From a virus: 38,678 bases of DNA. How positions within the stretch are numbered: the stretch's first letter is position 1; each line of letters starts with the position of its first letter. Of this stretch, positions 1 to 38,678 are shown one piece after another. Under the pieces are notes generated by a model. The model searched no databases, was not told where the DNA came from, and was given only the letters and a program-made list of their open reading frames with translations. Location of the stretch: the IMG/VR virus record IMGVR_UViG_3300032236_000267, positions 1 through 38,678 of that record. The stretch is one strand, 5' to 3'. The translations under genes were made by a program, and so were the position numbers.

Positions 1-176
1 CACCTACAGAAGAAATGAGAACAATTATTACACCAGATTTGACTATCTGGATGAATACAATTGAAACATCCAAGTATTTAGATACTAATGCTATATTTGA
101 ACCACCAGAATTTGTTGAAATTGAGATAACTAGTTTTGACTATGATATTAATGATATATTGAAAAGGATTGGATAA
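1..176 (+). CDS. C-terminal end of a possible adenylylsulfate-kinase-like protein (partial)
   Basis: An open frame enters from the left edge (first whole codon at base 3) and ends at TAA 174-176, whose last A is the first base of the next ATG. About 57 residues are visible. They contain the stretch TIWMNTIETSKYLDTN followed by FEPPEF. From memory, a similar tail (IW.DTI..gR..DTN..F..P) ends the P-loop kinases annotated as adenylylsulfate kinase in marine T4-like phages; that is recall, not a search. The catalytic part lies outside the window, so the function is tentative. The 1-base overlap with the oxygenase gene suggests translational coupling. Confidence 0.4.
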   Translation, partial: PTEEMRTIITPDLTIWMNTIETSKYLDTNAIFEPPEFVEIEITSFDYDINDILKRIG

Positions 177-748
177 TGAAAGGTGAATGGTGTTTTTTTC
201 CTAGTCATTTTACACCTAAAGAATGTGACAAGATTTTAAAATTAGGTTTGAAACTTCCATCACAAGAAGCAGCAATGGGTGTTGGTGGTGAAGTTAGGAT
301 GAATGAATATCGCAGAAGTAAAATTCGTTTTATTCAACAATCGGATCCTAATTTTACTTTCTTATTTGATGCTATGTGGAAAATGGCAGTTACGGCCAAT
401 GATGAATGGTTTAAATTTCATATAACCAGAATTACCTATATACAATTAGCAGAATATGATGAGTCTTATCAAGGTGAATACAAAAGACACAATGATGTTT
501 TTTGGATGAATAATGACCCCGAATACCATCGTAAACTCACAGCGGTGGTTCAATTAACCGACCCATCGACATATGAGGGCGGCAACCTAGAATTATTTGG
601 TTTGACTGAATACCCTAAAGTAGAAGAAGTAAGAAAACAAGGAACTGCATTTTTCTTTCCTTCTTTCTTAGAACACCAAGCAACTATGGTCACCAAAGGA
701 ACTCGTTACTCGTTAGCGTGTTGGTTTGATGGACCAAAATGGAGATAA
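176..748 (+). CDS. 2OG-Fe(II) dioxygenase
   Basis: This 190-residue protein looks like a small 2-oxoglutarate/Fe(II)-dependent oxygenase of the prolyl-4-hydroxylase/PiuC type. Visible features are the HxD iron ligands in RHNDVF (about H105 and D107), a second histidine in FLEHQA (about H167), and an arginine about 10 residues later in GTRYSLACW that would bind the 2OG carboxylate. The GGNLELF segment between them is typical of the double-stranded beta-helix core. Such enzymes hydroxylate a substrate with O2 and 2-oxoglutarate; the substrate here is unknown. It overlaps the upstream gene by 1 base and is followed after 3 bases by a glycosyltransferase. Oxygenases of this kind are common in T4-like marine phages. 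The family call is firm; the target is not known. Confidence 0.85.
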   Translation: MKGEWCFFPSHFTPKECDKILKLGLKLPSQEAAMGVGGEVRMNEYRRSKIRFIQQSDPNFTFLFDAMWKMAVTANDEWFKFHITRITYIQLAEYDESYQGEYKRHNDVFWMNNDPEYHRKLTAVVQLTDPSTYEGGNLELFGLTEYPKVEEVRKQGTAFFFPSFLEHQATMVTKGTRYSLACWFDGPKWR

Positions 749-751
749 ATT

Positions 752-1903
752 ATGAGATTTCATGTACTACCCAATCCAAGTATTGTTTCAAACAAAGAAT
801 TTCTTTCTTGTGCTTTTACTCAAAAAGCTATTCGCTTTTGTGAAATGATGAAAGCTAGAGGCCATGAAGTATTTCATTATGGTCACGAAGAGTCCGATTT
901 AGATTGTACAGAACACATTACTGTATTGACATCTAAAGAATGGAAAGAATGTTATGGTGACTATGACTGGCGCAAAGGTTGGTTTAAATATGATGTGAAT
1001 GATTTAGCACATACAGTTTCCGCTAAAAATGCTATCATTGAAATCAATAAAAGAAAACAACCAAACGATTTCATTCTTCCATTTTGGGGGTCAGGTAATC
1101 GAGCAGTATGTGATGGTGTGCCTGATTTAATTACAGTTGAACCTGGTATTGGATATGCTTATGGTCATTTTGCACCATATAAAGTATTTGAATCATATGC
1201 TTGTCATTCAGCGTATTATGGTCTTGAGTCTTTAGCTTATTGTAATGAAAAATGGTATGATGTTGTTATTCCGTCTTACTTTAATTTAGATAAGTTTGAA
1301 TTTGCACCAGAAAAGAAAGAAGATTACTTCTTATATCTTGGTCGTGTTTATGAAGGCAAAGGCCTTAATATTGCTATTCAAGTAACAGAAGCCATTGGTG
1401 CTAAGTTAATTGTTGCTGGTCAGAATACATTGAAGAACATGGGTTATGATAAAGTTCCAGACCATGTGTTTGAATATGGATACGCCGATGAGGAATCAAG
1501 AAAAAAATTAATGTCAAGAGCAAAAGGTGCCTTTGTTGCATCACTTTATAATGAACCATTTGGTTCTGTGCATGTCGAATGTATGATATCTGGTACACCA
1601 ATTATTACAACTGATTGGGGCGCTTTCACCGAATACAATATTCATGGTGTAACTGGCTATCGCTGCCGTACATTTGAACAATTTGTATGGGCTGCCAAGA
1701 ATATTGATAAGATTAATCCACAAGATTGTCGTGATTGGGGTGCCGCTAACTTCTCATATGATAAGGTAGGAAGTATGTACGAAGAGTATTTCCAATCTAT
1801 CCTTAACATCTATGGTAAAGAAGGTTGGTATGAACCTAATGATAATCGAACTGAATTGGACTGGTTGAAAAAAGAATATCCACGTGGCATAAATAAAGCA
1901 TAA
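752..1903 (+). CDS. Glycosyltransferase, GT4 (GT-B fold)
   Basis: This 383-residue protein has the C-terminal signature of GT4 glycosyltransferases. YLGRVYEGKGLNIAI is the usual start of the donor-binding domain, followed by a KLIVAGQ strand. EPFGSVHVECMISGTPII then TTDWGAFTEY contains the E-x7-E type motif that contacts the nucleotide sugar. The N-terminal acceptor domain is divergent. It probably transfers a sugar from a nucleotide donor to phage DNA, a virion protein or a host surface glycan; the sequence does not say which. The start at 752 lies 3 bases after the oxygenase stop, so the two are probably co-transcribed. Gene 13 begins 20 bases downstream. Confidence 0.85.
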   Translation: MRFHVLPNPSIVSNKEFLSCAFTQKAIRFCEMMKARGHEVFHYGHEESDLDCTEHITVLTSKEWKECYGDYDWRKGWFKYDVNDLAHTVSAKNAIIEINKRKQPNDFILPFWGSGNRAVCDGVPDLITVEPGIGYAYGHFAPYKVFESYACHSAYYGLESLAYCNEKWYDVVIPSYFNLDKFEFAPEKKEDYFLYLGRVYEGKGLNIAIQVTEAIGAKLIVAGQNTLKNMGYDKVPDHVFEYGYADEESRKKLMSRAKGAFVASLYNEPFGSVHVECMISGTPIITTDWGAFTEYNIHGVTGYRCRTFEQFVWAAKNIDKINPQDCRDWGAANFSYDKVGSMYEEYFQSILNIYGKEGWYEPNDNRTELDWLKKEYPRGINKA

Positions 1904-1923
1904 AATAATTTAAATGGATTATT

Positions 1924-2697
1924 ATGGCCTCACTATCAACTCGACAAGGTTTTAAAGACTATTGTTTACGCCGTCTAGGTTTTCCCGTCATCGATATCAA
2001 CGTAGATGATGACCAGATTGAAGACCGTATTGACGATGCGTTACAATATTGGACTGATTACCACTATGATGGTATGCAAAAGACTTATTATATTCATCCA
2101 ATAACGTCTGAAGATATCCAAAATCGTTCATTTGATATGTCTAATGTAAGAGATAACGCTAACAATGCAGTACAGGTTGTTGGTGTTACTCGTATTTTTC
2201 CTATTTCAGAATCTCAAGCAACCGTTAATATGTTTGACTTGAGATATCAACTACGCTTAAACGAACTCTACGACTTCACCAGTGCGTCCTATATCAATTA
2301 TACTCTGACAATGCAACACTTACGTTCATTGGAAATTATGTTCACAGGGGAAGTTCCTATTCGTTTCCAAAGACATACTAATACATTGTTTGTTGACTGG
2401 CGTTGGGACCAATCTGCCGTTACAACTGGCACGATGGTTATTATTGAATGTTACACTTCTATCAATCCAGATGTCTACAATGATTTATGGAATGACCGTT
2501 GGTTAAAAGAATATGCTACCGCTTTAATTAAAAGAACTTGGGGTAATAACCTTAAGAAATTCTCAGGCATGCAATTGCCAGGTGGTGTTACACTTAATGG
2601 TAATACAATATACAATGAAGCTGCACAAGAAATTAAGGCACTAGAAGATGAGATGGAATCTCGTTATGGTGGTGTATTAGAATTCTACTTGAATTAA
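1924..2697 (+). CDS. gp13: Neck protein gp13 (head completion)
   Basis: This 257-residue protein matches the T4 gp13 neck family. The N-terminal half carries the characteristic run of an acidic helix (DDDQIEDRIDDALQYW), DYHYDGMQKTYY and an ITSEDI..RSFDM segment; the C-terminal half has the WNDRWLKEYATALIKRTWG stretch and ends ALEDEMESRYGGVLEFYLN. Gp13 assembles under the portal vertex after DNA packaging and, with gp14, seals the head and gives the docking site for the tail. It is the first gene of the canonical block 13-14-15-16-17-18-19-20. No late promoter is apparent just upstream, so it may be read through from the preceding sugar and oxygenase genes. Confidence 0.93.
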   Translation: MASLSTRQGFKDYCLRRLGFPVIDINVDDDQIEDRIDDALQYWTDYHYDGMQKTYYIHPITSEDIQNRSFDMSNVRDNANNAVQVVGVTRIFPISESQATVNMFDLRYQLRLNELYDFTSASYINYTLTMQHLRSLEIMFTGEVPIRFQRHTNTLFVDWRWDQSAVTTGTMVIIECYTSINPDVYNDLWNDRWLKEYATALIKRTWGNNLKKFSGMQLPGGVTLNGNTIYNEAAQEIKALEDEMESRYGGVLEFYLN

Positions 2698-2706
2698 GGT
2701 CTCTTA

Positions 2707-3588
2707 ATGGCAACCAGTGTATATTTTAATAATTACAATGCTCATAATGAGCAAAGACTATTTGAAGACCTAATTGTAGAATCTATTAAGATTATGGGCT
2801 TTGATGGATATTATCTTCCTAATGATAATGACCAAGCACGTGATTTACTTTACGGTGAAGACCCACTCAAAAAATTCACATCAGCCTTTCCTTTGGAATT
2901 GTTTCTTTCTTCTGCCTTGGAATATACAGGTGAAAGAGAATTCTTTTCTAAGTTTGGCCTTGAAATTAAAAACAATGTTTCAGTTGTTCTTTCTAAGAGA
3001 ACCTTTATTCAACGTGTTCCACAAAATAAATTTGATAGACCACGTGAAGGTGATTTGATTTATGTTCCAGTAACAAATCAAACTGGTGAGTTATTTGAAA
3101 TTAAGTTTGTAGATGCAACTAAAGACTTCTTTACATTAGGTCGTAAGATTCCTTATTTCTATGAAATGCAACTTGAGAAATTCAAATATTCAAACGAAGT
3201 TATTGGTACTGGTATACCAGATATTGATATAGTTAATAGTCAAGATTCATACACTATCAATATGTTGATGGCTAACGGCAATGCTAATTACTTAGAAAAA
3301 GAAATTGTATTCCAAAGTCCAAATGGTGATTACGCTCAAGCAACAGCTCAAGGTGTTGTTGCTTCATGGGACGCACCTAATAGAATTCTTCATATTACAA
3401 ACATTGCTGGAAATTTTGTAGCGGGTCATTCTATTAAAGGTAATACTTCAGGTACTAATATTGCTTTAACATCTTATGATCCACTAGATGTTACTTTGGC
3501 TCGTGAAGTATATGACAATAAAGTTATTCAAACGGAAGCCGACCAAATCATTGACTTCTCAGAACAAAATCCTTTTGGTGAGATATAA
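2707..3588 (+). CDS. gp14: Neck protein gp14
   Basis: The 293-residue product is the gp14 neck protein. Recognisable stretches are the start MATSVYFNNYNAHNEQRLFE, GFDGYYLPNDND, FTSAFPLELFLSSALEY and the end IIDFSEQNPFGEI. Gp14 forms a ring below gp13 and joins the filled head to the gp15-capped tail. Between residues of about 190 and 250 the chain has a repetitive, Asn/Ala/Gly-rich beta-type insert (NGDYAQATAQGVV, GNFVAGHSIKGNTSGTN). This looks like the sheet modules seen in tail-associated proteins of marine T4-like phages and is an elaboration relative to T4. The stop overlaps the gene 15 start by one base. Confidence 0.92.
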   Translation: MATSVYFNNYNAHNEQRLFEDLIVESIKIMGFDGYYLPNDNDQARDLLYGEDPLKKFTSAFPLELFLSSALEYTGEREFFSKFGLEIKNNVSVVLSKRTFIQRVPQNKFDRPREGDLIYVPVTNQTGELFEIKFVDATKDFFTLGRKIPYFYEMQLEKFKYSNEVIGTGIPDIDIVNSQDSYTINMLMANGNANYLEKEIVFQSPNGDYAQATAQGVVASWDAPNRILHITNIAGNFVAGHSIKGNTSGTNIALTSYDPLDVTLAREVYDNKVIQTEADQIIDFSEQNPFGEI

Positions 3589-4586
3589 TGGCAGCAGAAT
3601 ACAATAAAATTATAAGAAAAATAGTTGTTGGGTTTGGTAATCTTTTCGATGATATTACATTGACAAGATTCAATCCTGATGGTTCAGAAGCACAAAGTCA
3701 AAAGGTGCCATTGGCCTACGCATCAAAAGAACGATATGTGATGCGTTTACAAAATGATCCAGAGCTTGATAAAAAAGTTCAAATCACTCTGCCTCGTATG
3801 TCTTTCGAAATGAATGGTTTGTCTTATGATTCATCCAGAAAACAAATAACTAACATCAAAAATTACGCAAAATCAAATAATGCAGACACGTTACTATCGC
3901 AGTATAATCCTGTGCCTTATGATTTTGATTTTTCATTATACATCTATGTAAGAAACATTGAAGATGGTACTCAAATCATTGAGCATATTTTACCATTCTT
4001 TACACCAGATTATACTATTAGGTTGAACTTAATACCTGAAATGGGGATTATCAAAGAAGTTCCTGTTTTATTAAAGTCTACTAATCAAGAAATTACATAT
4101 GAAGGTAATAGAGACCAAGAAACAAGAACTATTATTTGGACATTAAATTTTACTGTCAAAGGTTTTGTATTTGGTCCTGTTTCTGAACCTAAAATTATTA
4201 AATCTTCTATTACAAATATATTAGATAATTCTTTATCTGATGCAGATATTGTTGAATTTTCTATGGTCGATGATGGATTGGGAAATTACCAAGAAGGCGA
4301 ATATGTTTATCAAGGTTACTCTTTAGAAAATGCAACAGCCACAGCTAAAGTAATTGTTTGGGGTGTTGACACATTAAAACTTCAAGTTGGTGATTTATCT
4401 GGTAATTTTGTAACATCTAAAAAACTATATGGTGCTAAAACGGGCGCAGTATATACTATTCAATCACATTTAATTCAACCAACTAAATTGGTTAAAGTTA
4501 ATGTACAACCTAATCCTACAAGTGCTAATGCTACTTCGGATTATACATATACTACCACGATTCAAGAATTTCCTAATATAACCTAG
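3588..4586 (+). CDS. gp15: Tail sheath stabilizer and completion protein gp15
   Basis: This 332-residue protein is the tail terminator gp15, which caps the tube and sheath and makes contact with the neck. The family is seen in the N-terminal segment (VGFGNLFDDITLTRFN), in RYVMRLQNDPELDKKVQITL followed by PRMSFEMNGLSYD, and in the DFDFSLYIYVRN block. From about residue 225 to 300 there is a module (QEGEYVYQGYSLENATATAKV, then DLSGNF) resembling the insert at the end of gp14, suggesting that one accessory beta module was used in two neighbouring neck proteins. The start codon overlaps the gene 14 stop by one base. Confidence 0.9.
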   Translation: MAAEYNKIIRKIVVGFGNLFDDITLTRFNPDGSEAQSQKVPLAYASKERYVMRLQNDPELDKKVQITLPRMSFEMNGLSYDSSRKQITNIKNYAKSNNADTLLSQYNPVPYDFDFSLYIYVRNIEDGTQIIEHILPFFTPDYTIRLNLIPEMGIIKEVPVLLKSTNQEITYEGNRDQETRTIIWTLNFTVKGFVFGPVSEPKIIKSSITNILDNSLSDADIVEFSMVDDGLGNYQEGEYVYQGYSLENATATAKVIVWGVDTLKLQVGDLSGNFVTSKKLYGAKTGAVYTIQSHLIQPTKLVKVNVQPNPTSANATSDYTYTTTIQEFPNIT

Positions 4587-4595
4587 AAAATTAAT

Positions 4596-5042
4596 ATGTC
4601 TAAAATTGATGATAATTTAAGTGAAATGCTAAACATACCAACACTAGTACCGGATGTAGTCGATACTACTCCGATTGTAGTGGAAAAGAAAACAGTTGAT
4701 GTATCTGATAAACTCAACAAAGACTTGATGAAAGACTATGAAGATTCCAGAGACCGATTGAAAGAAATCGTATCTAAAGGAACTTTGGCTATTGATGATA
4801 TATTAGCAATTGCCCGTGAGTCTGAACATCCTCGTGCCTTTGAAGTGGCGGCAACATTAATTAAAAATGTGACTGACGCTAATGAAAAACTTCTTGGCAT
4901 GCAAAAACAAATGAAAGAACTAACAGGTACATCTAAATCAAGTAATTTGAATGTGGGTAAAGCTGCTATATTTGTTGGTTCAACCGCTGAGTTGTCCAAA
5001 CTGATTAAAAATGAGACTAAGACCATAGATGGCATCGAATGA
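4596..5042 (+). CDS. gp16: Small terminase subunit gp16
   Basis: The 148-residue acidic, helical protein sits immediately before the large terminase and has the make-up of T4 gp16: a variable N-terminus, a central coiled-coil-like region (DYEDSRDRLKEIVSKGTLAI, then DDILAIARESEHPRAFEVAA) and a short C-terminal tail. The HPRAFEV..TLIK pattern is typical of the family in T4-like phages. Gp16 oligomers recognise DNA for packaging and stimulate the gp17 ATPase. Its last 14 bases overlap the start of gene 17, a classic coupled pair. Position and family pattern together make the call solid. Confidence 0.88.
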   Translation: MSKIDDNLSEMLNIPTLVPDVVDTTPIVVEKKTVDVSDKLNKDLMKDYEDSRDRLKEIVSKGTLAIDDILAIARESEHPRAFEVAATLIKNVTDANEKLLGMQKQMKELTGTSKSSNLNVGKAAIFVGSTAELSKLIKNETKTIDGIE

Positions 5043-6711
5043 TAATTTAGGTTACCGTGATAACCCACTCTTAAAAAAGGTTGGGGTTCCTCACGAATAT
5101 ACACAAGAAGAGATTGACGAATACATTAAGTGTTCTCAGGATCCCGTTTACTTCATTCAAAATTACATTAAGATTGTAAACGTAGATGAAGGCTTGATAC
5201 CGTTTGGTATGTGGGACTTCCAAAAAGACATGGTTCGTACCTTTAAGGACAACCGTTTTGTTATTATGAAGATGCCTCGTCAGGTTGGTAAAACTACCAC
5301 ATCTGTAGGTTATATTCTTTGGCACACTATATTTCAAGACTCACAGAACGTGGCCATTCTTGCCAACAAAGGGTCATTAGCTCGTGATATTCTATCTAAG
5401 TATCAACTAGCATATGAAAACTTACCTACATGGTTACAACAAGGTGTTATTACTTGGAACAAAGGTAACGTAGAATTAGAAAATGGTTCTAAAGTAATTG
5501 CCGCATCAACTACATCAAGTGCAATTCGAGGAGGTTCATTCAACCTTGTATTCCTAGACGAGTTTGCTTTCGTACCAAATAACATTGCTGTAGAATTCTT
5601 TAACTCAGTTTATCCAGTAATTTCTTCTGGTAAGACTTCTAAGATTATTATTGTTTCTACACCTAATGGTATGAATCTGTTCTACAAGATGTGGATGGAT
5701 GCCATTGAGAAACGAAGTACCTATAAGGCCTTAGAGATTCATTGGTCTATGGTGCCAGGTCGTGATGAGGCCTGGAAAGAACAGACCATTAAGAACACAA
5801 GTCCTGAGCAGTTTGCTCAAGAGTTTGAAACAGAGTTCTTAGGTTCATCTAATACATTGATTAATGGTCGTAAATTACAAATGTTACACCATAAAGACCC
5901 ATTATCTAAATTCATGGATATGGACATTTATGAACATCCAATTAGAGAAAGTCAAGACGGTTCTACATTAGACCATATGTATGTTATGACAGTTGACGTA
6001 TCTGATGGTAAGAACCTTGATTATTCAACATTCTCGGTAATAGATGTATCATCTACGCCTTATAAAATGGTGGCTAAGTATAGAAATTCAACGATTTCAC
6101 CTATACTTTATCCAACAATTATATACAATGCAGCCCGCTACTACAATAATGCCTATATATTGGTAGAGATTAATAATAATCCTCAAATTGTCGATATCTT
6201 ACATGGCGATTTGGAATATGAGAACATACTAAAAGTAGTAACAGGTAATAAGAAAGCACAACAGATTTCTGCCGGTTTCGGTAGAGGTGTTCAATTGGGT
6301 GTTAGAATGACACCACTTGTCAAACGGGTTGGTTGTTCCAACTTGAAAACTTTGATTGAAACTGACAAGTTATTGATTAATGATTTTGATACGATTTCAG
6401 AATTAACTACATTTGTAGCAGGTAGAAGTTCTTTTGAAGCTGATGACGGTGCCAATGATGACATGGTAATGACTCTTGTTACATTTGCATGGTTAACAAC
6501 ACAGAAGTATTTTAAAGATATTGTTTCACACGACTTACGAAAACAATTGCAATTATCAGAATTTTCTCAAGTGGATGAAGAAATATTACCTGTAGGTGAA
6601 GTAGCAAACGGAATGGACGCACCATTTGTTGTAGAGGATGGTGATGTGTGGGTAACTGGACAAGGTGATATCTATGCTAATTATTTTAGCGATATTACTA
6701 AAGGTCTATAA
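5029..6711 (+). CDS. gp17: Large terminase subunit gp17 (ATPase and nuclease)
   Basis: This 560-residue protein is the packaging motor. The N-terminal ATPase has the Walker A motif RQVGKT (residues 84-89), Walker B LVFLDEFAF (D177, E178) and coupling motif III VSTPNG. The C-terminal RNase-H-like nuclease begins at VMTVDVSDGKNLDYS, whose aspartates bind metal, and has a further acidic cluster at DDGANDDMVM. It cuts concatemeric DNA and pumps it through the gp20 portal. The start lies inside the end of gene 16 (overlap 14 bases). Length and domain order agree with T4 gp17 (610 residues). The 74 bases after it hold a late-promoter-like site for gene 18. Confidence 0.96.
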   Translation: MASNDNLGYRDNPLLKKVGVPHEYTQEEIDEYIKCSQDPVYFIQNYIKIVNVDEGLIPFGMWDFQKDMVRTFKDNRFVIMKMPRQVGKTTTSVGYILWHTIFQDSQNVAILANKGSLARDILSKYQLAYENLPTWLQQGVITWNKGNVELENGSKVIAASTTSSAIRGGSFNLVFLDEFAFVPNNIAVEFFNSVYPVISSGKTSKIIIVSTPNGMNLFYKMWMDAIEKRSTYKALEIHWSMVPGRDEAWKEQTIKNTSPEQFAQEFETEFLGSSNTLINGRKLQMLHHKDPLSKFMDMDIYEHPIRESQDGSTLDHMYVMTVDVSDGKNLDYSTFSVIDVSSTPYKMVAKYRNSTISPILYPTIIYNAARYYNNAYILVEINNNPQIVDILHGDLEYENILKVVTGNKKAQQISAGFGRGVQLGVRMTPLVKRVGCSNLKTLIETDKLLINDFDTISELTTFVAGRSSFEADDGANDDMVMTLVTFAWLTTQKYFKDIVSHDLRKQLQLSEFSQVDEEILPVGEVANGMDAPFVVEDGDVWVTGQGDIYANYFSDITKGL

Positions 6712-6722
6712 ATTAACTAATT

Positions 6723-6730
6723 GATAAATA
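6723..6730 (+). promoter_or_regulatory. Late promoter-like box (GATAAATA) for gene 18
   Basis: GATAAATA differs at one position from the T4 late promoter TATAAATA, which is read by RNA polymerase with gp55 and gp45. It lies 55 bases upstream of the gene 18 start in a short AT-rich gap; an AGGAG ribosome site precedes the ATG. The same box occurs at several other late genes in the window. Confidence 0.6.
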
Positions 6731-6785
6731 CAATGTATAGTAATATATATTTGTTAACAATCATTATAATAACAAGGAGATAAAA

Positions 6786-8471
6786 ATGGCGTTTCAACTT
6801 TCTCCAGGCGTAAATGTTTCTGAGATTGACCTTACTACGGTCATTCCTTCAGTTTCAACTACAGCCGGTGCAATTGTTGGGGACTTTGCTTGGGGTCCTG
6901 CAAACAAAAGAATTCTGGTAGACAGCGAAATCACGCTCGTCAATCGTTTCGGTAAACCAAATAACAGTAATTTTGTTTCATTTTTTAGTGCTGCTAACTT
7001 CTTAGCATATGGTAATAATCTACGTGTTGTTCGTGCAATTAACGACACAGATGTACTACATGCTAACAATGCTACATCAGTTGGTACTGGCGTGCTAATT
7101 AAAAATGAAGATGATTATGAGTTAAATTACACCGCTAACACACATACACAATATGGTGCTTTCTATGCTCGTTATGCTGGTAACATGGGTGACAACTTAG
7201 AAGTTGTTGCTTGTGCTAATACATCAGCATTTGCTACATGGGAATACAAATCATACTTTCAAGGTGCACCTGGCACATCTTCATATGCAGCTTCAGTTGG
7301 TGGTTTACATGATGAACTACATATTGCAGTTGTTGATGCAACAGGTCAAATCACAGGTCAAGCTGGTACAGTGTTGGAAACATTCCCACATGTATCTAAA
7401 GCTTCTGATGCTAAGAATGATGATGGTAGTCCAAACTACTATGCAACAGTGATTTTCAACAAATCTAAATGGATTTATGTTGCTGCTCACATGGATGCTG
7501 GTTGGGGTGTATCTGCTGTTGGTACTTCTTTCAGTACAACTACACCTATCTACGATGTAACATTAGCTGGTGGTATTAGTGTTACACCTACAATAGCTAA
7601 CTACACAACTGCTTGGGATTTATTTGCTAGTACAGAAGATGTGGATGTTTCATTGCTTGTTTCAGGTAATGCTTCAGAAGTTGATTCATCTGTACAAGAA
7701 TATGTAGCTCAAATTGCTGCTTCACGTAAAGATTCTGTAGCTTTCATTTCACCAGATTTCCAATCTGCTGTTTCAACTCCAGGCGCTGATGCAATTGTTA
7801 CTTACAGAAATTCATTATCAATTGACTCATCATATGCAGTTATGGATTCTGGTTGGAAATATCAATTTGACAAATACAACAACGTATACCGTTTTGTACC
7901 ATTGAACGCTGATATTGCTGGTCTATGTGTTTACACTGACATGGTTCGTGATGCTTGGTGGTCACCTGCTGGTTTAAATCGTGGTTTCATTAAAAATGTT
8001 GTAAAACTTTCATGGAATCCAAACAAGACTGACAGAGATACATTGTATCCTGCTGGTGTTAATCCAGTTGTTGCTTTCCCTGGTCAAGGTGTTGTTCTAT
8101 ACGGCGATAAGACAATGCAATCTAAACCATCTGCATTTGACCGTATCAACGTTCGTAGATTGTTCATTGTGCTTGAAAAAGCAATTGCAGTAGCATCTAA
8201 ATATTCATTGTTCGAATTTAACGATGAATTCACACGTGCTCAATTTGTTGCTTTAGTAGAACCATTCTTACGTGACGTTAAAGGTCGCCGTGGTATCTAT
8301 GACTACCGTGTAGTTTGTGATACAACAAACAATACTCCTCAAGTAATTGATTCTAACCAATTCGTTGGCGATATCTACATCAAACCAGCTCGTTCAATCA
8401 ACTTTATTCAGTTGAATTTCGTTGCTGTTAGAACTGGCGTAGACTTCACTGAAATCGTTGGTAAGTTTTAA
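6786..8471 (+). CDS. gp18: Contractile tail sheath protein gp18
   Basis: The 561-residue protein is the tail sheath subunit. It opens with the conserved MAFQLSPGVNVSEIDLTTVI, followed by TTAGAIVGDFAWGPA, and ends with the C-terminal sheath domain containing FIKPARSINF-type text (here YIKPARSINFIQLNFVAVRT). The NRGFIKNVVKLSWNPNK segment and the DYRVVCDTTNNTP segment are also typical of T4-like sheaths. Subunits stack as hexameric rings around the gp19 tube and contract to drive the tube into the host. It is shorter than T4 gp18 (659 residues), as in cyanophage homologues. A strong AGGAG ribosome site 6 bases before ATG and a late-type box upstream fit very high late expression. Confidence 0.96.
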   Translation: MAFQLSPGVNVSEIDLTTVIPSVSTTAGAIVGDFAWGPANKRILVDSEITLVNRFGKPNNSNFVSFFSAANFLAYGNNLRVVRAINDTDVLHANNATSVGTGVLIKNEDDYELNYTANTHTQYGAFYARYAGNMGDNLEVVACANTSAFATWEYKSYFQGAPGTSSYAASVGGLHDELHIAVVDATGQITGQAGTVLETFPHVSKASDAKNDDGSPNYYATVIFNKSKWIYVAAHMDAGWGVSAVGTSFSTTTPIYDVTLAGGISVTPTIANYTTAWDLFASTEDVDVSLLVSGNASEVDSSVQEYVAQIAASRKDSVAFISPDFQSAVSTPGADAIVTYRNSLSIDSSYAVMDSGWKYQFDKYNNVYRFVPLNADIAGLCVYTDMVRDAWWSPAGLNRGFIKNVVKLSWNPNKTDRDTLYPAGVNPVVAFPGQGVVLYGDKTMQSKPSAFDRINVRRLFIVLEKAIAVASKYSLFEFNDEFTRAQFVALVEPFLRDVKGRRGIYDYRVVCDTTNNTPQVIDSNQFVGDIYIKPARSINFIQLNFVAVRTGVDFTEIVGKF

Positions 8472-8477
8472 TAAATA
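8470..8477 (+). promoter_or_regulatory. Late promoter-like box (AATAAATA) for gene 19
   Basis: AATAAATA has one mismatch to TATAAATA. It overlaps the gene 18 stop codon and lies 24 bases before the gene 19 start, with an AGGAG ribosome site in between. It may give tube protein extra transcription relative to the read-through from gene 18. It is a weaker candidate because AT-rich sequence is common here. Confidence 0.4.
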
Positions 8478-8500
8478 AAGTATCAATATAGGAGAATAAA

Positions 8501-9043
8501 ATGGCATTTAATATTAACGATTTTAGAGCGAACCTCATCGGTGATGGGGCTCGTCCAAATCTGTTTCAAGTGTCGCTAACTTTCCCAGGAATTGCTGATT
8601 TACCTGCTGCTACAAGAGATATTTCTTTCTTAGCTAAAACAGCTCAATTGCCTGGTTCTACAGTTGGTGTGGTACCATTGTATTATTTTGGTCGTGAACT
8701 AAAATTTGCTGGTAACAGAACATTTGCAGATTGGACAATTACAATCATCAACGATGAAAACTTCATTGTACGTGACGCATTTGAACAATGGATGGACTCA
8801 ATCAATAGTCATGCTTCAAACATCAGAGATGGTCGAGCAACATATCCAGCTGGTTATACAACTGATGCGGATGTAATTCAATTTGGTAAAGATGGTAGTT
8901 CAATTCTTAAGAATTATACTTTTGTAGGTTTATTCCCTACAGATGTATCACCAATCGAACTTGATTGGGGTACTAATGATTCTATCGAAGAATTTTCAGT
9001 TACCTTGGCTTACCAATACTGGGAATCAAACACAACATCTTAA
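8501..9043 (+). CDS. gp19: Tail tube protein gp19
   Basis: This 180-residue protein is the tail tube subunit. It has the family start MAFNINDFRANL..GARPNLF, the FLAKTAQLPGSTVGVVPLYY block, FGRELKFAGNRTF and the FEQWMDSINSH segment. Hexamers stack into the rigid tube through which DNA passes. Length is close to T4 gp19 (163 residues). It follows gene 18 directly and is closed by a strong intrinsic terminator at 9057-9091, so the 18-19 pair forms a unit. The AGGAG site upstream of the ATG is near consensus. Confidence 0.95.
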   Translation: MAFNINDFRANLIGDGARPNLFQVSLTFPGIADLPAATRDISFLAKTAQLPGSTVGVVPLYYFGRELKFAGNRTFADWTITIINDENFIVRDAFEQWMDSINSHASNIRDGRATYPAGYTTDADVIQFGKDGSSILKNYTFVGLFPTDVSPIELDWGTNDSIEEFSVTLAYQYWESNTTS

Positions 9044-9056
9044 TAATGTTATATAC

Positions 9057-9091
9057 GAGAGGGAAGAAATTCCCTCTCTTTATGTTTTTTT
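9057..9091 (+). terminator. Intrinsic terminator after gene 19
   Basis: A perfect 9-bp stem (GAGAGGGAA pairing with TTCCCTCTC) closes a GAAA tetraloop and is followed by a T-rich tract ending in seven Ts. It lies 14 bases after the gene 19 stop and just before the gene 20 ribosome site. It would limit read-through from the very highly expressed sheath and tube genes into the portal gene, which is needed in only 12 copies per virion. Confidence 0.9.
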
Positions 9092-9112
9092 GATAATTGA
9101 AAAGGAATTAAA

Positions 9113-10798
9113 TTGGCTTTCTCACTTTTTGGGTTTCAGATATCCAGACAGGAAGACGACCTTGAAAAACAGGCCGTTGAACAGTCTTTCGCACCACCAT
9201 CAAATGATGATGGCGCTCTCACCATCACGCAAGCGGCGTACTATGGCACTTATGTTGACCTAGACGGAACTGCTAAGAATGAGGTGGAGTTGATTGGTCG
9301 ATATCGTGAAATGGCGATGCAACCAGAGATTGAATCAGCTATTGATGACATTTGTAATGAAGCTATTGTACAAAATGACGATGGCGAAAACATTAAATTA
9401 GTTACTGATAAACTACAAGTATCAGACAAGATTAAAAAGTCAATCGAAAATGAATTTCAAGTTCTTTTACGATTGTTAAACTACAACAATATGGCACCTG
9501 ATATTTTCAGACGTTTCTATATTGATGGTAGATTGTTCTATCATATTATTATTGATAGAGAAAATCCTACTCAAGGGATTAAAGAATTACGTTATATTGA
9601 CCCACGCAAAATCCGTAAGGTTCGTGAGGTTAAAAAAGATAAAGACGCTAGAACTGGCGTTGAAATGGTTACCGTTGTTAATGAATACTATATCTTTAAT
9701 GATAAGTCAATTAACGGCTCACAGTCTAATTATGGTCCTGTTGGGGTTAGAATTGCCAAAGATAGCATAATTAATGTCAACTCAGGTCTTATGGACTCAA
9801 GACGGGCATCGGTATTATCATACCTACATAAGGCAATCAAACCGTTAAATCAGTTAAGAATGATTGAGGATGCTGTAGTTATCTACCGTATTTCTCGTGC
9901 ACCTGAACGTAGAATTTTCTACATTGATGTTGGTAATTTACCTAAGATGAAAGCGGAACAATATCTCCGTGACATCATGGTTAAGTATAAAAACAAAGTT
10001 GTTTATGATGCTAACACAGGTGAAGTTAGAGATGAACGTAAGTTCCTTTCTATGATGGAAGATTTCTGGTTACCTCGCCGTGAAGGTGGTAAAGGTACAG
10101 AGATTCAAACGTTGCCAGGTGGTCAAAACCTAGGCGAATTAGAAGACATTAAATATTTTGAAAAGAAATTATACAAATGTTTAAATGTGCCTATTTCTCG
10201 TTTAGAATCATCTACATCATTTACTATTGGTCGTGCTACTGAAATTAGCCGTGATGAAGTTAAGTTTTCAAAATTTGTTAATAAACTTCGTAACCGTTTT
10301 ACAGAATTATTTGATGAAGCTCTAAGAGTTCAATGTGTTCTTAAAGGTATTTGTACCGAACAAGAATGGGCTATATTTAAAGAAGGTATCTATTACGATT
10401 TTATCCGTGATAATAACTTTGCTGAACTTAAAGATGCTGAATTACTAAGAGAAAGATTAGGCCTATTATCACAAATTGATATGTATACTGGCCGTTATTA
10501 TTCAATGGATTGGATTCGTAGAAATGTTCTACGATTCTCAGATGATGAAATCAAAACCATTGATAAAGAGATTGAAAAAGAACGTGAAGCAGGTATTCCA
10601 ATGCCAGCTGATTTACAATACGTTGGAATGTTACCAGGTGGTTCTGGAGAAGCGGCTCAAGCGCCAACACTCGAACAGGATCCCGCAATGATGGCACCAC
10701 CGGACGCAGGTCCTGGAGGTAGTTCGGCACCTAAAGCTAAGAAGTCAGGTACTGCTGGTGAAACACCAGGTGGTGGCGATTTAAACCTTGGTAAATAA
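9113..10798 (+). CDS. gp20: Portal vertex protein gp20
   Basis: The 561-residue protein is the portal of the head, a 12-mer that nucleates prohead assembly and conducts DNA. Family stretches include ALTITQAAYYGTYVDL, EIESAIDDICNEAIV, the RRFYIDGRLFYHIIID strand, YIDPRKIRKVREV and the SRLESSTSFTIGRATEISRD block. The C-terminus (from about residue 510) is a low-complexity Pro/Gly/Ala tail ending GGGDLNLGK. The gene begins with TTG at 9113, supported by AAGGA 6 to 10 bases upstream and by the family-like start MAFSLFGF; no in-frame ATG lies nearby upstream. It follows a terminator, so it needs a separate promoter or partial read-through. Confidence 0.95.
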   Translation: MAFSLFGFQISRQEDDLEKQAVEQSFAPPSNDDGALTITQAAYYGTYVDLDGTAKNEVELIGRYREMAMQPEIESAIDDICNEAIVQNDDGENIKLVTDKLQVSDKIKKSIENEFQVLLRLLNYNNMAPDIFRRFYIDGRLFYHIIIDRENPTQGIKELRYIDPRKIRKVREVKKDKDARTGVEMVTVVNEYYIFNDKSINGSQSNYGPVGVRIAKDSIINVNSGLMDSRRASVLSYLHKAIKPLNQLRMIEDAVVIYRISRAPERRIFYIDVGNLPKMKAEQYLRDIMVKYKNKVVYDANTGEVRDERKFLSMMEDFWLPRREGGKGTEIQTLPGGQNLGELEDIKYFEKKLYKCLNVPISRLESSTSFTIGRATEISRDEVKFSKFVNKLRNRFTELFDEALRVQCVLKGICTEQEWAIFKEGIYYDFIRDNNFAELKDAELLRERLGLLSQIDMYTGRYYSMDWIRRNVLRFSDDEIKTIDKEIEKEREAGIPMPADLQYVGMLPGGSGEAAQAPTLEQDPAMMAPPDAGPGGSSAPKAKKSGTAGETPGGGDLNLGK

Positions 10799-10800
10799 CA

Positions 10801-10808
10801 TATAAATA
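10801..10808 (+). promoter_or_regulatory. Late promoter box TATAAATA (gene 67 and scaffold genes)
   Basis: An exact match to the T4 late consensus TATAAATA lies two bases after the portal stop codon and 26 bases before the gene 67 start. It would drive the prohead core and protease genes. No -35 element is seen, as expected for gp55-dependent promoters. Confidence 0.75.
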
Positions 10809-10833
10809 TACCATATTCAATTTGGAGAATACT

Positions 10834-11124
10834 ATGGACGCAAGACAAATTATCGATTTCGCTGCAGATGACAACGCTAAAGAAATGCGTGAAGCACTTT
10901 ATGCTTCAATCTATGACCGTGTATCAAATGCAATCGAAGTTAAGAAACAAGAAGTTGCTCACACATTACTAGGCATGCCACTATCTACTGAAGAAGTTCA
11001 GTTAGAAGAAGGCGAAGAAGGTTGTGATGACCATGAAGGCAAAGAAGGCCATGAAGATGAAGTAGCTGACAAAAAGTTAGTGAAGAAAATGGTTAAAAAA
11101 GACGCTTTAAAATCAAACGACTAA
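10834..11124 (+). CDS. gp67: Prohead core protein, gp67-like
   Basis: This 96-residue protein has a helical N-terminal half (MDARQIIDFAADDNAKEMRE) and a strongly acidic C-terminal half (QLEEGEEGCDDHEG, then HEDEVADKK) ending in lysines. That composition, its size and its place between portal gene 20 and protease gene 21 match T4 gp67 (PIP), a core component that is cut to internal peptides by gp21. I chose ATG 10834 because TTGGAGAA lies just upstream; an in-frame TTG at 10822 overlaps that ribosome site. Sequence similarity to T4 gp67 itself is weak, so the call rests mostly on position and composition. Confidence 0.75.
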   Translation: MDARQIIDFAADDNAKEMREALYASIYDRVSNAIEVKKQEVAHTLLGMPLSTEEVQLEEGEEGCDDHEGKEGHEDEVADKKLVKKMVKKDALKSND

Positions 11125-11144
11125 TCAGTTAAGGACACACTAAA

Positions 11145-11675
11145 ATGGCTGGAAATGTTTTTGAATATCAAGTATTAAAAGATACCACAGAACGTGTTGT
11201 CATTAAATTGACGGGTAAATTTGATGGTACTAGCGGCCAAGAAGATAATGCCGTTCGTATTCAAGCGAATACACTATATGGCGCCCTTAACTCAAACACT
11301 GTACCTGATTTATTAACTCACGGTGGTTCTGCAAAACCGTATTACGACTTACAAATTTTCAGACTATGGTACGACTGTGCTAATCCAGCCGGTGGTGACG
11401 TAGAATTATTCTGGAATGCTCAAACACGTAGAACAATTGGGTTCTATAGTGGTACATACGAATATGATGCAGCTGGCAATTGGATTACAATTCCAAATAA
11501 TGCTAAAGGTTCTGCTGGTTGTTTAGGCGATATTGGTATTGCTACAAGAGGTATGGGTGCTAATAATTCATACACTATCGTGTTAGATTTACGTAAAAAT
11601 AACACAGATTACCAACGTGGTCAATTTAATGATCCTGCTGCATTTAATTATCCTCCGTACTCAATGACACCTTAA
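11145..11675 (+). CDS. Predicted virion structural protein of unknown role
   Basis: I do not recognise a named family for this 176-residue protein. It starts MAGNVFEYQVLKDTTERVVI and reads as an all-beta protein: alternating hydrophobic strands, VELFWNAQTRR, FYSGTYEYDAAGN and a Gly/Asn-rich end with ATRGMGANNSYTIVLDLRK. There are no catalytic motifs. It lies between the core protein gene 67 and the protease gene 21, where T4 has gene 68, but it is not acidic or helical like gp68. Similar-size proteins at this position in marine T4-like phages are annotated as virion structural. A capsid decoration or head-associated protein is a reasonable inference. It has a late promoter upstream (10801) and is co-transcribed with 67 and 21. 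Confidence 0.6.
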   Translation: MAGNVFEYQVLKDTTERVVIKLTGKFDGTSGQEDNAVRIQANTLYGALNSNTVPDLLTHGGSAKPYYDLQIFRLWYDCANPAGGDVELFWNAQTRRTIGFYSGTYEYDAAGNWITIPNNAKGSAGCLGDIGIATRGMGANNSYTIVLDLRKNNTDYQRGQFNDPAAFNYPPYSMTP

Positions 11676-11684
11676 GGATAAAAA

Positions 11685-12332
11685 ATGAAGCTAATTAAAG
11701 AAATTAACGAAACCGTTAGTTACATTACTGAAGAAGTGGAAGGTGGTAAAAAGAATCTTTTTATCACTGGTCCTTTCTTACAGACAGAACAGAAAAATAG
11801 AAATGGTCGTATCTATCTCAGAGAGATTATGGCAAAAGAAGTTGCCAGATATACTGACCAATATATTAATAAAAATCGTGCCTTTGGTGAGTTGGGACAT
11901 CCAGACACCCCATCTATTAACCTTGACCGTGTATCACATATGATTGTGGACTTACACCAAGAAGGTAATGATTGGATAGGCAAAGCAAAGATTCTTGATA
12001 CACCAATGGGTAATATTGCTAGAAACTTAATCGAAGGTGGCGGCCAATTAGGCGTTTCATCTCGTGGTATGGGTTCTATCAAACAACAAAACGGTGTGAA
12101 TGTTGTTCAAGATGACTTTTATCTAGCCACAGCGGCAGATATTGTGGCAGACCCTTCTGCACCAGATGCGTTTGTAAGAGGCATTATGGAAAATAAGGAA
12201 TGGATGATTGTTAACGGAGTTTGGACTGAAATGGACCAAGACTTAGCACAAAGAAGTATTAAAAAAGCTAGTCGTAAGGAAATTGAATTTGTCGCCGAAC
12301 AAATTTTCAGAAACTTCATCAGCAAACTATAA
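11685..12332 (+). CDS. gp21: Prohead core scaffold protease gp21
   Basis: This 215-residue serine protease matures the prohead by cleaving scaffold and capsid proteins. The T4 gp21/herpes assemblin-type active site is visible as His72 in AFGELGHPDTPS and Ser at about 125 in LGVSSRGMGS. NRNGRIYLREIM and the RVSHMIVDLHQEG strand are also typical. It begins 9 bases after the preceding gene behind an AAGGA site, and a late promoter for gene 22 follows directly. Length equals T4 gp21 (212 residues). Confidence 0.95.
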   Translation: MKLIKEINETVSYITEEVEGGKKNLFITGPFLQTEQKNRNGRIYLREIMAKEVARYTDQYINKNRAFGELGHPDTPSINLDRVSHMIVDLHQEGNDWIGKAKILDTPMGNIARNLIEGGGQLGVSSRGMGSIKQQNGVNVVQDDFYLATAADIVADPSAPDAFVRGIMENKEWMIVNGVWTEMDQDLAQRSIKKASRKEIEFVAEQIFRNFISKL

Positions 12333-12335
12333 TAT

Positions 12336-12343
12336 TATAAATA
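12336..12343 (+). promoter_or_regulatory. Late promoter box TATAAATA (genes 22-23)
   Basis: An exact TATAAATA lies 3 bases after the gene 21 stop and 31 bases before gene 22. It probably drives the abundant scaffold and major capsid genes up to the terminator at 14948. Confidence 0.78.
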
Positions 12344-12374
12344 AACAATATAAGTCTTAACAGGAGATTTTTAA

Positions 12375-13529
12375 ATGACTACAAAACTTAATCTTTCCGA
12401 AGCCGCTGCAGAAATTCTTGGTGGTAACGTAGCTGCTAAAAGAAGCGGTCAAGATTCTTTCGGATTGGGCAAAAAATTAAACCCAGCAGGTGTACATGGT
12501 AATACAGTACATGATGTTGGTGGTCCAACAACTTCAACACGTGATGCTAAATTAGATGGCACAGCTGGTGGTCCTACAGCAACACCACCTGGTGCTACAC
12601 CACCAGTTGGTTCAGAGCCAATCAAACATTTGGGTGGCGAGCATGATGAACAATCTAAAGGCCGCCATGACCTTGATTCAGTAGAAGACGGTGCAGATTC
12701 ATACGAAACTATTCGTGACCGTAAACAAGGTAAGAAACCAACACAAACCATGGAGAAAAATCCTGGTGCAACATTTGCTACATACGGTGAAGACTATGAC
12801 GCTTCAGAAGATGTAGAAGCAATGTTAGCTGGTGAAAACCTTTCAGAAGATTTTAAAGACAAAGCAACTACAATTTTTGAAGCTGCTGTAACTGCACGTG
12901 TACAACATTATGCTACACAATTAGAAGAAGCTTTTGAAGCTGAATTTGATGAAGCAGTTGATGCTGTTAAAGAAGAACTTGCTGCTAAAGTTGACGATTA
13001 TTTGAACTATATGGTTCAAGAGTGGATGACTGAGAATGCTATTGCAATCGAAAAAGGTCTTCGTGCTGAAATCGTTGAAAACTTTATTGGTGGTTTGAAA
13101 GATTTGTTTGTTGAACACTATATTGACATTCCAGAAGAAAAAGTGGATGTTGTTGAAGAGTTAGCTGACAAAGTTACCGAACTAGAAGAAGAATTAAACG
13201 AACAAATCAACAAAGCAGTTGAATTGAACAAAGAATTAAACGAACATAAAAAAATTGAGGCCATTTACGCAGTATGTGAAGGCCTGACACAAACCCAAGT
13301 AGAGAAAATTGCTACACTTGCAGAAGGTGTTGAGTTCACTACGGAAGATGAGTTTGCACAAAAATTAGAGATGATTAAGGAATCTTATTTCCCATCTACA
13401 ATTAAAGTTGCAGACAAACAAGAATTTTTGGATGAATCTGTACATGAAGATGAACCAGCACCAGCGAAGATTGCTGACGCTGAGATGAACATTTATGCAC
13501 AAACAATTTCTAAAACTCTAAAAAAATAA
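12375..13529 (+). CDS. gp22: Prohead core scaffold protein gp22
   Basis: The 384-residue product fits the main scaffold protein: it is very acidic, largely helical, and lies between the protease and the major capsid genes. Residues of about 1-130 are Gly/Pro/Thr-rich and disordered (GGPTATPPGATPPVGSEP). The rest is helical, with a likely coiled coil around residues 250-300 (VEELADKVTELEEELNEQIN). A C-terminal helix carries the LTQTQVEKI..LAEGVEF pattern seen in gp22 homologues. Scaffold is degraded by gp21 as the head matures. The N-terminal disordered extension makes it longer than T4 gp22 (269 residues). An AGGAG ribosome site precedes the start. Confidence 0.88.
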   Translation: MTTKLNLSEAAAEILGGNVAAKRSGQDSFGLGKKLNPAGVHGNTVHDVGGPTTSTRDAKLDGTAGGPTATPPGATPPVGSEPIKHLGGEHDEQSKGRHDLDSVEDGADSYETIRDRKQGKKPTQTMEKNPGATFATYGEDYDASEDVEAMLAGENLSEDFKDKATTIFEAAVTARVQHYATQLEEAFEAEFDEAVDAVKEELAAKVDDYLNYMVQEWMTENAIAIEKGLRAEIVENFIGGLKDLFVEHYIDIPEEKVDVVEELADKVTELEEELNEQINKAVELNKELNEHKKIEAIYAVCEGLTQTQVEKIATLAEGVEFTTEDEFAQKLEMIKESYFPSTIKVADKQEFLDESVHEDEPAPAKIADAEMNIYAQTISKTLKK

Positions 13530-13562
13530 TAATAACTTAAAAGAAAAACTAAGGAGCTAAAG

Positions 13563-14915
13563 ATGTATCTTTCAGAAGAACTACAATCTAAATGGCAACC
13601 AGTTTTGGAACATCCAGAACTAGACGCTATTAAAGACCCATACAAAAAGGCCGTAACTGCAATGGTTCTTGAGAACCAACAAAAGGCTATTCTTCAAGAG
13701 CGTATGCAATTGAACGAAACCGACAGTGGTCCTACTAACTTAACCGGTGGCGTTAAGAACTACGATCCAATTTTGATTTCATTGGTTCGCCGTGCTTTGC
13801 CTAACTTGATTGCTTATGATGTTGCTGGTGTTCAACCAATGACAGGCCCAACTGGTCTTATCTTCGCAATGCGTGCCCGTTACGACAACCAATCTGGTGA
13901 CGAAGCATTCTTTAACGAAGCTAACACAGTATTCTCAGGTAATGTATCTACATCAAACCCATACGGTTTCGGCGGTACAGTTACAACTGATGCTAATACT
14001 AACCCAGCTGCATATGGTAACATTAACCAATCAGTAAACGGTTCTAACACATTCACATCTGGTATCGGTTTATCAACAGGTTCAGCAGAAACTCTTGGTG
14101 CTGACACTGGTATTCCTTTCCAACAAATGGCATTCTCAATTGAAAAAGTTTCTGTAACTGCTCAATCACGTGCTTTGAAAGCTGAATACTCATTAGAACT
14201 TGCTCAAGACTTGAAAGCTATCCATGGTTTGGATGCTGAAACAGAATTAAGCAACATTCTTTCAACAGAAATTCTTGCTGAAATTAACCGTGAAGTTATC
14301 CGTACTATCTACGCAGTTGCTAAAGCAGGTGCTCAATACGGTACACAAACTGCTGGTATTTTCAATCTTGACACAGACTCAAACGGTCGTTGGTCAGTTG
14401 AACGTTTCAAAGGTTTGATTTTCCAAATCGAACGTGATGCTAACGTAATTGCAAAACAAACTCGTAGAGGTAAAGGTAACGTGTTAATCGTTTCTTCAGA
14501 CGTTGCTTCTGCTCTTGCTATGGCTGGTGTATTACAATATACTCCTGCTTTATCAGCAGACTTGCAAGTTGATGATACTGGTAACACATATGCTGGTCTA
14601 TTACACGGTCGTATCAAAGTGTATATCGATCCATACTTCGGTGGTTACACATCAAACAACGAATTGGTAACAGTTGGTTATAAAGGTTCATCACCTTATG
14701 ACGCTGGTATTTTCTACTGCCCATACGTACCTCTACAAATGGTTCGTGCAGTTGACCAATTCACATTCCAACCAAAAATCGGTTTCAAAACTCGTTACGG
14801 TATGGTTGCTAACCCATTTGCTGAAGGTATTTACAACTCAGCAACTGGTAACGGCCGTCTAGTTACACGTAGCAATGTTTACTACCGCATTTTCCAAGTT
14901 GCGAACTTGATGTAG
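13563..14915 (+). CDS. gp23: Major capsid protein gp23
   Basis: The 450-residue protein is the T4-like major capsid protein (HK97 fold). Diagnostic stretches are LVRRALPNLIAYDVAGVQPM, TGPTGLIFAMRARY, FQQMAFSIEKVSVTAQSRAL, KAEYSLELAQDLKAIHGLD and KVYIDPYFGGYTS, with the end MVANPFAEG and YRIFQVANLM. The cleavage site for gp21 should lie around residues 55-65, after the N-terminal delta domain. Codon choice is visibly more even and GC-richer than in neighbouring accessory genes, as expected for the most expressed phage gene. AAGGAG precedes the ATG. A UUCG-loop terminator ends the unit. Confidence 0.97.
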   Translation: MYLSEELQSKWQPVLEHPELDAIKDPYKKAVTAMVLENQQKAILQERMQLNETDSGPTNLTGGVKNYDPILISLVRRALPNLIAYDVAGVQPMTGPTGLIFAMRARYDNQSGDEAFFNEANTVFSGNVSTSNPYGFGGTVTTDANTNPAAYGNINQSVNGSNTFTSGIGLSTGSAETLGADTGIPFQQMAFSIEKVSVTAQSRALKAEYSLELAQDLKAIHGLDAETELSNILSTEILAEINREVIRTIYAVAKAGAQYGTQTAGIFNLDTDSNGRWSVERFKGLIFQIERDANVIAKQTRRGKGNVLIVSSDVASALAMAGVLQYTPALSADLQVDDTGNTYAGLLHGRIKVYIDPYFGGYTSNNELVTVGYKGSSPYDAGIFYCPYVPLQMVRAVDQFTFQPKIGFKTRYGMVANPFAEGIYNSATGNGRLVTRSNVYYRIFQVANLM

Positions 14916-14947
14916 TCAATAAAGTCAGCACTAAGACTGACAACTCT

Positions 14948-14976
14948 AAAGAGGCACTTCGGTGCCTCTTTTTTTA
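14948..14976 (+). terminator. Intrinsic terminator after gene 23
   Basis: A 10-bp perfect stem (AAAGAGGCAC with GTGCCTCTTT) closes a TTCG tetraloop, followed by a run of Ts to 14975. It lies 32 bases after the capsid gene and ends the 22-23 transcript. A new late promoter begins 5 bases after it. Confidence 0.93.
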
Positions 14977-14980
14977 TGCG

Positions 14981-14988
14981 TATAAATA
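14981..14988 (+). promoter_or_regulatory. Late promoter box TATAAATA (tail gene at 15010)
   Basis: An exact TATAAATA sits directly behind the gene 23 terminator and 21 bases before the next start codon, with CAAGGAG between. The terminator plus promoter pair insulates the downstream genes from gene 23. Confidence 0.78.
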
Positions 14989-15009
14989 GAGGACACAAGG
15001 AGATTTAAC

Positions 15010-15558
15010 ATGGCAGAACCAAACGGATTAACCAGACAACCACAGAATACTAGTTTACTTCAAACCACGAAGTATGTTTTTTCTATGCCTAGAATTAACA
15101 ATGTACAATATTTTTGTCAAAAGGCTAATCTTCCAGGTGTGTCTTTACCAGAAATGCCAAGACCAACTTCTGTAGTTGACTTGTATGTACCTGGTAATAA
15201 AATGGTTTACAATCGTTTTGAGATTACATTTTTAATTGATGCTGACTTAAAAGCATGGACAGATATCCATGATTGGATGAGAGCGTTAACTACGCCAAAG
15301 AATAATGAAGAATATAAAAATCTTTGGAAAAGAGATACTGTTATTAATGCTAGACAGATGGCACAATATGCTGATGGTGTTCTCACTATTATGTCAGGCC
15401 TAAATAATCCTAAGTTCAGAGTTAAATATTGGAATATGTTTCCAGTTTCTCTATCAGATATTCAATTTAGTTCAACTGAATCGGCAGATGAAATTTTAAC
15501 TGCAACCGCTGAATTCCGTTACGATTTATTTGATATTGAACCCTTGACATCAGCGTAA
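15010..15558 (+). CDS. Tail tube-related protein (gp3/gp19-like)
   Basis: This 182-residue protein reads like a member of the tail tube superfamily. It has TKYVFSMPRINNVQYFCQKA then NLPGVSLPEMPRPT, the pattern of a strand, a 'cQkanLPGvsl' loop and a second strand that also occurs in gp19-type tube proteins, followed by FEITFLIDADLKAWTDIHDW and an MFPVSLSDIQFSSTE end. In T4-like marine phages a gene at this place, between gene 23 and uvsY, is often labelled gp3 (tube terminator). I cannot separate gp3, gp54 or a second tube-like protein from sequence alone. Its own late promoter supports a virion role. Confidence 0.6.
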   Translation: MAEPNGLTRQPQNTSLLQTTKYVFSMPRINNVQYFCQKANLPGVSLPEMPRPTSVVDLYVPGNKMVYNRFEITFLIDADLKAWTDIHDWMRALTTPKNNEEYKNLWKRDTVINARQMAQYADGVLTIMSGLNNPKFRVKYWNMFPVSLSDIQFSSTESADEILTATAEFRYDLFDIEPLTSA

Positions 15559-15600
15559 GTATTTGTTATAATTAGATAATTTGTTTTTGAAAGTATATTA

Positions 15601-16038
15601 ATGGAAACACTTGACCAAATATTAGATTTATGGAAGAAACATTCTGAGATTGATATCACAGAACCATCTAAAGAAATCTTAAATATCCCAAAGATTCACA
15701 ACACATTCCTGTCTATTATGACACGGCATCGTATTGCCGCTAAAAAGGCGATGTTCGATTACAGTAAAATGAAACGAACTAAATGGGAATACTATACAGG
15801 TAAAATGTCAGAAGAAGAATTAGCAGAATTTGGATGGGAACCATTCAGATACACACTCAAGTCTGACATTACCACCTACCTTGATTCTGATAAAGACTTA
15901 ATTAAACTATTGGAAAAGAAGGCTTATTATGATGAATGTATTTCTCTATGTGAATCTATATTAAAAGAACTCAACAACCGTACATGGCAACTCCGTGAAC
16001 ACATGACACATGAAAGATTTATCCAAGGTGCCCGATAA
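15601..16038 (+). CDS. uvsY: Recombination mediator UvsY
   Basis: The 145-residue protein matches UvsY, the mediator that loads the UvsX recombinase onto single-stranded DNA coated with gp32. Typical stretches are the start LDQILDLWKKHSEID, IPKIHNTFLSIMTRHRIAAK, TKWEYYTGKMSEEEL and the C-terminal NRTWQLREHMTHERFIQGA. Length agrees with T4 UvsY (137 residues). Its 3' end overlaps uvsW by 29 bases, as in other T4-like phages. No partner UvsX gene lies in the window. Confidence 0.94.
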   Translation: METLDQILDLWKKHSEIDITEPSKEILNIPKIHNTFLSIMTRHRIAAKKAMFDYSKMKRTKWEYYTGKMSEEELAEFGWEPFRYTLKSDITTYLDSDKDLIKLLEKKAYYDECISLCESILKELNNRTWQLREHMTHERFIQGAR

Positions 16039-17530
16039 AATTATTGTTTCAAAGGTAGATGAAGTCTACGCTAAATTAACATGTGAACGCCACATGGCTC
16101 AAGAAGTATCTGAGTATTTTACATTCATGGTGCCTGGTCACCAGTTTACTCCTGCCTTTAGAAACAGAATTTGGGATGGTAAGATAAGACTTTTTAATTT
16201 GTCCAAATCACAAATTTATCTAGGATTAATGTCCTATTTACAAATTTTCTGTGATGAAAGAGGTTATGAGTTAGAATATAATGTGTTGGACACAAATTTA
16301 ACTGATGATTATCCTGTGTATCATGGTAAGAAGTTTGTTGAAGAATTACAAGTTCAATCACGTGGTGTTGATATTGAAGTCAGAGATTATCAATTGGATG
16401 CCTTTGTTGCTGGCATGAGAAATCGTAGACAACTTCTTTTATCTCCTACCGCTTCTGGTAAGTCTTTAATCATTTACATGTTTGTTAGACAATTCTTAAA
16501 GTATCAAAAACTTCGTGGTTTGATTATTGTTCCAACTACATCTTTGGTCGAACAATTATATTCTGATTTTCAAGATTATTCCACCAAGAATGGTTGGGAT
16601 GTAGAAAAGAATGTTCATCGTGTATATCAAGGCCGTGATAAACAATCAGATAAAAATGTGGTGATATCAACATGGCAATCACTGTATACATTACCAAAAG
16701 AATACTTTGAACAGTATGATTTTATTATTGGTGACGAAGCGCATCTATTTAAAGCACAATCACTTACCACTATTATGACTTCTTTAATCAATACAAAATA
16801 TCGTATTGGTTTAACAGGCACTTTAGATGGCACTAAGACACATAAACTTGTATTAGAAGGTTTATTTGGTCCTGTTCGTAAGGTAATCTCAACTAAAGAA
16901 TTGATGGATGCCGGACAAGTGGCAGACTTAGAGATTAAATGTTTGGTTCTTAAACATGATGATGATATCTGTAAGCTAATGAAAAAGGCCAAATATCCAG
17001 AAGAAATTGAATACTTAATTTTCAATGAGCATCGTAATAAGTTTATTAAAAATCTTGCGCTAAGCCTTGAAGGGAACTCATTAATTTTGTATCAATATGT
17101 TGCCAAACACGGTGATTTACTGTATAATATGATATTAAATGCTGAGAAATTAGGAGATAGAAAAGTCTTCTATATTCATGGTAAAGTGGATGCGGAAGCT
17201 CGTGAAGAGATACGCAAAATTATGGAGACTGAAACAAATGCAATTGTGGTTGCTTCTTACGGTACCTTTAGTACTGGTATTAATATTCGTAATCTACATA
17301 ATGTGGTCTTTGCATCGCCAAGTAAAAGTAGAGTTAGAAACCTACAAAGTATTGGTCGGGGACTTAGAAACGCTGATGGCAAAACAAAGGCAGTATTATA
17401 TGACATTGCTGACGACCTCAGAAGTGGAGAACACACCAACTTTACCCTCAAGCATTTCACCGAAAGAGTGAAGATATATAATGAGGAGAGATTCTCATAT
17501 AAGATATACAAAATTGGATTAAAACGATGA
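16010..17530 (+). CDS. uvsW: DNA/RNA helicase UvsW
   Basis: The 506-residue superfamily 2 helicase resolves branched DNA and R-loops during recombination-dependent replication. Motif I is SPTASGKSL, motif II GDEAHLF, motif III LTGTLDG and motif VI QSIGRGLR. The N-terminal domain (HQFTPAFRNRIWDGKIRLF) is the UvsW-specific accessory region. The start ATG 16010 lies inside the end of uvsY (29-base overlap), and the aligned N-terminus supports it. The stop overlaps the next ATG by 4 bases. Confidence 0.95.
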   Translation: MKDLSKVPDKIIVSKVDEVYAKLTCERHMAQEVSEYFTFMVPGHQFTPAFRNRIWDGKIRLFNLSKSQIYLGLMSYLQIFCDERGYELEYNVLDTNLTDDYPVYHGKKFVEELQVQSRGVDIEVRDYQLDAFVAGMRNRRQLLLSPTASGKSLIIYMFVRQFLKYQKLRGLIIVPTTSLVEQLYSDFQDYSTKNGWDVEKNVHRVYQGRDKQSDKNVVISTWQSLYTLPKEYFEQYDFIIGDEAHLFKAQSLTTIMTSLINTKYRIGLTGTLDGTKTHKLVLEGLFGPVRKVISTKELMDAGQVADLEIKCLVLKHDDDICKLMKKAKYPEEIEYLIFNEHRNKFIKNLALSLEGNSLILYQYVAKHGDLLYNMILNAEKLGDRKVFYIHGKVDAEAREEIRKIMETETNAIVVASYGTFSTGINIRNLHNVVFASPSKSRVRNLQSIGRGLRNADGKTKAVLYDIADDLRSGEHTNFTLKHFTERVKIYNEERFSYKIYKIGLKR

Positions 17531-17919
17531 GTGAAGTTGAAATTAAAATGGAAGTTAAGATTATCAGATTAAAAACTGGTGAAGATATTATTGGATATGT
17601 GTATGATATTTCTGATTCTAAATTTACTATTAATAATCCAATGTTAATTGATGTTGATATTGATATGAAATCTAGCCAACAAGCATTTGTTATTAAATCT
17701 TGGATGCCTCATCAATTATATAAAAACAAAGAAGTATCTATCTGGACAAATGATATACTTTTCATTTCAGAACCTTCTGATGTTTTTGTTGAGTATTATG
17801 AAAAGATGATAAAGAAGATTGAACAGTATATAATTGCTGAACAGTTTATGGATGAAATGGAAGATGATGAATTATACTTGGCTATGAATGAATTGGATTC
17901 TGGTGTTCCTATCCATTAG
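17527..17919 (+). CDS. Small conserved phage protein, possibly Sm-like
   Basis: The 130-residue product starts four bases inside the uvsW stop (ATGA overlap). The N-terminal part, MEVKIIRLKTGEDIIGYVYD then KFTINNPMLIDV, has the strand-turn-strand spacing of an Sm/LSm-type small barrel (a KTGEDIIG turn), and the C-terminus is acidic (DEMEDDELYLAMNE). I infer only a possible RNA-binding small barrel; no catalytic residues are seen. Genes of similar size occur between uvsW and gene 55 in related marine phages as hypothetical proteins. The 105 bases downstream hold no gene; a TGTCAAG heptamer is repeated there and no clear promoter was found. Confidence 0.6.
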   Translation: MSEVEIKMEVKIIRLKTGEDIIGYVYDISDSKFTINNPMLIDVDIDMKSSQQAFVIKSWMPHQLYKNKEVSIWTNDILFISEPSDVFVEYYEKMIKKIEQYIIAEQFMDEMEDDELYLAMNELDSGVPIH

Positions 17920-18024
17920 GTGGTGGTTTTAATCATTTCATAGGCGACATAGTGGATTATACTCACTGTCAAGCGCTTTGTCAAGTAAATTATGGAAATA
18001 TTATGGTAATAATGAGGAGTAAGC

Positions 18025-18573
18025 ATGGCAACAACTAAAACACCCAAACCAAGGGCTAAAAAGAATTATATCAACAATGCAGATTTCATGGCGGCTTTGA
18101 TTGCTTATAAAGAAGCAAAGAAGTTAAATGATGATGCACCAATACCAAATTACATTGGTGAATGTTTTATGAAGATTGCTGAAGGTTTATCGCATAAACC
18201 AAACTTCATTAATTACACATACCGAGATGAAATGATTGGAGACGGTATCGAAAACTGTCTAATGTATTTTGCCAATTTCAATCCAGAAAAATCAAACAAT
18301 CCTTTTGCTTACTTTACGCAAATCATTTACTTTGCTTTCTTACGTAGAATTGCCAAAGAGAAAAAACAAACCTATGTTAAGTATAAAGCCACAGAACAGT
18401 TTGGCATCTTAGATGAATTTGAGATGATGGAAATGGAAGATGGGTCTACAAGGCAGTTTGAGATGTATGATAACCTTGCTGAATTTATTGACAATTTTGA
18501 AACAGGACAGAAAGAAAAGAAAAAGAAAGTAGCAATTAAGAAAAAAGGTCTTGAACATTTTATCGAGGAATAA
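18025..18573 (+). CDS. gp55: Late sigma factor gp55
   Basis: This 182-residue protein is the T4-type late-transcription sigma factor. The diagnostic core is YRDEMIGDGIENCLMYFANF followed by NPEKSNNPFAYFTQIIYFAF and LRRIAKEKKQ, equivalent to sigma region 2, which binds core polymerase and melts the promoter. It recognises TATAAATA and depends on the gp45 clamp. A Lys-rich N-terminus (TPKPRAKKN) and C-terminus (EKKKKVAIKKKG) flank the core. Several TATAAATA boxes in this window are its expected targets. An AGGAG site precedes the start, and phoH follows 3 bases later. Confidence 0.93.
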   Translation: MATTKTPKPRAKKNYINNADFMAALIAYKEAKKLNDDAPIPNYIGECFMKIAEGLSHKPNFINYTYRDEMIGDGIENCLMYFANFNPEKSNNPFAYFTQIIYFAFLRRIAKEKKQTYVKYKATEQFGILDEFEMMEMEDGSTRQFEMYDNLAEFIDNFETGQKEKKKKVAIKKKGLEHFIEE

Positions 18574-18576
18574 TTT

Positions 18577-19350
18577 ATGGCTAGAAGAGCCCGACCACAA
18601 CTTGTAGAAGAACCAGTATTACAAGTTCAACCAAAACCAGGTAATCATTTAAAGTTAAGAATTGATGATTTAAAAACATTTCAACCTTTAACAGAAAATC
18701 AAAAGAAATTCTTTGAGGCTTATAAACAAGGTGATTACTTTGTTGCCTTACATGGTGTAGCAGGAACAGGAAAAACATTCTGTGCCTTATATAAAGCTAT
18801 TGAAGAAGTCTTGGACAAAGGTAATCCTTTTAATAAGATTATTGTTGTTCGTTCAGCAGTGCAATCACGTGAGATTGGCCATTTACCTGGCGATGTAAAT
18901 GAGAAGATGGAAATCTATCAACAACCATATAGACAGATATGTGAGACCTTATTTGGTCGCAAAGATGCCTGGGATAGATTAGAAGAACAACATCACATAG
19001 AGTTCATCTCCACTTCTTTCATTCGAGGGATGTCCTTTGATGACGCAATCATCATTGTGGATGAAATGCAAAACTTGACATTTGAAGAGATTGATACAGT
19101 GATGACACGTGTTGGTTATCGTTCAAAGATTATTTGGTGTGGTGATTACCGTCAAACCGATTTGAATAAGAAAAAGAATGACATGTCTGGTATTCTTAAG
19201 TTCTTTGATATTGCTTTACATATGGGCGCTTTTACTAAGATTGAGTTTACTCCAGATGACATTGTTCGGTCATCGTTGGTAAAAGATTACATTATTGCCA
19301 AATTGAGATATGAAGATATGGAAATAGGGCTTGAACAAAACAAAAAATAG
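18577..19350 (+). CDS. phoH: PhoH-like ATPase
   Basis: This 257-residue P-loop protein belongs to the PhoH family. It has the entry motif LTENQKKFFEAYKQGDYFVA, Walker A GVAGTGKTF, IIVVRSAVQSREIGHLPGDV followed by NEKMEIYQQPY, Walker B AIIIVDEMQN and the sensor GDYRQTDL. PhoH proteins are ATPases related to superfamily 1 helicases; their role in phage is not settled, though RNA metabolism or phosphate-stress links are proposed. The gene is very common in marine phages. It follows gene 55 after 3 bases. The groEL promoter starts inside its last codons. Confidence 0.93.
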   Translation: MARRARPQLVEEPVLQVQPKPGNHLKLRIDDLKTFQPLTENQKKFFEAYKQGDYFVALHGVAGTGKTFCALYKAIEEVLDKGNPFNKIIVVRSAVQSREIGHLPGDVNEKMEIYQQPYRQICETLFGRKDAWDRLEEQHHIEFISTSFIRGMSFDDAIIIVDEMQNLTFEEIDTVMTRVGYRSKIIWCGDYRQTDLNKKKNDMSGILKFFDIALHMGAFTKIEFTPDDIVRSSLVKDYIIAKLRYEDMEIGLEQNKK

Positions 19351-19359
19351 TGATATAAT
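19331..19359 (+). promoter_or_regulatory. Sigma70-type promoter for groEL
   Basis: TTGAAC (19331-19336), a 17-base spacer and TATAAT (19354-19359) form a near-consensus host promoter. It overlaps the end of phoH and lies 29 bases before the groEL start, with TAGGAG upstream of the ATG. It would let groEL be made early, independently of the late genes upstream. Confidence 0.8.
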
Positions 19360-19388
19360 GTGTGTTATTAGTTTAATAGGAGTTTTAA

Positions 19389-21005
<1,617 letters not shown>

Positions 21006-21006
21006 T

Positions 21007-21390
21007 ATGGGACTAGAATTTAATGAGGAGAATTTAAAAAAAGTATCTAAATTAATTAAAGACAATTTAACACCTGATTTATTGCCAAAGAAATGGGTTG
21101 GTAGAAATAGTACCAACCCAACATTTGGTCATTGTCATAATGCCGCAGGATGTCTATATAAGATATTTGGTGTTAAGAATCTAAAGATGTATCGTGGTTT
21201 AGATGATGAAGGCATCTACCACTGGTGGGCTCAAGACAAAGAAGGAAATATCATTGATTTGACTTCTGAACAATATACAACAACCGGTAGGACCCCGCCT
21301 TATGATAAAGGTGAAAAGGCGGGCATGTTAGGTTTTGATTATCGTAAACGTGTTGAAACATTATTTGAGAGAGTGAATTCTTTATTATGA
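21007..21390 (+). CDS. Unknown protein with conserved Cys/His, possible papain-like fold
   Basis: I do not recognise this 127-residue protein. A frame open further upstream runs into groEL; I chose ATG 21007, one base after the groEL stop, because GroEL is certainly translated there. Residues worth noting are Cys in FGHCHNAAGCLYKIF, His in GIYHWWAQDK and Asp in NIIDLTSEQY: a Cys-His-Asp order that occurs in papain/NlpC-like folds. That makes a small thiol hydrolase a possibility only. The end overlaps gene 47 by 4 bases (ATGA), so it is co-translated with the recombination genes. Confidence 0.65.
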   Translation: MGLEFNEENLKKVSKLIKDNLTPDLLPKKWVGRNSTNPTFGHCHNAAGCLYKIFGVKNLKMYRGLDDEGIYHWWAQDKEGNIIDLTSEQYTTTGRTPPYDKGEKAGMLGFDYRKRVETLFERVNSLL

Positions 21391-22460
21391 AAGTAGCAAT
21401 TATTACCGACCAGCATTTCGGCGCACGAAATGACTCGTTACATTTTATCAATTTCTATGATAAATTCTATACTAATACCTTTTTCCCTAAACTAGAGGAA
21501 AAAGGTATTAAACATGTTTTAATCCTCGGTGATACTTTTGACCGTAGGAAATATGTTAACTTCTTTTCATTGAAACGTGCTAAAGAAATGTTCTTTGATA
21601 AACTTCAGGCAATGGATATCAAAGTAGACATGTTAGCAGGTAACCATGATACTTATTTTAAAAACACAAATGATGTAAACTCGGTGGATTTGTTATTGAA
21701 AGAATATAACAATATTAATGTTATTGATTCTCCAACAACAATCCAAGTTGATGACACACCTATCTGTATGATGCCTTGGATTTGTCCAGAGAATTATGAA
21801 GATAGTATGAATATGATAAAGGATACAAATGCTCAAATCTGCATGGGTCACTTTGAAATCGAAGGCTTTCAAGTTTTTCGTGGAGTCCAATCCCATGAAG
21901 GTCTGTCTAGCGATATCTTTAATAAGTTTGATTTGGTTTTCTCCGGTCATTATCATCATAAATCTAATGCTGGCAACATACATTACCTCGGCAACCCATA
22001 TGAATTAACTTGGTCAGATTACCAGGATTCTCGTGGTTTCCATTTGTTTGATTTAGACACACGTGAGTTGGAATTTATTCAAAATCCATATTCAATGTTC
22101 TATAAGATTACATATGATGACACCACACCAAATGCTATCTCAGATATCTCAAATATGGATTTAACACAATACAAAGATACGTTTATCAAGGTGATTGTGG
22201 TTAATAAAACTAATCCTTATCTGTTTGATTTGTTTATGAGTAACCTATATAAACAGAATCCAATTGATGTATCCATTGTTGAAGATAATTTAGACTTGAC
22301 AGAAGGCTTAGAATCAGATATAATCTCTGATGCTGAAGACACATTAACTATTTTGAACAAGTATGTGGATAATCTTCAAGTACAGGATTTAGATGGCAAC
22401 AAATTAAAAACCATTCTAAAAGAACTTTATGTAGAAGCTTTGAACTTAGAAACTATATGA
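21387..22460 (+). CDS. gp47: Recombination nuclease subunit gp47 (SbcD/Mre11-like)
   Basis: This 357-residue metallophosphoesterase has the five usual metal-binding motifs: TDQHFGARND, LGDTFDRRKYVN, AGNHDTYFKN, MGHFEIEG and SGHYHHKS. It is the nuclease half of the gp46/gp47 complex, which resects DNA ends to start recombination-dependent replication and helps degrade host DNA. Its stop overlaps the gene 46 ATG by 4 bases, keeping the T4 order 47 then 46. Confidence 0.95.
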   Translation: MKVAIITDQHFGARNDSLHFINFYDKFYTNTFFPKLEEKGIKHVLILGDTFDRRKYVNFFSLKRAKEMFFDKLQAMDIKVDMLAGNHDTYFKNTNDVNSVDLLLKEYNNINVIDSPTTIQVDDTPICMMPWICPENYEDSMNMIKDTNAQICMGHFEIEGFQVFRGVQSHEGLSSDIFNKFDLVFSGHYHHKSNAGNIHYLGNPYELTWSDYQDSRGFHLFDLDTRELEFIQNPYSMFYKITYDDTTPNAISDISNMDLTQYKDTFIKVIVVNKTNPYLFDLFMSNLYKQNPIDVSIVEDNLDLTEGLESDIISDAEDTLTILNKYVDNLQVQDLDGNKLKTILKELYVEALNLETI

Positions 22461-24172
22461 TTACATTTGAAAAATTAAGATGGCGCAACTTTTTAAGCAC
22501 TGGCAATTTTAATACCGAACTACAATTAAATCGTTCAAATAATACGTTAGTTATTGGCACCAATGGTGCTGGTAAATCAACAATGTTGGATGCTTTGTGT
22601 TTTGTATTGTTTGGTAAACCATTCCGTAAAATCAATAAACCACAACTAGTCAACTCAATCAATGAGAAAGACTGTGTTGTGGAGATTGAATTTTCTATTG
22701 GTGAAAAGAAATACAAAGTAATTCGTGGCATCAAACCTAATATCTTTGAAATCTATTGTAATGATAAGATGGTTAACCAAGATGCTAAGATGAAGGATTA
22801 CCAAGAACACCTGGAGAAATTAATTCTTAAATTAAACTTTAAGACATTTACTCAAGTGGTTATCTTAGGGTCTGCTTCGTTTGTTCCTTTCATGCAGTTA
22901 TCTCCGTCAGACCGTAGAACTATTATTGAAGACTTATTGGATATTGAAATCTTCTCAACAATGAATGTGTTGTTGAAACAACGCCTGTCTGCTAATAAAG
23001 ATAACATTACCACAAGTAAGAATGGTATGGAACTGTTGGCTGAAAAGATTAAACTTCAAAAAGAAAACATCGAGTTACACAAGAAGAATAGCGAAGAAGA
23101 GATTGAAAAGAAACGACAAGATGTGGCTAACAATGAAATTCAAGCCATTACTATTGCCGATGAAATTGCAACTATTAATAATACGGTTGCCGAATTAACT
23201 AACTCAATTGTCAGTTACGATGTGGTTCAAAAGAAGAGTGTTAAGTTATCTCAACTTGAATCTCAAATGGAAACTCGTGTTAAGAAATTAGAAAAAGATA
23301 TTTCATTCTTCCATGATAATGATAATTGTCCAACATGTAAACAAGGTATCGAACATGACTTTAAAACTGGCCAAATTACCACATTATCAACAACAAAAGC
23401 AGAAGTAGAAACTGGATTAGTTGAAATCAATAAGCAAATCCAAGAAGTTAATGATGAATTGAATTTGATTTCCAATGTGAATAAAGAAATCACTAATCAC
23501 AATTTAGAAGCTGCCAAGAAGTGGGCAACATTACAATCTATCCACAAGTATGTTAAAAACCTTGAGGCTGAAATTACTGAGTTGGAACAAAAGAAAGACA
23601 ACATTGAGAATAACAATGAACATCTTAAAGAGTTAAAAGACCAACTAGGTAAAGCGGTGGACATCCAGAAAGAGTTAATTACTGAGAAGCAATACTTCGA
23701 CTTTGCTAGTGGAATGTTAAAGGATTCTGGCATTAAAACTAGGATTATTAAACAATATCTACCTATTATGAACAAGTTGATTAATAAGTATTTGTCTTCA
23801 ATGAACTTCTTTGTTAACTTTAACATTGATGAAAATTTTGAAGAAACCATCAAGTCAAGATACCGAGATGCTTTCAGTTACTACAACTTCTCAGAAGGCG
23901 AAAAGTTCCGTATTGATGTGGCATTATTGTTGACATGGAGACAGATTGCTAGATTGAAGAATTCAGTTAACACAAACTTGTTAATCTTGGATGAAGTGTT
24001 TGATAGTAGTTTAGATACTGGTGGTACAGATGAGTTTATGAAGTTGATTTATGATTTAGGAGTTGATACCAATGTATTTGTTATCAGTCATAAGGGTGAC
24101 CAATTATTTGACAAGTTCCGTTCAGTAATTCGGTTTGAAAAGAAAAACAATTTTAGTCAGGTGGCAAAATGA
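22457..24172 (+). CDS. gp46: Recombination nuclease subunit gp46 (SbcC/Rad50-like)
   Basis: The 571-residue SMC-like ATPase has Walker A GTNGAGKST at residues 34-42, two long coiled-coil arms (from about 170 to 270 and 310 to 420) joined by a zinc hook NCPTCKQGIEHDF, the ABC signature FSEGEKFRIDVALLL and Walker B NLLILDEVFDSSLD. With gp47 it makes the DNA-end resection complex. Length matches T4 gp46 (560 residues). The reading frame overlaps the genes on both sides by 4 bases, indicating tight translational coupling across 47, 46 and the deformylase gene. Confidence 0.95.
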   Translation: MITFEKLRWRNFLSTGNFNTELQLNRSNNTLVIGTNGAGKSTMLDALCFVLFGKPFRKINKPQLVNSINEKDCVVEIEFSIGEKKYKVIRGIKPNIFEIYCNDKMVNQDAKMKDYQEHLEKLILKLNFKTFTQVVILGSASFVPFMQLSPSDRRTIIEDLLDIEIFSTMNVLLKQRLSANKDNITTSKNGMELLAEKIKLQKENIELHKKNSEEEIEKKRQDVANNEIQAITIADEIATINNTVAELTNSIVSYDVVQKKSVKLSQLESQMETRVKKLEKDISFFHDNDNCPTCKQGIEHDFKTGQITTLSTTKAEVETGLVEINKQIQEVNDELNLISNVNKEITNHNLEAAKKWATLQSIHKYVKNLEAEITELEQKKDNIENNNEHLKELKDQLGKAVDIQKELITEKQYFDFASGMLKDSGIKTRIIKQYLPIMNKLINKYLSSMNFFVNFNIDENFEETIKSRYRDAFSYYNFSEGEKFRIDVALLLTWRQIARLKNSVNTNLLILDEVFDSSLDTGGTDEFMKLIYDLGVDTNVFVISHKGDQLFDKFRSVIRFEKKNNFSQVAK

Positions 24173-24852
24173 GCGATGAAATTATATTAGATACCAAGGA
24201 ATTAGCCAAGGTACAACCATCAAAAGTGGATATTCCTACTTTTAATTTATTACCAGAGGGTTCTCCTTCTCTTAGTGAATCTTTACCAGAATTTGATTTT
24301 GCAAATCCACCAACTAACCCAACGGCCTTTGCCTCATCATTAGTTGAAACATGTATTAAAAACCGCGGTTTAGGATTATCTGCCAATCAATGTGGTTTTC
24401 CATATCGTGTATTTGTAGCAGGCGCTGAAGATAACTATGTAGCATATTTTAATCCTAAAGTAATTAGTATGTCGCAAGAAGAAACATTAGGTGATGAAGG
24501 TTGTTTGTCTTTTCCTAATTTGTTTTTAAAAGTATATCGTCCTAATTGGGTTAAAATTGAATACCAAGATTTCAATGGTGAAAAACACACAGAACAATTT
24601 GAGGGTTTGACTGCTAGAGTCTTGTTACATGAGATTGACCATATGAACGGCATTACTTTTAATCATCGTACAAAACCTATGGCTTTAAAAAGTGGTCTTG
24701 ACAAACGTGATAAATTAATGTATCGTATTGAACGTGCAGCAAAAGCAATGAAAAAAGCAACAGCATATAATGCAGAATTTAACCGAGTTTCATCGGGACA
24801 ACAAGTGACTTCTAACAAACCTGCTAGAAAATCAGCTGGTCGTGGTAGATAA
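24169..24852 (+). CDS. def: Peptide deformylase
   Basis: This 227-residue enzyme removes the formyl group from the N-terminal methionine of new proteins. All three motifs are present: motif I RGLGLSANQCG, motif II EGCLSF (metal-binding Cys) and motif III LLHEIDHMNG (two metal-binding His and the catalytic Glu). It is longer than typical phage deformylases: about 40 N-terminal residues precede the core and a Lys/Arg-rich tail (ARKSAGRGR) follows. It overlaps gene 46 by 4 bases. Phage deformylases are known in marine phages, often linked to turnover of photosystem proteins; here no photosynthesis gene is seen. The window also encodes an initiator tRNA. Confidence 0.94.
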   Translation: MSDEIILDTKELAKVQPSKVDIPTFNLLPEGSPSLSESLPEFDFANPPTNPTAFASSLVETCIKNRGLGLSANQCGFPYRVFVAGAEDNYVAYFNPKVISMSQEETLGDEGCLSFPNLFLKVYRPNWVKIEYQDFNGEKHTEQFEGLTARVLLHEIDHMNGITFNHRTKPMALKSGLDKRDKLMYRIERAAKAMKKATAYNAEFNRVSSGQQVTSNKPARKSAGRGR

Positions 24853-24863
24853 AAGGATAATGA

Positions 24864-26132
24864 ATGGCAACGCCAATTGAATATGTAGAAAAACAATGGG
24901 AAGAATGGCAGGCGGCAAATCCGCCTGTTTCGGAAGAGTGTAGATTATCGGAAGATAAGTTGAAAGAACAACTAATCTCCGATTTAACTTATGCTTCAGG
25001 CATGGATGTTAAAGAATATACTTTATACCAAAAATGGTTAGAAGTTAAAGAAAGATATCCAACGGAAACCATTTCAACATTGTTTGGTGAAGAAGAGCAG
25101 ATGGTCAATAAAGACCATGAAAAAATCATCAAAACAGTTAAACAAAACTTTTGGATGCCAGAAGGTCCAGATGATTATGAAAAATTAAAACCAAAACTAG
25201 TTTTATCTAATGGAGATTTAGCGGAAACGTGGAATGCCATTAGAACTTTCTCGTCAACGATGATTAACAATTCAAACATTGGTCGTAATTTGTTTTACAC
25301 CATCGTTGATGAGGTGACAGGAAAATATCTAGGAGTAATTTGTATATCATCAGACTTCCTAGATTTGACTCCACGTGATAATGCTATTGGTTGGTCACGT
25401 GATGTTAAGACACAACAAGGTATGATTAACCATACAGCAATTGGTTCAACAATTGTTCCATTACAACCACTTGGTTATAATTACATGGGTGGCAAGTTGC
25501 TTGCTTTACTATGTTTAGCAGACCAAGTACAAGATGATTGGCACAATCGTTACGGTGACCCGTTGGTTGCTATTACCACGACATCCTTGTATGGTAAAAC
25601 AAAGGCCAATGGATTATCTCAGTATGATGGATTAACTCATTGGAATAAGATGGGTTTCTCTTCTGGTTCTGTTGCTTTCCAACCAATGAGACCAACACGT
25701 AACTTAGTATTCCAATGGATTAAAGAGAACTATCCACGTAAATACTTTGAATGGTGGGAAGCAAAGAATACACAAGGACTTCCATTGAAACGTGACCACA
25801 AGAATCGTTCACTTGGTTTTGCCTATTCTAAATTAAAAATTGATAAAGATTTAACTCGTACAGAACACCAACGTGGTATTTACTTTGCTCCACTTTATGA
25901 TGATGCTTATGAGTTCTTACGCAAAGAGAAACCATTTAGAGATTTGACTAAGAGTTTCGATACAAGCACTGAGGCATTGACCAATATTTGGAAGAAAGAT
26001 TATGCCAAAGGTCGTATTTCAATGTTAAAGAAAAAGAATACTGTGTCGTATGAGAATTTGTTCTATGATGATTTAATCTATTTGACATGGGAACAAACAA
26101 AAGAGAAATATTTACCGCAAGTTGGGCGATAA
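24864..26132 (+). CDS. DUF4338 (DruA-family) protein
   Basis: The 422-residue protein matches the pattern of DUF4338: YLGVICISSDFLDLTPRDNA followed by IGWSRD, then LLALLCLADQVQDDWHNRYG, PLVAITTTSLYG and a LTHWNKMGFSSG segment. In this family a 'Gli.fss....l..RD..IGW' block, a 'l.sk.lal..r.l..dw..rYG' block and a '..aanw..lG.t.G' block come in that order. The family includes DruA of the Druantia anti-phage system, whose activity is not well defined. A phage copy could be a nuclease-type accessory protein or interfere with such a defence; that is inference. The C-terminal 120 residues are basic. It lies 11 bases after the deformylase gene, and the unit ends before a promoter. Confidence 0.65.
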   Translation: MATPIEYVEKQWEEWQAANPPVSEECRLSEDKLKEQLISDLTYASGMDVKEYTLYQKWLEVKERYPTETISTLFGEEEQMVNKDHEKIIKTVKQNFWMPEGPDDYEKLKPKLVLSNGDLAETWNAIRTFSSTMINNSNIGRNLFYTIVDEVTGKYLGVICISSDFLDLTPRDNAIGWSRDVKTQQGMINHTAIGSTIVPLQPLGYNYMGGKLLALLCLADQVQDDWHNRYGDPLVAITTTSLYGKTKANGLSQYDGLTHWNKMGFSSGSVAFQPMRPTRNLVFQWIKENYPRKYFEWWEAKNTQGLPLKRDHKNRSLGFAYSKLKIDKDLTRTEHQRGIYFAPLYDDAYEFLRKEKPFRDLTKSFDTSTEALTNIWKKDYAKGRISMLKKKNTVSYENLFYDDLIYLTWEQTKEKYLPQVGR

Positions 26133-26136
26133 TCGC

Positions 26137-26166
26137 TTGACAAGTAGCATAGATATAATGTATACT
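26137..26166 (+). promoter_or_regulatory. Sigma70-type promoter before the replication genes
   Basis: TTGACA (26137-26142), an 18-base spacer and TATACT (26161-26166). It lies in the gap after the DUF4338 gene and 27 bases before the next start, which has a GAGGAA ribosome site. It probably drives the glycosyltransferase, dNMP kinase and clamp/clamp-loader genes early in infection. The spacer has an AGCATA element shared with the promoters at 31494 and 35577. Confidence 0.8.
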
Positions 26167-26193
26167 GTTATTATTAATTGATTGAGGAATATT

Positions 26194-27012
26194 ATGGAAA
26201 TTAAAATTTCAAAAGAAGATTTACAAAAGAAAAGTCTTTTCGTTGCTACCCCAATGTATGGCGGTGTTTGTCATGGTCTCTATATGAAGGCCTGTTTAGA
26301 TTTACAAGGTCTGCTAGCACAATATGGAGTTCAAGTTAAGTTCTCCTTTCTATTTAATGAATCATTAATTACCCGAGCAAGAAATTATTTGGTTGATGAA
26401 TTCTATCATCGTTCAGATTGCACTCACATGTTATTCTTGGACTCAGACGTTCATTTTAATCCACAAGATGTAATTGCTATGTTGGCTTTGGATAAAGATG
26501 TTATTGGTGGTCCATATCCTAAGAAAGCAATCAAATGGAAAAACATTCTGACTGCTATCAAAAAGAATCCAGATATCTCTGTTAATGACTTAGAAAAACT
26601 TGCTGGTGACTTTGTATTTAATCCAGTTAAAGGCACGGCACAGTTCTCTATCGCTGACCCATTGGAAGTTTTAGAAATTGGTACTGGCTTTATGATGATT
26701 AAACGTCAAGTGCTTGAGAAAATGGAACAAGCATATCCAATGATTAGATATAAACCAGACCATGTAGGTCAAGCAAATTTTGATGGTACACGATATATCC
26801 ATGCTTTCTTTGACACAGTAATTGACTCTACAGATAGTATTACTGGTGGTGGTTCTGACCGTTATCTTTCAGAAGATTATATGTTCTGTCAGATGTGGCG
26901 TAAGATTGGTGGCCAAATTTGGTTATGTCCATGGATGAGAACTGCTCACATTGGTACATATCATTTCCAAGGTGATATGCCAGCGATTGCTAACTTTGTT
27001 GGAGAAATGTAA
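26194..27012 (+). CDS. Glycosyltransferase-like protein (GT-A, DxD)
   Basis: The 272-residue protein resembles a GT-A glycosyltransferase. KSLFVATPMYGGVCHGLYMK is a usual first strand and loop, FNESLITRARNYLVDEF precedes the DxD metal motif in HMLFLDSDVHFNPQDVI, and GGPYPKKAIKW follows. A C-terminal EDYMFCQMWRKIGGQIWLCP then AHIGTYHFQG supplies the usual acidic base and His. The donor and acceptor are unknown; close relatives in cyanophages are annotated only as hypothetical or glycosyltransferase. I chose ATG 26194, which has GAGGAA 4 bases upstream; an in-frame TTG at 26182 overlaps that site. The dNMP kinase gene starts right at its stop codon. Confidence 0.8.
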   Translation: MEIKISKEDLQKKSLFVATPMYGGVCHGLYMKACLDLQGLLAQYGVQVKFSFLFNESLITRARNYLVDEFYHRSDCTHMLFLDSDVHFNPQDVIAMLALDKDVIGGPYPKKAIKWKNILTAIKKNPDISVNDLEKLAGDFVFNPVKGTAQFSIADPLEVLEIGTGFMMIKRQVLEKMEQAYPMIRYKPDHVGQANFDGTRYIHAFFDTVIDSTDSITGGGSDRYLSEDYMFCQMWRKIGGQIWLCPWMRTAHIGTYHFQGDMPAIANFVGEM

Positions 27013-27702
27013 TTGATTATTGGTTTAGTTGGTTTTATTGGTGCCGGCAAAGGGACTGTAGGTGAATTACTTCGCCTACATGCTTACAAACAGATGTCCT
27101 TTGCTGGTGCTTTAAAAGATACTGCATCTATTATGTTTGGATGGGACCGTGATTTACTTGAAGGTGATACAGTTGAATCTAGGGTATTCCGTGAAACAAA
27201 AGATGAGTTTTGGTCTTCTCGCTTTGGTTATGATTTTTCTCCTCGCCTGGCACTTCAACGGTTGGGCACCGAAGCCGGTCGTGATGTTTTTCATCAAGAC
27301 ATTTGGATTTATGCTTTAGAAAATCGTATTAAGAAATTACCTAAAGTGGTAATTACTGACACACGTTTTCCTAATGAGATTGAGTTTATTCGCTCTCAAG
27401 GCGGAGTAATTGTTGAAGTAAAACGTGGAGAAAGGCCTGAATGGTATGAGATAGCTGAACAACAAAATCAGCGAGCTCAACCAGACAAACCAATTAATAA
27501 TTTGATGGCATTACATCATCCAGATATTCACGTATCTGAGTGGGCATGGATTGGCCAAAAGATTGATTTTACTATCAACAATAGTGGTACGTTAAGTGAT
27601 TTGAAAAAAGGTGTCGAAAACTTATTGACACTGATTGAAATTCGTGATAATATTAATATGTTACATAATGATGAAGGAGTAGTAAATGAAGTTTTCGCCT
27701 AA
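27013..27702 (+). CDS. Deoxynucleoside monophosphate kinase (gp1-like)
   Basis: The 229-residue P-loop kinase phosphorylates dNMPs (in T4, the hydroxymethyl-dCMP, dTMP and dGMP kinase gp1). The P-loop is GFIGAGKGTV at residues 7-16. LRLHAYKQMSFAGALKDTAS is the family's next block, with LALQRLGTEAGRDVF and VITDTRFPNEIEFI further on. Translation starts at TTG 27013 immediately after the preceding stop; the P-loop spacing requires this start. The frame overlaps the clamp gene by 17 bases. It supplies nucleotides for replication next to the replisome genes. Confidence 0.85.
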   Translation: MIIGLVGFIGAGKGTVGELLRLHAYKQMSFAGALKDTASIMFGWDRDLLEGDTVESRVFRETKDEFWSSRFGYDFSPRLALQRLGTEAGRDVFHQDIWIYALENRIKKLPKVVITDTRFPNEIEFIRSQGGVIVEVKRGERPEWYEIAEQQNQRAQPDKPINNLMALHHPDIHVSEWAWIGQKIDFTINNSGTLSDLKKGVENLLTLIEIRDNINMLHNDEGVVNEVFA

Positions 27703-28360
27703 AACAATCGATGTGTTGAAAAATTTCTCAACCATCAATCCAGGTTTGTTGTTCAAAACAGGCAGTACAATCTGTACAATGTCACCACAAAAGAATATTC
27801 TATGTGAAGCAGTTGTAGAGGATTCATTCCCACAAGACTTTGGTGTCCATGATTTGAATAATTTCTTGTCTGTGTTATCACTAAACAAAGACCCCGAAAT
27901 TGATTTTGATGGTAAAAATGCCGTCATCAAGTTCTTAAATGGTCGTTCAAAAATTAAATATCGCTTTACTGAAGCGTCAATGATTGTATCTCCACCAGAA
28001 AAGAAGATTACACTTCCATCAGTAGATGTGTCTTTTGCTTTAACTGAAGAAGATTATGGTTGGATTCAAAAGACGGCAGCAATCTTACGTTCACCTAACG
28101 TAGCAGTTGTTGGCAATGGCACATCAGTTGAACTATTGACTTTTGATTCTGCTGATGATTCTGCACCGACAAACGCAGTTGACATTGGTTTAACCACAGA
28201 CAAAAACTTCAAATTGATTTTCAAAACTGAAAACTTGAAGATGGTTCCTGGGGCTTATGCTGTTGATATTTCTTCAAAAGGTATTGCTCACTTTAAGAAT
28301 ACTAAAGAAAACATTCAGTATTGGATTGCAACAGAAGCTGGTTCATCATTCGAGGGTTAA
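27686..28360 (+). CDS. gp45: Sliding clamp gp45
   Basis: This 224-residue protein is the T4-like processivity clamp. It begins MKFSPKTIDVLKNFSTINPG and contains FGVHDLNNFLSVLSLNKDPE, KYRFTEASMIVSPPEKKITL and YAVDISSKGIAHFKN, all typical. The trimer encircles DNA, tethers the polymerase and also activates late transcription with gp55. Length equals T4 gp45 (228 residues). GAAGGAG precedes the ATG within the kinase gene. Order 45, small genes, 44, 62, regA follows T4. Confidence 0.95.
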   Translation: MKFSPKTIDVLKNFSTINPGLLFKTGSTICTMSPQKNILCEAVVEDSFPQDFGVHDLNNFLSVLSLNKDPEIDFDGKNAVIKFLNGRSKIKYRFTEASMIVSPPEKKITLPSVDVSFALTEEDYGWIQKTAAILRSPNVAVVGNGTSVELLTFDSADDSAPTNAVDIGLTTDKNFKLIFKTENLKMVPGAYAVDISSKGIAHFKNTKENIQYWIATEAGSSFEG

Positions 28361-28361
28361 T

Positions 28362-28577
28362 ATGGCACTAAAATACTTTACAAATCAATATGAAGGCAAT
28401 GCGGATAATTCTATTGCTATTAATTCAGACCATGTGGTTTCTGTTTATGCTTCAGAATTGGAAGTATCAGCAAATGCTAAAATCAAGGTCACAACCATTT
28501 ATTGTTTAAATGGTACCGCTTTTAATGTTACTGATAGATATATGGATGTTGTTGCTAGATTAAATGAGAAAGATTAG
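28362..28577 (+). CDS. Small protein of unknown function between 45 and 44
   Basis: The 71-residue protein starts one base after the gene 45 stop. The frame extends upstream within gene 45, but ATG 28362 is the natural coupled start. Sequence features: MALKYFTNQYEGNADNS, then DHVVSVYASELEV, KIKVTTIYCLNGTAFNVTDR and a helical MDVVARLNE end. The pattern of two strands, a 'tIYclNGt.f.v' hairpin and a short helix suggests a small beta barrel, a little like FlbD-type proteins. Function unknown; the position suggests a replication or late-transcription accessory. Confidence 0.6.
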   Translation: MALKYFTNQYEGNADNSIAINSDHVVSVYASELEVSANAKIKVTTIYCLNGTAFNVTDRYMDVVARLNEKD

Positions 28578-28580
28578 ATT

Positions 28581-28859
28581 ATGAGTACACAAGTTAATAC
28601 AATTTTTGGTGATTTTAAAGATGATGATTTAAAAATTATCCGTGATGCTATTGAAGAAATCTCAGTTCATTATCAAAAGATTGCAGCTGAAAACGGTGAC
28701 ATTAAAGATATCGTTGGTTCAGTATATGACCAATACAAAATCCCTAAAAAGATTATTAAACGATTGGCTAAAGTCCATTACAAACAATCTTTCAGTCAAC
28801 AAGTGGTTGAAGATAAAGAGTTTGAGGCATTATATGTTGGTGTGACAGAAGTAAAATAG
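28581..28859 (+). CDS. Small helical protein, possible DsbA-type dsDNA-binding factor
   Basis: The 92-residue, mainly helical protein reads DDLKIIRDAIEEISVHYQKI, KDIVGSVYDQYKIPKKIIKR, LAKVHYKQSFSQQVV and ends FEALYVGVTEVK. The 'iyk.ykip.kilkrla..yyk.sf......d.efe.lye' pattern recalls small double-stranded DNA binding proteins of T4-like phages such as DsbA, which stimulates late transcription. This is a weak, memory-based match. It sits between the clamp and clamp loader genes, where a late-transcription partner of gp45 would fit. The stop codon overlaps the first hairpin of the gene 44 leader. Confidence 0.5.
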   Translation: MSTQVNTIFGDFKDDDLKIIRDAIEEISVHYQKIAAENGDIKDIVGSVYDQYKIPKKIIKRLAKVHYKQSFSQQVVEDKEFEALYVGVTEVK

Positions 28860-28931
28860 TTACTGAGCAGTAACTTTTATTGATAAACCGCTCAGTTTTA
28901 ACAGAAATGTTACTGAGCGGTAACTTTTATT
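28858..28931 (+). promoter_or_regulatory. Gene 44 leader: two copies of a hairpin with an alternative pairing
   Basis: Two 23-base direct repeats at 28859-28881 and 28909-28931 differ at one base (A or G). Each forms a small hairpin (AGTTAC with GTAACT in the first, GTTAC with GTAAC in the second) around a TGAGCR loop and is followed by TTTTATT. Between them CCGCTCAG (28888-28895) is an exact complement of CTGAGCGG (28913-28920) in the second copy, and GCTCAG also matches the loop of the first. The pairings exclude one another, as in an attenuator. It ends 12 bases before the gene 44 start. Confidence 0.6.
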
Positions 28932-28942
28932 ATGAGGTGTAT

Positions 28943-29878
28943 ATGAGTGAACAAATTCTTTGGACCGAGAAATATCGTCCTAAAAAAGTCGATGATTGTA
29001 TTCTACATGATTCAATTAAAACAACCTTTCAAGAATATGTTAAGAAAGGTGAAATTCCAAATCTATTATTAGCTGGTTCAGCTGGTGTAGGCAAAACAAC
29101 AATTGCCAAGGCTTTATGTAATGAAGTTGGTTGTGATTTCATTGTTATCAATGGTTCTGACGAGAGTGGTATTGATGTTCTTCGTAACAAGATTAAGAAC
29201 TATGCCTCTTCTGTATCCTTGTCTGGTGGACGTAAAGTTATCATCATTGATGAGGCAGACTATCTAAATCCTAATTCAACTCAACCGGCATTACGTGGCG
29301 CAATAGAAGAGTTCTCAAGTAATTGCTCTTTCATCTTTACTTGTAACTTTAAAAACCGTATCATCGAACCATTACACTCACGTTGTACGGTAATTGATTT
29401 CAAAACTAATGGACTAAAAGCCAAACTAGCATCTCAATTCTTTAAACGTGTTGAATGGATTCTTGAGCAAGAGAATGTTACTTATGATAAAGATGTGGTC
29501 GCCACAATCATCACCAAGCACTTTCCAGACAACCGTAGAATCTTAAATGAACTACAACGATATTCTGCTTCAGGTACAATTGATAAAGGTATCCTGGCTA
29601 ACGTATCTGAGATTTCATTATCCAATTTGGTTAAGACAATCAAAGAAAAAGACTTTACTGGTATGCGTAAATGGGTTACTCAGAACTTAGATAACGACCC
29701 TGTACGTATCTATCGTAAAATCTATGATGGACTATATGACAATCTTAAACCAGATTCTATTCCACAAGCAGTGTTAATCTTGGCTCGATATCAGTATCAA
29801 GCGGCTTTCGTGGCAGACCAAGAGATTAACCTTGTTGCTTGCCTGACAGAATTTATGGTTGAGTTGGAGTTTAAATAA
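28943..29878 (+). CDS. gp44: Clamp loader large subunit gp44 (AAA+)
   Basis: The 311-residue AAA+ ATPase loads gp45 on DNA together with gp62. Motifs: LWTEKYRPKKVDDCILHD start, Walker A AGSAGVGKTTIAKAL, Walker B KVIIIDEADYLN, sensor 1 FTCNFKNRIIEPL and the arginine finger LHSRC. I start it at ATG 28943, which has GAGG upstream and gives the family N-terminus MSEQILWTEKYRPK. The open frame continues upstream through the leader to a TTG at 28880, but that stretch is hairpin sequence rather than protein. Length equals T4 gp44 (319 residues). Confidence 0.95.
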   Translation: MSEQILWTEKYRPKKVDDCILHDSIKTTFQEYVKKGEIPNLLLAGSAGVGKTTIAKALCNEVGCDFIVINGSDESGIDVLRNKIKNYASSVSLSGGRKVIIIDEADYLNPNSTQPALRGAIEEFSSNCSFIFTCNFKNRIIEPLHSRCTVIDFKTNGLKAKLASQFFKRVEWILEQENVTYDKDVVATIITKHFPDNRRILNELQRYSASGTIDKGILANVSEISLSNLVKTIKEKDFTGMRKWVTQNLDNDPVRIYRKIYDGLYDNLKPDSIPQAVLILARYQYQAAFVADQEINLVACLTEFMVELEFK

Positions 29879-29879
29879 G

Positions 29880-30269
29880 ATGGCTGACCTATTTAAAGAG
29901 GTCATTCCTGCCATCTTACAGACCAAAAAGAATGTGTTAGTAGATGAACAAGATGTCAAGAAATACGATGCCTTTATTGTTAATAAAGCTCTATCCTTTC
30001 ACGTAGATTGCATACTCCACGCAAACGAAATGAATAAATTCTGTGGTTTAGATAATGACCTACAGTTCCAATATTATCTAAATACCATAAGGTCAATGAA
30101 GCGGAAATACCAACCGTGGCAAAAGGCTGAAGTTGATAAGGATTTAGAGCCTATTAAAGAGTATTTTGGTTTCTCAAATGAGAAGGCTAAACAAGCTCTC
30201 AGAGTTCTAAACGATGAACAAATCACTTTAATAAAAGAAAAAACAAATAAAGGTGGAGTGACCAAATAA
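29880..30269 (+). CDS. gp62: Clamp loader small subunit gp62
   Basis: This 129-residue protein occupies the gene 62 place between 44 and regA. The family signature is visible in DLFKEVIPAILQTKKNV, the FIVNKALSFHVDCI segment, MNKFCGLDNDLQFQYYLNTI and RSMKRKYQPWQKA. It binds gp44 in a 4:1 complex. I chose ATG 29880, one base after the gene 44 stop; the frame opens further upstream inside gene 44. It is shorter than T4 gp62 (187 residues), as in marine relatives. The stop TAA shares its last base with the regA start. Confidence 0.9.
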   Translation: MADLFKEVIPAILQTKKNVLVDEQDVKKYDAFIVNKALSFHVDCILHANEMNKFCGLDNDLQFQYYLNTIRSMKRKYQPWQKAEVDKDLEPIKEYFGFSNEKAKQALRVLNDEQITLIKEKTNKGGVTK

Positions 30270-30685
30270 TGATTCGTATAGAAGACATGGTTGAAGTGAC
30301 TTTGGATAAGAAAGATGATTTCTTAAAGGTCAAAGAAACCCTTACCCGCATTGGATTGGCATCAAAAAAGGATAATACTTTATACCAATCATGCCACATT
30401 TTGCACAAACAAGGCAAGTATTACATCGTTCATTTTAAAGAACTATTTGCTTTGGATGGAAAACCATCAGACATTTCTGAGAATGATATTGCTCGTAGAA
30501 ATACTATTACTAATTTATTGGATGAATGGGACTTGGTTGACATTGTAAGACCAGAACAAACAGTCGAACCTATTGTTTCATTATCACAAGTTAAAATTAT
30601 TCCTTTCAAAGAAAAGAATGATTGGAATTTAGTTTCTAAATATAATATTGGCAAGAAACCAAATACAACAAATTACGCAGACTAA
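30269..30685 (+). CDS. regA: Translational repressor RegA
   Basis: The 138-residue protein is RegA, which binds ribosome-binding regions of early mRNAs and blocks translation. Typical stretches: FLKVKETLTRIGLASKKDNT, LYQSCHILHKQGKYYIVHFK, ELFALDGKPSDISENDIARR and NTITNLLDEWDLV. It starts one base before the gene 62 stop is complete. In T4 gene 43 (DNA polymerase) follows; here the pqqA/Hsp20/tRNA island follows, so the polymerase gene lies elsewhere. Confidence 0.94.
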   Translation: MIRIEDMVEVTLDKKDDFLKVKETLTRIGLASKKDNTLYQSCHILHKQGKYYIVHFKELFALDGKPSDISENDIARRNTITNLLDEWDLVDIVRPEQTVEPIVSLSQVKIIPFKEKNDWNLVSKYNIGKKPNTTNYAD

Positions 30686-30713
30686 GTTAATGATTTTCTC
30701 TATGACATTCCTA

Positions 30714-30742
30714 TTGACGGGGTGTAAATAAAGGTGTAGGAT
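30714..30742 (+). promoter_or_regulatory. Sigma70-like promoter before pqqA
   Basis: TTGACG (30714-30719), a 17-base spacer and TAGGAT (30737-30742), 33 bases upstream of the pqqA start. The -35 is strong and the -10 is weak (4 of 6). It lies in the 90-base gap after regA. The spacer contains TAAATAAAG, so a late promoter overlapping it cannot be excluded. Confidence 0.55.
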
Positions 30743-30775
30743 GTAATCTCATTCAATAACTTTAGGAGAAATATT

Positions 30776-30847
30776 ATGTGGACAAAACCAGCTGCTACTG
30801 AAATGCGTTTCGGTTTCGAAGTAACAATGTACGTAATGAATAAATAG
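30776..30847 (+). CDS. pqqA: PqqA: precursor peptide of pyrroloquinoline quinone
   Basis: This 23-residue peptide starts MWTKPAATE and has the core GFEVTMY. PqqA peptides of PQQ-making bacteria share the start MW.KPa, a Glu and Arg near residues 9-11, Gly13 and the E-V-T-x-Y box in which Glu15 and Tyr19 are joined and excised to become PQQ. All these residues and the usual 23-residue length are present. PqqE (radical SAM) with PqqD makes the first Glu-Tyr bond; none of those partners is in the window, so the host would supply them. PQQ is the cofactor of methanol and glucose dehydrogenases in the periplasm. An excellent AGGAG site lies 7 bases before ATG and a promoter is upstream. The gene is isolated between regA and a structured RNA, which fits a phage-acquired metabolic gene. 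Confidence is high because the motif is strict, though the peptide is short. Confidence 0.88.
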
Positions 30848-30856
30848 TTATACAAT

Positions 30857-30968
30857 GTTTAAACAACCTCTCACATCCGGTCTTCAGAGTCGGTGTTGTC
30901 AAGTCGTTTAAACTCCGGTATTAACGCCTAGGACCGTTAATCAGGTGGGGATAACCTGTCAAACCCCA
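30857..30968 (+). ncRNA. Structured non-coding RNA downstream of pqqA
   Basis: The 129 bases between pqqA and the next late promoter contain no gene but a series of helices. GTTTAAAC at 30857-30864 pairs with an identical copy (self-complementary) at 30906-30913, enclosing an imperfect arm in which ACA-CCG pairs with CGG-TGT. ATTAACG (30920-30926) pairs with CGTTAAT (30935-30941). CAGGT (30942-30946) pairs with ACCTG (30954-30958), while GGGG (30947-30950) in its loop pairs with CCCC (30964-30967), an H-type pseudoknot. It is more GC-rich than its surroundings. I know no matching family; a riboswitch, a 3' stabiliser of the pqqA mRNA or a free small RNA are options. Confidence 0.6.
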
Positions 30969-30976
30969 ATTTGCTT

Positions 30977-30984
30977 TATAAATA
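30977..30984 (+). promoter_or_regulatory. Late promoter box TATAAATA (Hsp20)
   Basis: An exact TATAAATA, 62 bases before the Hsp20 start. The transcript would begin just ahead of the UUCG hairpin at 30990, leaving a structured 5' end. Confidence 0.72.
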
Positions 30985-30989
30985 AAGAG

Positions 30990-31008
30990 TACATGCCTTC
31001 GGGGTGTA
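30990..31008 (+). other. UUCG hairpin in the Hsp20 5' leader
   Basis: TACAT pairs with GTGTA and CC with GG around a TTCG tetraloop, with one bulged G, followed by TAATTTTT. It could act as a weak terminator for transcripts arriving from pqqA or, because it lies a few bases after the expected late start, as a protective 5' hairpin on the Hsp20 mRNA. Confidence 0.55.
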
Positions 31009-31046
31009 TAATTTTTGAAAACTTGCTTAATTTTAAGGAGAAAAAC

Positions 31047-31469
31047 ATGACTAATCCATACCGTTCACTATTACCTTCCACAATTGGTTTCGATAGACTA
31101 CTATCAACATTCGATGAGCTCAATGAAGCTATTACCGAAAAGAGACCAACATATCCGCCATACAACATCTATAAAGTAGATGATACGCATTACAAAATTC
31201 AAATTGCAGTTGCTGGGTTCAGTCGAGATGAATTACAAATTACCTTTGAAGGTAATAAAGTAATTGTTATTGGCCAAAAAGATAATTCTAATTTTATAGA
31301 ACCAAAATATATATATAAAGGTATTGCTACCAGAGACTTTCAACACACATTTACATTAGCTGAAACAGTTATTGTAGGGTCGGCTGAATTTGTTGATGGA
31401 ATACTTGAAATTGCTTTGAAAAATATTATTCCTGAGGAAAAGAAATCTCGTTTAATAGAAATCAAATAA
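31047..31469 (+). CDS. Small heat-shock protein, Hsp20/IbpA family
   Basis: The 140-residue protein is an alpha-crystallin-domain small heat-shock protein: the N-terminal arm has RSLLPSTIGFDRLLSTFDEL, the domain runs from about residue 35 (YPPYNIYKVDDTHYKIQIAV then AGFSRDELQITFEGNKVIV) to GILEIALKNIIPEEKK. The IbpA-type 'P.yNI.k.d...Y.I..avAGf..del.i' line is very clear. These proteins hold unfolding proteins for refolding; they are frequent in T4-like marine phages. I chose ATG 31047, behind AAGGAG; the frame opens further upstream across the leader. A late promoter and a hairpin precede it and a GAAA hairpin follows. Confidence 0.93.
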   Translation: MTNPYRSLLPSTIGFDRLLSTFDELNEAITEKRPTYPPYNIYKVDDTHYKIQIAVAGFSRDELQITFEGNKVIVIGQKDNSNFIEPKYIYKGIATRDFQHTFTLAETVIVGSAEFVDGILEIALKNIIPEEKKSRLIEIK

Positions 31470-31475
31470 TTTGAA

Positions 31476-31495
31476 AAGCGGGAGAAATCCCGCTT
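31476..31495 (+). terminator. GAAA-loop hairpin overlapping the next -35 box
   Basis: AAGCGGGA pairs perfectly with TCCCGCTT around GAAA. It follows the Hsp20 stop by 6 bases but has no T tract; instead its last two Ts are the first two bases of a TTGACA box. It may be a weak terminator or 3' end stabiliser for Hsp20 mRNA, or a protein site that controls the promoter. Confidence 0.6.
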
Positions 31496-31522
31496 GACAA
31501 AGCATATATAATGTAGTATAAT
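31494..31522 (+). promoter_or_regulatory. Consensus sigma70 promoter
   Basis: TTGACA (31494-31499), exactly 17 bases, TATAAT (31517-31522): a perfect consensus host promoter, among the strongest in the window. It would drive the 29-residue peptide, the tRNA-Gly-like RNA, tRNA-Gly and initiator tRNA. Confidence 0.9.
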
Positions 31523-31541
31523 CCTTTTTAGAGATTGAGAT

Positions 31542-31631
31542 ATGGCTAAAGCAAAGAAATCAAAACCAAAGAGTAAAAACTGGTACGGTTCACAACTAAT
31601 GGAAAAGATTAAAGTAAAGCCTAAAAAATAA
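31542..31631 (+). CDS. 29-residue basic peptide
   Basis: A short frame starts MAKAKKSKPKSKNWYGSQ and ends KVKPKK; 12 of 29 residues are Lys. It lies 19 bases after a consensus promoter, with GAGATTGAGAT as a weak ribosome site. Such a charge suggests binding to nucleic acid or to an acidic host protein. I do not recognise a family. The strong promoter and compact spacing to the RNA genes downstream are the main support for it being real. Confidence 0.5.
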   Translation: MAKAKKSKPKSKNWYGSQLMEKIKVKPKK

Positions 31632-31639
31632 GTTTAAAT

Positions 31640-31706
31640 GCGGCGTGTAATAGTACGATTTGAAGTTCCCCTTCAAATTATCTGAGCATAGCAGGACGCC
31701 GCTCCA
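31640..31706 (+). ncRNA. tRNA-Gly-like RNA with non-standard arms
   Basis: This 67-base element has a perfect 7-bp acceptor-like stem (GCGGCGT with ACGCCGC) followed by TCCA, i.e. U73 and CCA as in bacterial tRNA-Gly. The middle holds a hairpin (ATTTGAAG with CTTCAAAT) whose loop shows TTCCC, containing the Gly anticodon TCC. The 3' arm (TCTG-AGCATAG-CAGG) sits where the T-arm belongs but has AGCAT in place of TTCGA, and the 5' arm (GTA-ATAG-TAC) is far too short for a D-arm. It directly precedes a normal tRNA-Gly with the same anticodon. It may be a minimal tRNA, a decoy for glycyl-tRNA synthetase or another stable RNA. Confidence 0.6.
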
Positions 31707-31709
31707 AAT

Positions 31710-31783
31710 GCGGGTTTAGTTTAATGGTAAAACTAGAGGTTTCCAACCTTTCGTTCTCAGTTCGATTCTGAGAATCCGCTCCA
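31710..31783 (+). tRNA. tRNA-Gly(TCC)
   Basis: A normal cloverleaf: acceptor GCGGGTT with AATCCGC, anticodon loop TTTCCAA, T-loop TTCGATT, U73 and encoded CCA. It reads GGA (and GGG). It is three bases after the tRNA-Gly-like RNA. Confidence 0.93.
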
Positions 31784-31789
31784 AACAAT

Positions 31790-31867
31790 CGCAGGTTAGA
31801 GTTCTGGCGAACTCACCGGTCTCATAAGCCGGACTAAGGTATGGTTCGATTCCTACACCTGCAACCA
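31790..31867 (+). tRNA. Initiator tRNA-fMet(CAT)
   Basis: The anticodon loop is CTCATAA. The hallmarks of a bacterial initiator are present: C1 facing A72 (unpaired end, C-GCAGGT against ACCTGC-A-A-CCA) and an A11-T24 pair in the D-stem. The anticodon stem is CCGGT/GCCGG, without the three consecutive G-C pairs of E. coli. The T-stem has a bulged T (GTA-T-GG with CCTAC), making 78 bases. Elongator Met is encoded separately at 37645. Confidence 0.82.
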
Positions 31868-31879
31868 ATACAGGTTATT

Positions 31880-31987
31880 ATGAAACATCCAGAGCGTGAT
31901 ACAATTTGGTGGTTTATGAGAATTGTGGAAATGATTACCTGTATTCATATCATGGCCAATTTTTGGCTAACTCACTTTATTAAATAG
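31880..31987 (+). CDS. 35-residue peptide, possibly membrane-associated
   Basis: A short frame beginning MKHPERDTIWWFMRIVEMIT and rich in aromatic and aliphatic residues to its end (HIMANFWLTHFIK). It could form one amphipathic or membrane-inserted helix. CAGGT lies 6 bases upstream as a poor ribosome site. It is packed between the initiator tRNA and a late promoter. No family recognised; it may be chance. Confidence 0.35.
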   Translation: MKHPERDTIWWFMRIVEMITCIHIMANFWLTHFIK

Positions 31988-31994
31988 ATAAATA
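31987..31994 (+). promoter_or_regulatory. Late promoter-like box GATAAATA (homospermidine synthase)
   Basis: GATAAATA, one mismatch to TATAAATA and the same variant as before gene 18. It lies 14 bases before ATG 32009 and 26 before ATG 32021. If used, the mRNA would start near 32001, which favours the second ATG. Confidence 0.5.
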
Positions 31995-32008
31995 TAGAAT
32001 AGTCTTTA

Positions 32009-33457
32009 ATGGGTGTTCAAATGAAATCTTTAAATCAATTCAAACTAACGAATAAGAAATATAAGAAACATGTAGTATTCAATGGTCGTATTCTTATTCT
32101 AGGCTATGGTTCAGTTGGCCAAGCAATTCTTCCTGTAATTATCAAACATATCGGTTTAGATTTAAACAAGATTACAGTATTAGAAAAAGACAATCACAAA
32201 AAACTATTTGACGAGCGCCATGGTGGGTCTGGTATCAAATATGTTCGTAAAGAAATCTTACCTGACAATTACAAAGCAGAGTTAAAGAAGTATGTTGGCC
32301 ACGGTGACCTTATTATCAATGCTTCATTGAACATTCAAGCATTAGCACTATTAGAATGGTGTGCTGAGAATGGTGTGATGCAGATTGATACATCACTAGA
32401 ACGTTGGGGTCACGACCAAGATGAAACAATCCCTAAATTATCAGATAGAACATTGTATCACACTCACAATGAAGTCCGTGAAGCAATGAAGAAATATCCA
32501 GGTTGTGCGACACTAGCTGTTACACACGGTGCTAATCCAGGTTATGTTAACCATCTAACTAAACGTGCATTGTTAAATCTAGCAGACGAGAAGAAAGAAA
32601 AAGTACAAGTTCCAACCTCACGTGAGGAATGGGCTCAACTAATGAAGTCATTGGGTGTTAAAGTAGTTCATATTGCTGAACGTGACACACAAATTGTGGA
32701 TGACCCTAAACTTAAAAACGAATTTGTTAATACATGGTCAGTTGAGGGCTTTTGGGCAGAAGGACGAGCACCATCTGAAATGGGATGGGGCACACATGAA
32801 GAAGAGCATCCAGAAGAGGGCGAATCTCAAGGTACGGCAGCATTCCTATATAAACCAGGCGTAACAGTAATGATGCGTTCATGGGTACCAAATGGCGGAC
32901 AATATAACGGATTCTGTGTACAACATTCAGAGTCAGTAACCATCAGTCAATACTTTGAAACAGAAGATGGTAAATTTAGACCATCAGTTTATTACGTTTA
33001 TCATCCATGTGATTCAGCCATTGTATCTTTACATGAAATGCGTGGTAAAGAATTGGACATGCAGAAGAAACAACGTATTGCTAAGAATGAAATTATTGCT
33101 GGTATGGATGAACTTGGTGTTCTTTTGATTGGTGATGACTTTGCTTTCTGGCATGGTTCACAAATGAATATTGACCACGCTCGTAAGTTGGTGCCAGGTG
33201 AAAATGCAACATCAATGCAAGTCGCCGGTTCTATGTTAGGTGCTATTGTTTGGATGATTAAACATCCATATAATGGTTATACAGAACCAGAAGATATCCC
33301 ATTCAGAGAAATCTTAGAAGTTGGTGATATGTATTGGGAACCTTTAGTAAGTGTCCTATCTAATTGGACACCAAACAAAGATGTAAATAGTTTATTCTAC
33401 CGTGAATTTGATTCTAAGAACCCTTGTAAATTTGAGAACTTTAGAGTTTGGACTTAA
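32009..33457 (+). CDS. hss: Homospermidine synthase
   Basis: This 482-residue protein is an NAD-dependent homospermidine synthase of the saccharopine-dehydrogenase fold, making homospermidine from two putrescine molecules. The Rossmann motif is ILILGYGSVGQAILP. Family-specific stretches are LAVTHGANPGYVNHLTKRAL, NTWSVEGFWAEGRAPSEMGW followed by GTHEEEHPEEG, and YYVYHPCDSAIVSLHE. Length equals bacterial enzymes (about 477). ATG 32009 gives the longest product; ATG 32021 (MKSLNQF) fits the late promoter better. Polyamines neutralise packaged DNA and support translation, so the enzyme may help DNA packing late in infection (inference). It is followed after 3 bases by the glycosyltransferase gene. 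Confidence 0.93.
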   Translation: MGVQMKSLNQFKLTNKKYKKHVVFNGRILILGYGSVGQAILPVIIKHIGLDLNKITVLEKDNHKKLFDERHGGSGIKYVRKEILPDNYKAELKKYVGHGDLIINASLNIQALALLEWCAENGVMQIDTSLERWGHDQDETIPKLSDRTLYHTHNEVREAMKKYPGCATLAVTHGANPGYVNHLTKRALLNLADEKKEKVQVPTSREEWAQLMKSLGVKVVHIAERDTQIVDDPKLKNEFVNTWSVEGFWAEGRAPSEMGWGTHEEEHPEEGESQGTAAFLYKPGVTVMMRSWVPNGGQYNGFCVQHSESVTISQYFETEDGKFRPSVYYVYHPCDSAIVSLHEMRGKELDMQKKQRIAKNEIIAGMDELGVLLIGDDFAFWHGSQMNIDHARKLVPGENATSMQVAGSMLGAIVWMIKHPYNGYTEPEDIPFREILEVGDMYWEPLVSVLSNWTPNKDVNSLFYREFDSKNPCKFENFRVWT

Positions 33458-33460
33458 ATA

Positions 33461-34174
33461 ATGTTTGTTTTGCCATGTAAATATGTTGAAGGGTGTTTGA
33501 TTGAAGATAGTGTTAAAGCTATCAGAGAACTACACCCTTTAGAAACTATATTAGTTGTTGATTCTGATTCCACCGATAAATCATATTATGAAAAACTAAA
33601 ACCGTATAATGTCATAATTGCCGACATCGCTAATAAAAATTACGAGTCTGGTGCATTTTGGTATGCAGTTGAAAATTATGTTGAACCATATTATGTTGTT
33701 ATTCAAGATTCAGTAATTCTCAAACAACACTTACATAAGTACCTACATGATTTTGAGCAATTCTATTGTTTTATCAATTTCAATGAAAACACTTTACACC
33801 ATCATATGCAAGACCAAACAGGAAGTTTTGGTTTTGTAACACGTATCAATGAGATGCTTGGTGGATTTGATAAAGTGTCATACCATGATAATCTAAATTT
33901 CACTGGTGTGTTTGGTCCTAGTTTTATTATTAAACGACCAATGGTTGACTTGATGTTGAAAAATAGATTAAATGAAACCTTGTTACCAGAGAATAAATTT
34001 GACCATCAGATTACAGAACGAATTTATGGTTTGGTGGCAAAACAATGTGGTGTTGATGTTGAGAAGAATACAATCTTGGGTAATTTACATCAACTAAAAT
34101 CAACAAACATGCAAGGTGAAGTGTTGGTTACCGACTTGCTAAATAAGGTATGGTTCGCAAATAAAAGACAATAG
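33461..34174 (+). CDS. GT2-like glycosyltransferase
   Basis: The 237-residue protein looks like a small GT-A glycosyltransferase: MFVLPCKYVEG start, ETILVVDSDSTDKSYYEKLK as the nucleotide-binding strand and loop, NYESGAFWYAVENYVEPYYV then VIQDSVIL in place of the DxD strand, and FDHQITERIYGLVAKQCGVD near the end. The metal motif is QDS rather than DxD, so catalysis is uncertain. It is part of a three-gene unit with homospermidine synthase (3 bases upstream) and the HAD-nucleotidyltransferase (3 bases downstream). Probably it decorates a surface or virion glycan; the substrate is unknown. Confidence 0.65.
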   Translation: MFVLPCKYVEGCLIEDSVKAIRELHPLETILVVDSDSTDKSYYEKLKPYNVIIADIANKNYESGAFWYAVENYVEPYYVVIQDSVILKQHLHKYLHDFEQFYCFINFNENTLHHHMQDQTGSFGFVTRINEMLGGFDKVSYHDNLNFTGVFGPSFIIKRPMVDLMLKNRLNETLLPENKFDHQITERIYGLVAKQCGVDVEKNTILGNLHQLKSTNMQGEVLVTDLLNKVWFANKRQ

Positions 34175-34177
34175 ATT

Positions 34178-35548
34178 ATGAATAAATTGGTTATTTTTGA
34201 CCTCGATGGGGTTTTGATTGATTCACGTGACTTACATTTCAACGCTTTAAACAAAGCACTCCACAAAGTCACACATGGTTACAACTACAATATATCTTAC
34301 GAAGAACATCTGGCTAAGTATGATGGGTTAAACACCACCAAAAAATTACAAATGTTGACCGATGAAAAAGGTTTACATACTGATTTTTATAATGATATTT
34401 GGCAAGAGAAACAAAATGCCACACTTGAATTAATTCCTGATTGTCCAAAGAATCCTTCAATTGCATATATCGTCACACAATTAAAAATCAAAGGTTGGAA
34501 GATTGCTGTTGCTTCTAATAGCATCAGAGAAACCGTTAGAGTTTCGTTGGCTAATCTTGGTATATTAAATTTTGTGGATTATTATGTGTCGAATGAAGAT
34601 GTAAGATATCCTAAACCATTTCCAGAAATGTATTGGAAATGTATGTCAGCACTTAAAGTATTACCTAAAGATACCATCATTGTGGAAGACTCACATATTG
34701 GAAGAGAAGGTGCCATTAATTCTGGTGCTCACTTATATCCTGTCAAAGATGCTTATGAGTTGAATGGTGTTACTTTTTTAAATTATGTTAAACAATTTGA
34801 CATGTGTAATAATGTTAATGTACCATGGAGAGATAGTAAGATGAATGTATTGATTCCTATGGCTGGTGCTGGTTCACGTTTCACGGCAGCTGGTTATACT
34901 TTTCCAAAACCATTGATTGAAGTTGATGGTAAACCAATGATTCAAGTTGTGGTTGAAAACTTAAACATTGAGGCTAATTTTATATTCTTGGTTCAAAAAG
35001 AACACTATGAGAAATACAATTTAAAATACTTACTTAATCTAATTGCACCTAATTGCAAGATTGTACAAGTTGATGGTATTACAGACGGTGCCGCTAGAAC
35101 TACTTTACTTGCTAAAGAGTTTATTGATAATGACCAACCTTTGTTGATGGCCAATTCAGACCAATACTTGGAATGGAATTCAAATGAGGTGTTATATGCT
35201 TTCAATGCCGATGACATCGATGGTGGAATTGTAACATTTAAAGCAACACATCCAAAATGGTCGTTTGCTAAATTGGATGCTGATGGTTTTGTTGAAGAAG
35301 TAGCAGAGAAGAAACCAATCTCAGACAATGCTACTGTTGGTGTGTATTATTGGAAGAAAGGTTCTGACTACGTTAAGTATGCGGAACAAATGATTGAAAA
35401 AGATATTAGAACAAACAATGAGTTTTATGTTTGTCCTGTATTCAATGAGGCGATTGGTGATGGCAAGAAAATTCGTGCCAAGTCTATTGAAAAGATGTGG
35501 GGTATTGGTACTCCAGAAGATTTAAATTATTTCTTAGAAAATCGCTAA
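34178..35548 (+). CDS. Fusion of HAD phosphatase and sugar nucleotidyltransferase
   Basis: The 456-residue protein joins two enzymes. Residues 1 to about 215 are a HAD hydrolase of the beta-phosphoglucomutase type: motif I FDLDGVLIDS, motif II VASNSIRE, motif III YPKPFPEMYW, motif IV IIVEDSHIGREGAINSGA. From about residue 220 an NTP-transferase begins with MNVLIPMAGAGSRFTAAGYT and FPKPLIEVDGKPMIQ (the GxGxRF..KP nucleotide-binding signature), continues with LLMANSDQYLEW (metal Asp) and ends with the IEKMWGIGTPEDL block of sugar nucleotidyltransferases. Together they could dephosphorylate or interconvert a sugar phosphate and activate it as a nucleotide sugar for the glycosyltransferase next door. 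The exact sugar is not evident. Confidence 0.88.
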   Translation: MNKLVIFDLDGVLIDSRDLHFNALNKALHKVTHGYNYNISYEEHLAKYDGLNTTKKLQMLTDEKGLHTDFYNDIWQEKQNATLELIPDCPKNPSIAYIVTQLKIKGWKIAVASNSIRETVRVSLANLGILNFVDYYVSNEDVRYPKPFPEMYWKCMSALKVLPKDTIIVEDSHIGREGAINSGAHLYPVKDAYELNGVTFLNYVKQFDMCNNVNVPWRDSKMNVLIPMAGAGSRFTAAGYTFPKPLIEVDGKPMIQVVVENLNIEANFIFLVQKEHYEKYNLKYLLNLIAPNCKIVQVDGITDGAARTTLLAKEFIDNDQPLLMANSDQYLEWNSNEVLYAFNADDIDGGIVTFKATHPKWSFAKLDADGFVEEVAEKKPISDNATVGVYYWKKGSDYVKYAEQMIEKDIRTNNEFYVCPVFNEAIGDGKKIRAKSIEKMWGIGTPEDLNYFLENR

Positions 35549-35576
35549 AATATTTTAAAATAAATGCAAAAAGTGC

Positions 35577-35605
35577 TTGACAAAAGCATATATACCTATT
35601 ATAAT
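35577..35605 (+). promoter_or_regulatory. Consensus sigma70 promoter
   Basis: TTGACA (35577-35582), 17 bases, TATAAT (35600-35605). The spacer begins AAAGCATATATA, nearly the same as in the promoter at 31494. It drives a short gene ended by the terminator at 35791, and perhaps the tRNA array by read-through. Confidence 0.88.
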
Positions 35606-35638
35606 AAGCACATATTGAAATTAACGAGAAAACTTTAA

Positions 35639-35761
35639 ATGATATTAAACATGATTAAACCGACAACGAAACAGGCGCTAACTGCTTTACGCAGTGAGTT
35701 CGGCTTTGCTTCGATTGTGGCCTCATGGGATTATAATCATAACAAAGGCTCGGGTATGTGA
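35639..35761 (+). CDS. 40-residue peptide of unknown function
   Basis: The frame reads MILNMIKPTTKQALTALRSE then ASIVASWDYNHNKGSGM. It lies 33 bases after a consensus promoter and 29 bases before a terminator, so the transcript appears to exist for this small gene or for an RNA function of the same stretch. The ribosome site (GAGAAA) is weak. I recognise no family. A short internal inverted repeat (CTGCTTTACGCAG) lies in its middle. Confidence 0.45.
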   Translation: MILNMIKPTTKQALTALRSEFGFASIVASWDYNHNKGSGM

Positions 35762-35790
35762 AATTAGTAGGAATTAGTAGTACACACACA

Positions 35791-35824
35791 AACCCGAGAC
35801 CTAAAAAATCTCGGGTTTTTTGTT
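35791..35824 (+). terminator. Intrinsic terminator
   Basis: AACCCGAGA pairs with TCTCGGGTT (9 bp) around a 9-base loop and is followed by a T-rich run to about 35827. It closes the short transcript that starts at 35577. The tRNA array begins 40 bases later. Confidence 0.85.
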
Positions 35825-35863
35825 TTTAGTAGTATCGTTCTTTATACAATTTAGATGTTATAT

Positions 35864-35939
35864 ACTCCGTTCGACAAACGGTTTAAGTCATCACCCTTTC
35901 AAGGTGAAGTTACGGGTTCGAATCCCGTACGGAGTACCA
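35864..35939 (+). tRNA. tRNA-Glu(TTC)
   Basis: Acceptor ACTCCGT with ACGGAGT, anticodon loop CTTTCAA, T-loop TTCGAAT, CCA encoded. First tRNA of the array. A weak promoter-like pair (TTGTTT, 17 bases, TATACA at 35843-35848) lies upstream. Its CCA also belongs to the inverted repeat of the next element. Confidence 0.93.
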
Positions 35940-36069
35940 TATAAAAATACTTTGGATGAGGGGGAATTGGTATACCCCGACGGATTGGAAAGTGTATGCT
36001 TAAATCTTTCTGAAAAATCCGTAGCATTGTCTAGGTTCGAGTCCTAGTCTAGAGTATTTTTATATGGTA
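35935..36069 (+). ncRNA. tRNA-like element on an extended helix, no CCA
   Basis: A tRNA-like body at about 35950-36054 has a Leu-type D-arm (GGGG-AATTGGTATA-CCCC region) and a good T-arm (CTAGG-TTCGAGT-CCTAG), but the anticodon stem ACGGA/TCCGT encloses about 33 bases rather than 7, with a GAAAG/CTTTC helix inside. There is no CCA. The acceptor-type stem (ACTTTGGA with TCTAGAGT, two G-T pairs) continues outward into a perfect inverted repeat, TACCATATAAAAATAC (35935-35950) with GTATTTTTATATGGTA (36054-36069), giving a helix of about 22 bp. It may be a degenerate tRNA or a processed regulatory RNA; it overlaps the CCA of tRNA-Glu. Confidence 0.6.
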
Positions 36070-36071
36070 AT

Positions 36072-36155
36072 GGGTGGTAGGTCATAATGGTATGACACCT
36101 GACTGTAAATCAGACGCCTCTGGCATAGTAGGTTCGATTCCTACACCACCCACCA
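36072..36155 (+). tRNA. tRNA-Tyr(GTA)
   Basis: Acceptor GGGTGGT with ACCACCC, anticodon loop CTGTAAA, a class II variable arm (GCCTCTGGC) typical of bacterial Tyr, T-loop TTCGATT, A73 and CCA. Confidence 0.94.
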
Positions 36156-36163
36156 AGTTTTAT

Positions 36164-36238
36164 GGCCGTTAAATCGAAAAGTTCAGATACTACTCTTTGA
36201 AAGTAGGTAAGTTGGAGCATTACCAACAACGGCTGCCA
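36164..36238 (+). tRNA. tRNA-Gln(TTG) with non-canonical D- and T-loops
   Basis: The acceptor GGCCGTT/AACGGCT has a weak G-T first pair, as expected for GlnRS recognition, with G73 and CCA. The anticodon arm CTACT-CTTTGAA-AGTAG is normal. The T-arm is GTTGG-AGCATTA-CCAAC: the loop lacks TTCGA and has AGCAT. The D-region (ATC-GAAAAGTTCA-GAT) lacks the conserved GG, and position 8 is A, not T. It is the only Gln tRNA in the window. Confidence 0.75.
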
Positions 36239-36248
36239 AGTTTTAAAT

Positions 36249-36337
36249 GGAGGGTTATCTAACCTGGGATGTTAGCGGTGCCTTGAAAGCATCTGGAGCC
36301 GAAAGGCCAAGAGTTCGATTCTGCTATCCCTCCGCCA
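36249..36337 (+). tRNA. tRNA-Ser(TGA)
   Basis: Class II tRNA with acceptor GGAGGG paired with CCCTCC, anticodon loop CTTGAAA, long variable arm (TGGAGCCGAAAGGCCA region), G73 and CCA. The T-stem (AAGAG/CTGCT) has two mismatches, so the structure is weaker than its neighbour's. Confidence 0.88.
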
Positions 36338-36345
36338 GTTTTATT

Positions 36346-36404
36346 TTGGAAGAAAGCTATGACATTAAGTATTCGAGGTTAGGAGAGCATAGCAAACCGT
36401 CCAA
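36346..36404 (+). other. Structured spacer between the two tRNA-Ser genes
   Basis: A 68-base gap between tRNA-Ser genes, where other gaps are 2 to 14 bases (apart from the 40-base hairpin gap at 37722). After the usual AGTTTTAT spacer it holds two nested helices: TTGGA with TCCAA, and GCTATG (36356-36361) with CATAGC (36388-36393). It contains GAGCATAGCA, a 10-base string also present in the tRNA-Gly-like RNA at 31640. It ends in TCCA. It could be the remnant of a tRNA or a small separate RNA. Confidence 0.4.
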
Positions 36405-36405
36405 T

Positions 36406-36493
36406 GGAAGTTTATCTAGTCTGGGAAACTAGCGATGTTTGCTAAACATTAGGAGCTAACAAGCCGAGGGTTCGATTCCCTAAACTTCCGCCA
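36406..36493 (+). tRNA. tRNA-Ser(GCT)
   Basis: Class II tRNA, acceptor GGAAGTT with AACTTCC, anticodon loop TTGCTAA, long variable arm, T-arm GAGGG-TTCGATT-CCCTA, G73, CCA. It reads AGC and AGT. Confidence 0.92.
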
Positions 36494-36495
36494 AT

Positions 36496-36572
36496 GCCCT
36501 TGTGACGAAATTGGCAAACGTGTCGGTCTTAGAAACCGAATTTTGTGGGTTCGACTCCCACTGAGGGCACCA
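36496..36572 (+). tRNA. tRNA-Leu(TAG) with short variable region
   Basis: Acceptor GCCCTTG with TGAGGGC, anticodon arm TCGGT-CTTAGAA-ACCGA, T-arm GTGGG-TTCGACT-CCCAC, A73, CCA. The D-arm is of the Leu type (GAAATTGGCAAAC). The variable region is only 5 bases (ATTTT), unlike the long arm normal for tRNA-Leu and present in tRNA-Leu(TAA) at 37762. Confidence 0.88.
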
Positions 36573-36580
36573 AGTTTTAT

Positions 36581-36657
36581 TGTGTACGACTTCTCTAGGT
36601 GAGAAGGCTTGACTGTTAATCAAGATGCGCTAGGTTCGAATCCTAGGTACACAGCCA
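36581..36657 (+). tRNA. tRNA-Asn(GTT)
   Basis: Acceptor TGTGTAC with GTACACA, anticodon arm TTGA-CTGTTAA-TCAA, T-loop TTCGAAT, G73, CCA. Standard cloverleaf. Confidence 0.93.
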
Positions 36658-36664
36658 GTTTTAT

Positions 36665-36739
36665 CTCTGTGTGGGCCAAAGGTTGGTCACTCGTTTTGGG
36701 GGCGAGACAATGTAGGTTCGAGTCCTACCATAGAGACCA
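36665..36739 (+). tRNA. tRNA-Pro(TGG)
   Basis: Acceptor CTCTGTG with CATAGAG, anticodon arm CTCGT-TTTGGGG-GCGAG, T-arm GTAGG-TTCGAGT-CCTAC, A73, CCA. Confidence 0.92.
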
Positions 36740-36745
36740 GTTATT

Positions 36746-36821
36746 GGGCTTTGATTGAGCTGGGGTTCTTGTCTGCTTTGCAAGCAGATATCGGTGGGTT
36801 CGATTCCCACAAGGTCCACCA
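36746..36821 (+). tRNA. tRNA-Ala(TGC)
   Basis: Acceptor GGGCTTT with AAGGTCC includes a G-T pair at the third position, the classic alanine identity element (G3-U70). Anticodon arm TCTGC-TTTGCAA-GCAGA, T-loop TTCGATT, A73, CCA. Confidence 0.93.
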
Positions 36822-36827
36822 AGGATT

Positions 36828-36901
36828 GCGGATATAGTTTAACGGTAAAATCAGACTTTGCCAAAGTTTAGTCACGAGTTCGACTCTCGTTATCCGCTCC
36901 A
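36828..36901 (+). tRNA. tRNA-Gly(GCC)
   Basis: Acceptor GCGGATA with TATCCGC, anticodon loop TTGCCAA, T-arm ACGAG-TTCGACT-CTCGT, U73, CCA. Reads GGC and GGT, complementing tRNA-Gly(TCC) at 31710. Confidence 0.93.
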
Positions 36902-36907
36902 AGTTTT

Positions 36908-36984
36908 ACTCGGTTAGCTCAGTTGGTAGCAGCGGTCTCCTTACAAGTGACAGGTCGTAAGTTCGAACCTTACACCGAGTACCA
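36908..36984 (+). tRNA. tRNA-Val(TAC)
   Basis: Acceptor ACTCGGT with ACCGAGT, anticodon loop CTTACAA, T-arm GTAAG-TTCGAAC-CTTAC, A73, CCA. The anticodon stem GTCTC/GTGAC has one T-T mismatch. Confidence 0.9.
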
Positions 36985-36989
36985 GTTTT

Positions 36990-37064
36990 GCCCCTTTCGT
37001 ATAACGGCTATTACGCCTGTTTTGTAATCAGGTCATCACGGTTCGATTCCGTGTAGGGGCTCCA
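36990..37064 (+). tRNA. tRNA-Thr(TGT)
   Basis: Acceptor GCCCCTT with TAGGGGC, anticodon arm CCTGT-TTTGTAA-TCAGG (last pair T-T), T-arm CACGG-TTCGATT-CCGTG, T73, CCA. Confidence 0.9.
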
Positions 37065-37072
37065 AGTTTTAT

Positions 37073-37147
37073 GACCCGTTGATATAACGGCTATTATGTC
37101 TGCCTGTCTAGCAGAATACAGGGGTTCAACTCCCCTACGGGTCGCCA
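37073..37147 (+). tRNA. tRNA-Asp(GTC)
   Basis: Acceptor GACCCGT with ACGGGTC, anticodon arm TCTGC-CTGTCTA-GCAGA, T-arm AGGGG-TTCAACT-CCCCT, G73, CCA. Confidence 0.93.
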
Positions 37148-37154
37148 AGTTTCT

Positions 37155-37231
37155 GCCCTCTTAGCACAACGGATTAGTGCATCGGTTTACGAAGCCGCAG
37201 GTTGGGAGTTCAAATCTCTCAGAGGGTGCCA
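37155..37231 (+). tRNA. tRNA-Arg(ACG)
   Basis: Acceptor GCCCTCT with AGAGGGT, anticodon loop TTACGAA (A34, normally edited to inosine by host TadA), T-arm GGGAG-TTCAAAT-CTCTC, G73, CCA. Reads CGT, CGC and CGA; no tRNA for AGA was found. Confidence 0.9.
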
Positions 37232-37239
37232 GGTTTAAT

Positions 37240-37315
37240 GCTCGGGTAGTTCAACGGTTCAGAACAGACGACCGATAATCGTCAAATGAGAGTTCGATTC
37301 TCTCTCCGAGTACCA
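37240..37315 (+). tRNA. tRNA-Ile(GAT) with C33
   Basis: Acceptor GCTCGGG with TCCGAGT, anticodon arm GACGA-CCGATAA-TCGTC, T-arm AGAG-TTCGATT-CTCT, A73, CCA. The base before the anticodon is C, not the near-universal T33. Confidence 0.87.
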
Positions 37316-37324
37316 AGTTTTAAT

Positions 37325-37400
37325 AGGACTCAGGTATATGTGGTCAGTACGTGGCGCTGAAGACGCTGAGGACTCGGTTCGATTCCGAGGGGTCCTACCA
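37325..37400 (+). tRNA. tRNA-Phe(GAA)
   Basis: Acceptor AGGACTC with GGGTCCT, anticodon arm TGGCG-CTGAAGA-CGCTG, T-arm CTCGG-TTCGATT-CCGAG, A73, CCA. Confidence 0.92.
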
Positions 37401-37402
37401 AT

Positions 37403-37477
37403 GTGTAAGTGGCCGAATGATTAGGCGTCAGTCTGCAAAACTGTTTAATGTGGGTTTGATTCCCATCTTACACTCCA
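37403..37477 (+). tRNA. tRNA-Cys(GCA)
   Basis: Acceptor GTGTAAG with CTTACAC, anticodon loop CTGCAAA, U73 (a Cys identity element), CCA. The T-loop is TTTGATT, with T in place of the usual C56. Confidence 0.9.
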
Positions 37478-37485
37478 AGTTTTAT

Positions 37486-37559
37486 CCCGGTGTAGTGTAG
37501 CGGTAGCACAAGAGCTTCCAAACCTCTTGGTGGGGGTTCAACTCCCTCCGCCGGGCCCA
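37486..37559 (+). tRNA. tRNA-Trp(CCA)
   Basis: Acceptor CCCGGTG with CGCCGGG, anticodon loop TTCCAAA in the stem AGAGC/CCTCT (inner pair C-C), T-arm GGGGG-TTCAACT-CCCTC, CCA. The discriminator appears to be C, while bacterial tRNA-Trp normally has G, so the identity is a little less certain. Confidence 0.78.
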
Positions 37560-37561
37560 AT

Positions 37562-37637
37562 GGTGTCATTAATGTAGTGGCTAGCATATTAGACTGTGAA
37601 TCTGATAGGACGAGTTCAAATCTCGTATGACACCCCA
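37562..37637 (+). tRNA. tRNA-His(GTG)
   Basis: The acceptor is 8 bp (GGTGTCAT with ATGACACC), i.e. an encoded G-1 opposite C73, the histidine identity pair. Anticodon arm TTAGA-CTGTGAA-TCTGA, T-loop TTCAAAT, CCA. Confidence 0.94.
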
Positions 37638-37644
37638 AGTATTT

Positions 37645-37721
37645 GGAAATATAGCATAGGGGCTTAATGCACCTCCTTCATACGGAGACTATCCTAGGTT
37701 CAAATCCTAGTATTTCCACCA
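37645..37721 (+). tRNA. tRNA-Met(CAT), elongator type
   Basis: Acceptor GGAAATA with TATTTCC (first pair closed, unlike the initiator at 31790), anticodon loop TTCATAC, T-arm CTAGG-TTCAAAT-CCTAG, A73, CCA. A tRNA-Ile with modified CAT anticodon is the alternative and cannot be excluded by reading. Confidence 0.82.
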
Positions 37722-37730
37722 AAGTTTTAA

Positions 37731-37758
37731 TCTAGAAAAAGTATGGTGTTTTTCTAGA
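37731..37758 (+). repeat. Perfect 10-bp inverted repeat between tRNA genes
   Basis: TCTAGAAAAA (37731-37740) and TTTTTCTAGA (37749-37758) enclose GTATGGTG. It lies in the 40-base gap between tRNA-Met and tRNA-Leu, one of only two long gaps in the array. It may terminate or attenuate transcription (the 3' arm starts with five Ts) or guide RNA processing. Confidence 0.7.
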
Positions 37759-37761
37759 AAT

Positions 37762-37844
37762 GCGATTGTGGTGAAATTGGCAAACACATCTGTCTTAAGA
37801 ACAGACGCTTCGGCTTGAGGGTTCGACTCCCTCCTTTCGCACCA
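37762..37844 (+). tRNA. tRNA-Leu(TAA)
   Basis: Acceptor GCGATTG with CTTTCGC, anticodon arm TCTGT-CTTAAGA-ACAGA, long variable arm CGCTTCGGCTT, T-arm GAGGG-TTCGACT-CCCTC, A73, CCA. Standard class II leucine tRNA. Confidence 0.93.
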
Positions 37845-37846
37845 AT

Positions 37847-37923
37847 GGGAGTATAGTATAATGGTTCTATTACATCCGGCTTTTAACCGGTCAATCTGAG
37901 TTCGATTCTCAGTGCTCCTACCA
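37847..37923 (+). tRNA. tRNA-Lys(TTT)
   Basis: Acceptor GGGAGTA with TGCTCCT, anticodon arm CCGG-CTTTTAA-CCGG, T-arm CTGAG-TTCGATT-CTCAG, A73, CCA. Last tRNA of the array. Confidence 0.92.
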
Positions 37924-37964
37924 AACATATATAATATAACATCTAATTTTTATTGGAAATAATT

Positions 37965-38525
37965 ATGGAAACTAGAATTTTAGGATTAGACATCTCAGGT
38001 AACCCTTTCAAATGGCTTACTATGGAAGAAGCGGTACACTATTACGCTACTGACAAAGTTGTTTGGGATATTGGTGAAGAACTTGATACTTACCATGGTG
38101 GTATCGGTAAAGATGGCAATCGTTCTGTAATTGTTGCCAAATCAATCATCGCTATTCGTGGCGAAACTAAACGCAGATATGATAGAGAAACAATTAACAC
38201 TCACGGTAACTACTTGTTATTCCGTAGAGACCATCATATTTGTGCTTTCTGTGGTGACGAATTTGATGCTAGTAAATTGACAAGAGACCATGTACATCCA
38301 AGAAGTCGTGGTGGTTCTAACGATTGGGTCAACTCTGTGACTGCCTGTAAAGACTGTAACGAAAGAAAGTCTAACAGAACACCAGAAGAAGCGAACATGT
38401 TGTTACTTTACTTGCCATATAAACCATGTCGGTGGGAACATTTCATTTTACAAAACCGAAATGTTATTGCTGACCAAATGGATTATTTAAAAGCAAAGTT
38501 ACCTAAACATTCACGTTATTCTTAA
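37965..38525 (+). CDS. HNH endonuclease
   Basis: The 186-residue protein ends with a zinc-supported HNH nuclease domain: CAFCG and CKDC are the metal-binding cysteine pairs, TRDHVHPRSRGGSNDWVN supplies the catalytic His and Asn, and CNERKSNRTPEEANM closes the fold. The N-terminal 90 residues (ILGLDISGNPFKWLTMEEAV) are conserved in similar proteins of marine phages and bacteria. It is free-standing. It may be a homing-type nuclease living beside the tRNA array, or act on host DNA. I chose ATG 37965; an in-frame TTG at 37953 overlaps the GGAAA ribosome site. It follows the last tRNA by 41 bases without a clear promoter. Confidence 0.92.
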   Translation: METRILGLDISGNPFKWLTMEEAVHYYATDKVVWDIGEELDTYHGGIGKDGNRSVIVAKSIIAIRGETKRRYDRETINTHGNYLLFRRDHHICAFCGDEFDASKLTRDHVHPRSRGGSNDWVNSVTACKDCNERKSNRTPEEANMLLLYLPYKPCRWEHFILQNRNVIADQMDYLKAKLPKHSRYS

Positions 38526-38532
38526 AAGATGC

Positions 38533-38561
38533 TTGACACAGGAGAAATCCTGTGTTATAGT
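38533..38561 (+). promoter_or_regulatory. Sigma70 promoter with a palindrome filling its spacer
   Basis: TTGACA (38533-38538), 17 bases, TATAGT (38556-38561). An 8-bp perfect inverted repeat, ACACAGGA and TCCTGTGT around GAAA (38536-38555), starts inside the -35 and ends right at the -10. This looks like an operator or an RNA hairpin in transcripts from upstream. It lies 30 bases before the CDGSH gene. Confidence 0.8.
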
Positions 38562-38590
38562 ATCATACATAAATTGATTAGGAGTTATTA

Positions 38591-38678
38591 TGTCTGACTT
38601 AGTTAAATGTGGTTGCGGTCGTAGTGAAAGTGGTTTCTGTGATGGAAGTCACAAACTAACCAATGAAGAATTCAAACA
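38591..38678 (+). CDS. CDGSH-type iron-sulfur protein (5' part, cut by window end)
   Basis: Twenty-nine codons are visible. After MSDLVK comes CGCGRSESGFCDGSHK, the three-Cys, one-His motif of CDGSH proteins that bind a redox-active 2Fe-2S cluster (mitoNEET family and small bacterial relatives). The spacing is one residue shorter than in mitoNEET between the second and third Cys, as in some short bacterial versions. It has AGGAG 5 bases upstream and its own promoter. The rest of the gene, and whether a second cluster motif exists, lies outside the window. Confidence 0.8.

What the first reader, a model, noticed from the sequence alone, without database searches (positions are those of the whole stretch)
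30776..30847. A phage-encoded pqqA, precursor of the methanol-dehydrogenase cofactor PQQ
Seen: a 23-residue frame with an AGGAG site and an upstream promoter carries the invariant PqqA residues (MW.KP start, Gly13, Glu15-Val-Thr-x-Tyr19) at the exact family length. Known: Glu and Tyr of this peptide are the only building blocks of PQQ, and PQQ is needed by methanol and glucose dehydrogenases. Inference: the phage supplies extra precursor so that the host's PqqB-E make more PQQ during infection, keeping methanol or alcohol oxidation running. This suggests a methylotrophic host. I am not aware of a characterised phage pqqA. The gene is so short that automatic gene callers would miss it.
Basis: partly seen in the sequence, partly recalled or inferred. 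Interest (0 to 1): 0.88.

Follow-up and report, generated by a model that had tools for sequence, protein, structure and literature searches.

The report
Phage gene for PQQ precursor peptide
This T4-like virus of methanol-eating bacteria carries a tiny, usually overlooked gene (pqqA) for the peptide from which the cofactor of methanol dehydrogenase is made; the same gene sits unrecognised in nine isolated phages of such bacteria from unrelated lineages, so propping up the host's methanol oxidation looks like a common strategy of these viruses.

Summary
Window 30776-30847 encodes a 23-residue PqqA that passes the cut-offs of both curated PqqA families and is letter-for-letter the commonest Methylophilaceae host PqqA (68/69 bases identical to three host copies). 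It is not chance (about 6e-9 expected motifs). It lies after regA in a T4-like phage whose capsid protein is closest to the OM43 phage Melnitz. The interpretation (precursor supply to the host's PQQ enzymes) is well supported but not experimentally shown. It is not new in kind: PqqA was reported in a T4-like Methylophilaceae phage from Lake Baikal (PMC7678222). What is new here is the breadth: pqqA sits, unannotated or under an antisense 'hypothetical', in isolates Venkman, P19250A, MEP301, MEP401, MEP402 and four Melnitz, and in at least 240 IMG/VR stretches; among 50,697 phage records it occurs in no credible phage of another known host. It is under purifying selection. Hosts keep 1-12 pqqA copies but usually one pqqE, which fits a consumed substrate. 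No phage-encoded PQQ dehydrogenase or PqqE was found with it. The claimed promoter is no better than chance.

The parts
30776..30847 (+). pqqA: 23-codon gene for the PQQ precursor peptide [23 protein letters not shown]
   Evidence: PF08042 and TIGR02107 above curated cut-offs; identical peptide in host and phage copies
30764..30768 (+). Shine-Dalgarno AGGAG, 7 nt before the ATG; GGAGAAATATT up to the ATG is shared with host copies L150 and L229
   Evidence: sequence
30714..30742 (+). weak sigma-70-like site TTGACG-17-TAGGAT, possible promoter, not above chance
   Evidence: group test
30269..30685 (+). regA (translational repressor), the gene before pqqA; the regA-pqqA order recurs in related contigs
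   Evidence: PF01818 E 4.4e-47; synteny
31047..31469 (+). hsp20, the gene after pqqA
   Evidence: PF00011 E 1.3e-14
30841..30972 (+). 132-nt noncoding element beginning at the pqqA stop codon, 97.7% identical to L056 although neighbouring DNA is 81% identical
13563..14915 (+). major capsid protein gp23; nearest relatives are the OM43 phages Melnitz (65.6%): shows the viral context and points to the host group

Best explanation
The gene is a functional, phage-encoded pqqA taken from a Methylophilaceae host. During infection the phage makes a PqqA peptide identical to the host's own. The host's PqqD and PqqE bind it and cross-link Glu15 to Tyr19, and the host proteases, PqqB and PqqC finish PQQ. 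The PQQ loads periplasmic PQQ-dependent (XoxF/MxaF-type) methanol dehydrogenase and keeps methanol oxidation, and so energy and one-carbon supply, running until lysis. Shown: the gene, its family, its viral location, its spread across unrelated methylophages, purifying selection, and the presence of PqqE and PQQ dehydrogenases in hosts. Inferred: expression, processing, higher PQQ and benefit to the phage.
For: PqqA families above cut-off; peptide identical to 58 of 130 host PqqA hits and 68/69 nt identical to three host copies. Present in isolated phages of known Methylophilales hosts: Venkman, P19250A, MEP301, MEP401, MEP402 and four Melnitz; of these Venkman, MEP301, MEP402 and P19250A share at most 6 long ORFs pairwise and none with the window. 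In 50,697 phage records it is in no phage of another known host, apart from two records labelled Acinetobacter phage, one of which carries a cellular pqqBCD-radical SAM operon. Searches with a MEP402 polymerase, a MEP301 terminase and the window's capsid protein listed no further Methylophilales-named phage without it among the rows shown. All 121 viral copies first read are exactly 23 aa; 110 distinct DNA versions, pS 0.71 against pN 0.17 at codons not fixed by the search pattern; one peptide is encoded by 29 DNA versions differing by up to 14 bases. Hosts: pqqA in 100/100 genomes, 97 with two or more, up to 12; PqqE in 59/60, usually one copy; PQQ alcohol dehydrogenase in 60/60. Hyphomicrobium denitrificans has five pqqA copies, and pqqA1 and pqqA3 expression peaks with the PQQ synthesis rate in an overproducer (PMC9851590).
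Against: No transcript, peptide or PQQ measurement exists here. The window's pqqA lacks a clear promoter and terminator. Host genomes already hold several copies, so the gain from one more is unproven. Only 2 of 80 T4-like regA neighbourhoods have pqqA. No phage-encoded PQQ dehydrogenase or PqqE accompanies it in the records searched. OM43 strain H5P1 is grown with added PQQ (PMC9004378), so PQQ supply may be met in other ways. In Acetobacter, pqqAB overexpression raised PQQ by only 29% against eightfold for pqqABCDE (PMC7936290), so the peptide is not always the bottleneck.
Confidence: 0.78

Rival explanations
1. Functional PqqA, but PQQ serves something other than methanol dehydrogenase energy supply: another PQQ enzyme, redox protection, or PQQ released as a shared good at lysis.
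For: Hosts carry several PQQ dehydrogenase paralogues. The sequence does not say which enzyme benefits.
Against: In the phage record collection pqqA is confined to methylotroph phages; the many records of phages of other genera that include PQQ makers (Pseudomonas, Klebsiella, Acinetobacter) lack it, which points to methanol oxidation.
Confidence: 0.13
2. Neutral passenger: a host gene picked up recently by recombination and not used.
For: The window copy is only one base from host copies, whereas the close relative L056 has a copy differing at 17 of 69 bases in the same place, so the window allele may be a recent exchange.
Against: pN/pS 0.24 across 110 viral versions, intact length in all, good ribosome sites, and presence in unrelated phage lineages.
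Confidence: 0.04
3. PqqA overproduction titrates PqqD/PqqE or otherwise inhibits host PQQ synthesis, a regulatory use of the peptide.
For: A lone substrate peptide without enzymes could in principle saturate the chaperone; no direct evidence.
Against: The peptide is identical to the host substrate and keeps both reactive residues. The invariance of Glu15 and Tyr19 across the viral set cannot be used as proof, because the search pattern required them.
Confidence: 0.03
4. Host contamination of the contig, or an attachment site copied from host pqqA.
For: High identity to host DNA over the ribosome site and frame.
Against: Present in purified isolates of known phages; flanked by T4-like replication genes, and no integrase was recognised among the window's ORFs; most phage copies differ from one another at many silent sites, which an attachment core would not.
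Confidence: 0.02

Closest known systems
PqqA of Lake Baikal methylotroph phage VP_266 (PMC7678222, 2020)
   Same: T4-like phage, predicted Methylophilaceae host, 35% GC, encodes PqqA and a peptide deformylase, as this window does
   Different: There it was reported with a methanol dehydrogenase; none was found in the window or in 45 other pqqA-bearing records. Whether VP_266 is the same phage species could not be tested, its contig was not at hand.
Host PqqA (PF08042, TIGR02107), Methylopumilus and Methylotenera copies
   Same: Identical peptide, near-identical DNA and the same ribosome-site context
   Different: Located in a phage genome after regA, without pqqB-E
Melnitz OM43 phages (PMC9004378)
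   Same: T4-like, closest capsid protein, carry hsp20 and a pqqA
   Different: Their pqqA ([24 protein letters not shown], next to a tRNA-Leu) is unrecognised; an antisense 'hypothetical protein' is annotated over it
Cyanophage photosynthesis genes such as psbA (from general knowledge)
   Same: Host-derived metabolic gene in lytic phages of one metabolic guild that props up the host's energy metabolism
   Different: pqqA encodes a consumed cofactor precursor of 23 residues, not a working protein of the energy chain

Membership tests
PqqA (PF08042 / TIGR02107) | Sequence above the curated cut-offs | tested here: met
   42.4 bits against 21.1; 40.4 bits against 20
PqqA (PF08042 / TIGR02107) | Glu and Tyr separated by three residues (Glu15, Tyr19) in G-x-EVT-x-Y | tested here: met
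PqqA (PF08042 / TIGR02107) | Short peptide of about 22-29 residues | tested here: met
   23 residues; all 121 viral copies first read are 23 residues
PqqA (PF08042 / TIGR02107) | Accepted and cross-linked by PqqE with PqqD | not testable with these tools
   Indirect only: identical to host PqqA
Phage auxiliary metabolic gene | Lies in a genuine phage genome | tested here: met
   Between regA and hsp20 of a T4-like genome; also in purified isolates
Phage auxiliary metabolic gene | Host-derived metabolic gene | tested here: met
   68/69 bases identical to Methylophilaceae copies
Phage auxiliary metabolic gene | Kept by selection in phages | tested here: met
   pN/pS 0.24 at codons not fixed by the pattern
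Phage auxiliary metabolic gene | Raises host metabolism during infection | not testable with these tools
   needs infection experiments
Phage methanol-oxidation gene set as reported in Baikal VP_139/VP_266 | Phage-encoded methanol dehydrogenase in the same genome | tested here: not met
   0 of 46 records including the window; the window record is a fragment, so absence from the whole phage is not shown

The most novel reading that the evidence does not exclude
pqqA is a near-universal hallmark gene of phages that infect Methylophilaceae, gained or kept across several unrelated phage lineages and missed in nearly all annotations, because the supply of one consumed peptide limits PQQ, and so methanol oxidation, in infected cells. 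The presence of pqqA could then serve as a host marker for uncultivated methylophages.
Probability: 0.65. Interest if true: 0.75.

Novelty: new member of a known kind. Interest (0 to 1): 0.62.

Why it matters
It gives a simple test of how lytic phages manipulate one-carbon metabolism: cultivated phage-host pairs (Venkman, Melnitz, MEP301, MEP401/402, P19250A) already exist and turn out to carry the gene. It shows that surveys based on gene callers overlook very short metabolic genes, and that pqqA may flag methylotroph phages in metagenomes. It also suggests that viruses affect methanol turnover in coastal seas and lakes through cofactor supply rather than through a viral enzyme.

Tried and rejected
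Rfam found only tRNAs at gathering thresholds; the region after pqqA folds no better than shuffles (z -0.03). The window's tRNA cluster did not identify a host (1 of 60 genomes, 65 bases). Gene-sharing clusters of the viral contigs were too mosaic to count lineages, so only whole isolates were compared. The promoter idea was dropped. The two Acinetobacter 'phage' hits were set aside because one record holds a cellular pqqBCD-radical SAM operon; the other was not inspected. The isolates were found through pqqA itself, so the nine of nine is not an unbiased sample; MEP431-434, Venkman EXVC038S and a few other named methylophages were not examined. The literature search covers open-licence PMC papers only.

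Full report
Check of the observation. The frame at 30776-30847 reads [23 protein letters not shown] and stops. AGGAG lies at 30764-30768, 7 nt before the ATG. Both curated models of PqqA accept it at about twice their cut-off. A motif of this kind is expected about 6e-9 times in the window by composition. The proposed promoter, TTGACG-17-TAGGAT, is of a quality found as often in shuffled DNA, and no terminator was found directly after the gene.

The genome. The record is a 38,678-base viral contig. It holds T4-like structural and replication genes, and regA and hsp20 flank pqqA. Its gp23 capsid protein is closest to the four Melnitz phages of OM43 strain H5P1 (65.6%), then to pelagiphages and cyanophages.

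Relatives. All 121 first-pattern copies, window included, are 23 residues long. The six contigs that carry the element found downstream of pqqA, the closest relatives found, all have pqqA ([23 protein letters not shown]) upstream of it; in L056 it follows regA directly. Several further contigs show regA followed by pqqA. In a broad set of 80 regA neighbourhoods only two have it, so it is not a general T4-like gene.

Isolates. tblastn of the peptide against 50,697 phage records finds Venkman, P19250A, MEP301, MEP401, MEP402, four Melnitz, one podovirus genome from a spring, and two records labelled Acinetobacter phage, one of which carries a cellular pqqBCD-radical SAM operon. In Venkman, P19250A, MEP301, MEP401 and MEP402 no feature is annotated there; in Melnitz and in the spring phage an antisense 'hypothetical protein' covers it. 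Six representative genomes pass the TIGR02107 cut-off. Window, Venkman, MEP301, MEP402 and P19250A share few or no long ORFs. Queries with a Pseudomonas-type and a Methylobacterium-type PqqA (letters from memory) find no phages of other hosts. Papers describing these isolates do not mention PQQ as a phage function. The isolates were found through pqqA, so the sample is not independent; three hallmark searches listed no further Methylophilales-named phage without it.

Selection and origin. Among 110 distinct viral sequences, at codons not fixed by the search pattern, pS is 0.71 and pN 0.17. The same peptide is encoded by 29 DNA versions. The window's copy is one base from three Methylophilaceae copies; the near relative L056 differs at 17 of 69 bases although regA differs at 66 of 414. 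This suggests, without proving, that the window allele was replaced by a host allele. Terminator-like hairpins follow 38% of viral pqqA copies against 9.7% of other ORFs, so many are probably separate transcription units.

Hosts. All 100 Methylophilaceae genomes searched have pqqA, 97 of them two or more and up to 12; 59 of 60 have PqqE, usually once; 60 of 60 have PQQ alcohol dehydrogenases. From established knowledge of the pathway, the enzymes are catalytic and the peptide is consumed, which makes pqqA the natural gene for a phage to bring. No PQQ dehydrogenase was found in 46 records, the window and pqqA-bearing phages, and no true PqqE in 46 others.

Literature. A PqqA in a T4-like Methylophilaceae phage of Lake Baikal, with methanol dehydrogenase, was described in 2020 (PMC7678222); viral pqqA, pqqD and pqqE are listed in a reservoir survey of 2026 (PMC13188868). 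The kind is therefore known.

Verdict. Real gene, interpretation supported, function still to be shown.

Noticed in passing
window 30841-30972; L056 3047-3178: A 132-nt noncoding element 97.7% identical between two phages whose neighbouring DNA is 81% identical, with hairpin TTAACG-CCTAGGAC-CGTTAA and a possible pseudoknot (CAGGT-GGGG-ACCTG-CCCC). An HNH-like ORF lies just before it in L056, and the same preceding sequence is seen in L460, L461 and L462 but not in L458/L459. Found in six IMG/VR contigs.
   Followed up: partly
window 30987-31052: The leader of the phage hsp20 gene resembles the ROSE_3 RNA thermometer (24.9 bits, gathering 43, E 0.0042 on 401 bases), with a similar leader in L056: possible heat-sensing leader.
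   Followed up: partly
window 19389-21005: A full-length GroEL (538 aa) in a T4-like phage (PF00118).
   Followed up: no
window 32009-33457: A saccharopine-dehydrogenase-family protein that looks like homospermidine synthase (families; the specific name is from memory): possible polyamine gene.
   Followed up: no
window 31710-37923: 22 tRNA genes covering most amino acids.
   Followed up: no
Methylophilaceae genomes G086-G186: Hosts hold up to 12 dispersed pqqA copies; even 1.2-1.3 Mb streamlined genomes mostly keep two or three.
   Followed up: partly
L128 (CAKLQF020000010.1): A record labelled Acinetobacter phage MD-2021a carries ppk and a pqqBCD-radical SAM operon and looks like bacterial chromosome.
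   Followed up: no
L054 and L103: In some T4-like contigs pqqA lies directly after the major capsid gene, suggesting late expression there.
   Followed up: no

Follow-up and report, generated by a model that had tools for sequence, protein, structure and literature searches.

How might a phage keep a tRNA set for every amino acid in working order when some of the tRNAs in it have lost letters regarded as universal? The question is raised by a locus within the window, the whole stretch of 38,678 nucleotides analysed here (IMG/VR record IMGVR_UViG_3300032236_000267, positions 1 to 38,678). PHROG matches in the window included a T4-type terminase, a major head protein, a clamp loader and a gp46-like nuclease subunit, which mark it as a T4-like phage, and the nearest cultured match of the capsid was Methylophilales phage Melnitz (66%). 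No phage record matched the array in a search for near-identical sequence. We assigned 24 tRNA genes, 22 of them in a dense cluster of 2.06 kb (35864-37923) and a further two at 31.7 kb (31710-31867), and their anticodons together cover all 20 amino acids. The features, with the evidence for each, are as follows.

31710-31783, plus strand: tRNA-Gly(TCC) (ARAGORN; Rfam, 62.5 bits)
31790-31867, plus strand: initiator-type tRNA-Met(CAT) (ARAGORN)
35864-35939, plus strand: tRNA-Glu(TTC) (ARAGORN, Rfam)
36072-36155, plus strand: tRNA-Tyr(GTA) (ARAGORN, Rfam)
36164-36238, plus strand: tRNA-Gln(TTG), rewired elbow, discriminator G (cloverleaf; compensatory changes of stem and loop among orthologues)
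36249-36337, plus strand: tRNA-Ser(TGA), bulged T-stem (sequence; L081 homologue)
36406-36493, plus strand: tRNA-Ser(GCT) (ARAGORN; Rfam, 26.9 bits)
36496-36572, plus strand: tRNA-Leu(TAG) (ARAGORN, Rfam)
36581-36657, plus strand: tRNA-Asn(GTT) (ARAGORN, Rfam)
36665-36739, plus strand: tRNA-Pro(TGG) (ARAGORN, Rfam)
36746-36821, plus strand: tRNA-Ala(TGC) (ARAGORN, Rfam)
36828-36901, plus strand: tRNA-Gly(GCC) (ARAGORN, Rfam)
36908-36984, plus strand: tRNA-Val(TAC) (ARAGORN, Rfam)
36990-37064, plus strand: tRNA-Thr(TGT) (ARAGORN, Rfam)
37073-37147, plus strand: tRNA-Asp(GTC) (ARAGORN, Rfam)
37155-37231, plus strand: tRNA-Arg(ACG) (ARAGORN, Rfam)
37240-37315, plus strand: tRNA-Ile(GAT) (ARAGORN, Rfam)
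37325-37400, plus strand: tRNA-Phe(GAA) (ARAGORN, Rfam)
37403-37477, plus strand: tRNA-Cys(GCA), swapped elbow pair A19:T56 (ARAGORN; Rfam, 57.3 bits; orthologues)
37486-37559, plus strand: tRNA-Trp(CCA) (ARAGORN, Rfam)
37563-37637, plus strand: tRNA-His(GTG) (ARAGORN, Rfam)
37645-37721, plus strand: tRNA-Met(CAT), elongator type (ARAGORN, Rfam)
37762-37844, plus strand: tRNA-Leu(TAA) (ARAGORN, Rfam)
37847-37923, plus strand: tRNA-Lys(TTT) (ARAGORN, Rfam)
37953-38525, plus strand: HNH endonuclease gene, flanking the array both here and in relatives L081-L088 (PHROG HNH match)

The complete set reported in the preliminary description, with a CCA encoded on every gene (24/24), was confirmed. ARAGORN found 22 of the genes, namely Gly(TCC), the initiator Met and 20 in 35864-37923; Gln(TTG) and Ser(TGA), which sit in a 250-base gap separating Tyr from Ser(GCT), were absent from the ARAGORN and Rfam output on the window and were recognised from cloverleaf and sequence. 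The T-stem of Ser(TGA) has one bulged base, which we also read in relative L081. Scores above the curated cut-off of the Rfam tRNA model (RF00005, 29 bits) were obtained for 20 of the 24 genes; Ser(GCT) fell below it, and Gln, Ser(TGA) and the initiator Met had no match in either of two Rfam searches of the window. Our cloverleaf descriptor gave 1384 matches in 2.38 Mb of collected loci against 1 in dinucleotide-shuffled copies, which excludes chance; strict cloverleaf matches in shuffled DNA numbered 0.

Full sets had been called scarce among phages, and they are indeed rare but known: Morgado and Vicente counted 20 isotypes in 8 of 228 viral clusters (PMC6409571), and the 56 tRNA genes of Xanthomonas phage XacN1 likewise serve all 20 amino acids (PMC5852040). 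The earlier remark on AGA also held, as no AGA-reading tRNA was found in the window, a linear fragment, while AGA makes up 140 of its 443 Arg codons. Relatives do have a tRNA-Arg(TCT), and several carry it behind the same HNH gene that in the window adjoins the contig end. The array is common to related phages with synteny kept; this near-complete syntenic set is real and fits the proposed partial replacement of the host tRNA pool, an idea that it supports in part. The analysis gave no sign of tRNA loss, of tRNA-cleaving defences or of a host with few tRNA genes.

According to the literature (PMC4810234, PMC7912444), the elbow letters G18, G19, Psi55 and C56 are shared across all domains of life, and the ribosome, RNase P, RNase Z and modification enzymes make use of them. 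The Gln gene does not have this signature (G18-G19 with T54-Psi55-C56). Its D-loop, AAAAGTTC, and its T-loop, AGCATTA, read as A18:G55, G19:C56 and A54:T58; the D-loop has 8 nt, and only in 7-nt D-loops can positions 18 and 19 be assigned with certainty. Paired positions in the acceptor, D, anticodon and T stems number 7, 3, 5 and 5 (7/7 acceptor, 5/5 anticodon, 5/5 T-stem), and the discriminator is G73. RF00005 did not list the gene even at E 0.001; it was overlooked by the gene finders because the elbow signature is absent. The Cys gene (57.3 bits, above the cut-off) has the D-loop AATGATT and the T-loop TTTGATT with an A19:U56 pair, paired positions of 7, 3, 4 and 5, and discriminator T73. 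The preliminary description passed over both altered elbows.

Both genes have orthologues with other elbow letters. For Gln, L082 and L083 carry AATGGCTC with ATCGTAA where the window and L081 carry AAAAGTTC with AGCATTA, in a nearly identical body, and the stems of the window, L081 and L082 genes differ by compensatory changes. The Cys orthologues of related phages show three elbows, GG/TTC, GA/TTT or AG/TGC. Gln and Cys retain the cloverleaf with T33, the CCA and a matched discriminator, and they have not kept the conserved G18-G19 and T54-U55-C56 letters; we therefore classed them as a tRNA variant.

For signs that the loops still touch, covariation was examined across 205 non-redundant tRNAs taken from 79 loci, all with 7-nt D-loops, scanned without loop constraint and with AGC-pattern matches removed. 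Pair 18:55 was G:U in 148 and A:G in 53, with 4 exceptions; pair 19:56 was G:C in 185, A:U in 13, U:A in 3 and C:G in 1, with 3 exceptions, so that 7 of 410 pair cells broke the rule. Mutual information was 0.764 for 18:55 (maximum 0.072 over 5000 permutations) and 0.498 for 19:56 (permutation maximum 0.083); every other D/T position pair gave about 0.2 or less in 229 distinct tRNAs that were not redundancy-filtered. Overall frequencies are inflated, since 75 loci were fetched for holding one AGC-type tRNA, and the counts are not independent events because many sequences share ancestry. Loci fetched without a loop pattern gave G:T 55 and A:G 3 at 18:55, and G:C 55 and A:T 3 at 19:56, with 0 exceptions; A18:G55 thus accounts for 3 of 58 there.

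Two predictions drawn from these pairs were run as patterns against IMG/VR. The matched A18/G55 pattern returned 29 true cloverleafs, and the mismatched G18/G55 pattern 0 with AATGGT as the D-loop; in four mismatched cloverleafs the real D-loop had A18 (three) or was short (one). The non-cloverleaf G18/G55 matches were rejected as counter-examples, as most appear to be permuted tmRNAs. Of 8 matches to the matched C19/G56 pattern 7 were cloverleafs, and of 4 to the mismatched G19/G56 pattern none was. The discriminator of G55 tRNAs tracked the isotype (Asp G 9/9, Asn G 10/10, Cys T 8/8, Ile A 16/16).

That such genes are decaying pseudogenes is highly improbable: the Gln gene was indeed missed by ARAGORN and Rfam, but near-perfect covariation, intact stems and the compensatory stem changes among the window, L081 and L082 orthologues speak against decay, and covariation rules it out for the genes of the Gln gap. 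The preliminary description had named failure in covariance scoring as grounds for doubt. Gln, Ser(TGA), the initiator Met and Ser(GCT) do fail, but Gln does so because the model expects a canonical elbow and not because the gene is dead.

The sequence establishes that the changes are matched, the cloverleafs intact and the CCA encoded, and that discriminators follow the isotype; covariation and predictive patterns, evidence of the same kind, indicate a tertiary D-loop/T-loop contact. In our preferred reading, to which we give a probability of roughly 0.8, this is a T4-like phage tRNA array for all 20 amino acids in which Gln and Cys, like many tRNAs of other phages and of mobile elements, keep the elbow contact by matched letter changes. 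G18:U55 is exchanged for A18:G55, G19:C56 for A19:U56, U19:A56 or C19:G56, and U54:A58 for A54:U58 or G54:G58. We infer that the rewired tRNAs adopt the usual L shape, accept amino acids from host synthetases and serve in translation, since they preserve the exposed 19:56 pair on which the ribosome and RNase P stack.

Translation is likely their role. Alternatively, they could be baits or structural RNAs that mimic tRNAs, as some tRNA-like elements do; other structured RNAs also occupy array spacers, and an altered elbow could weaken ribosome use. We consider this improbable: the anticodon loops are correct, the discriminators suit the isotype, CCA is encoded and many isotypes are represented, and for Gln itself the otherwise complete set of the window has the rewired gene alone. 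Two elements with an AGCATA stretch were rejected as members of the same tRNA class: for 31643-31706 the L087 homologue has no fitting anticodon, and the fold of 36347-36404 is that of another, possibly pseudoknotted RNA. Elements of this type in L081 and L086 matched no Rfam family at a relaxed threshold. An Ile tRNA of Escherichia phage ESCO13, found by similarity, was also discarded, as its elbow is canonical.

Why matched changes arose may be explained by compensatory drift, in which high turnover and a relaxed need for host modification enzymes let letters wander in pairs with no special benefit. We regard this as plausible, if at somewhat less than even odds. Many elbow solutions coexist, even within the one orthologous Cys gene, and only one or two altered tRNAs interrupt the otherwise canonical arrays of the window and L081. 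Drift fits less well with arrays rewired throughout or nearly so (L198 23/23, L131 15/15, L207 12/12, L204 13/14), with an overdispersed rewired fraction per locus (chi2/df 4.4, to which sampling and shared descent contribute), or with cellular tRNAs, which share the chemistry and are almost never rewired (194 genomes from the phylum to which L207 belongs gave 1 pattern match).

Adaptive escape from enzymes of the host or of rivals that recognise G18G19/T54U55C56 (tRNA nucleases, TrmA, TruB), leaving the phage pool usable, is possible but doubtful. Judged by the letters, a tRNA without U55 cannot receive the host's Psi55 and one without U54 cannot receive m5U54, so loss of both deletes both T-loop modification targets, and some wholly rewired arrays stand beside canonical host tRNAs. 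On the other hand, we found no elbow-reading defence, and most window tRNAs are canonical and would stay exposed. Speculatively, the change may free phage tRNAs from T-loop modification or elbow-reading host enzymes. We only tentatively suggest a parallel elbow code in phages and mobile elements, in some cases array-wide, whose tRNAs would do without host enzymes that read the D/T signature, or go unseen by them, while still being accepted by the ribosome.

ARAGORN missed 9 of 703 canonical tRNAs in the collected loci, 52 of 88 AGC-type and 33 of 33 GGC-type; counts of tRNAs in phages and mobile elements are therefore too low. Natural matched substitutions provide direct evolutionary evidence for the elbow tertiary pairs, and rewired tRNAs are natural reagents for telling enzymes that require the letters from those that require only the shape; their loops may also aid the design of orthogonal tRNAs for laboratory translation. 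Among the open PMC papers searched we found no earlier report of an AGC-type T-loop, of this kind of 19-56 exchange at G19-C56 in phage tRNAs or of phage elbow variants, nor did the available text of the phage tRNA cluster surveys discuss elbow variation (PMC5852040, PMC6409571).

Compared with the 20-isotype clusters described there, the present array is likewise dense and covers all amino acids; such surveys use ARAGORN or tRNAscan-SE and may undercount rewired tRNAs. With the canonical elongator tRNA (RF00005) the window genes share the cloverleaf, the T33 anticodon loop, CCA, the isotype-specific discriminator and the 19:56 tertiary pair, whereas Gln, unmatched by that model, and Cys replace G18-G19 and T54-U55-C56 by matched alternatives. 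Metazoan mitochondrial tRNAs also depart from the universal elbow letters (PMC4810234, PMC7033119), but they lose the contact, while the phage tRNAs appear to keep it through matched changes with both arms intact. The T-loop motif of RNase P, the T-box and the ribosomal L1 stalk likewise receives, on a pentaloop, a base that intercalates from another strand (PMC4810234); in the phage case the docking would take place inside tRNAs, with A18 predicted to dock on G55.

The terminase, major head, gp46-like, clamp loader, GroEL and Hsp20 genes of the window identify it as part of a T4-like phage, and its capsid protein shares 66% identity with the Methylophilales phage Melnitz capsid protein. The GroEL gene (19389-21005) lies inside the T4-like core gene region, and the closest proteins in the phage collection share 60-67% identity with its product. 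The HNH gene that flanks the tRNA array (37953-38525, plus strand) has a close homologue in eight other IMG/VR loci (L081-L088), all with tRNA arrays, in which the tRNA order is the same wherever coverage is good and ARAGORN detected 23 to 26 tRNAs in the best-covered members. This phage group is therefore characterised by tRNA coverage of all 20 amino acids, or nearly all of them.

In the window, ARAGORN called 22 tRNAs, two at 31710-31867 and 20 in 35864-37923. The Rfam tRNA cut-off was passed by 20 genes of the set, Ser(GCT) scored slightly under it, and the initiator Met had no Rfam tRNA match in the search of the window. Two genes located between Tyr and Ser(GCT) were absent from the ARAGORN calls:

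36164-36238, tRNA-Gln(TTG), recognised by sequence and cloverleaf
36249-36337, tRNA-Ser(TGA), recognised by sequence

Both had been listed in the preliminary description, which was right here where the gene finders were wrong; once they are counted, its full set stands, with 24 genes covering 20/20 amino acids and an encoded CCA, also as described, at the end of each of the 24. Likewise, no AGA-reading tRNA is present in this linear 38.7-kb fragment, although 140 of its 443 Arg codons are AGA. A tRNA-Arg(TCT) occurs in relatives, several of which have it after the HNH gene, which in the window adjoins the contig end.

Several other elements were noticed around the array. The 3' side of the tRNA-Ser(TGA) T-stem has one bulged base; L081 shares this bulge, and the positions around it differ in a compensatory way. 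A long inverted repeat at 35935-36069 (arms of 27 nt, 85%) runs from within the tRNA-Glu CCA to just before tRNA-Tyr; its stem is kept in relatives and the inserts inside it differ widely, and it is possibly an RNase III-type processing stem tolerating cargo. A tRNA-like element upstream of tRNA-Gly (31643-31706) has a 7-bp acceptor-like stem, CCA and a short D side, and its homologue in L087 (~4140-4215) has covarying stems and lacks a fitting anticodon. Between the two Ser tRNAs lies a conserved structured RNA (36347-36404) with the core GTATTCGAGGTTAGGAGAG, whose pattern occurred in 39 IMG/VR stretches. Among 21 aligned sequences, two helices are backed by both-side changes in eight pairs, and a GGTT/AACC pseudoknot is possible, but its letters are invariant; no Rfam family was found for the L081 and L086 copies.

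The acceptor, anticodon and T stems of tRNA-Gln(TTG) are perfect. Its T-loop, however, reads AGCATTA in place of TTCRANN, and no GG occurs in its D-loop, AAAAGTTC. The elbow letters, canonically G18-G19 with T54-Psi55-C56, are changed on both sides. At the same array place, L081 has the same two loops as the window, and L082 and L083 have AATGGCTC with ATCGTAA; these orthologues are otherwise almost identical, with compensatory changes in the acceptor and T stems. For tRNA-Cys, GG occurs with TTC (L083, L086, L088), GA with TTT (window, L081, L084, L087) and AG with TGC (L082). So, as read from these orthologous loop pairs, the elbows of single genes change in matched steps.

To follow the Gln-type loop pair with a CCA end, we used the pattern AAAAGTN{26,45}GGAGCATTACCN11CCA. 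It recovered 77 stretches in IMG/VR. In the compared loci, 61 distinct sequences were left once duplicates were taken out, nearly all with paired acceptor, anticodon and T stems and with anticodons for Ile, Asp, Gly, His, Lys, Met, Gln, Val and others. Bacterial and archaeal genomes (257 Gb) yielded 20 stretches with the same pattern, about half in descriptor-recognised tRNAs. Judged by their loop letters, named cultured phages also carry such tRNAs: Pseudomonas phage 16Q (Ile, AAAAGTA/AGCGTTA; Pro, AATAGTA/AGCGTAA; the annotation lists the two as ordinary tRNAs) and Pectobacterium phage CBB (Pro, AGTTGATA/TTTGAGT). ARAGORN missed 9 of 703 canonical tRNAs, and 52/88, 33/33 and 14/59 of those with AGC, GGC and TGC in the T-loop, respectively.

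We then scanned the compared loci for cloverleafs with D- and T-loop sequence unconstrained, which gave 1384 matches in 2.38 Mb versus one in dinucleotide-shuffled DNA. Covariation was counted in 205 tRNAs from 79 loci, limited to 7-nt D-loops (positions 18 and 19 unambiguous) and <85% identity, with AGC-pattern matches removed; the counts pool sequences sharing ancestry, and a single loop pattern was the basis for choosing many of the loci. Pair 18:55 was G:U in 148, A:G in 53 and exceptional in four; 19:56 was G:C in 185, A:U in 13, U:A in three, C:G in one and exceptional in three; 54:58 was U:A in 151, A:U in 31, G:G in 12, A:A in seven, C:A in three and other in one. Mutual information at 18:55 and 19:56 far exceeded permutations and, in 229 distinct, unfiltered tRNAs, was concentrated at exactly these two among D/T pairs. 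Both couplings held without exception in 58 tRNAs, a smaller sample, from loci fetched by protein or unrelated RNA motif.

Under the 18:55 coupling, a TGCRANT T-loop is expected beside an AATAGT D-loop and not beside AATGGT, the most frequent D-loop of the canonical kind. IMG/VR yielded 29 cloverleafs (score >=19.5) for the matched pair and four (score >=20) for the mismatched one, in all four of which AATGGT lay outside the D-loop; the real D-loops had A18 in three (AATAGTT, AGTAGAA, AGTAGTA), and the fourth was a short AATGTA. For 19:56, the predicted ATGCTA/TTGGANT gave cloverleafs in 7 of 8 matches (three being one identical sequence), versus 0 of 4 for ATGGTA/TTGGANT. The TGCRANT T-loop was also seen in tmRNAs, mostly permuted, at L269, L364, L378 and similar loci. 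Their D-loop dinucleotide was AG in 31 of 45 matches and ambiguous in 14, which suggests the same 18:55 swap.

Residue 18 of a canonical tRNA inserts into the T-loop, where its partner is Psi55; the Watson-Crick pair 19:56 is exposed and offers the ribosome, RNase P and others a flat face to read (PMC4810234; PMC7912444). The matched substitutions retain a 19:56 pair and an intercalating purine at 18, so the elbow very likely keeps its shape. Psi55 and m5U54 are synthesised by TruB and TrmA at U55 and U54; loss of these residues removes both targets by sequence. Discriminator bases track isotype in the G55 class, and we infer that rewired tRNAs are charged and active in translation.

Either compensatory drift or escape from enzymes that read the elbow would fit the changed letters. 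By descriptor, some arrays are wholly rewired (23/23 in L198, a 186-kb viral contig; 15/15 in L131; 12/12 in L207), and the rewired fraction per locus is overdispersed (chi2/df 4.4, confounded by shared descent and locus sampling). Together these lean towards selection in some elements, with the same two confounders. The 23-gene array of L198 also includes an amber tRNA (anticodon CTA, 9930-10003) with a swapped A19:T56. An earlier report of such elbows was not found among open PMC papers, where absence does not prove novelty.

L207 comes from the Chthoniobacter flavus genome, in which one contig holds an array of 16 genes, every one with a rewired elbow (L207; L257:7754-11934), no phage gene was recognised in 10 neighbouring proteins, and the dispersed chromosomal tRNAs recovered have canonical elbows. 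Across 194 genomes of its phylum, a matched rewired pattern occurred once versus its canonical counterpart in 156 genomes; the cellular control thereby extends to a single phylum for patterns and a single genome for the descriptor. A tRNA-His with AAAAGTA-type/AGCATTA loops was seen on candidate-phylum contigs (Doudnabacteria, Daviesbacteria; L219:5214, L221:7476). The L219 gene may sit in chromosomal surroundings, and cells may then have rewired elbows too.

The full set itself is rare, as the preliminary description held, yet known in other phages, according to two papers (PMC6409571; PMC5852040). In the former, among 228 viral clusters with 15 or more genes, eight hold 20 isotypes. Phage XacN1, in the latter, covers all 20 amino acids with 56 tRNA genes.
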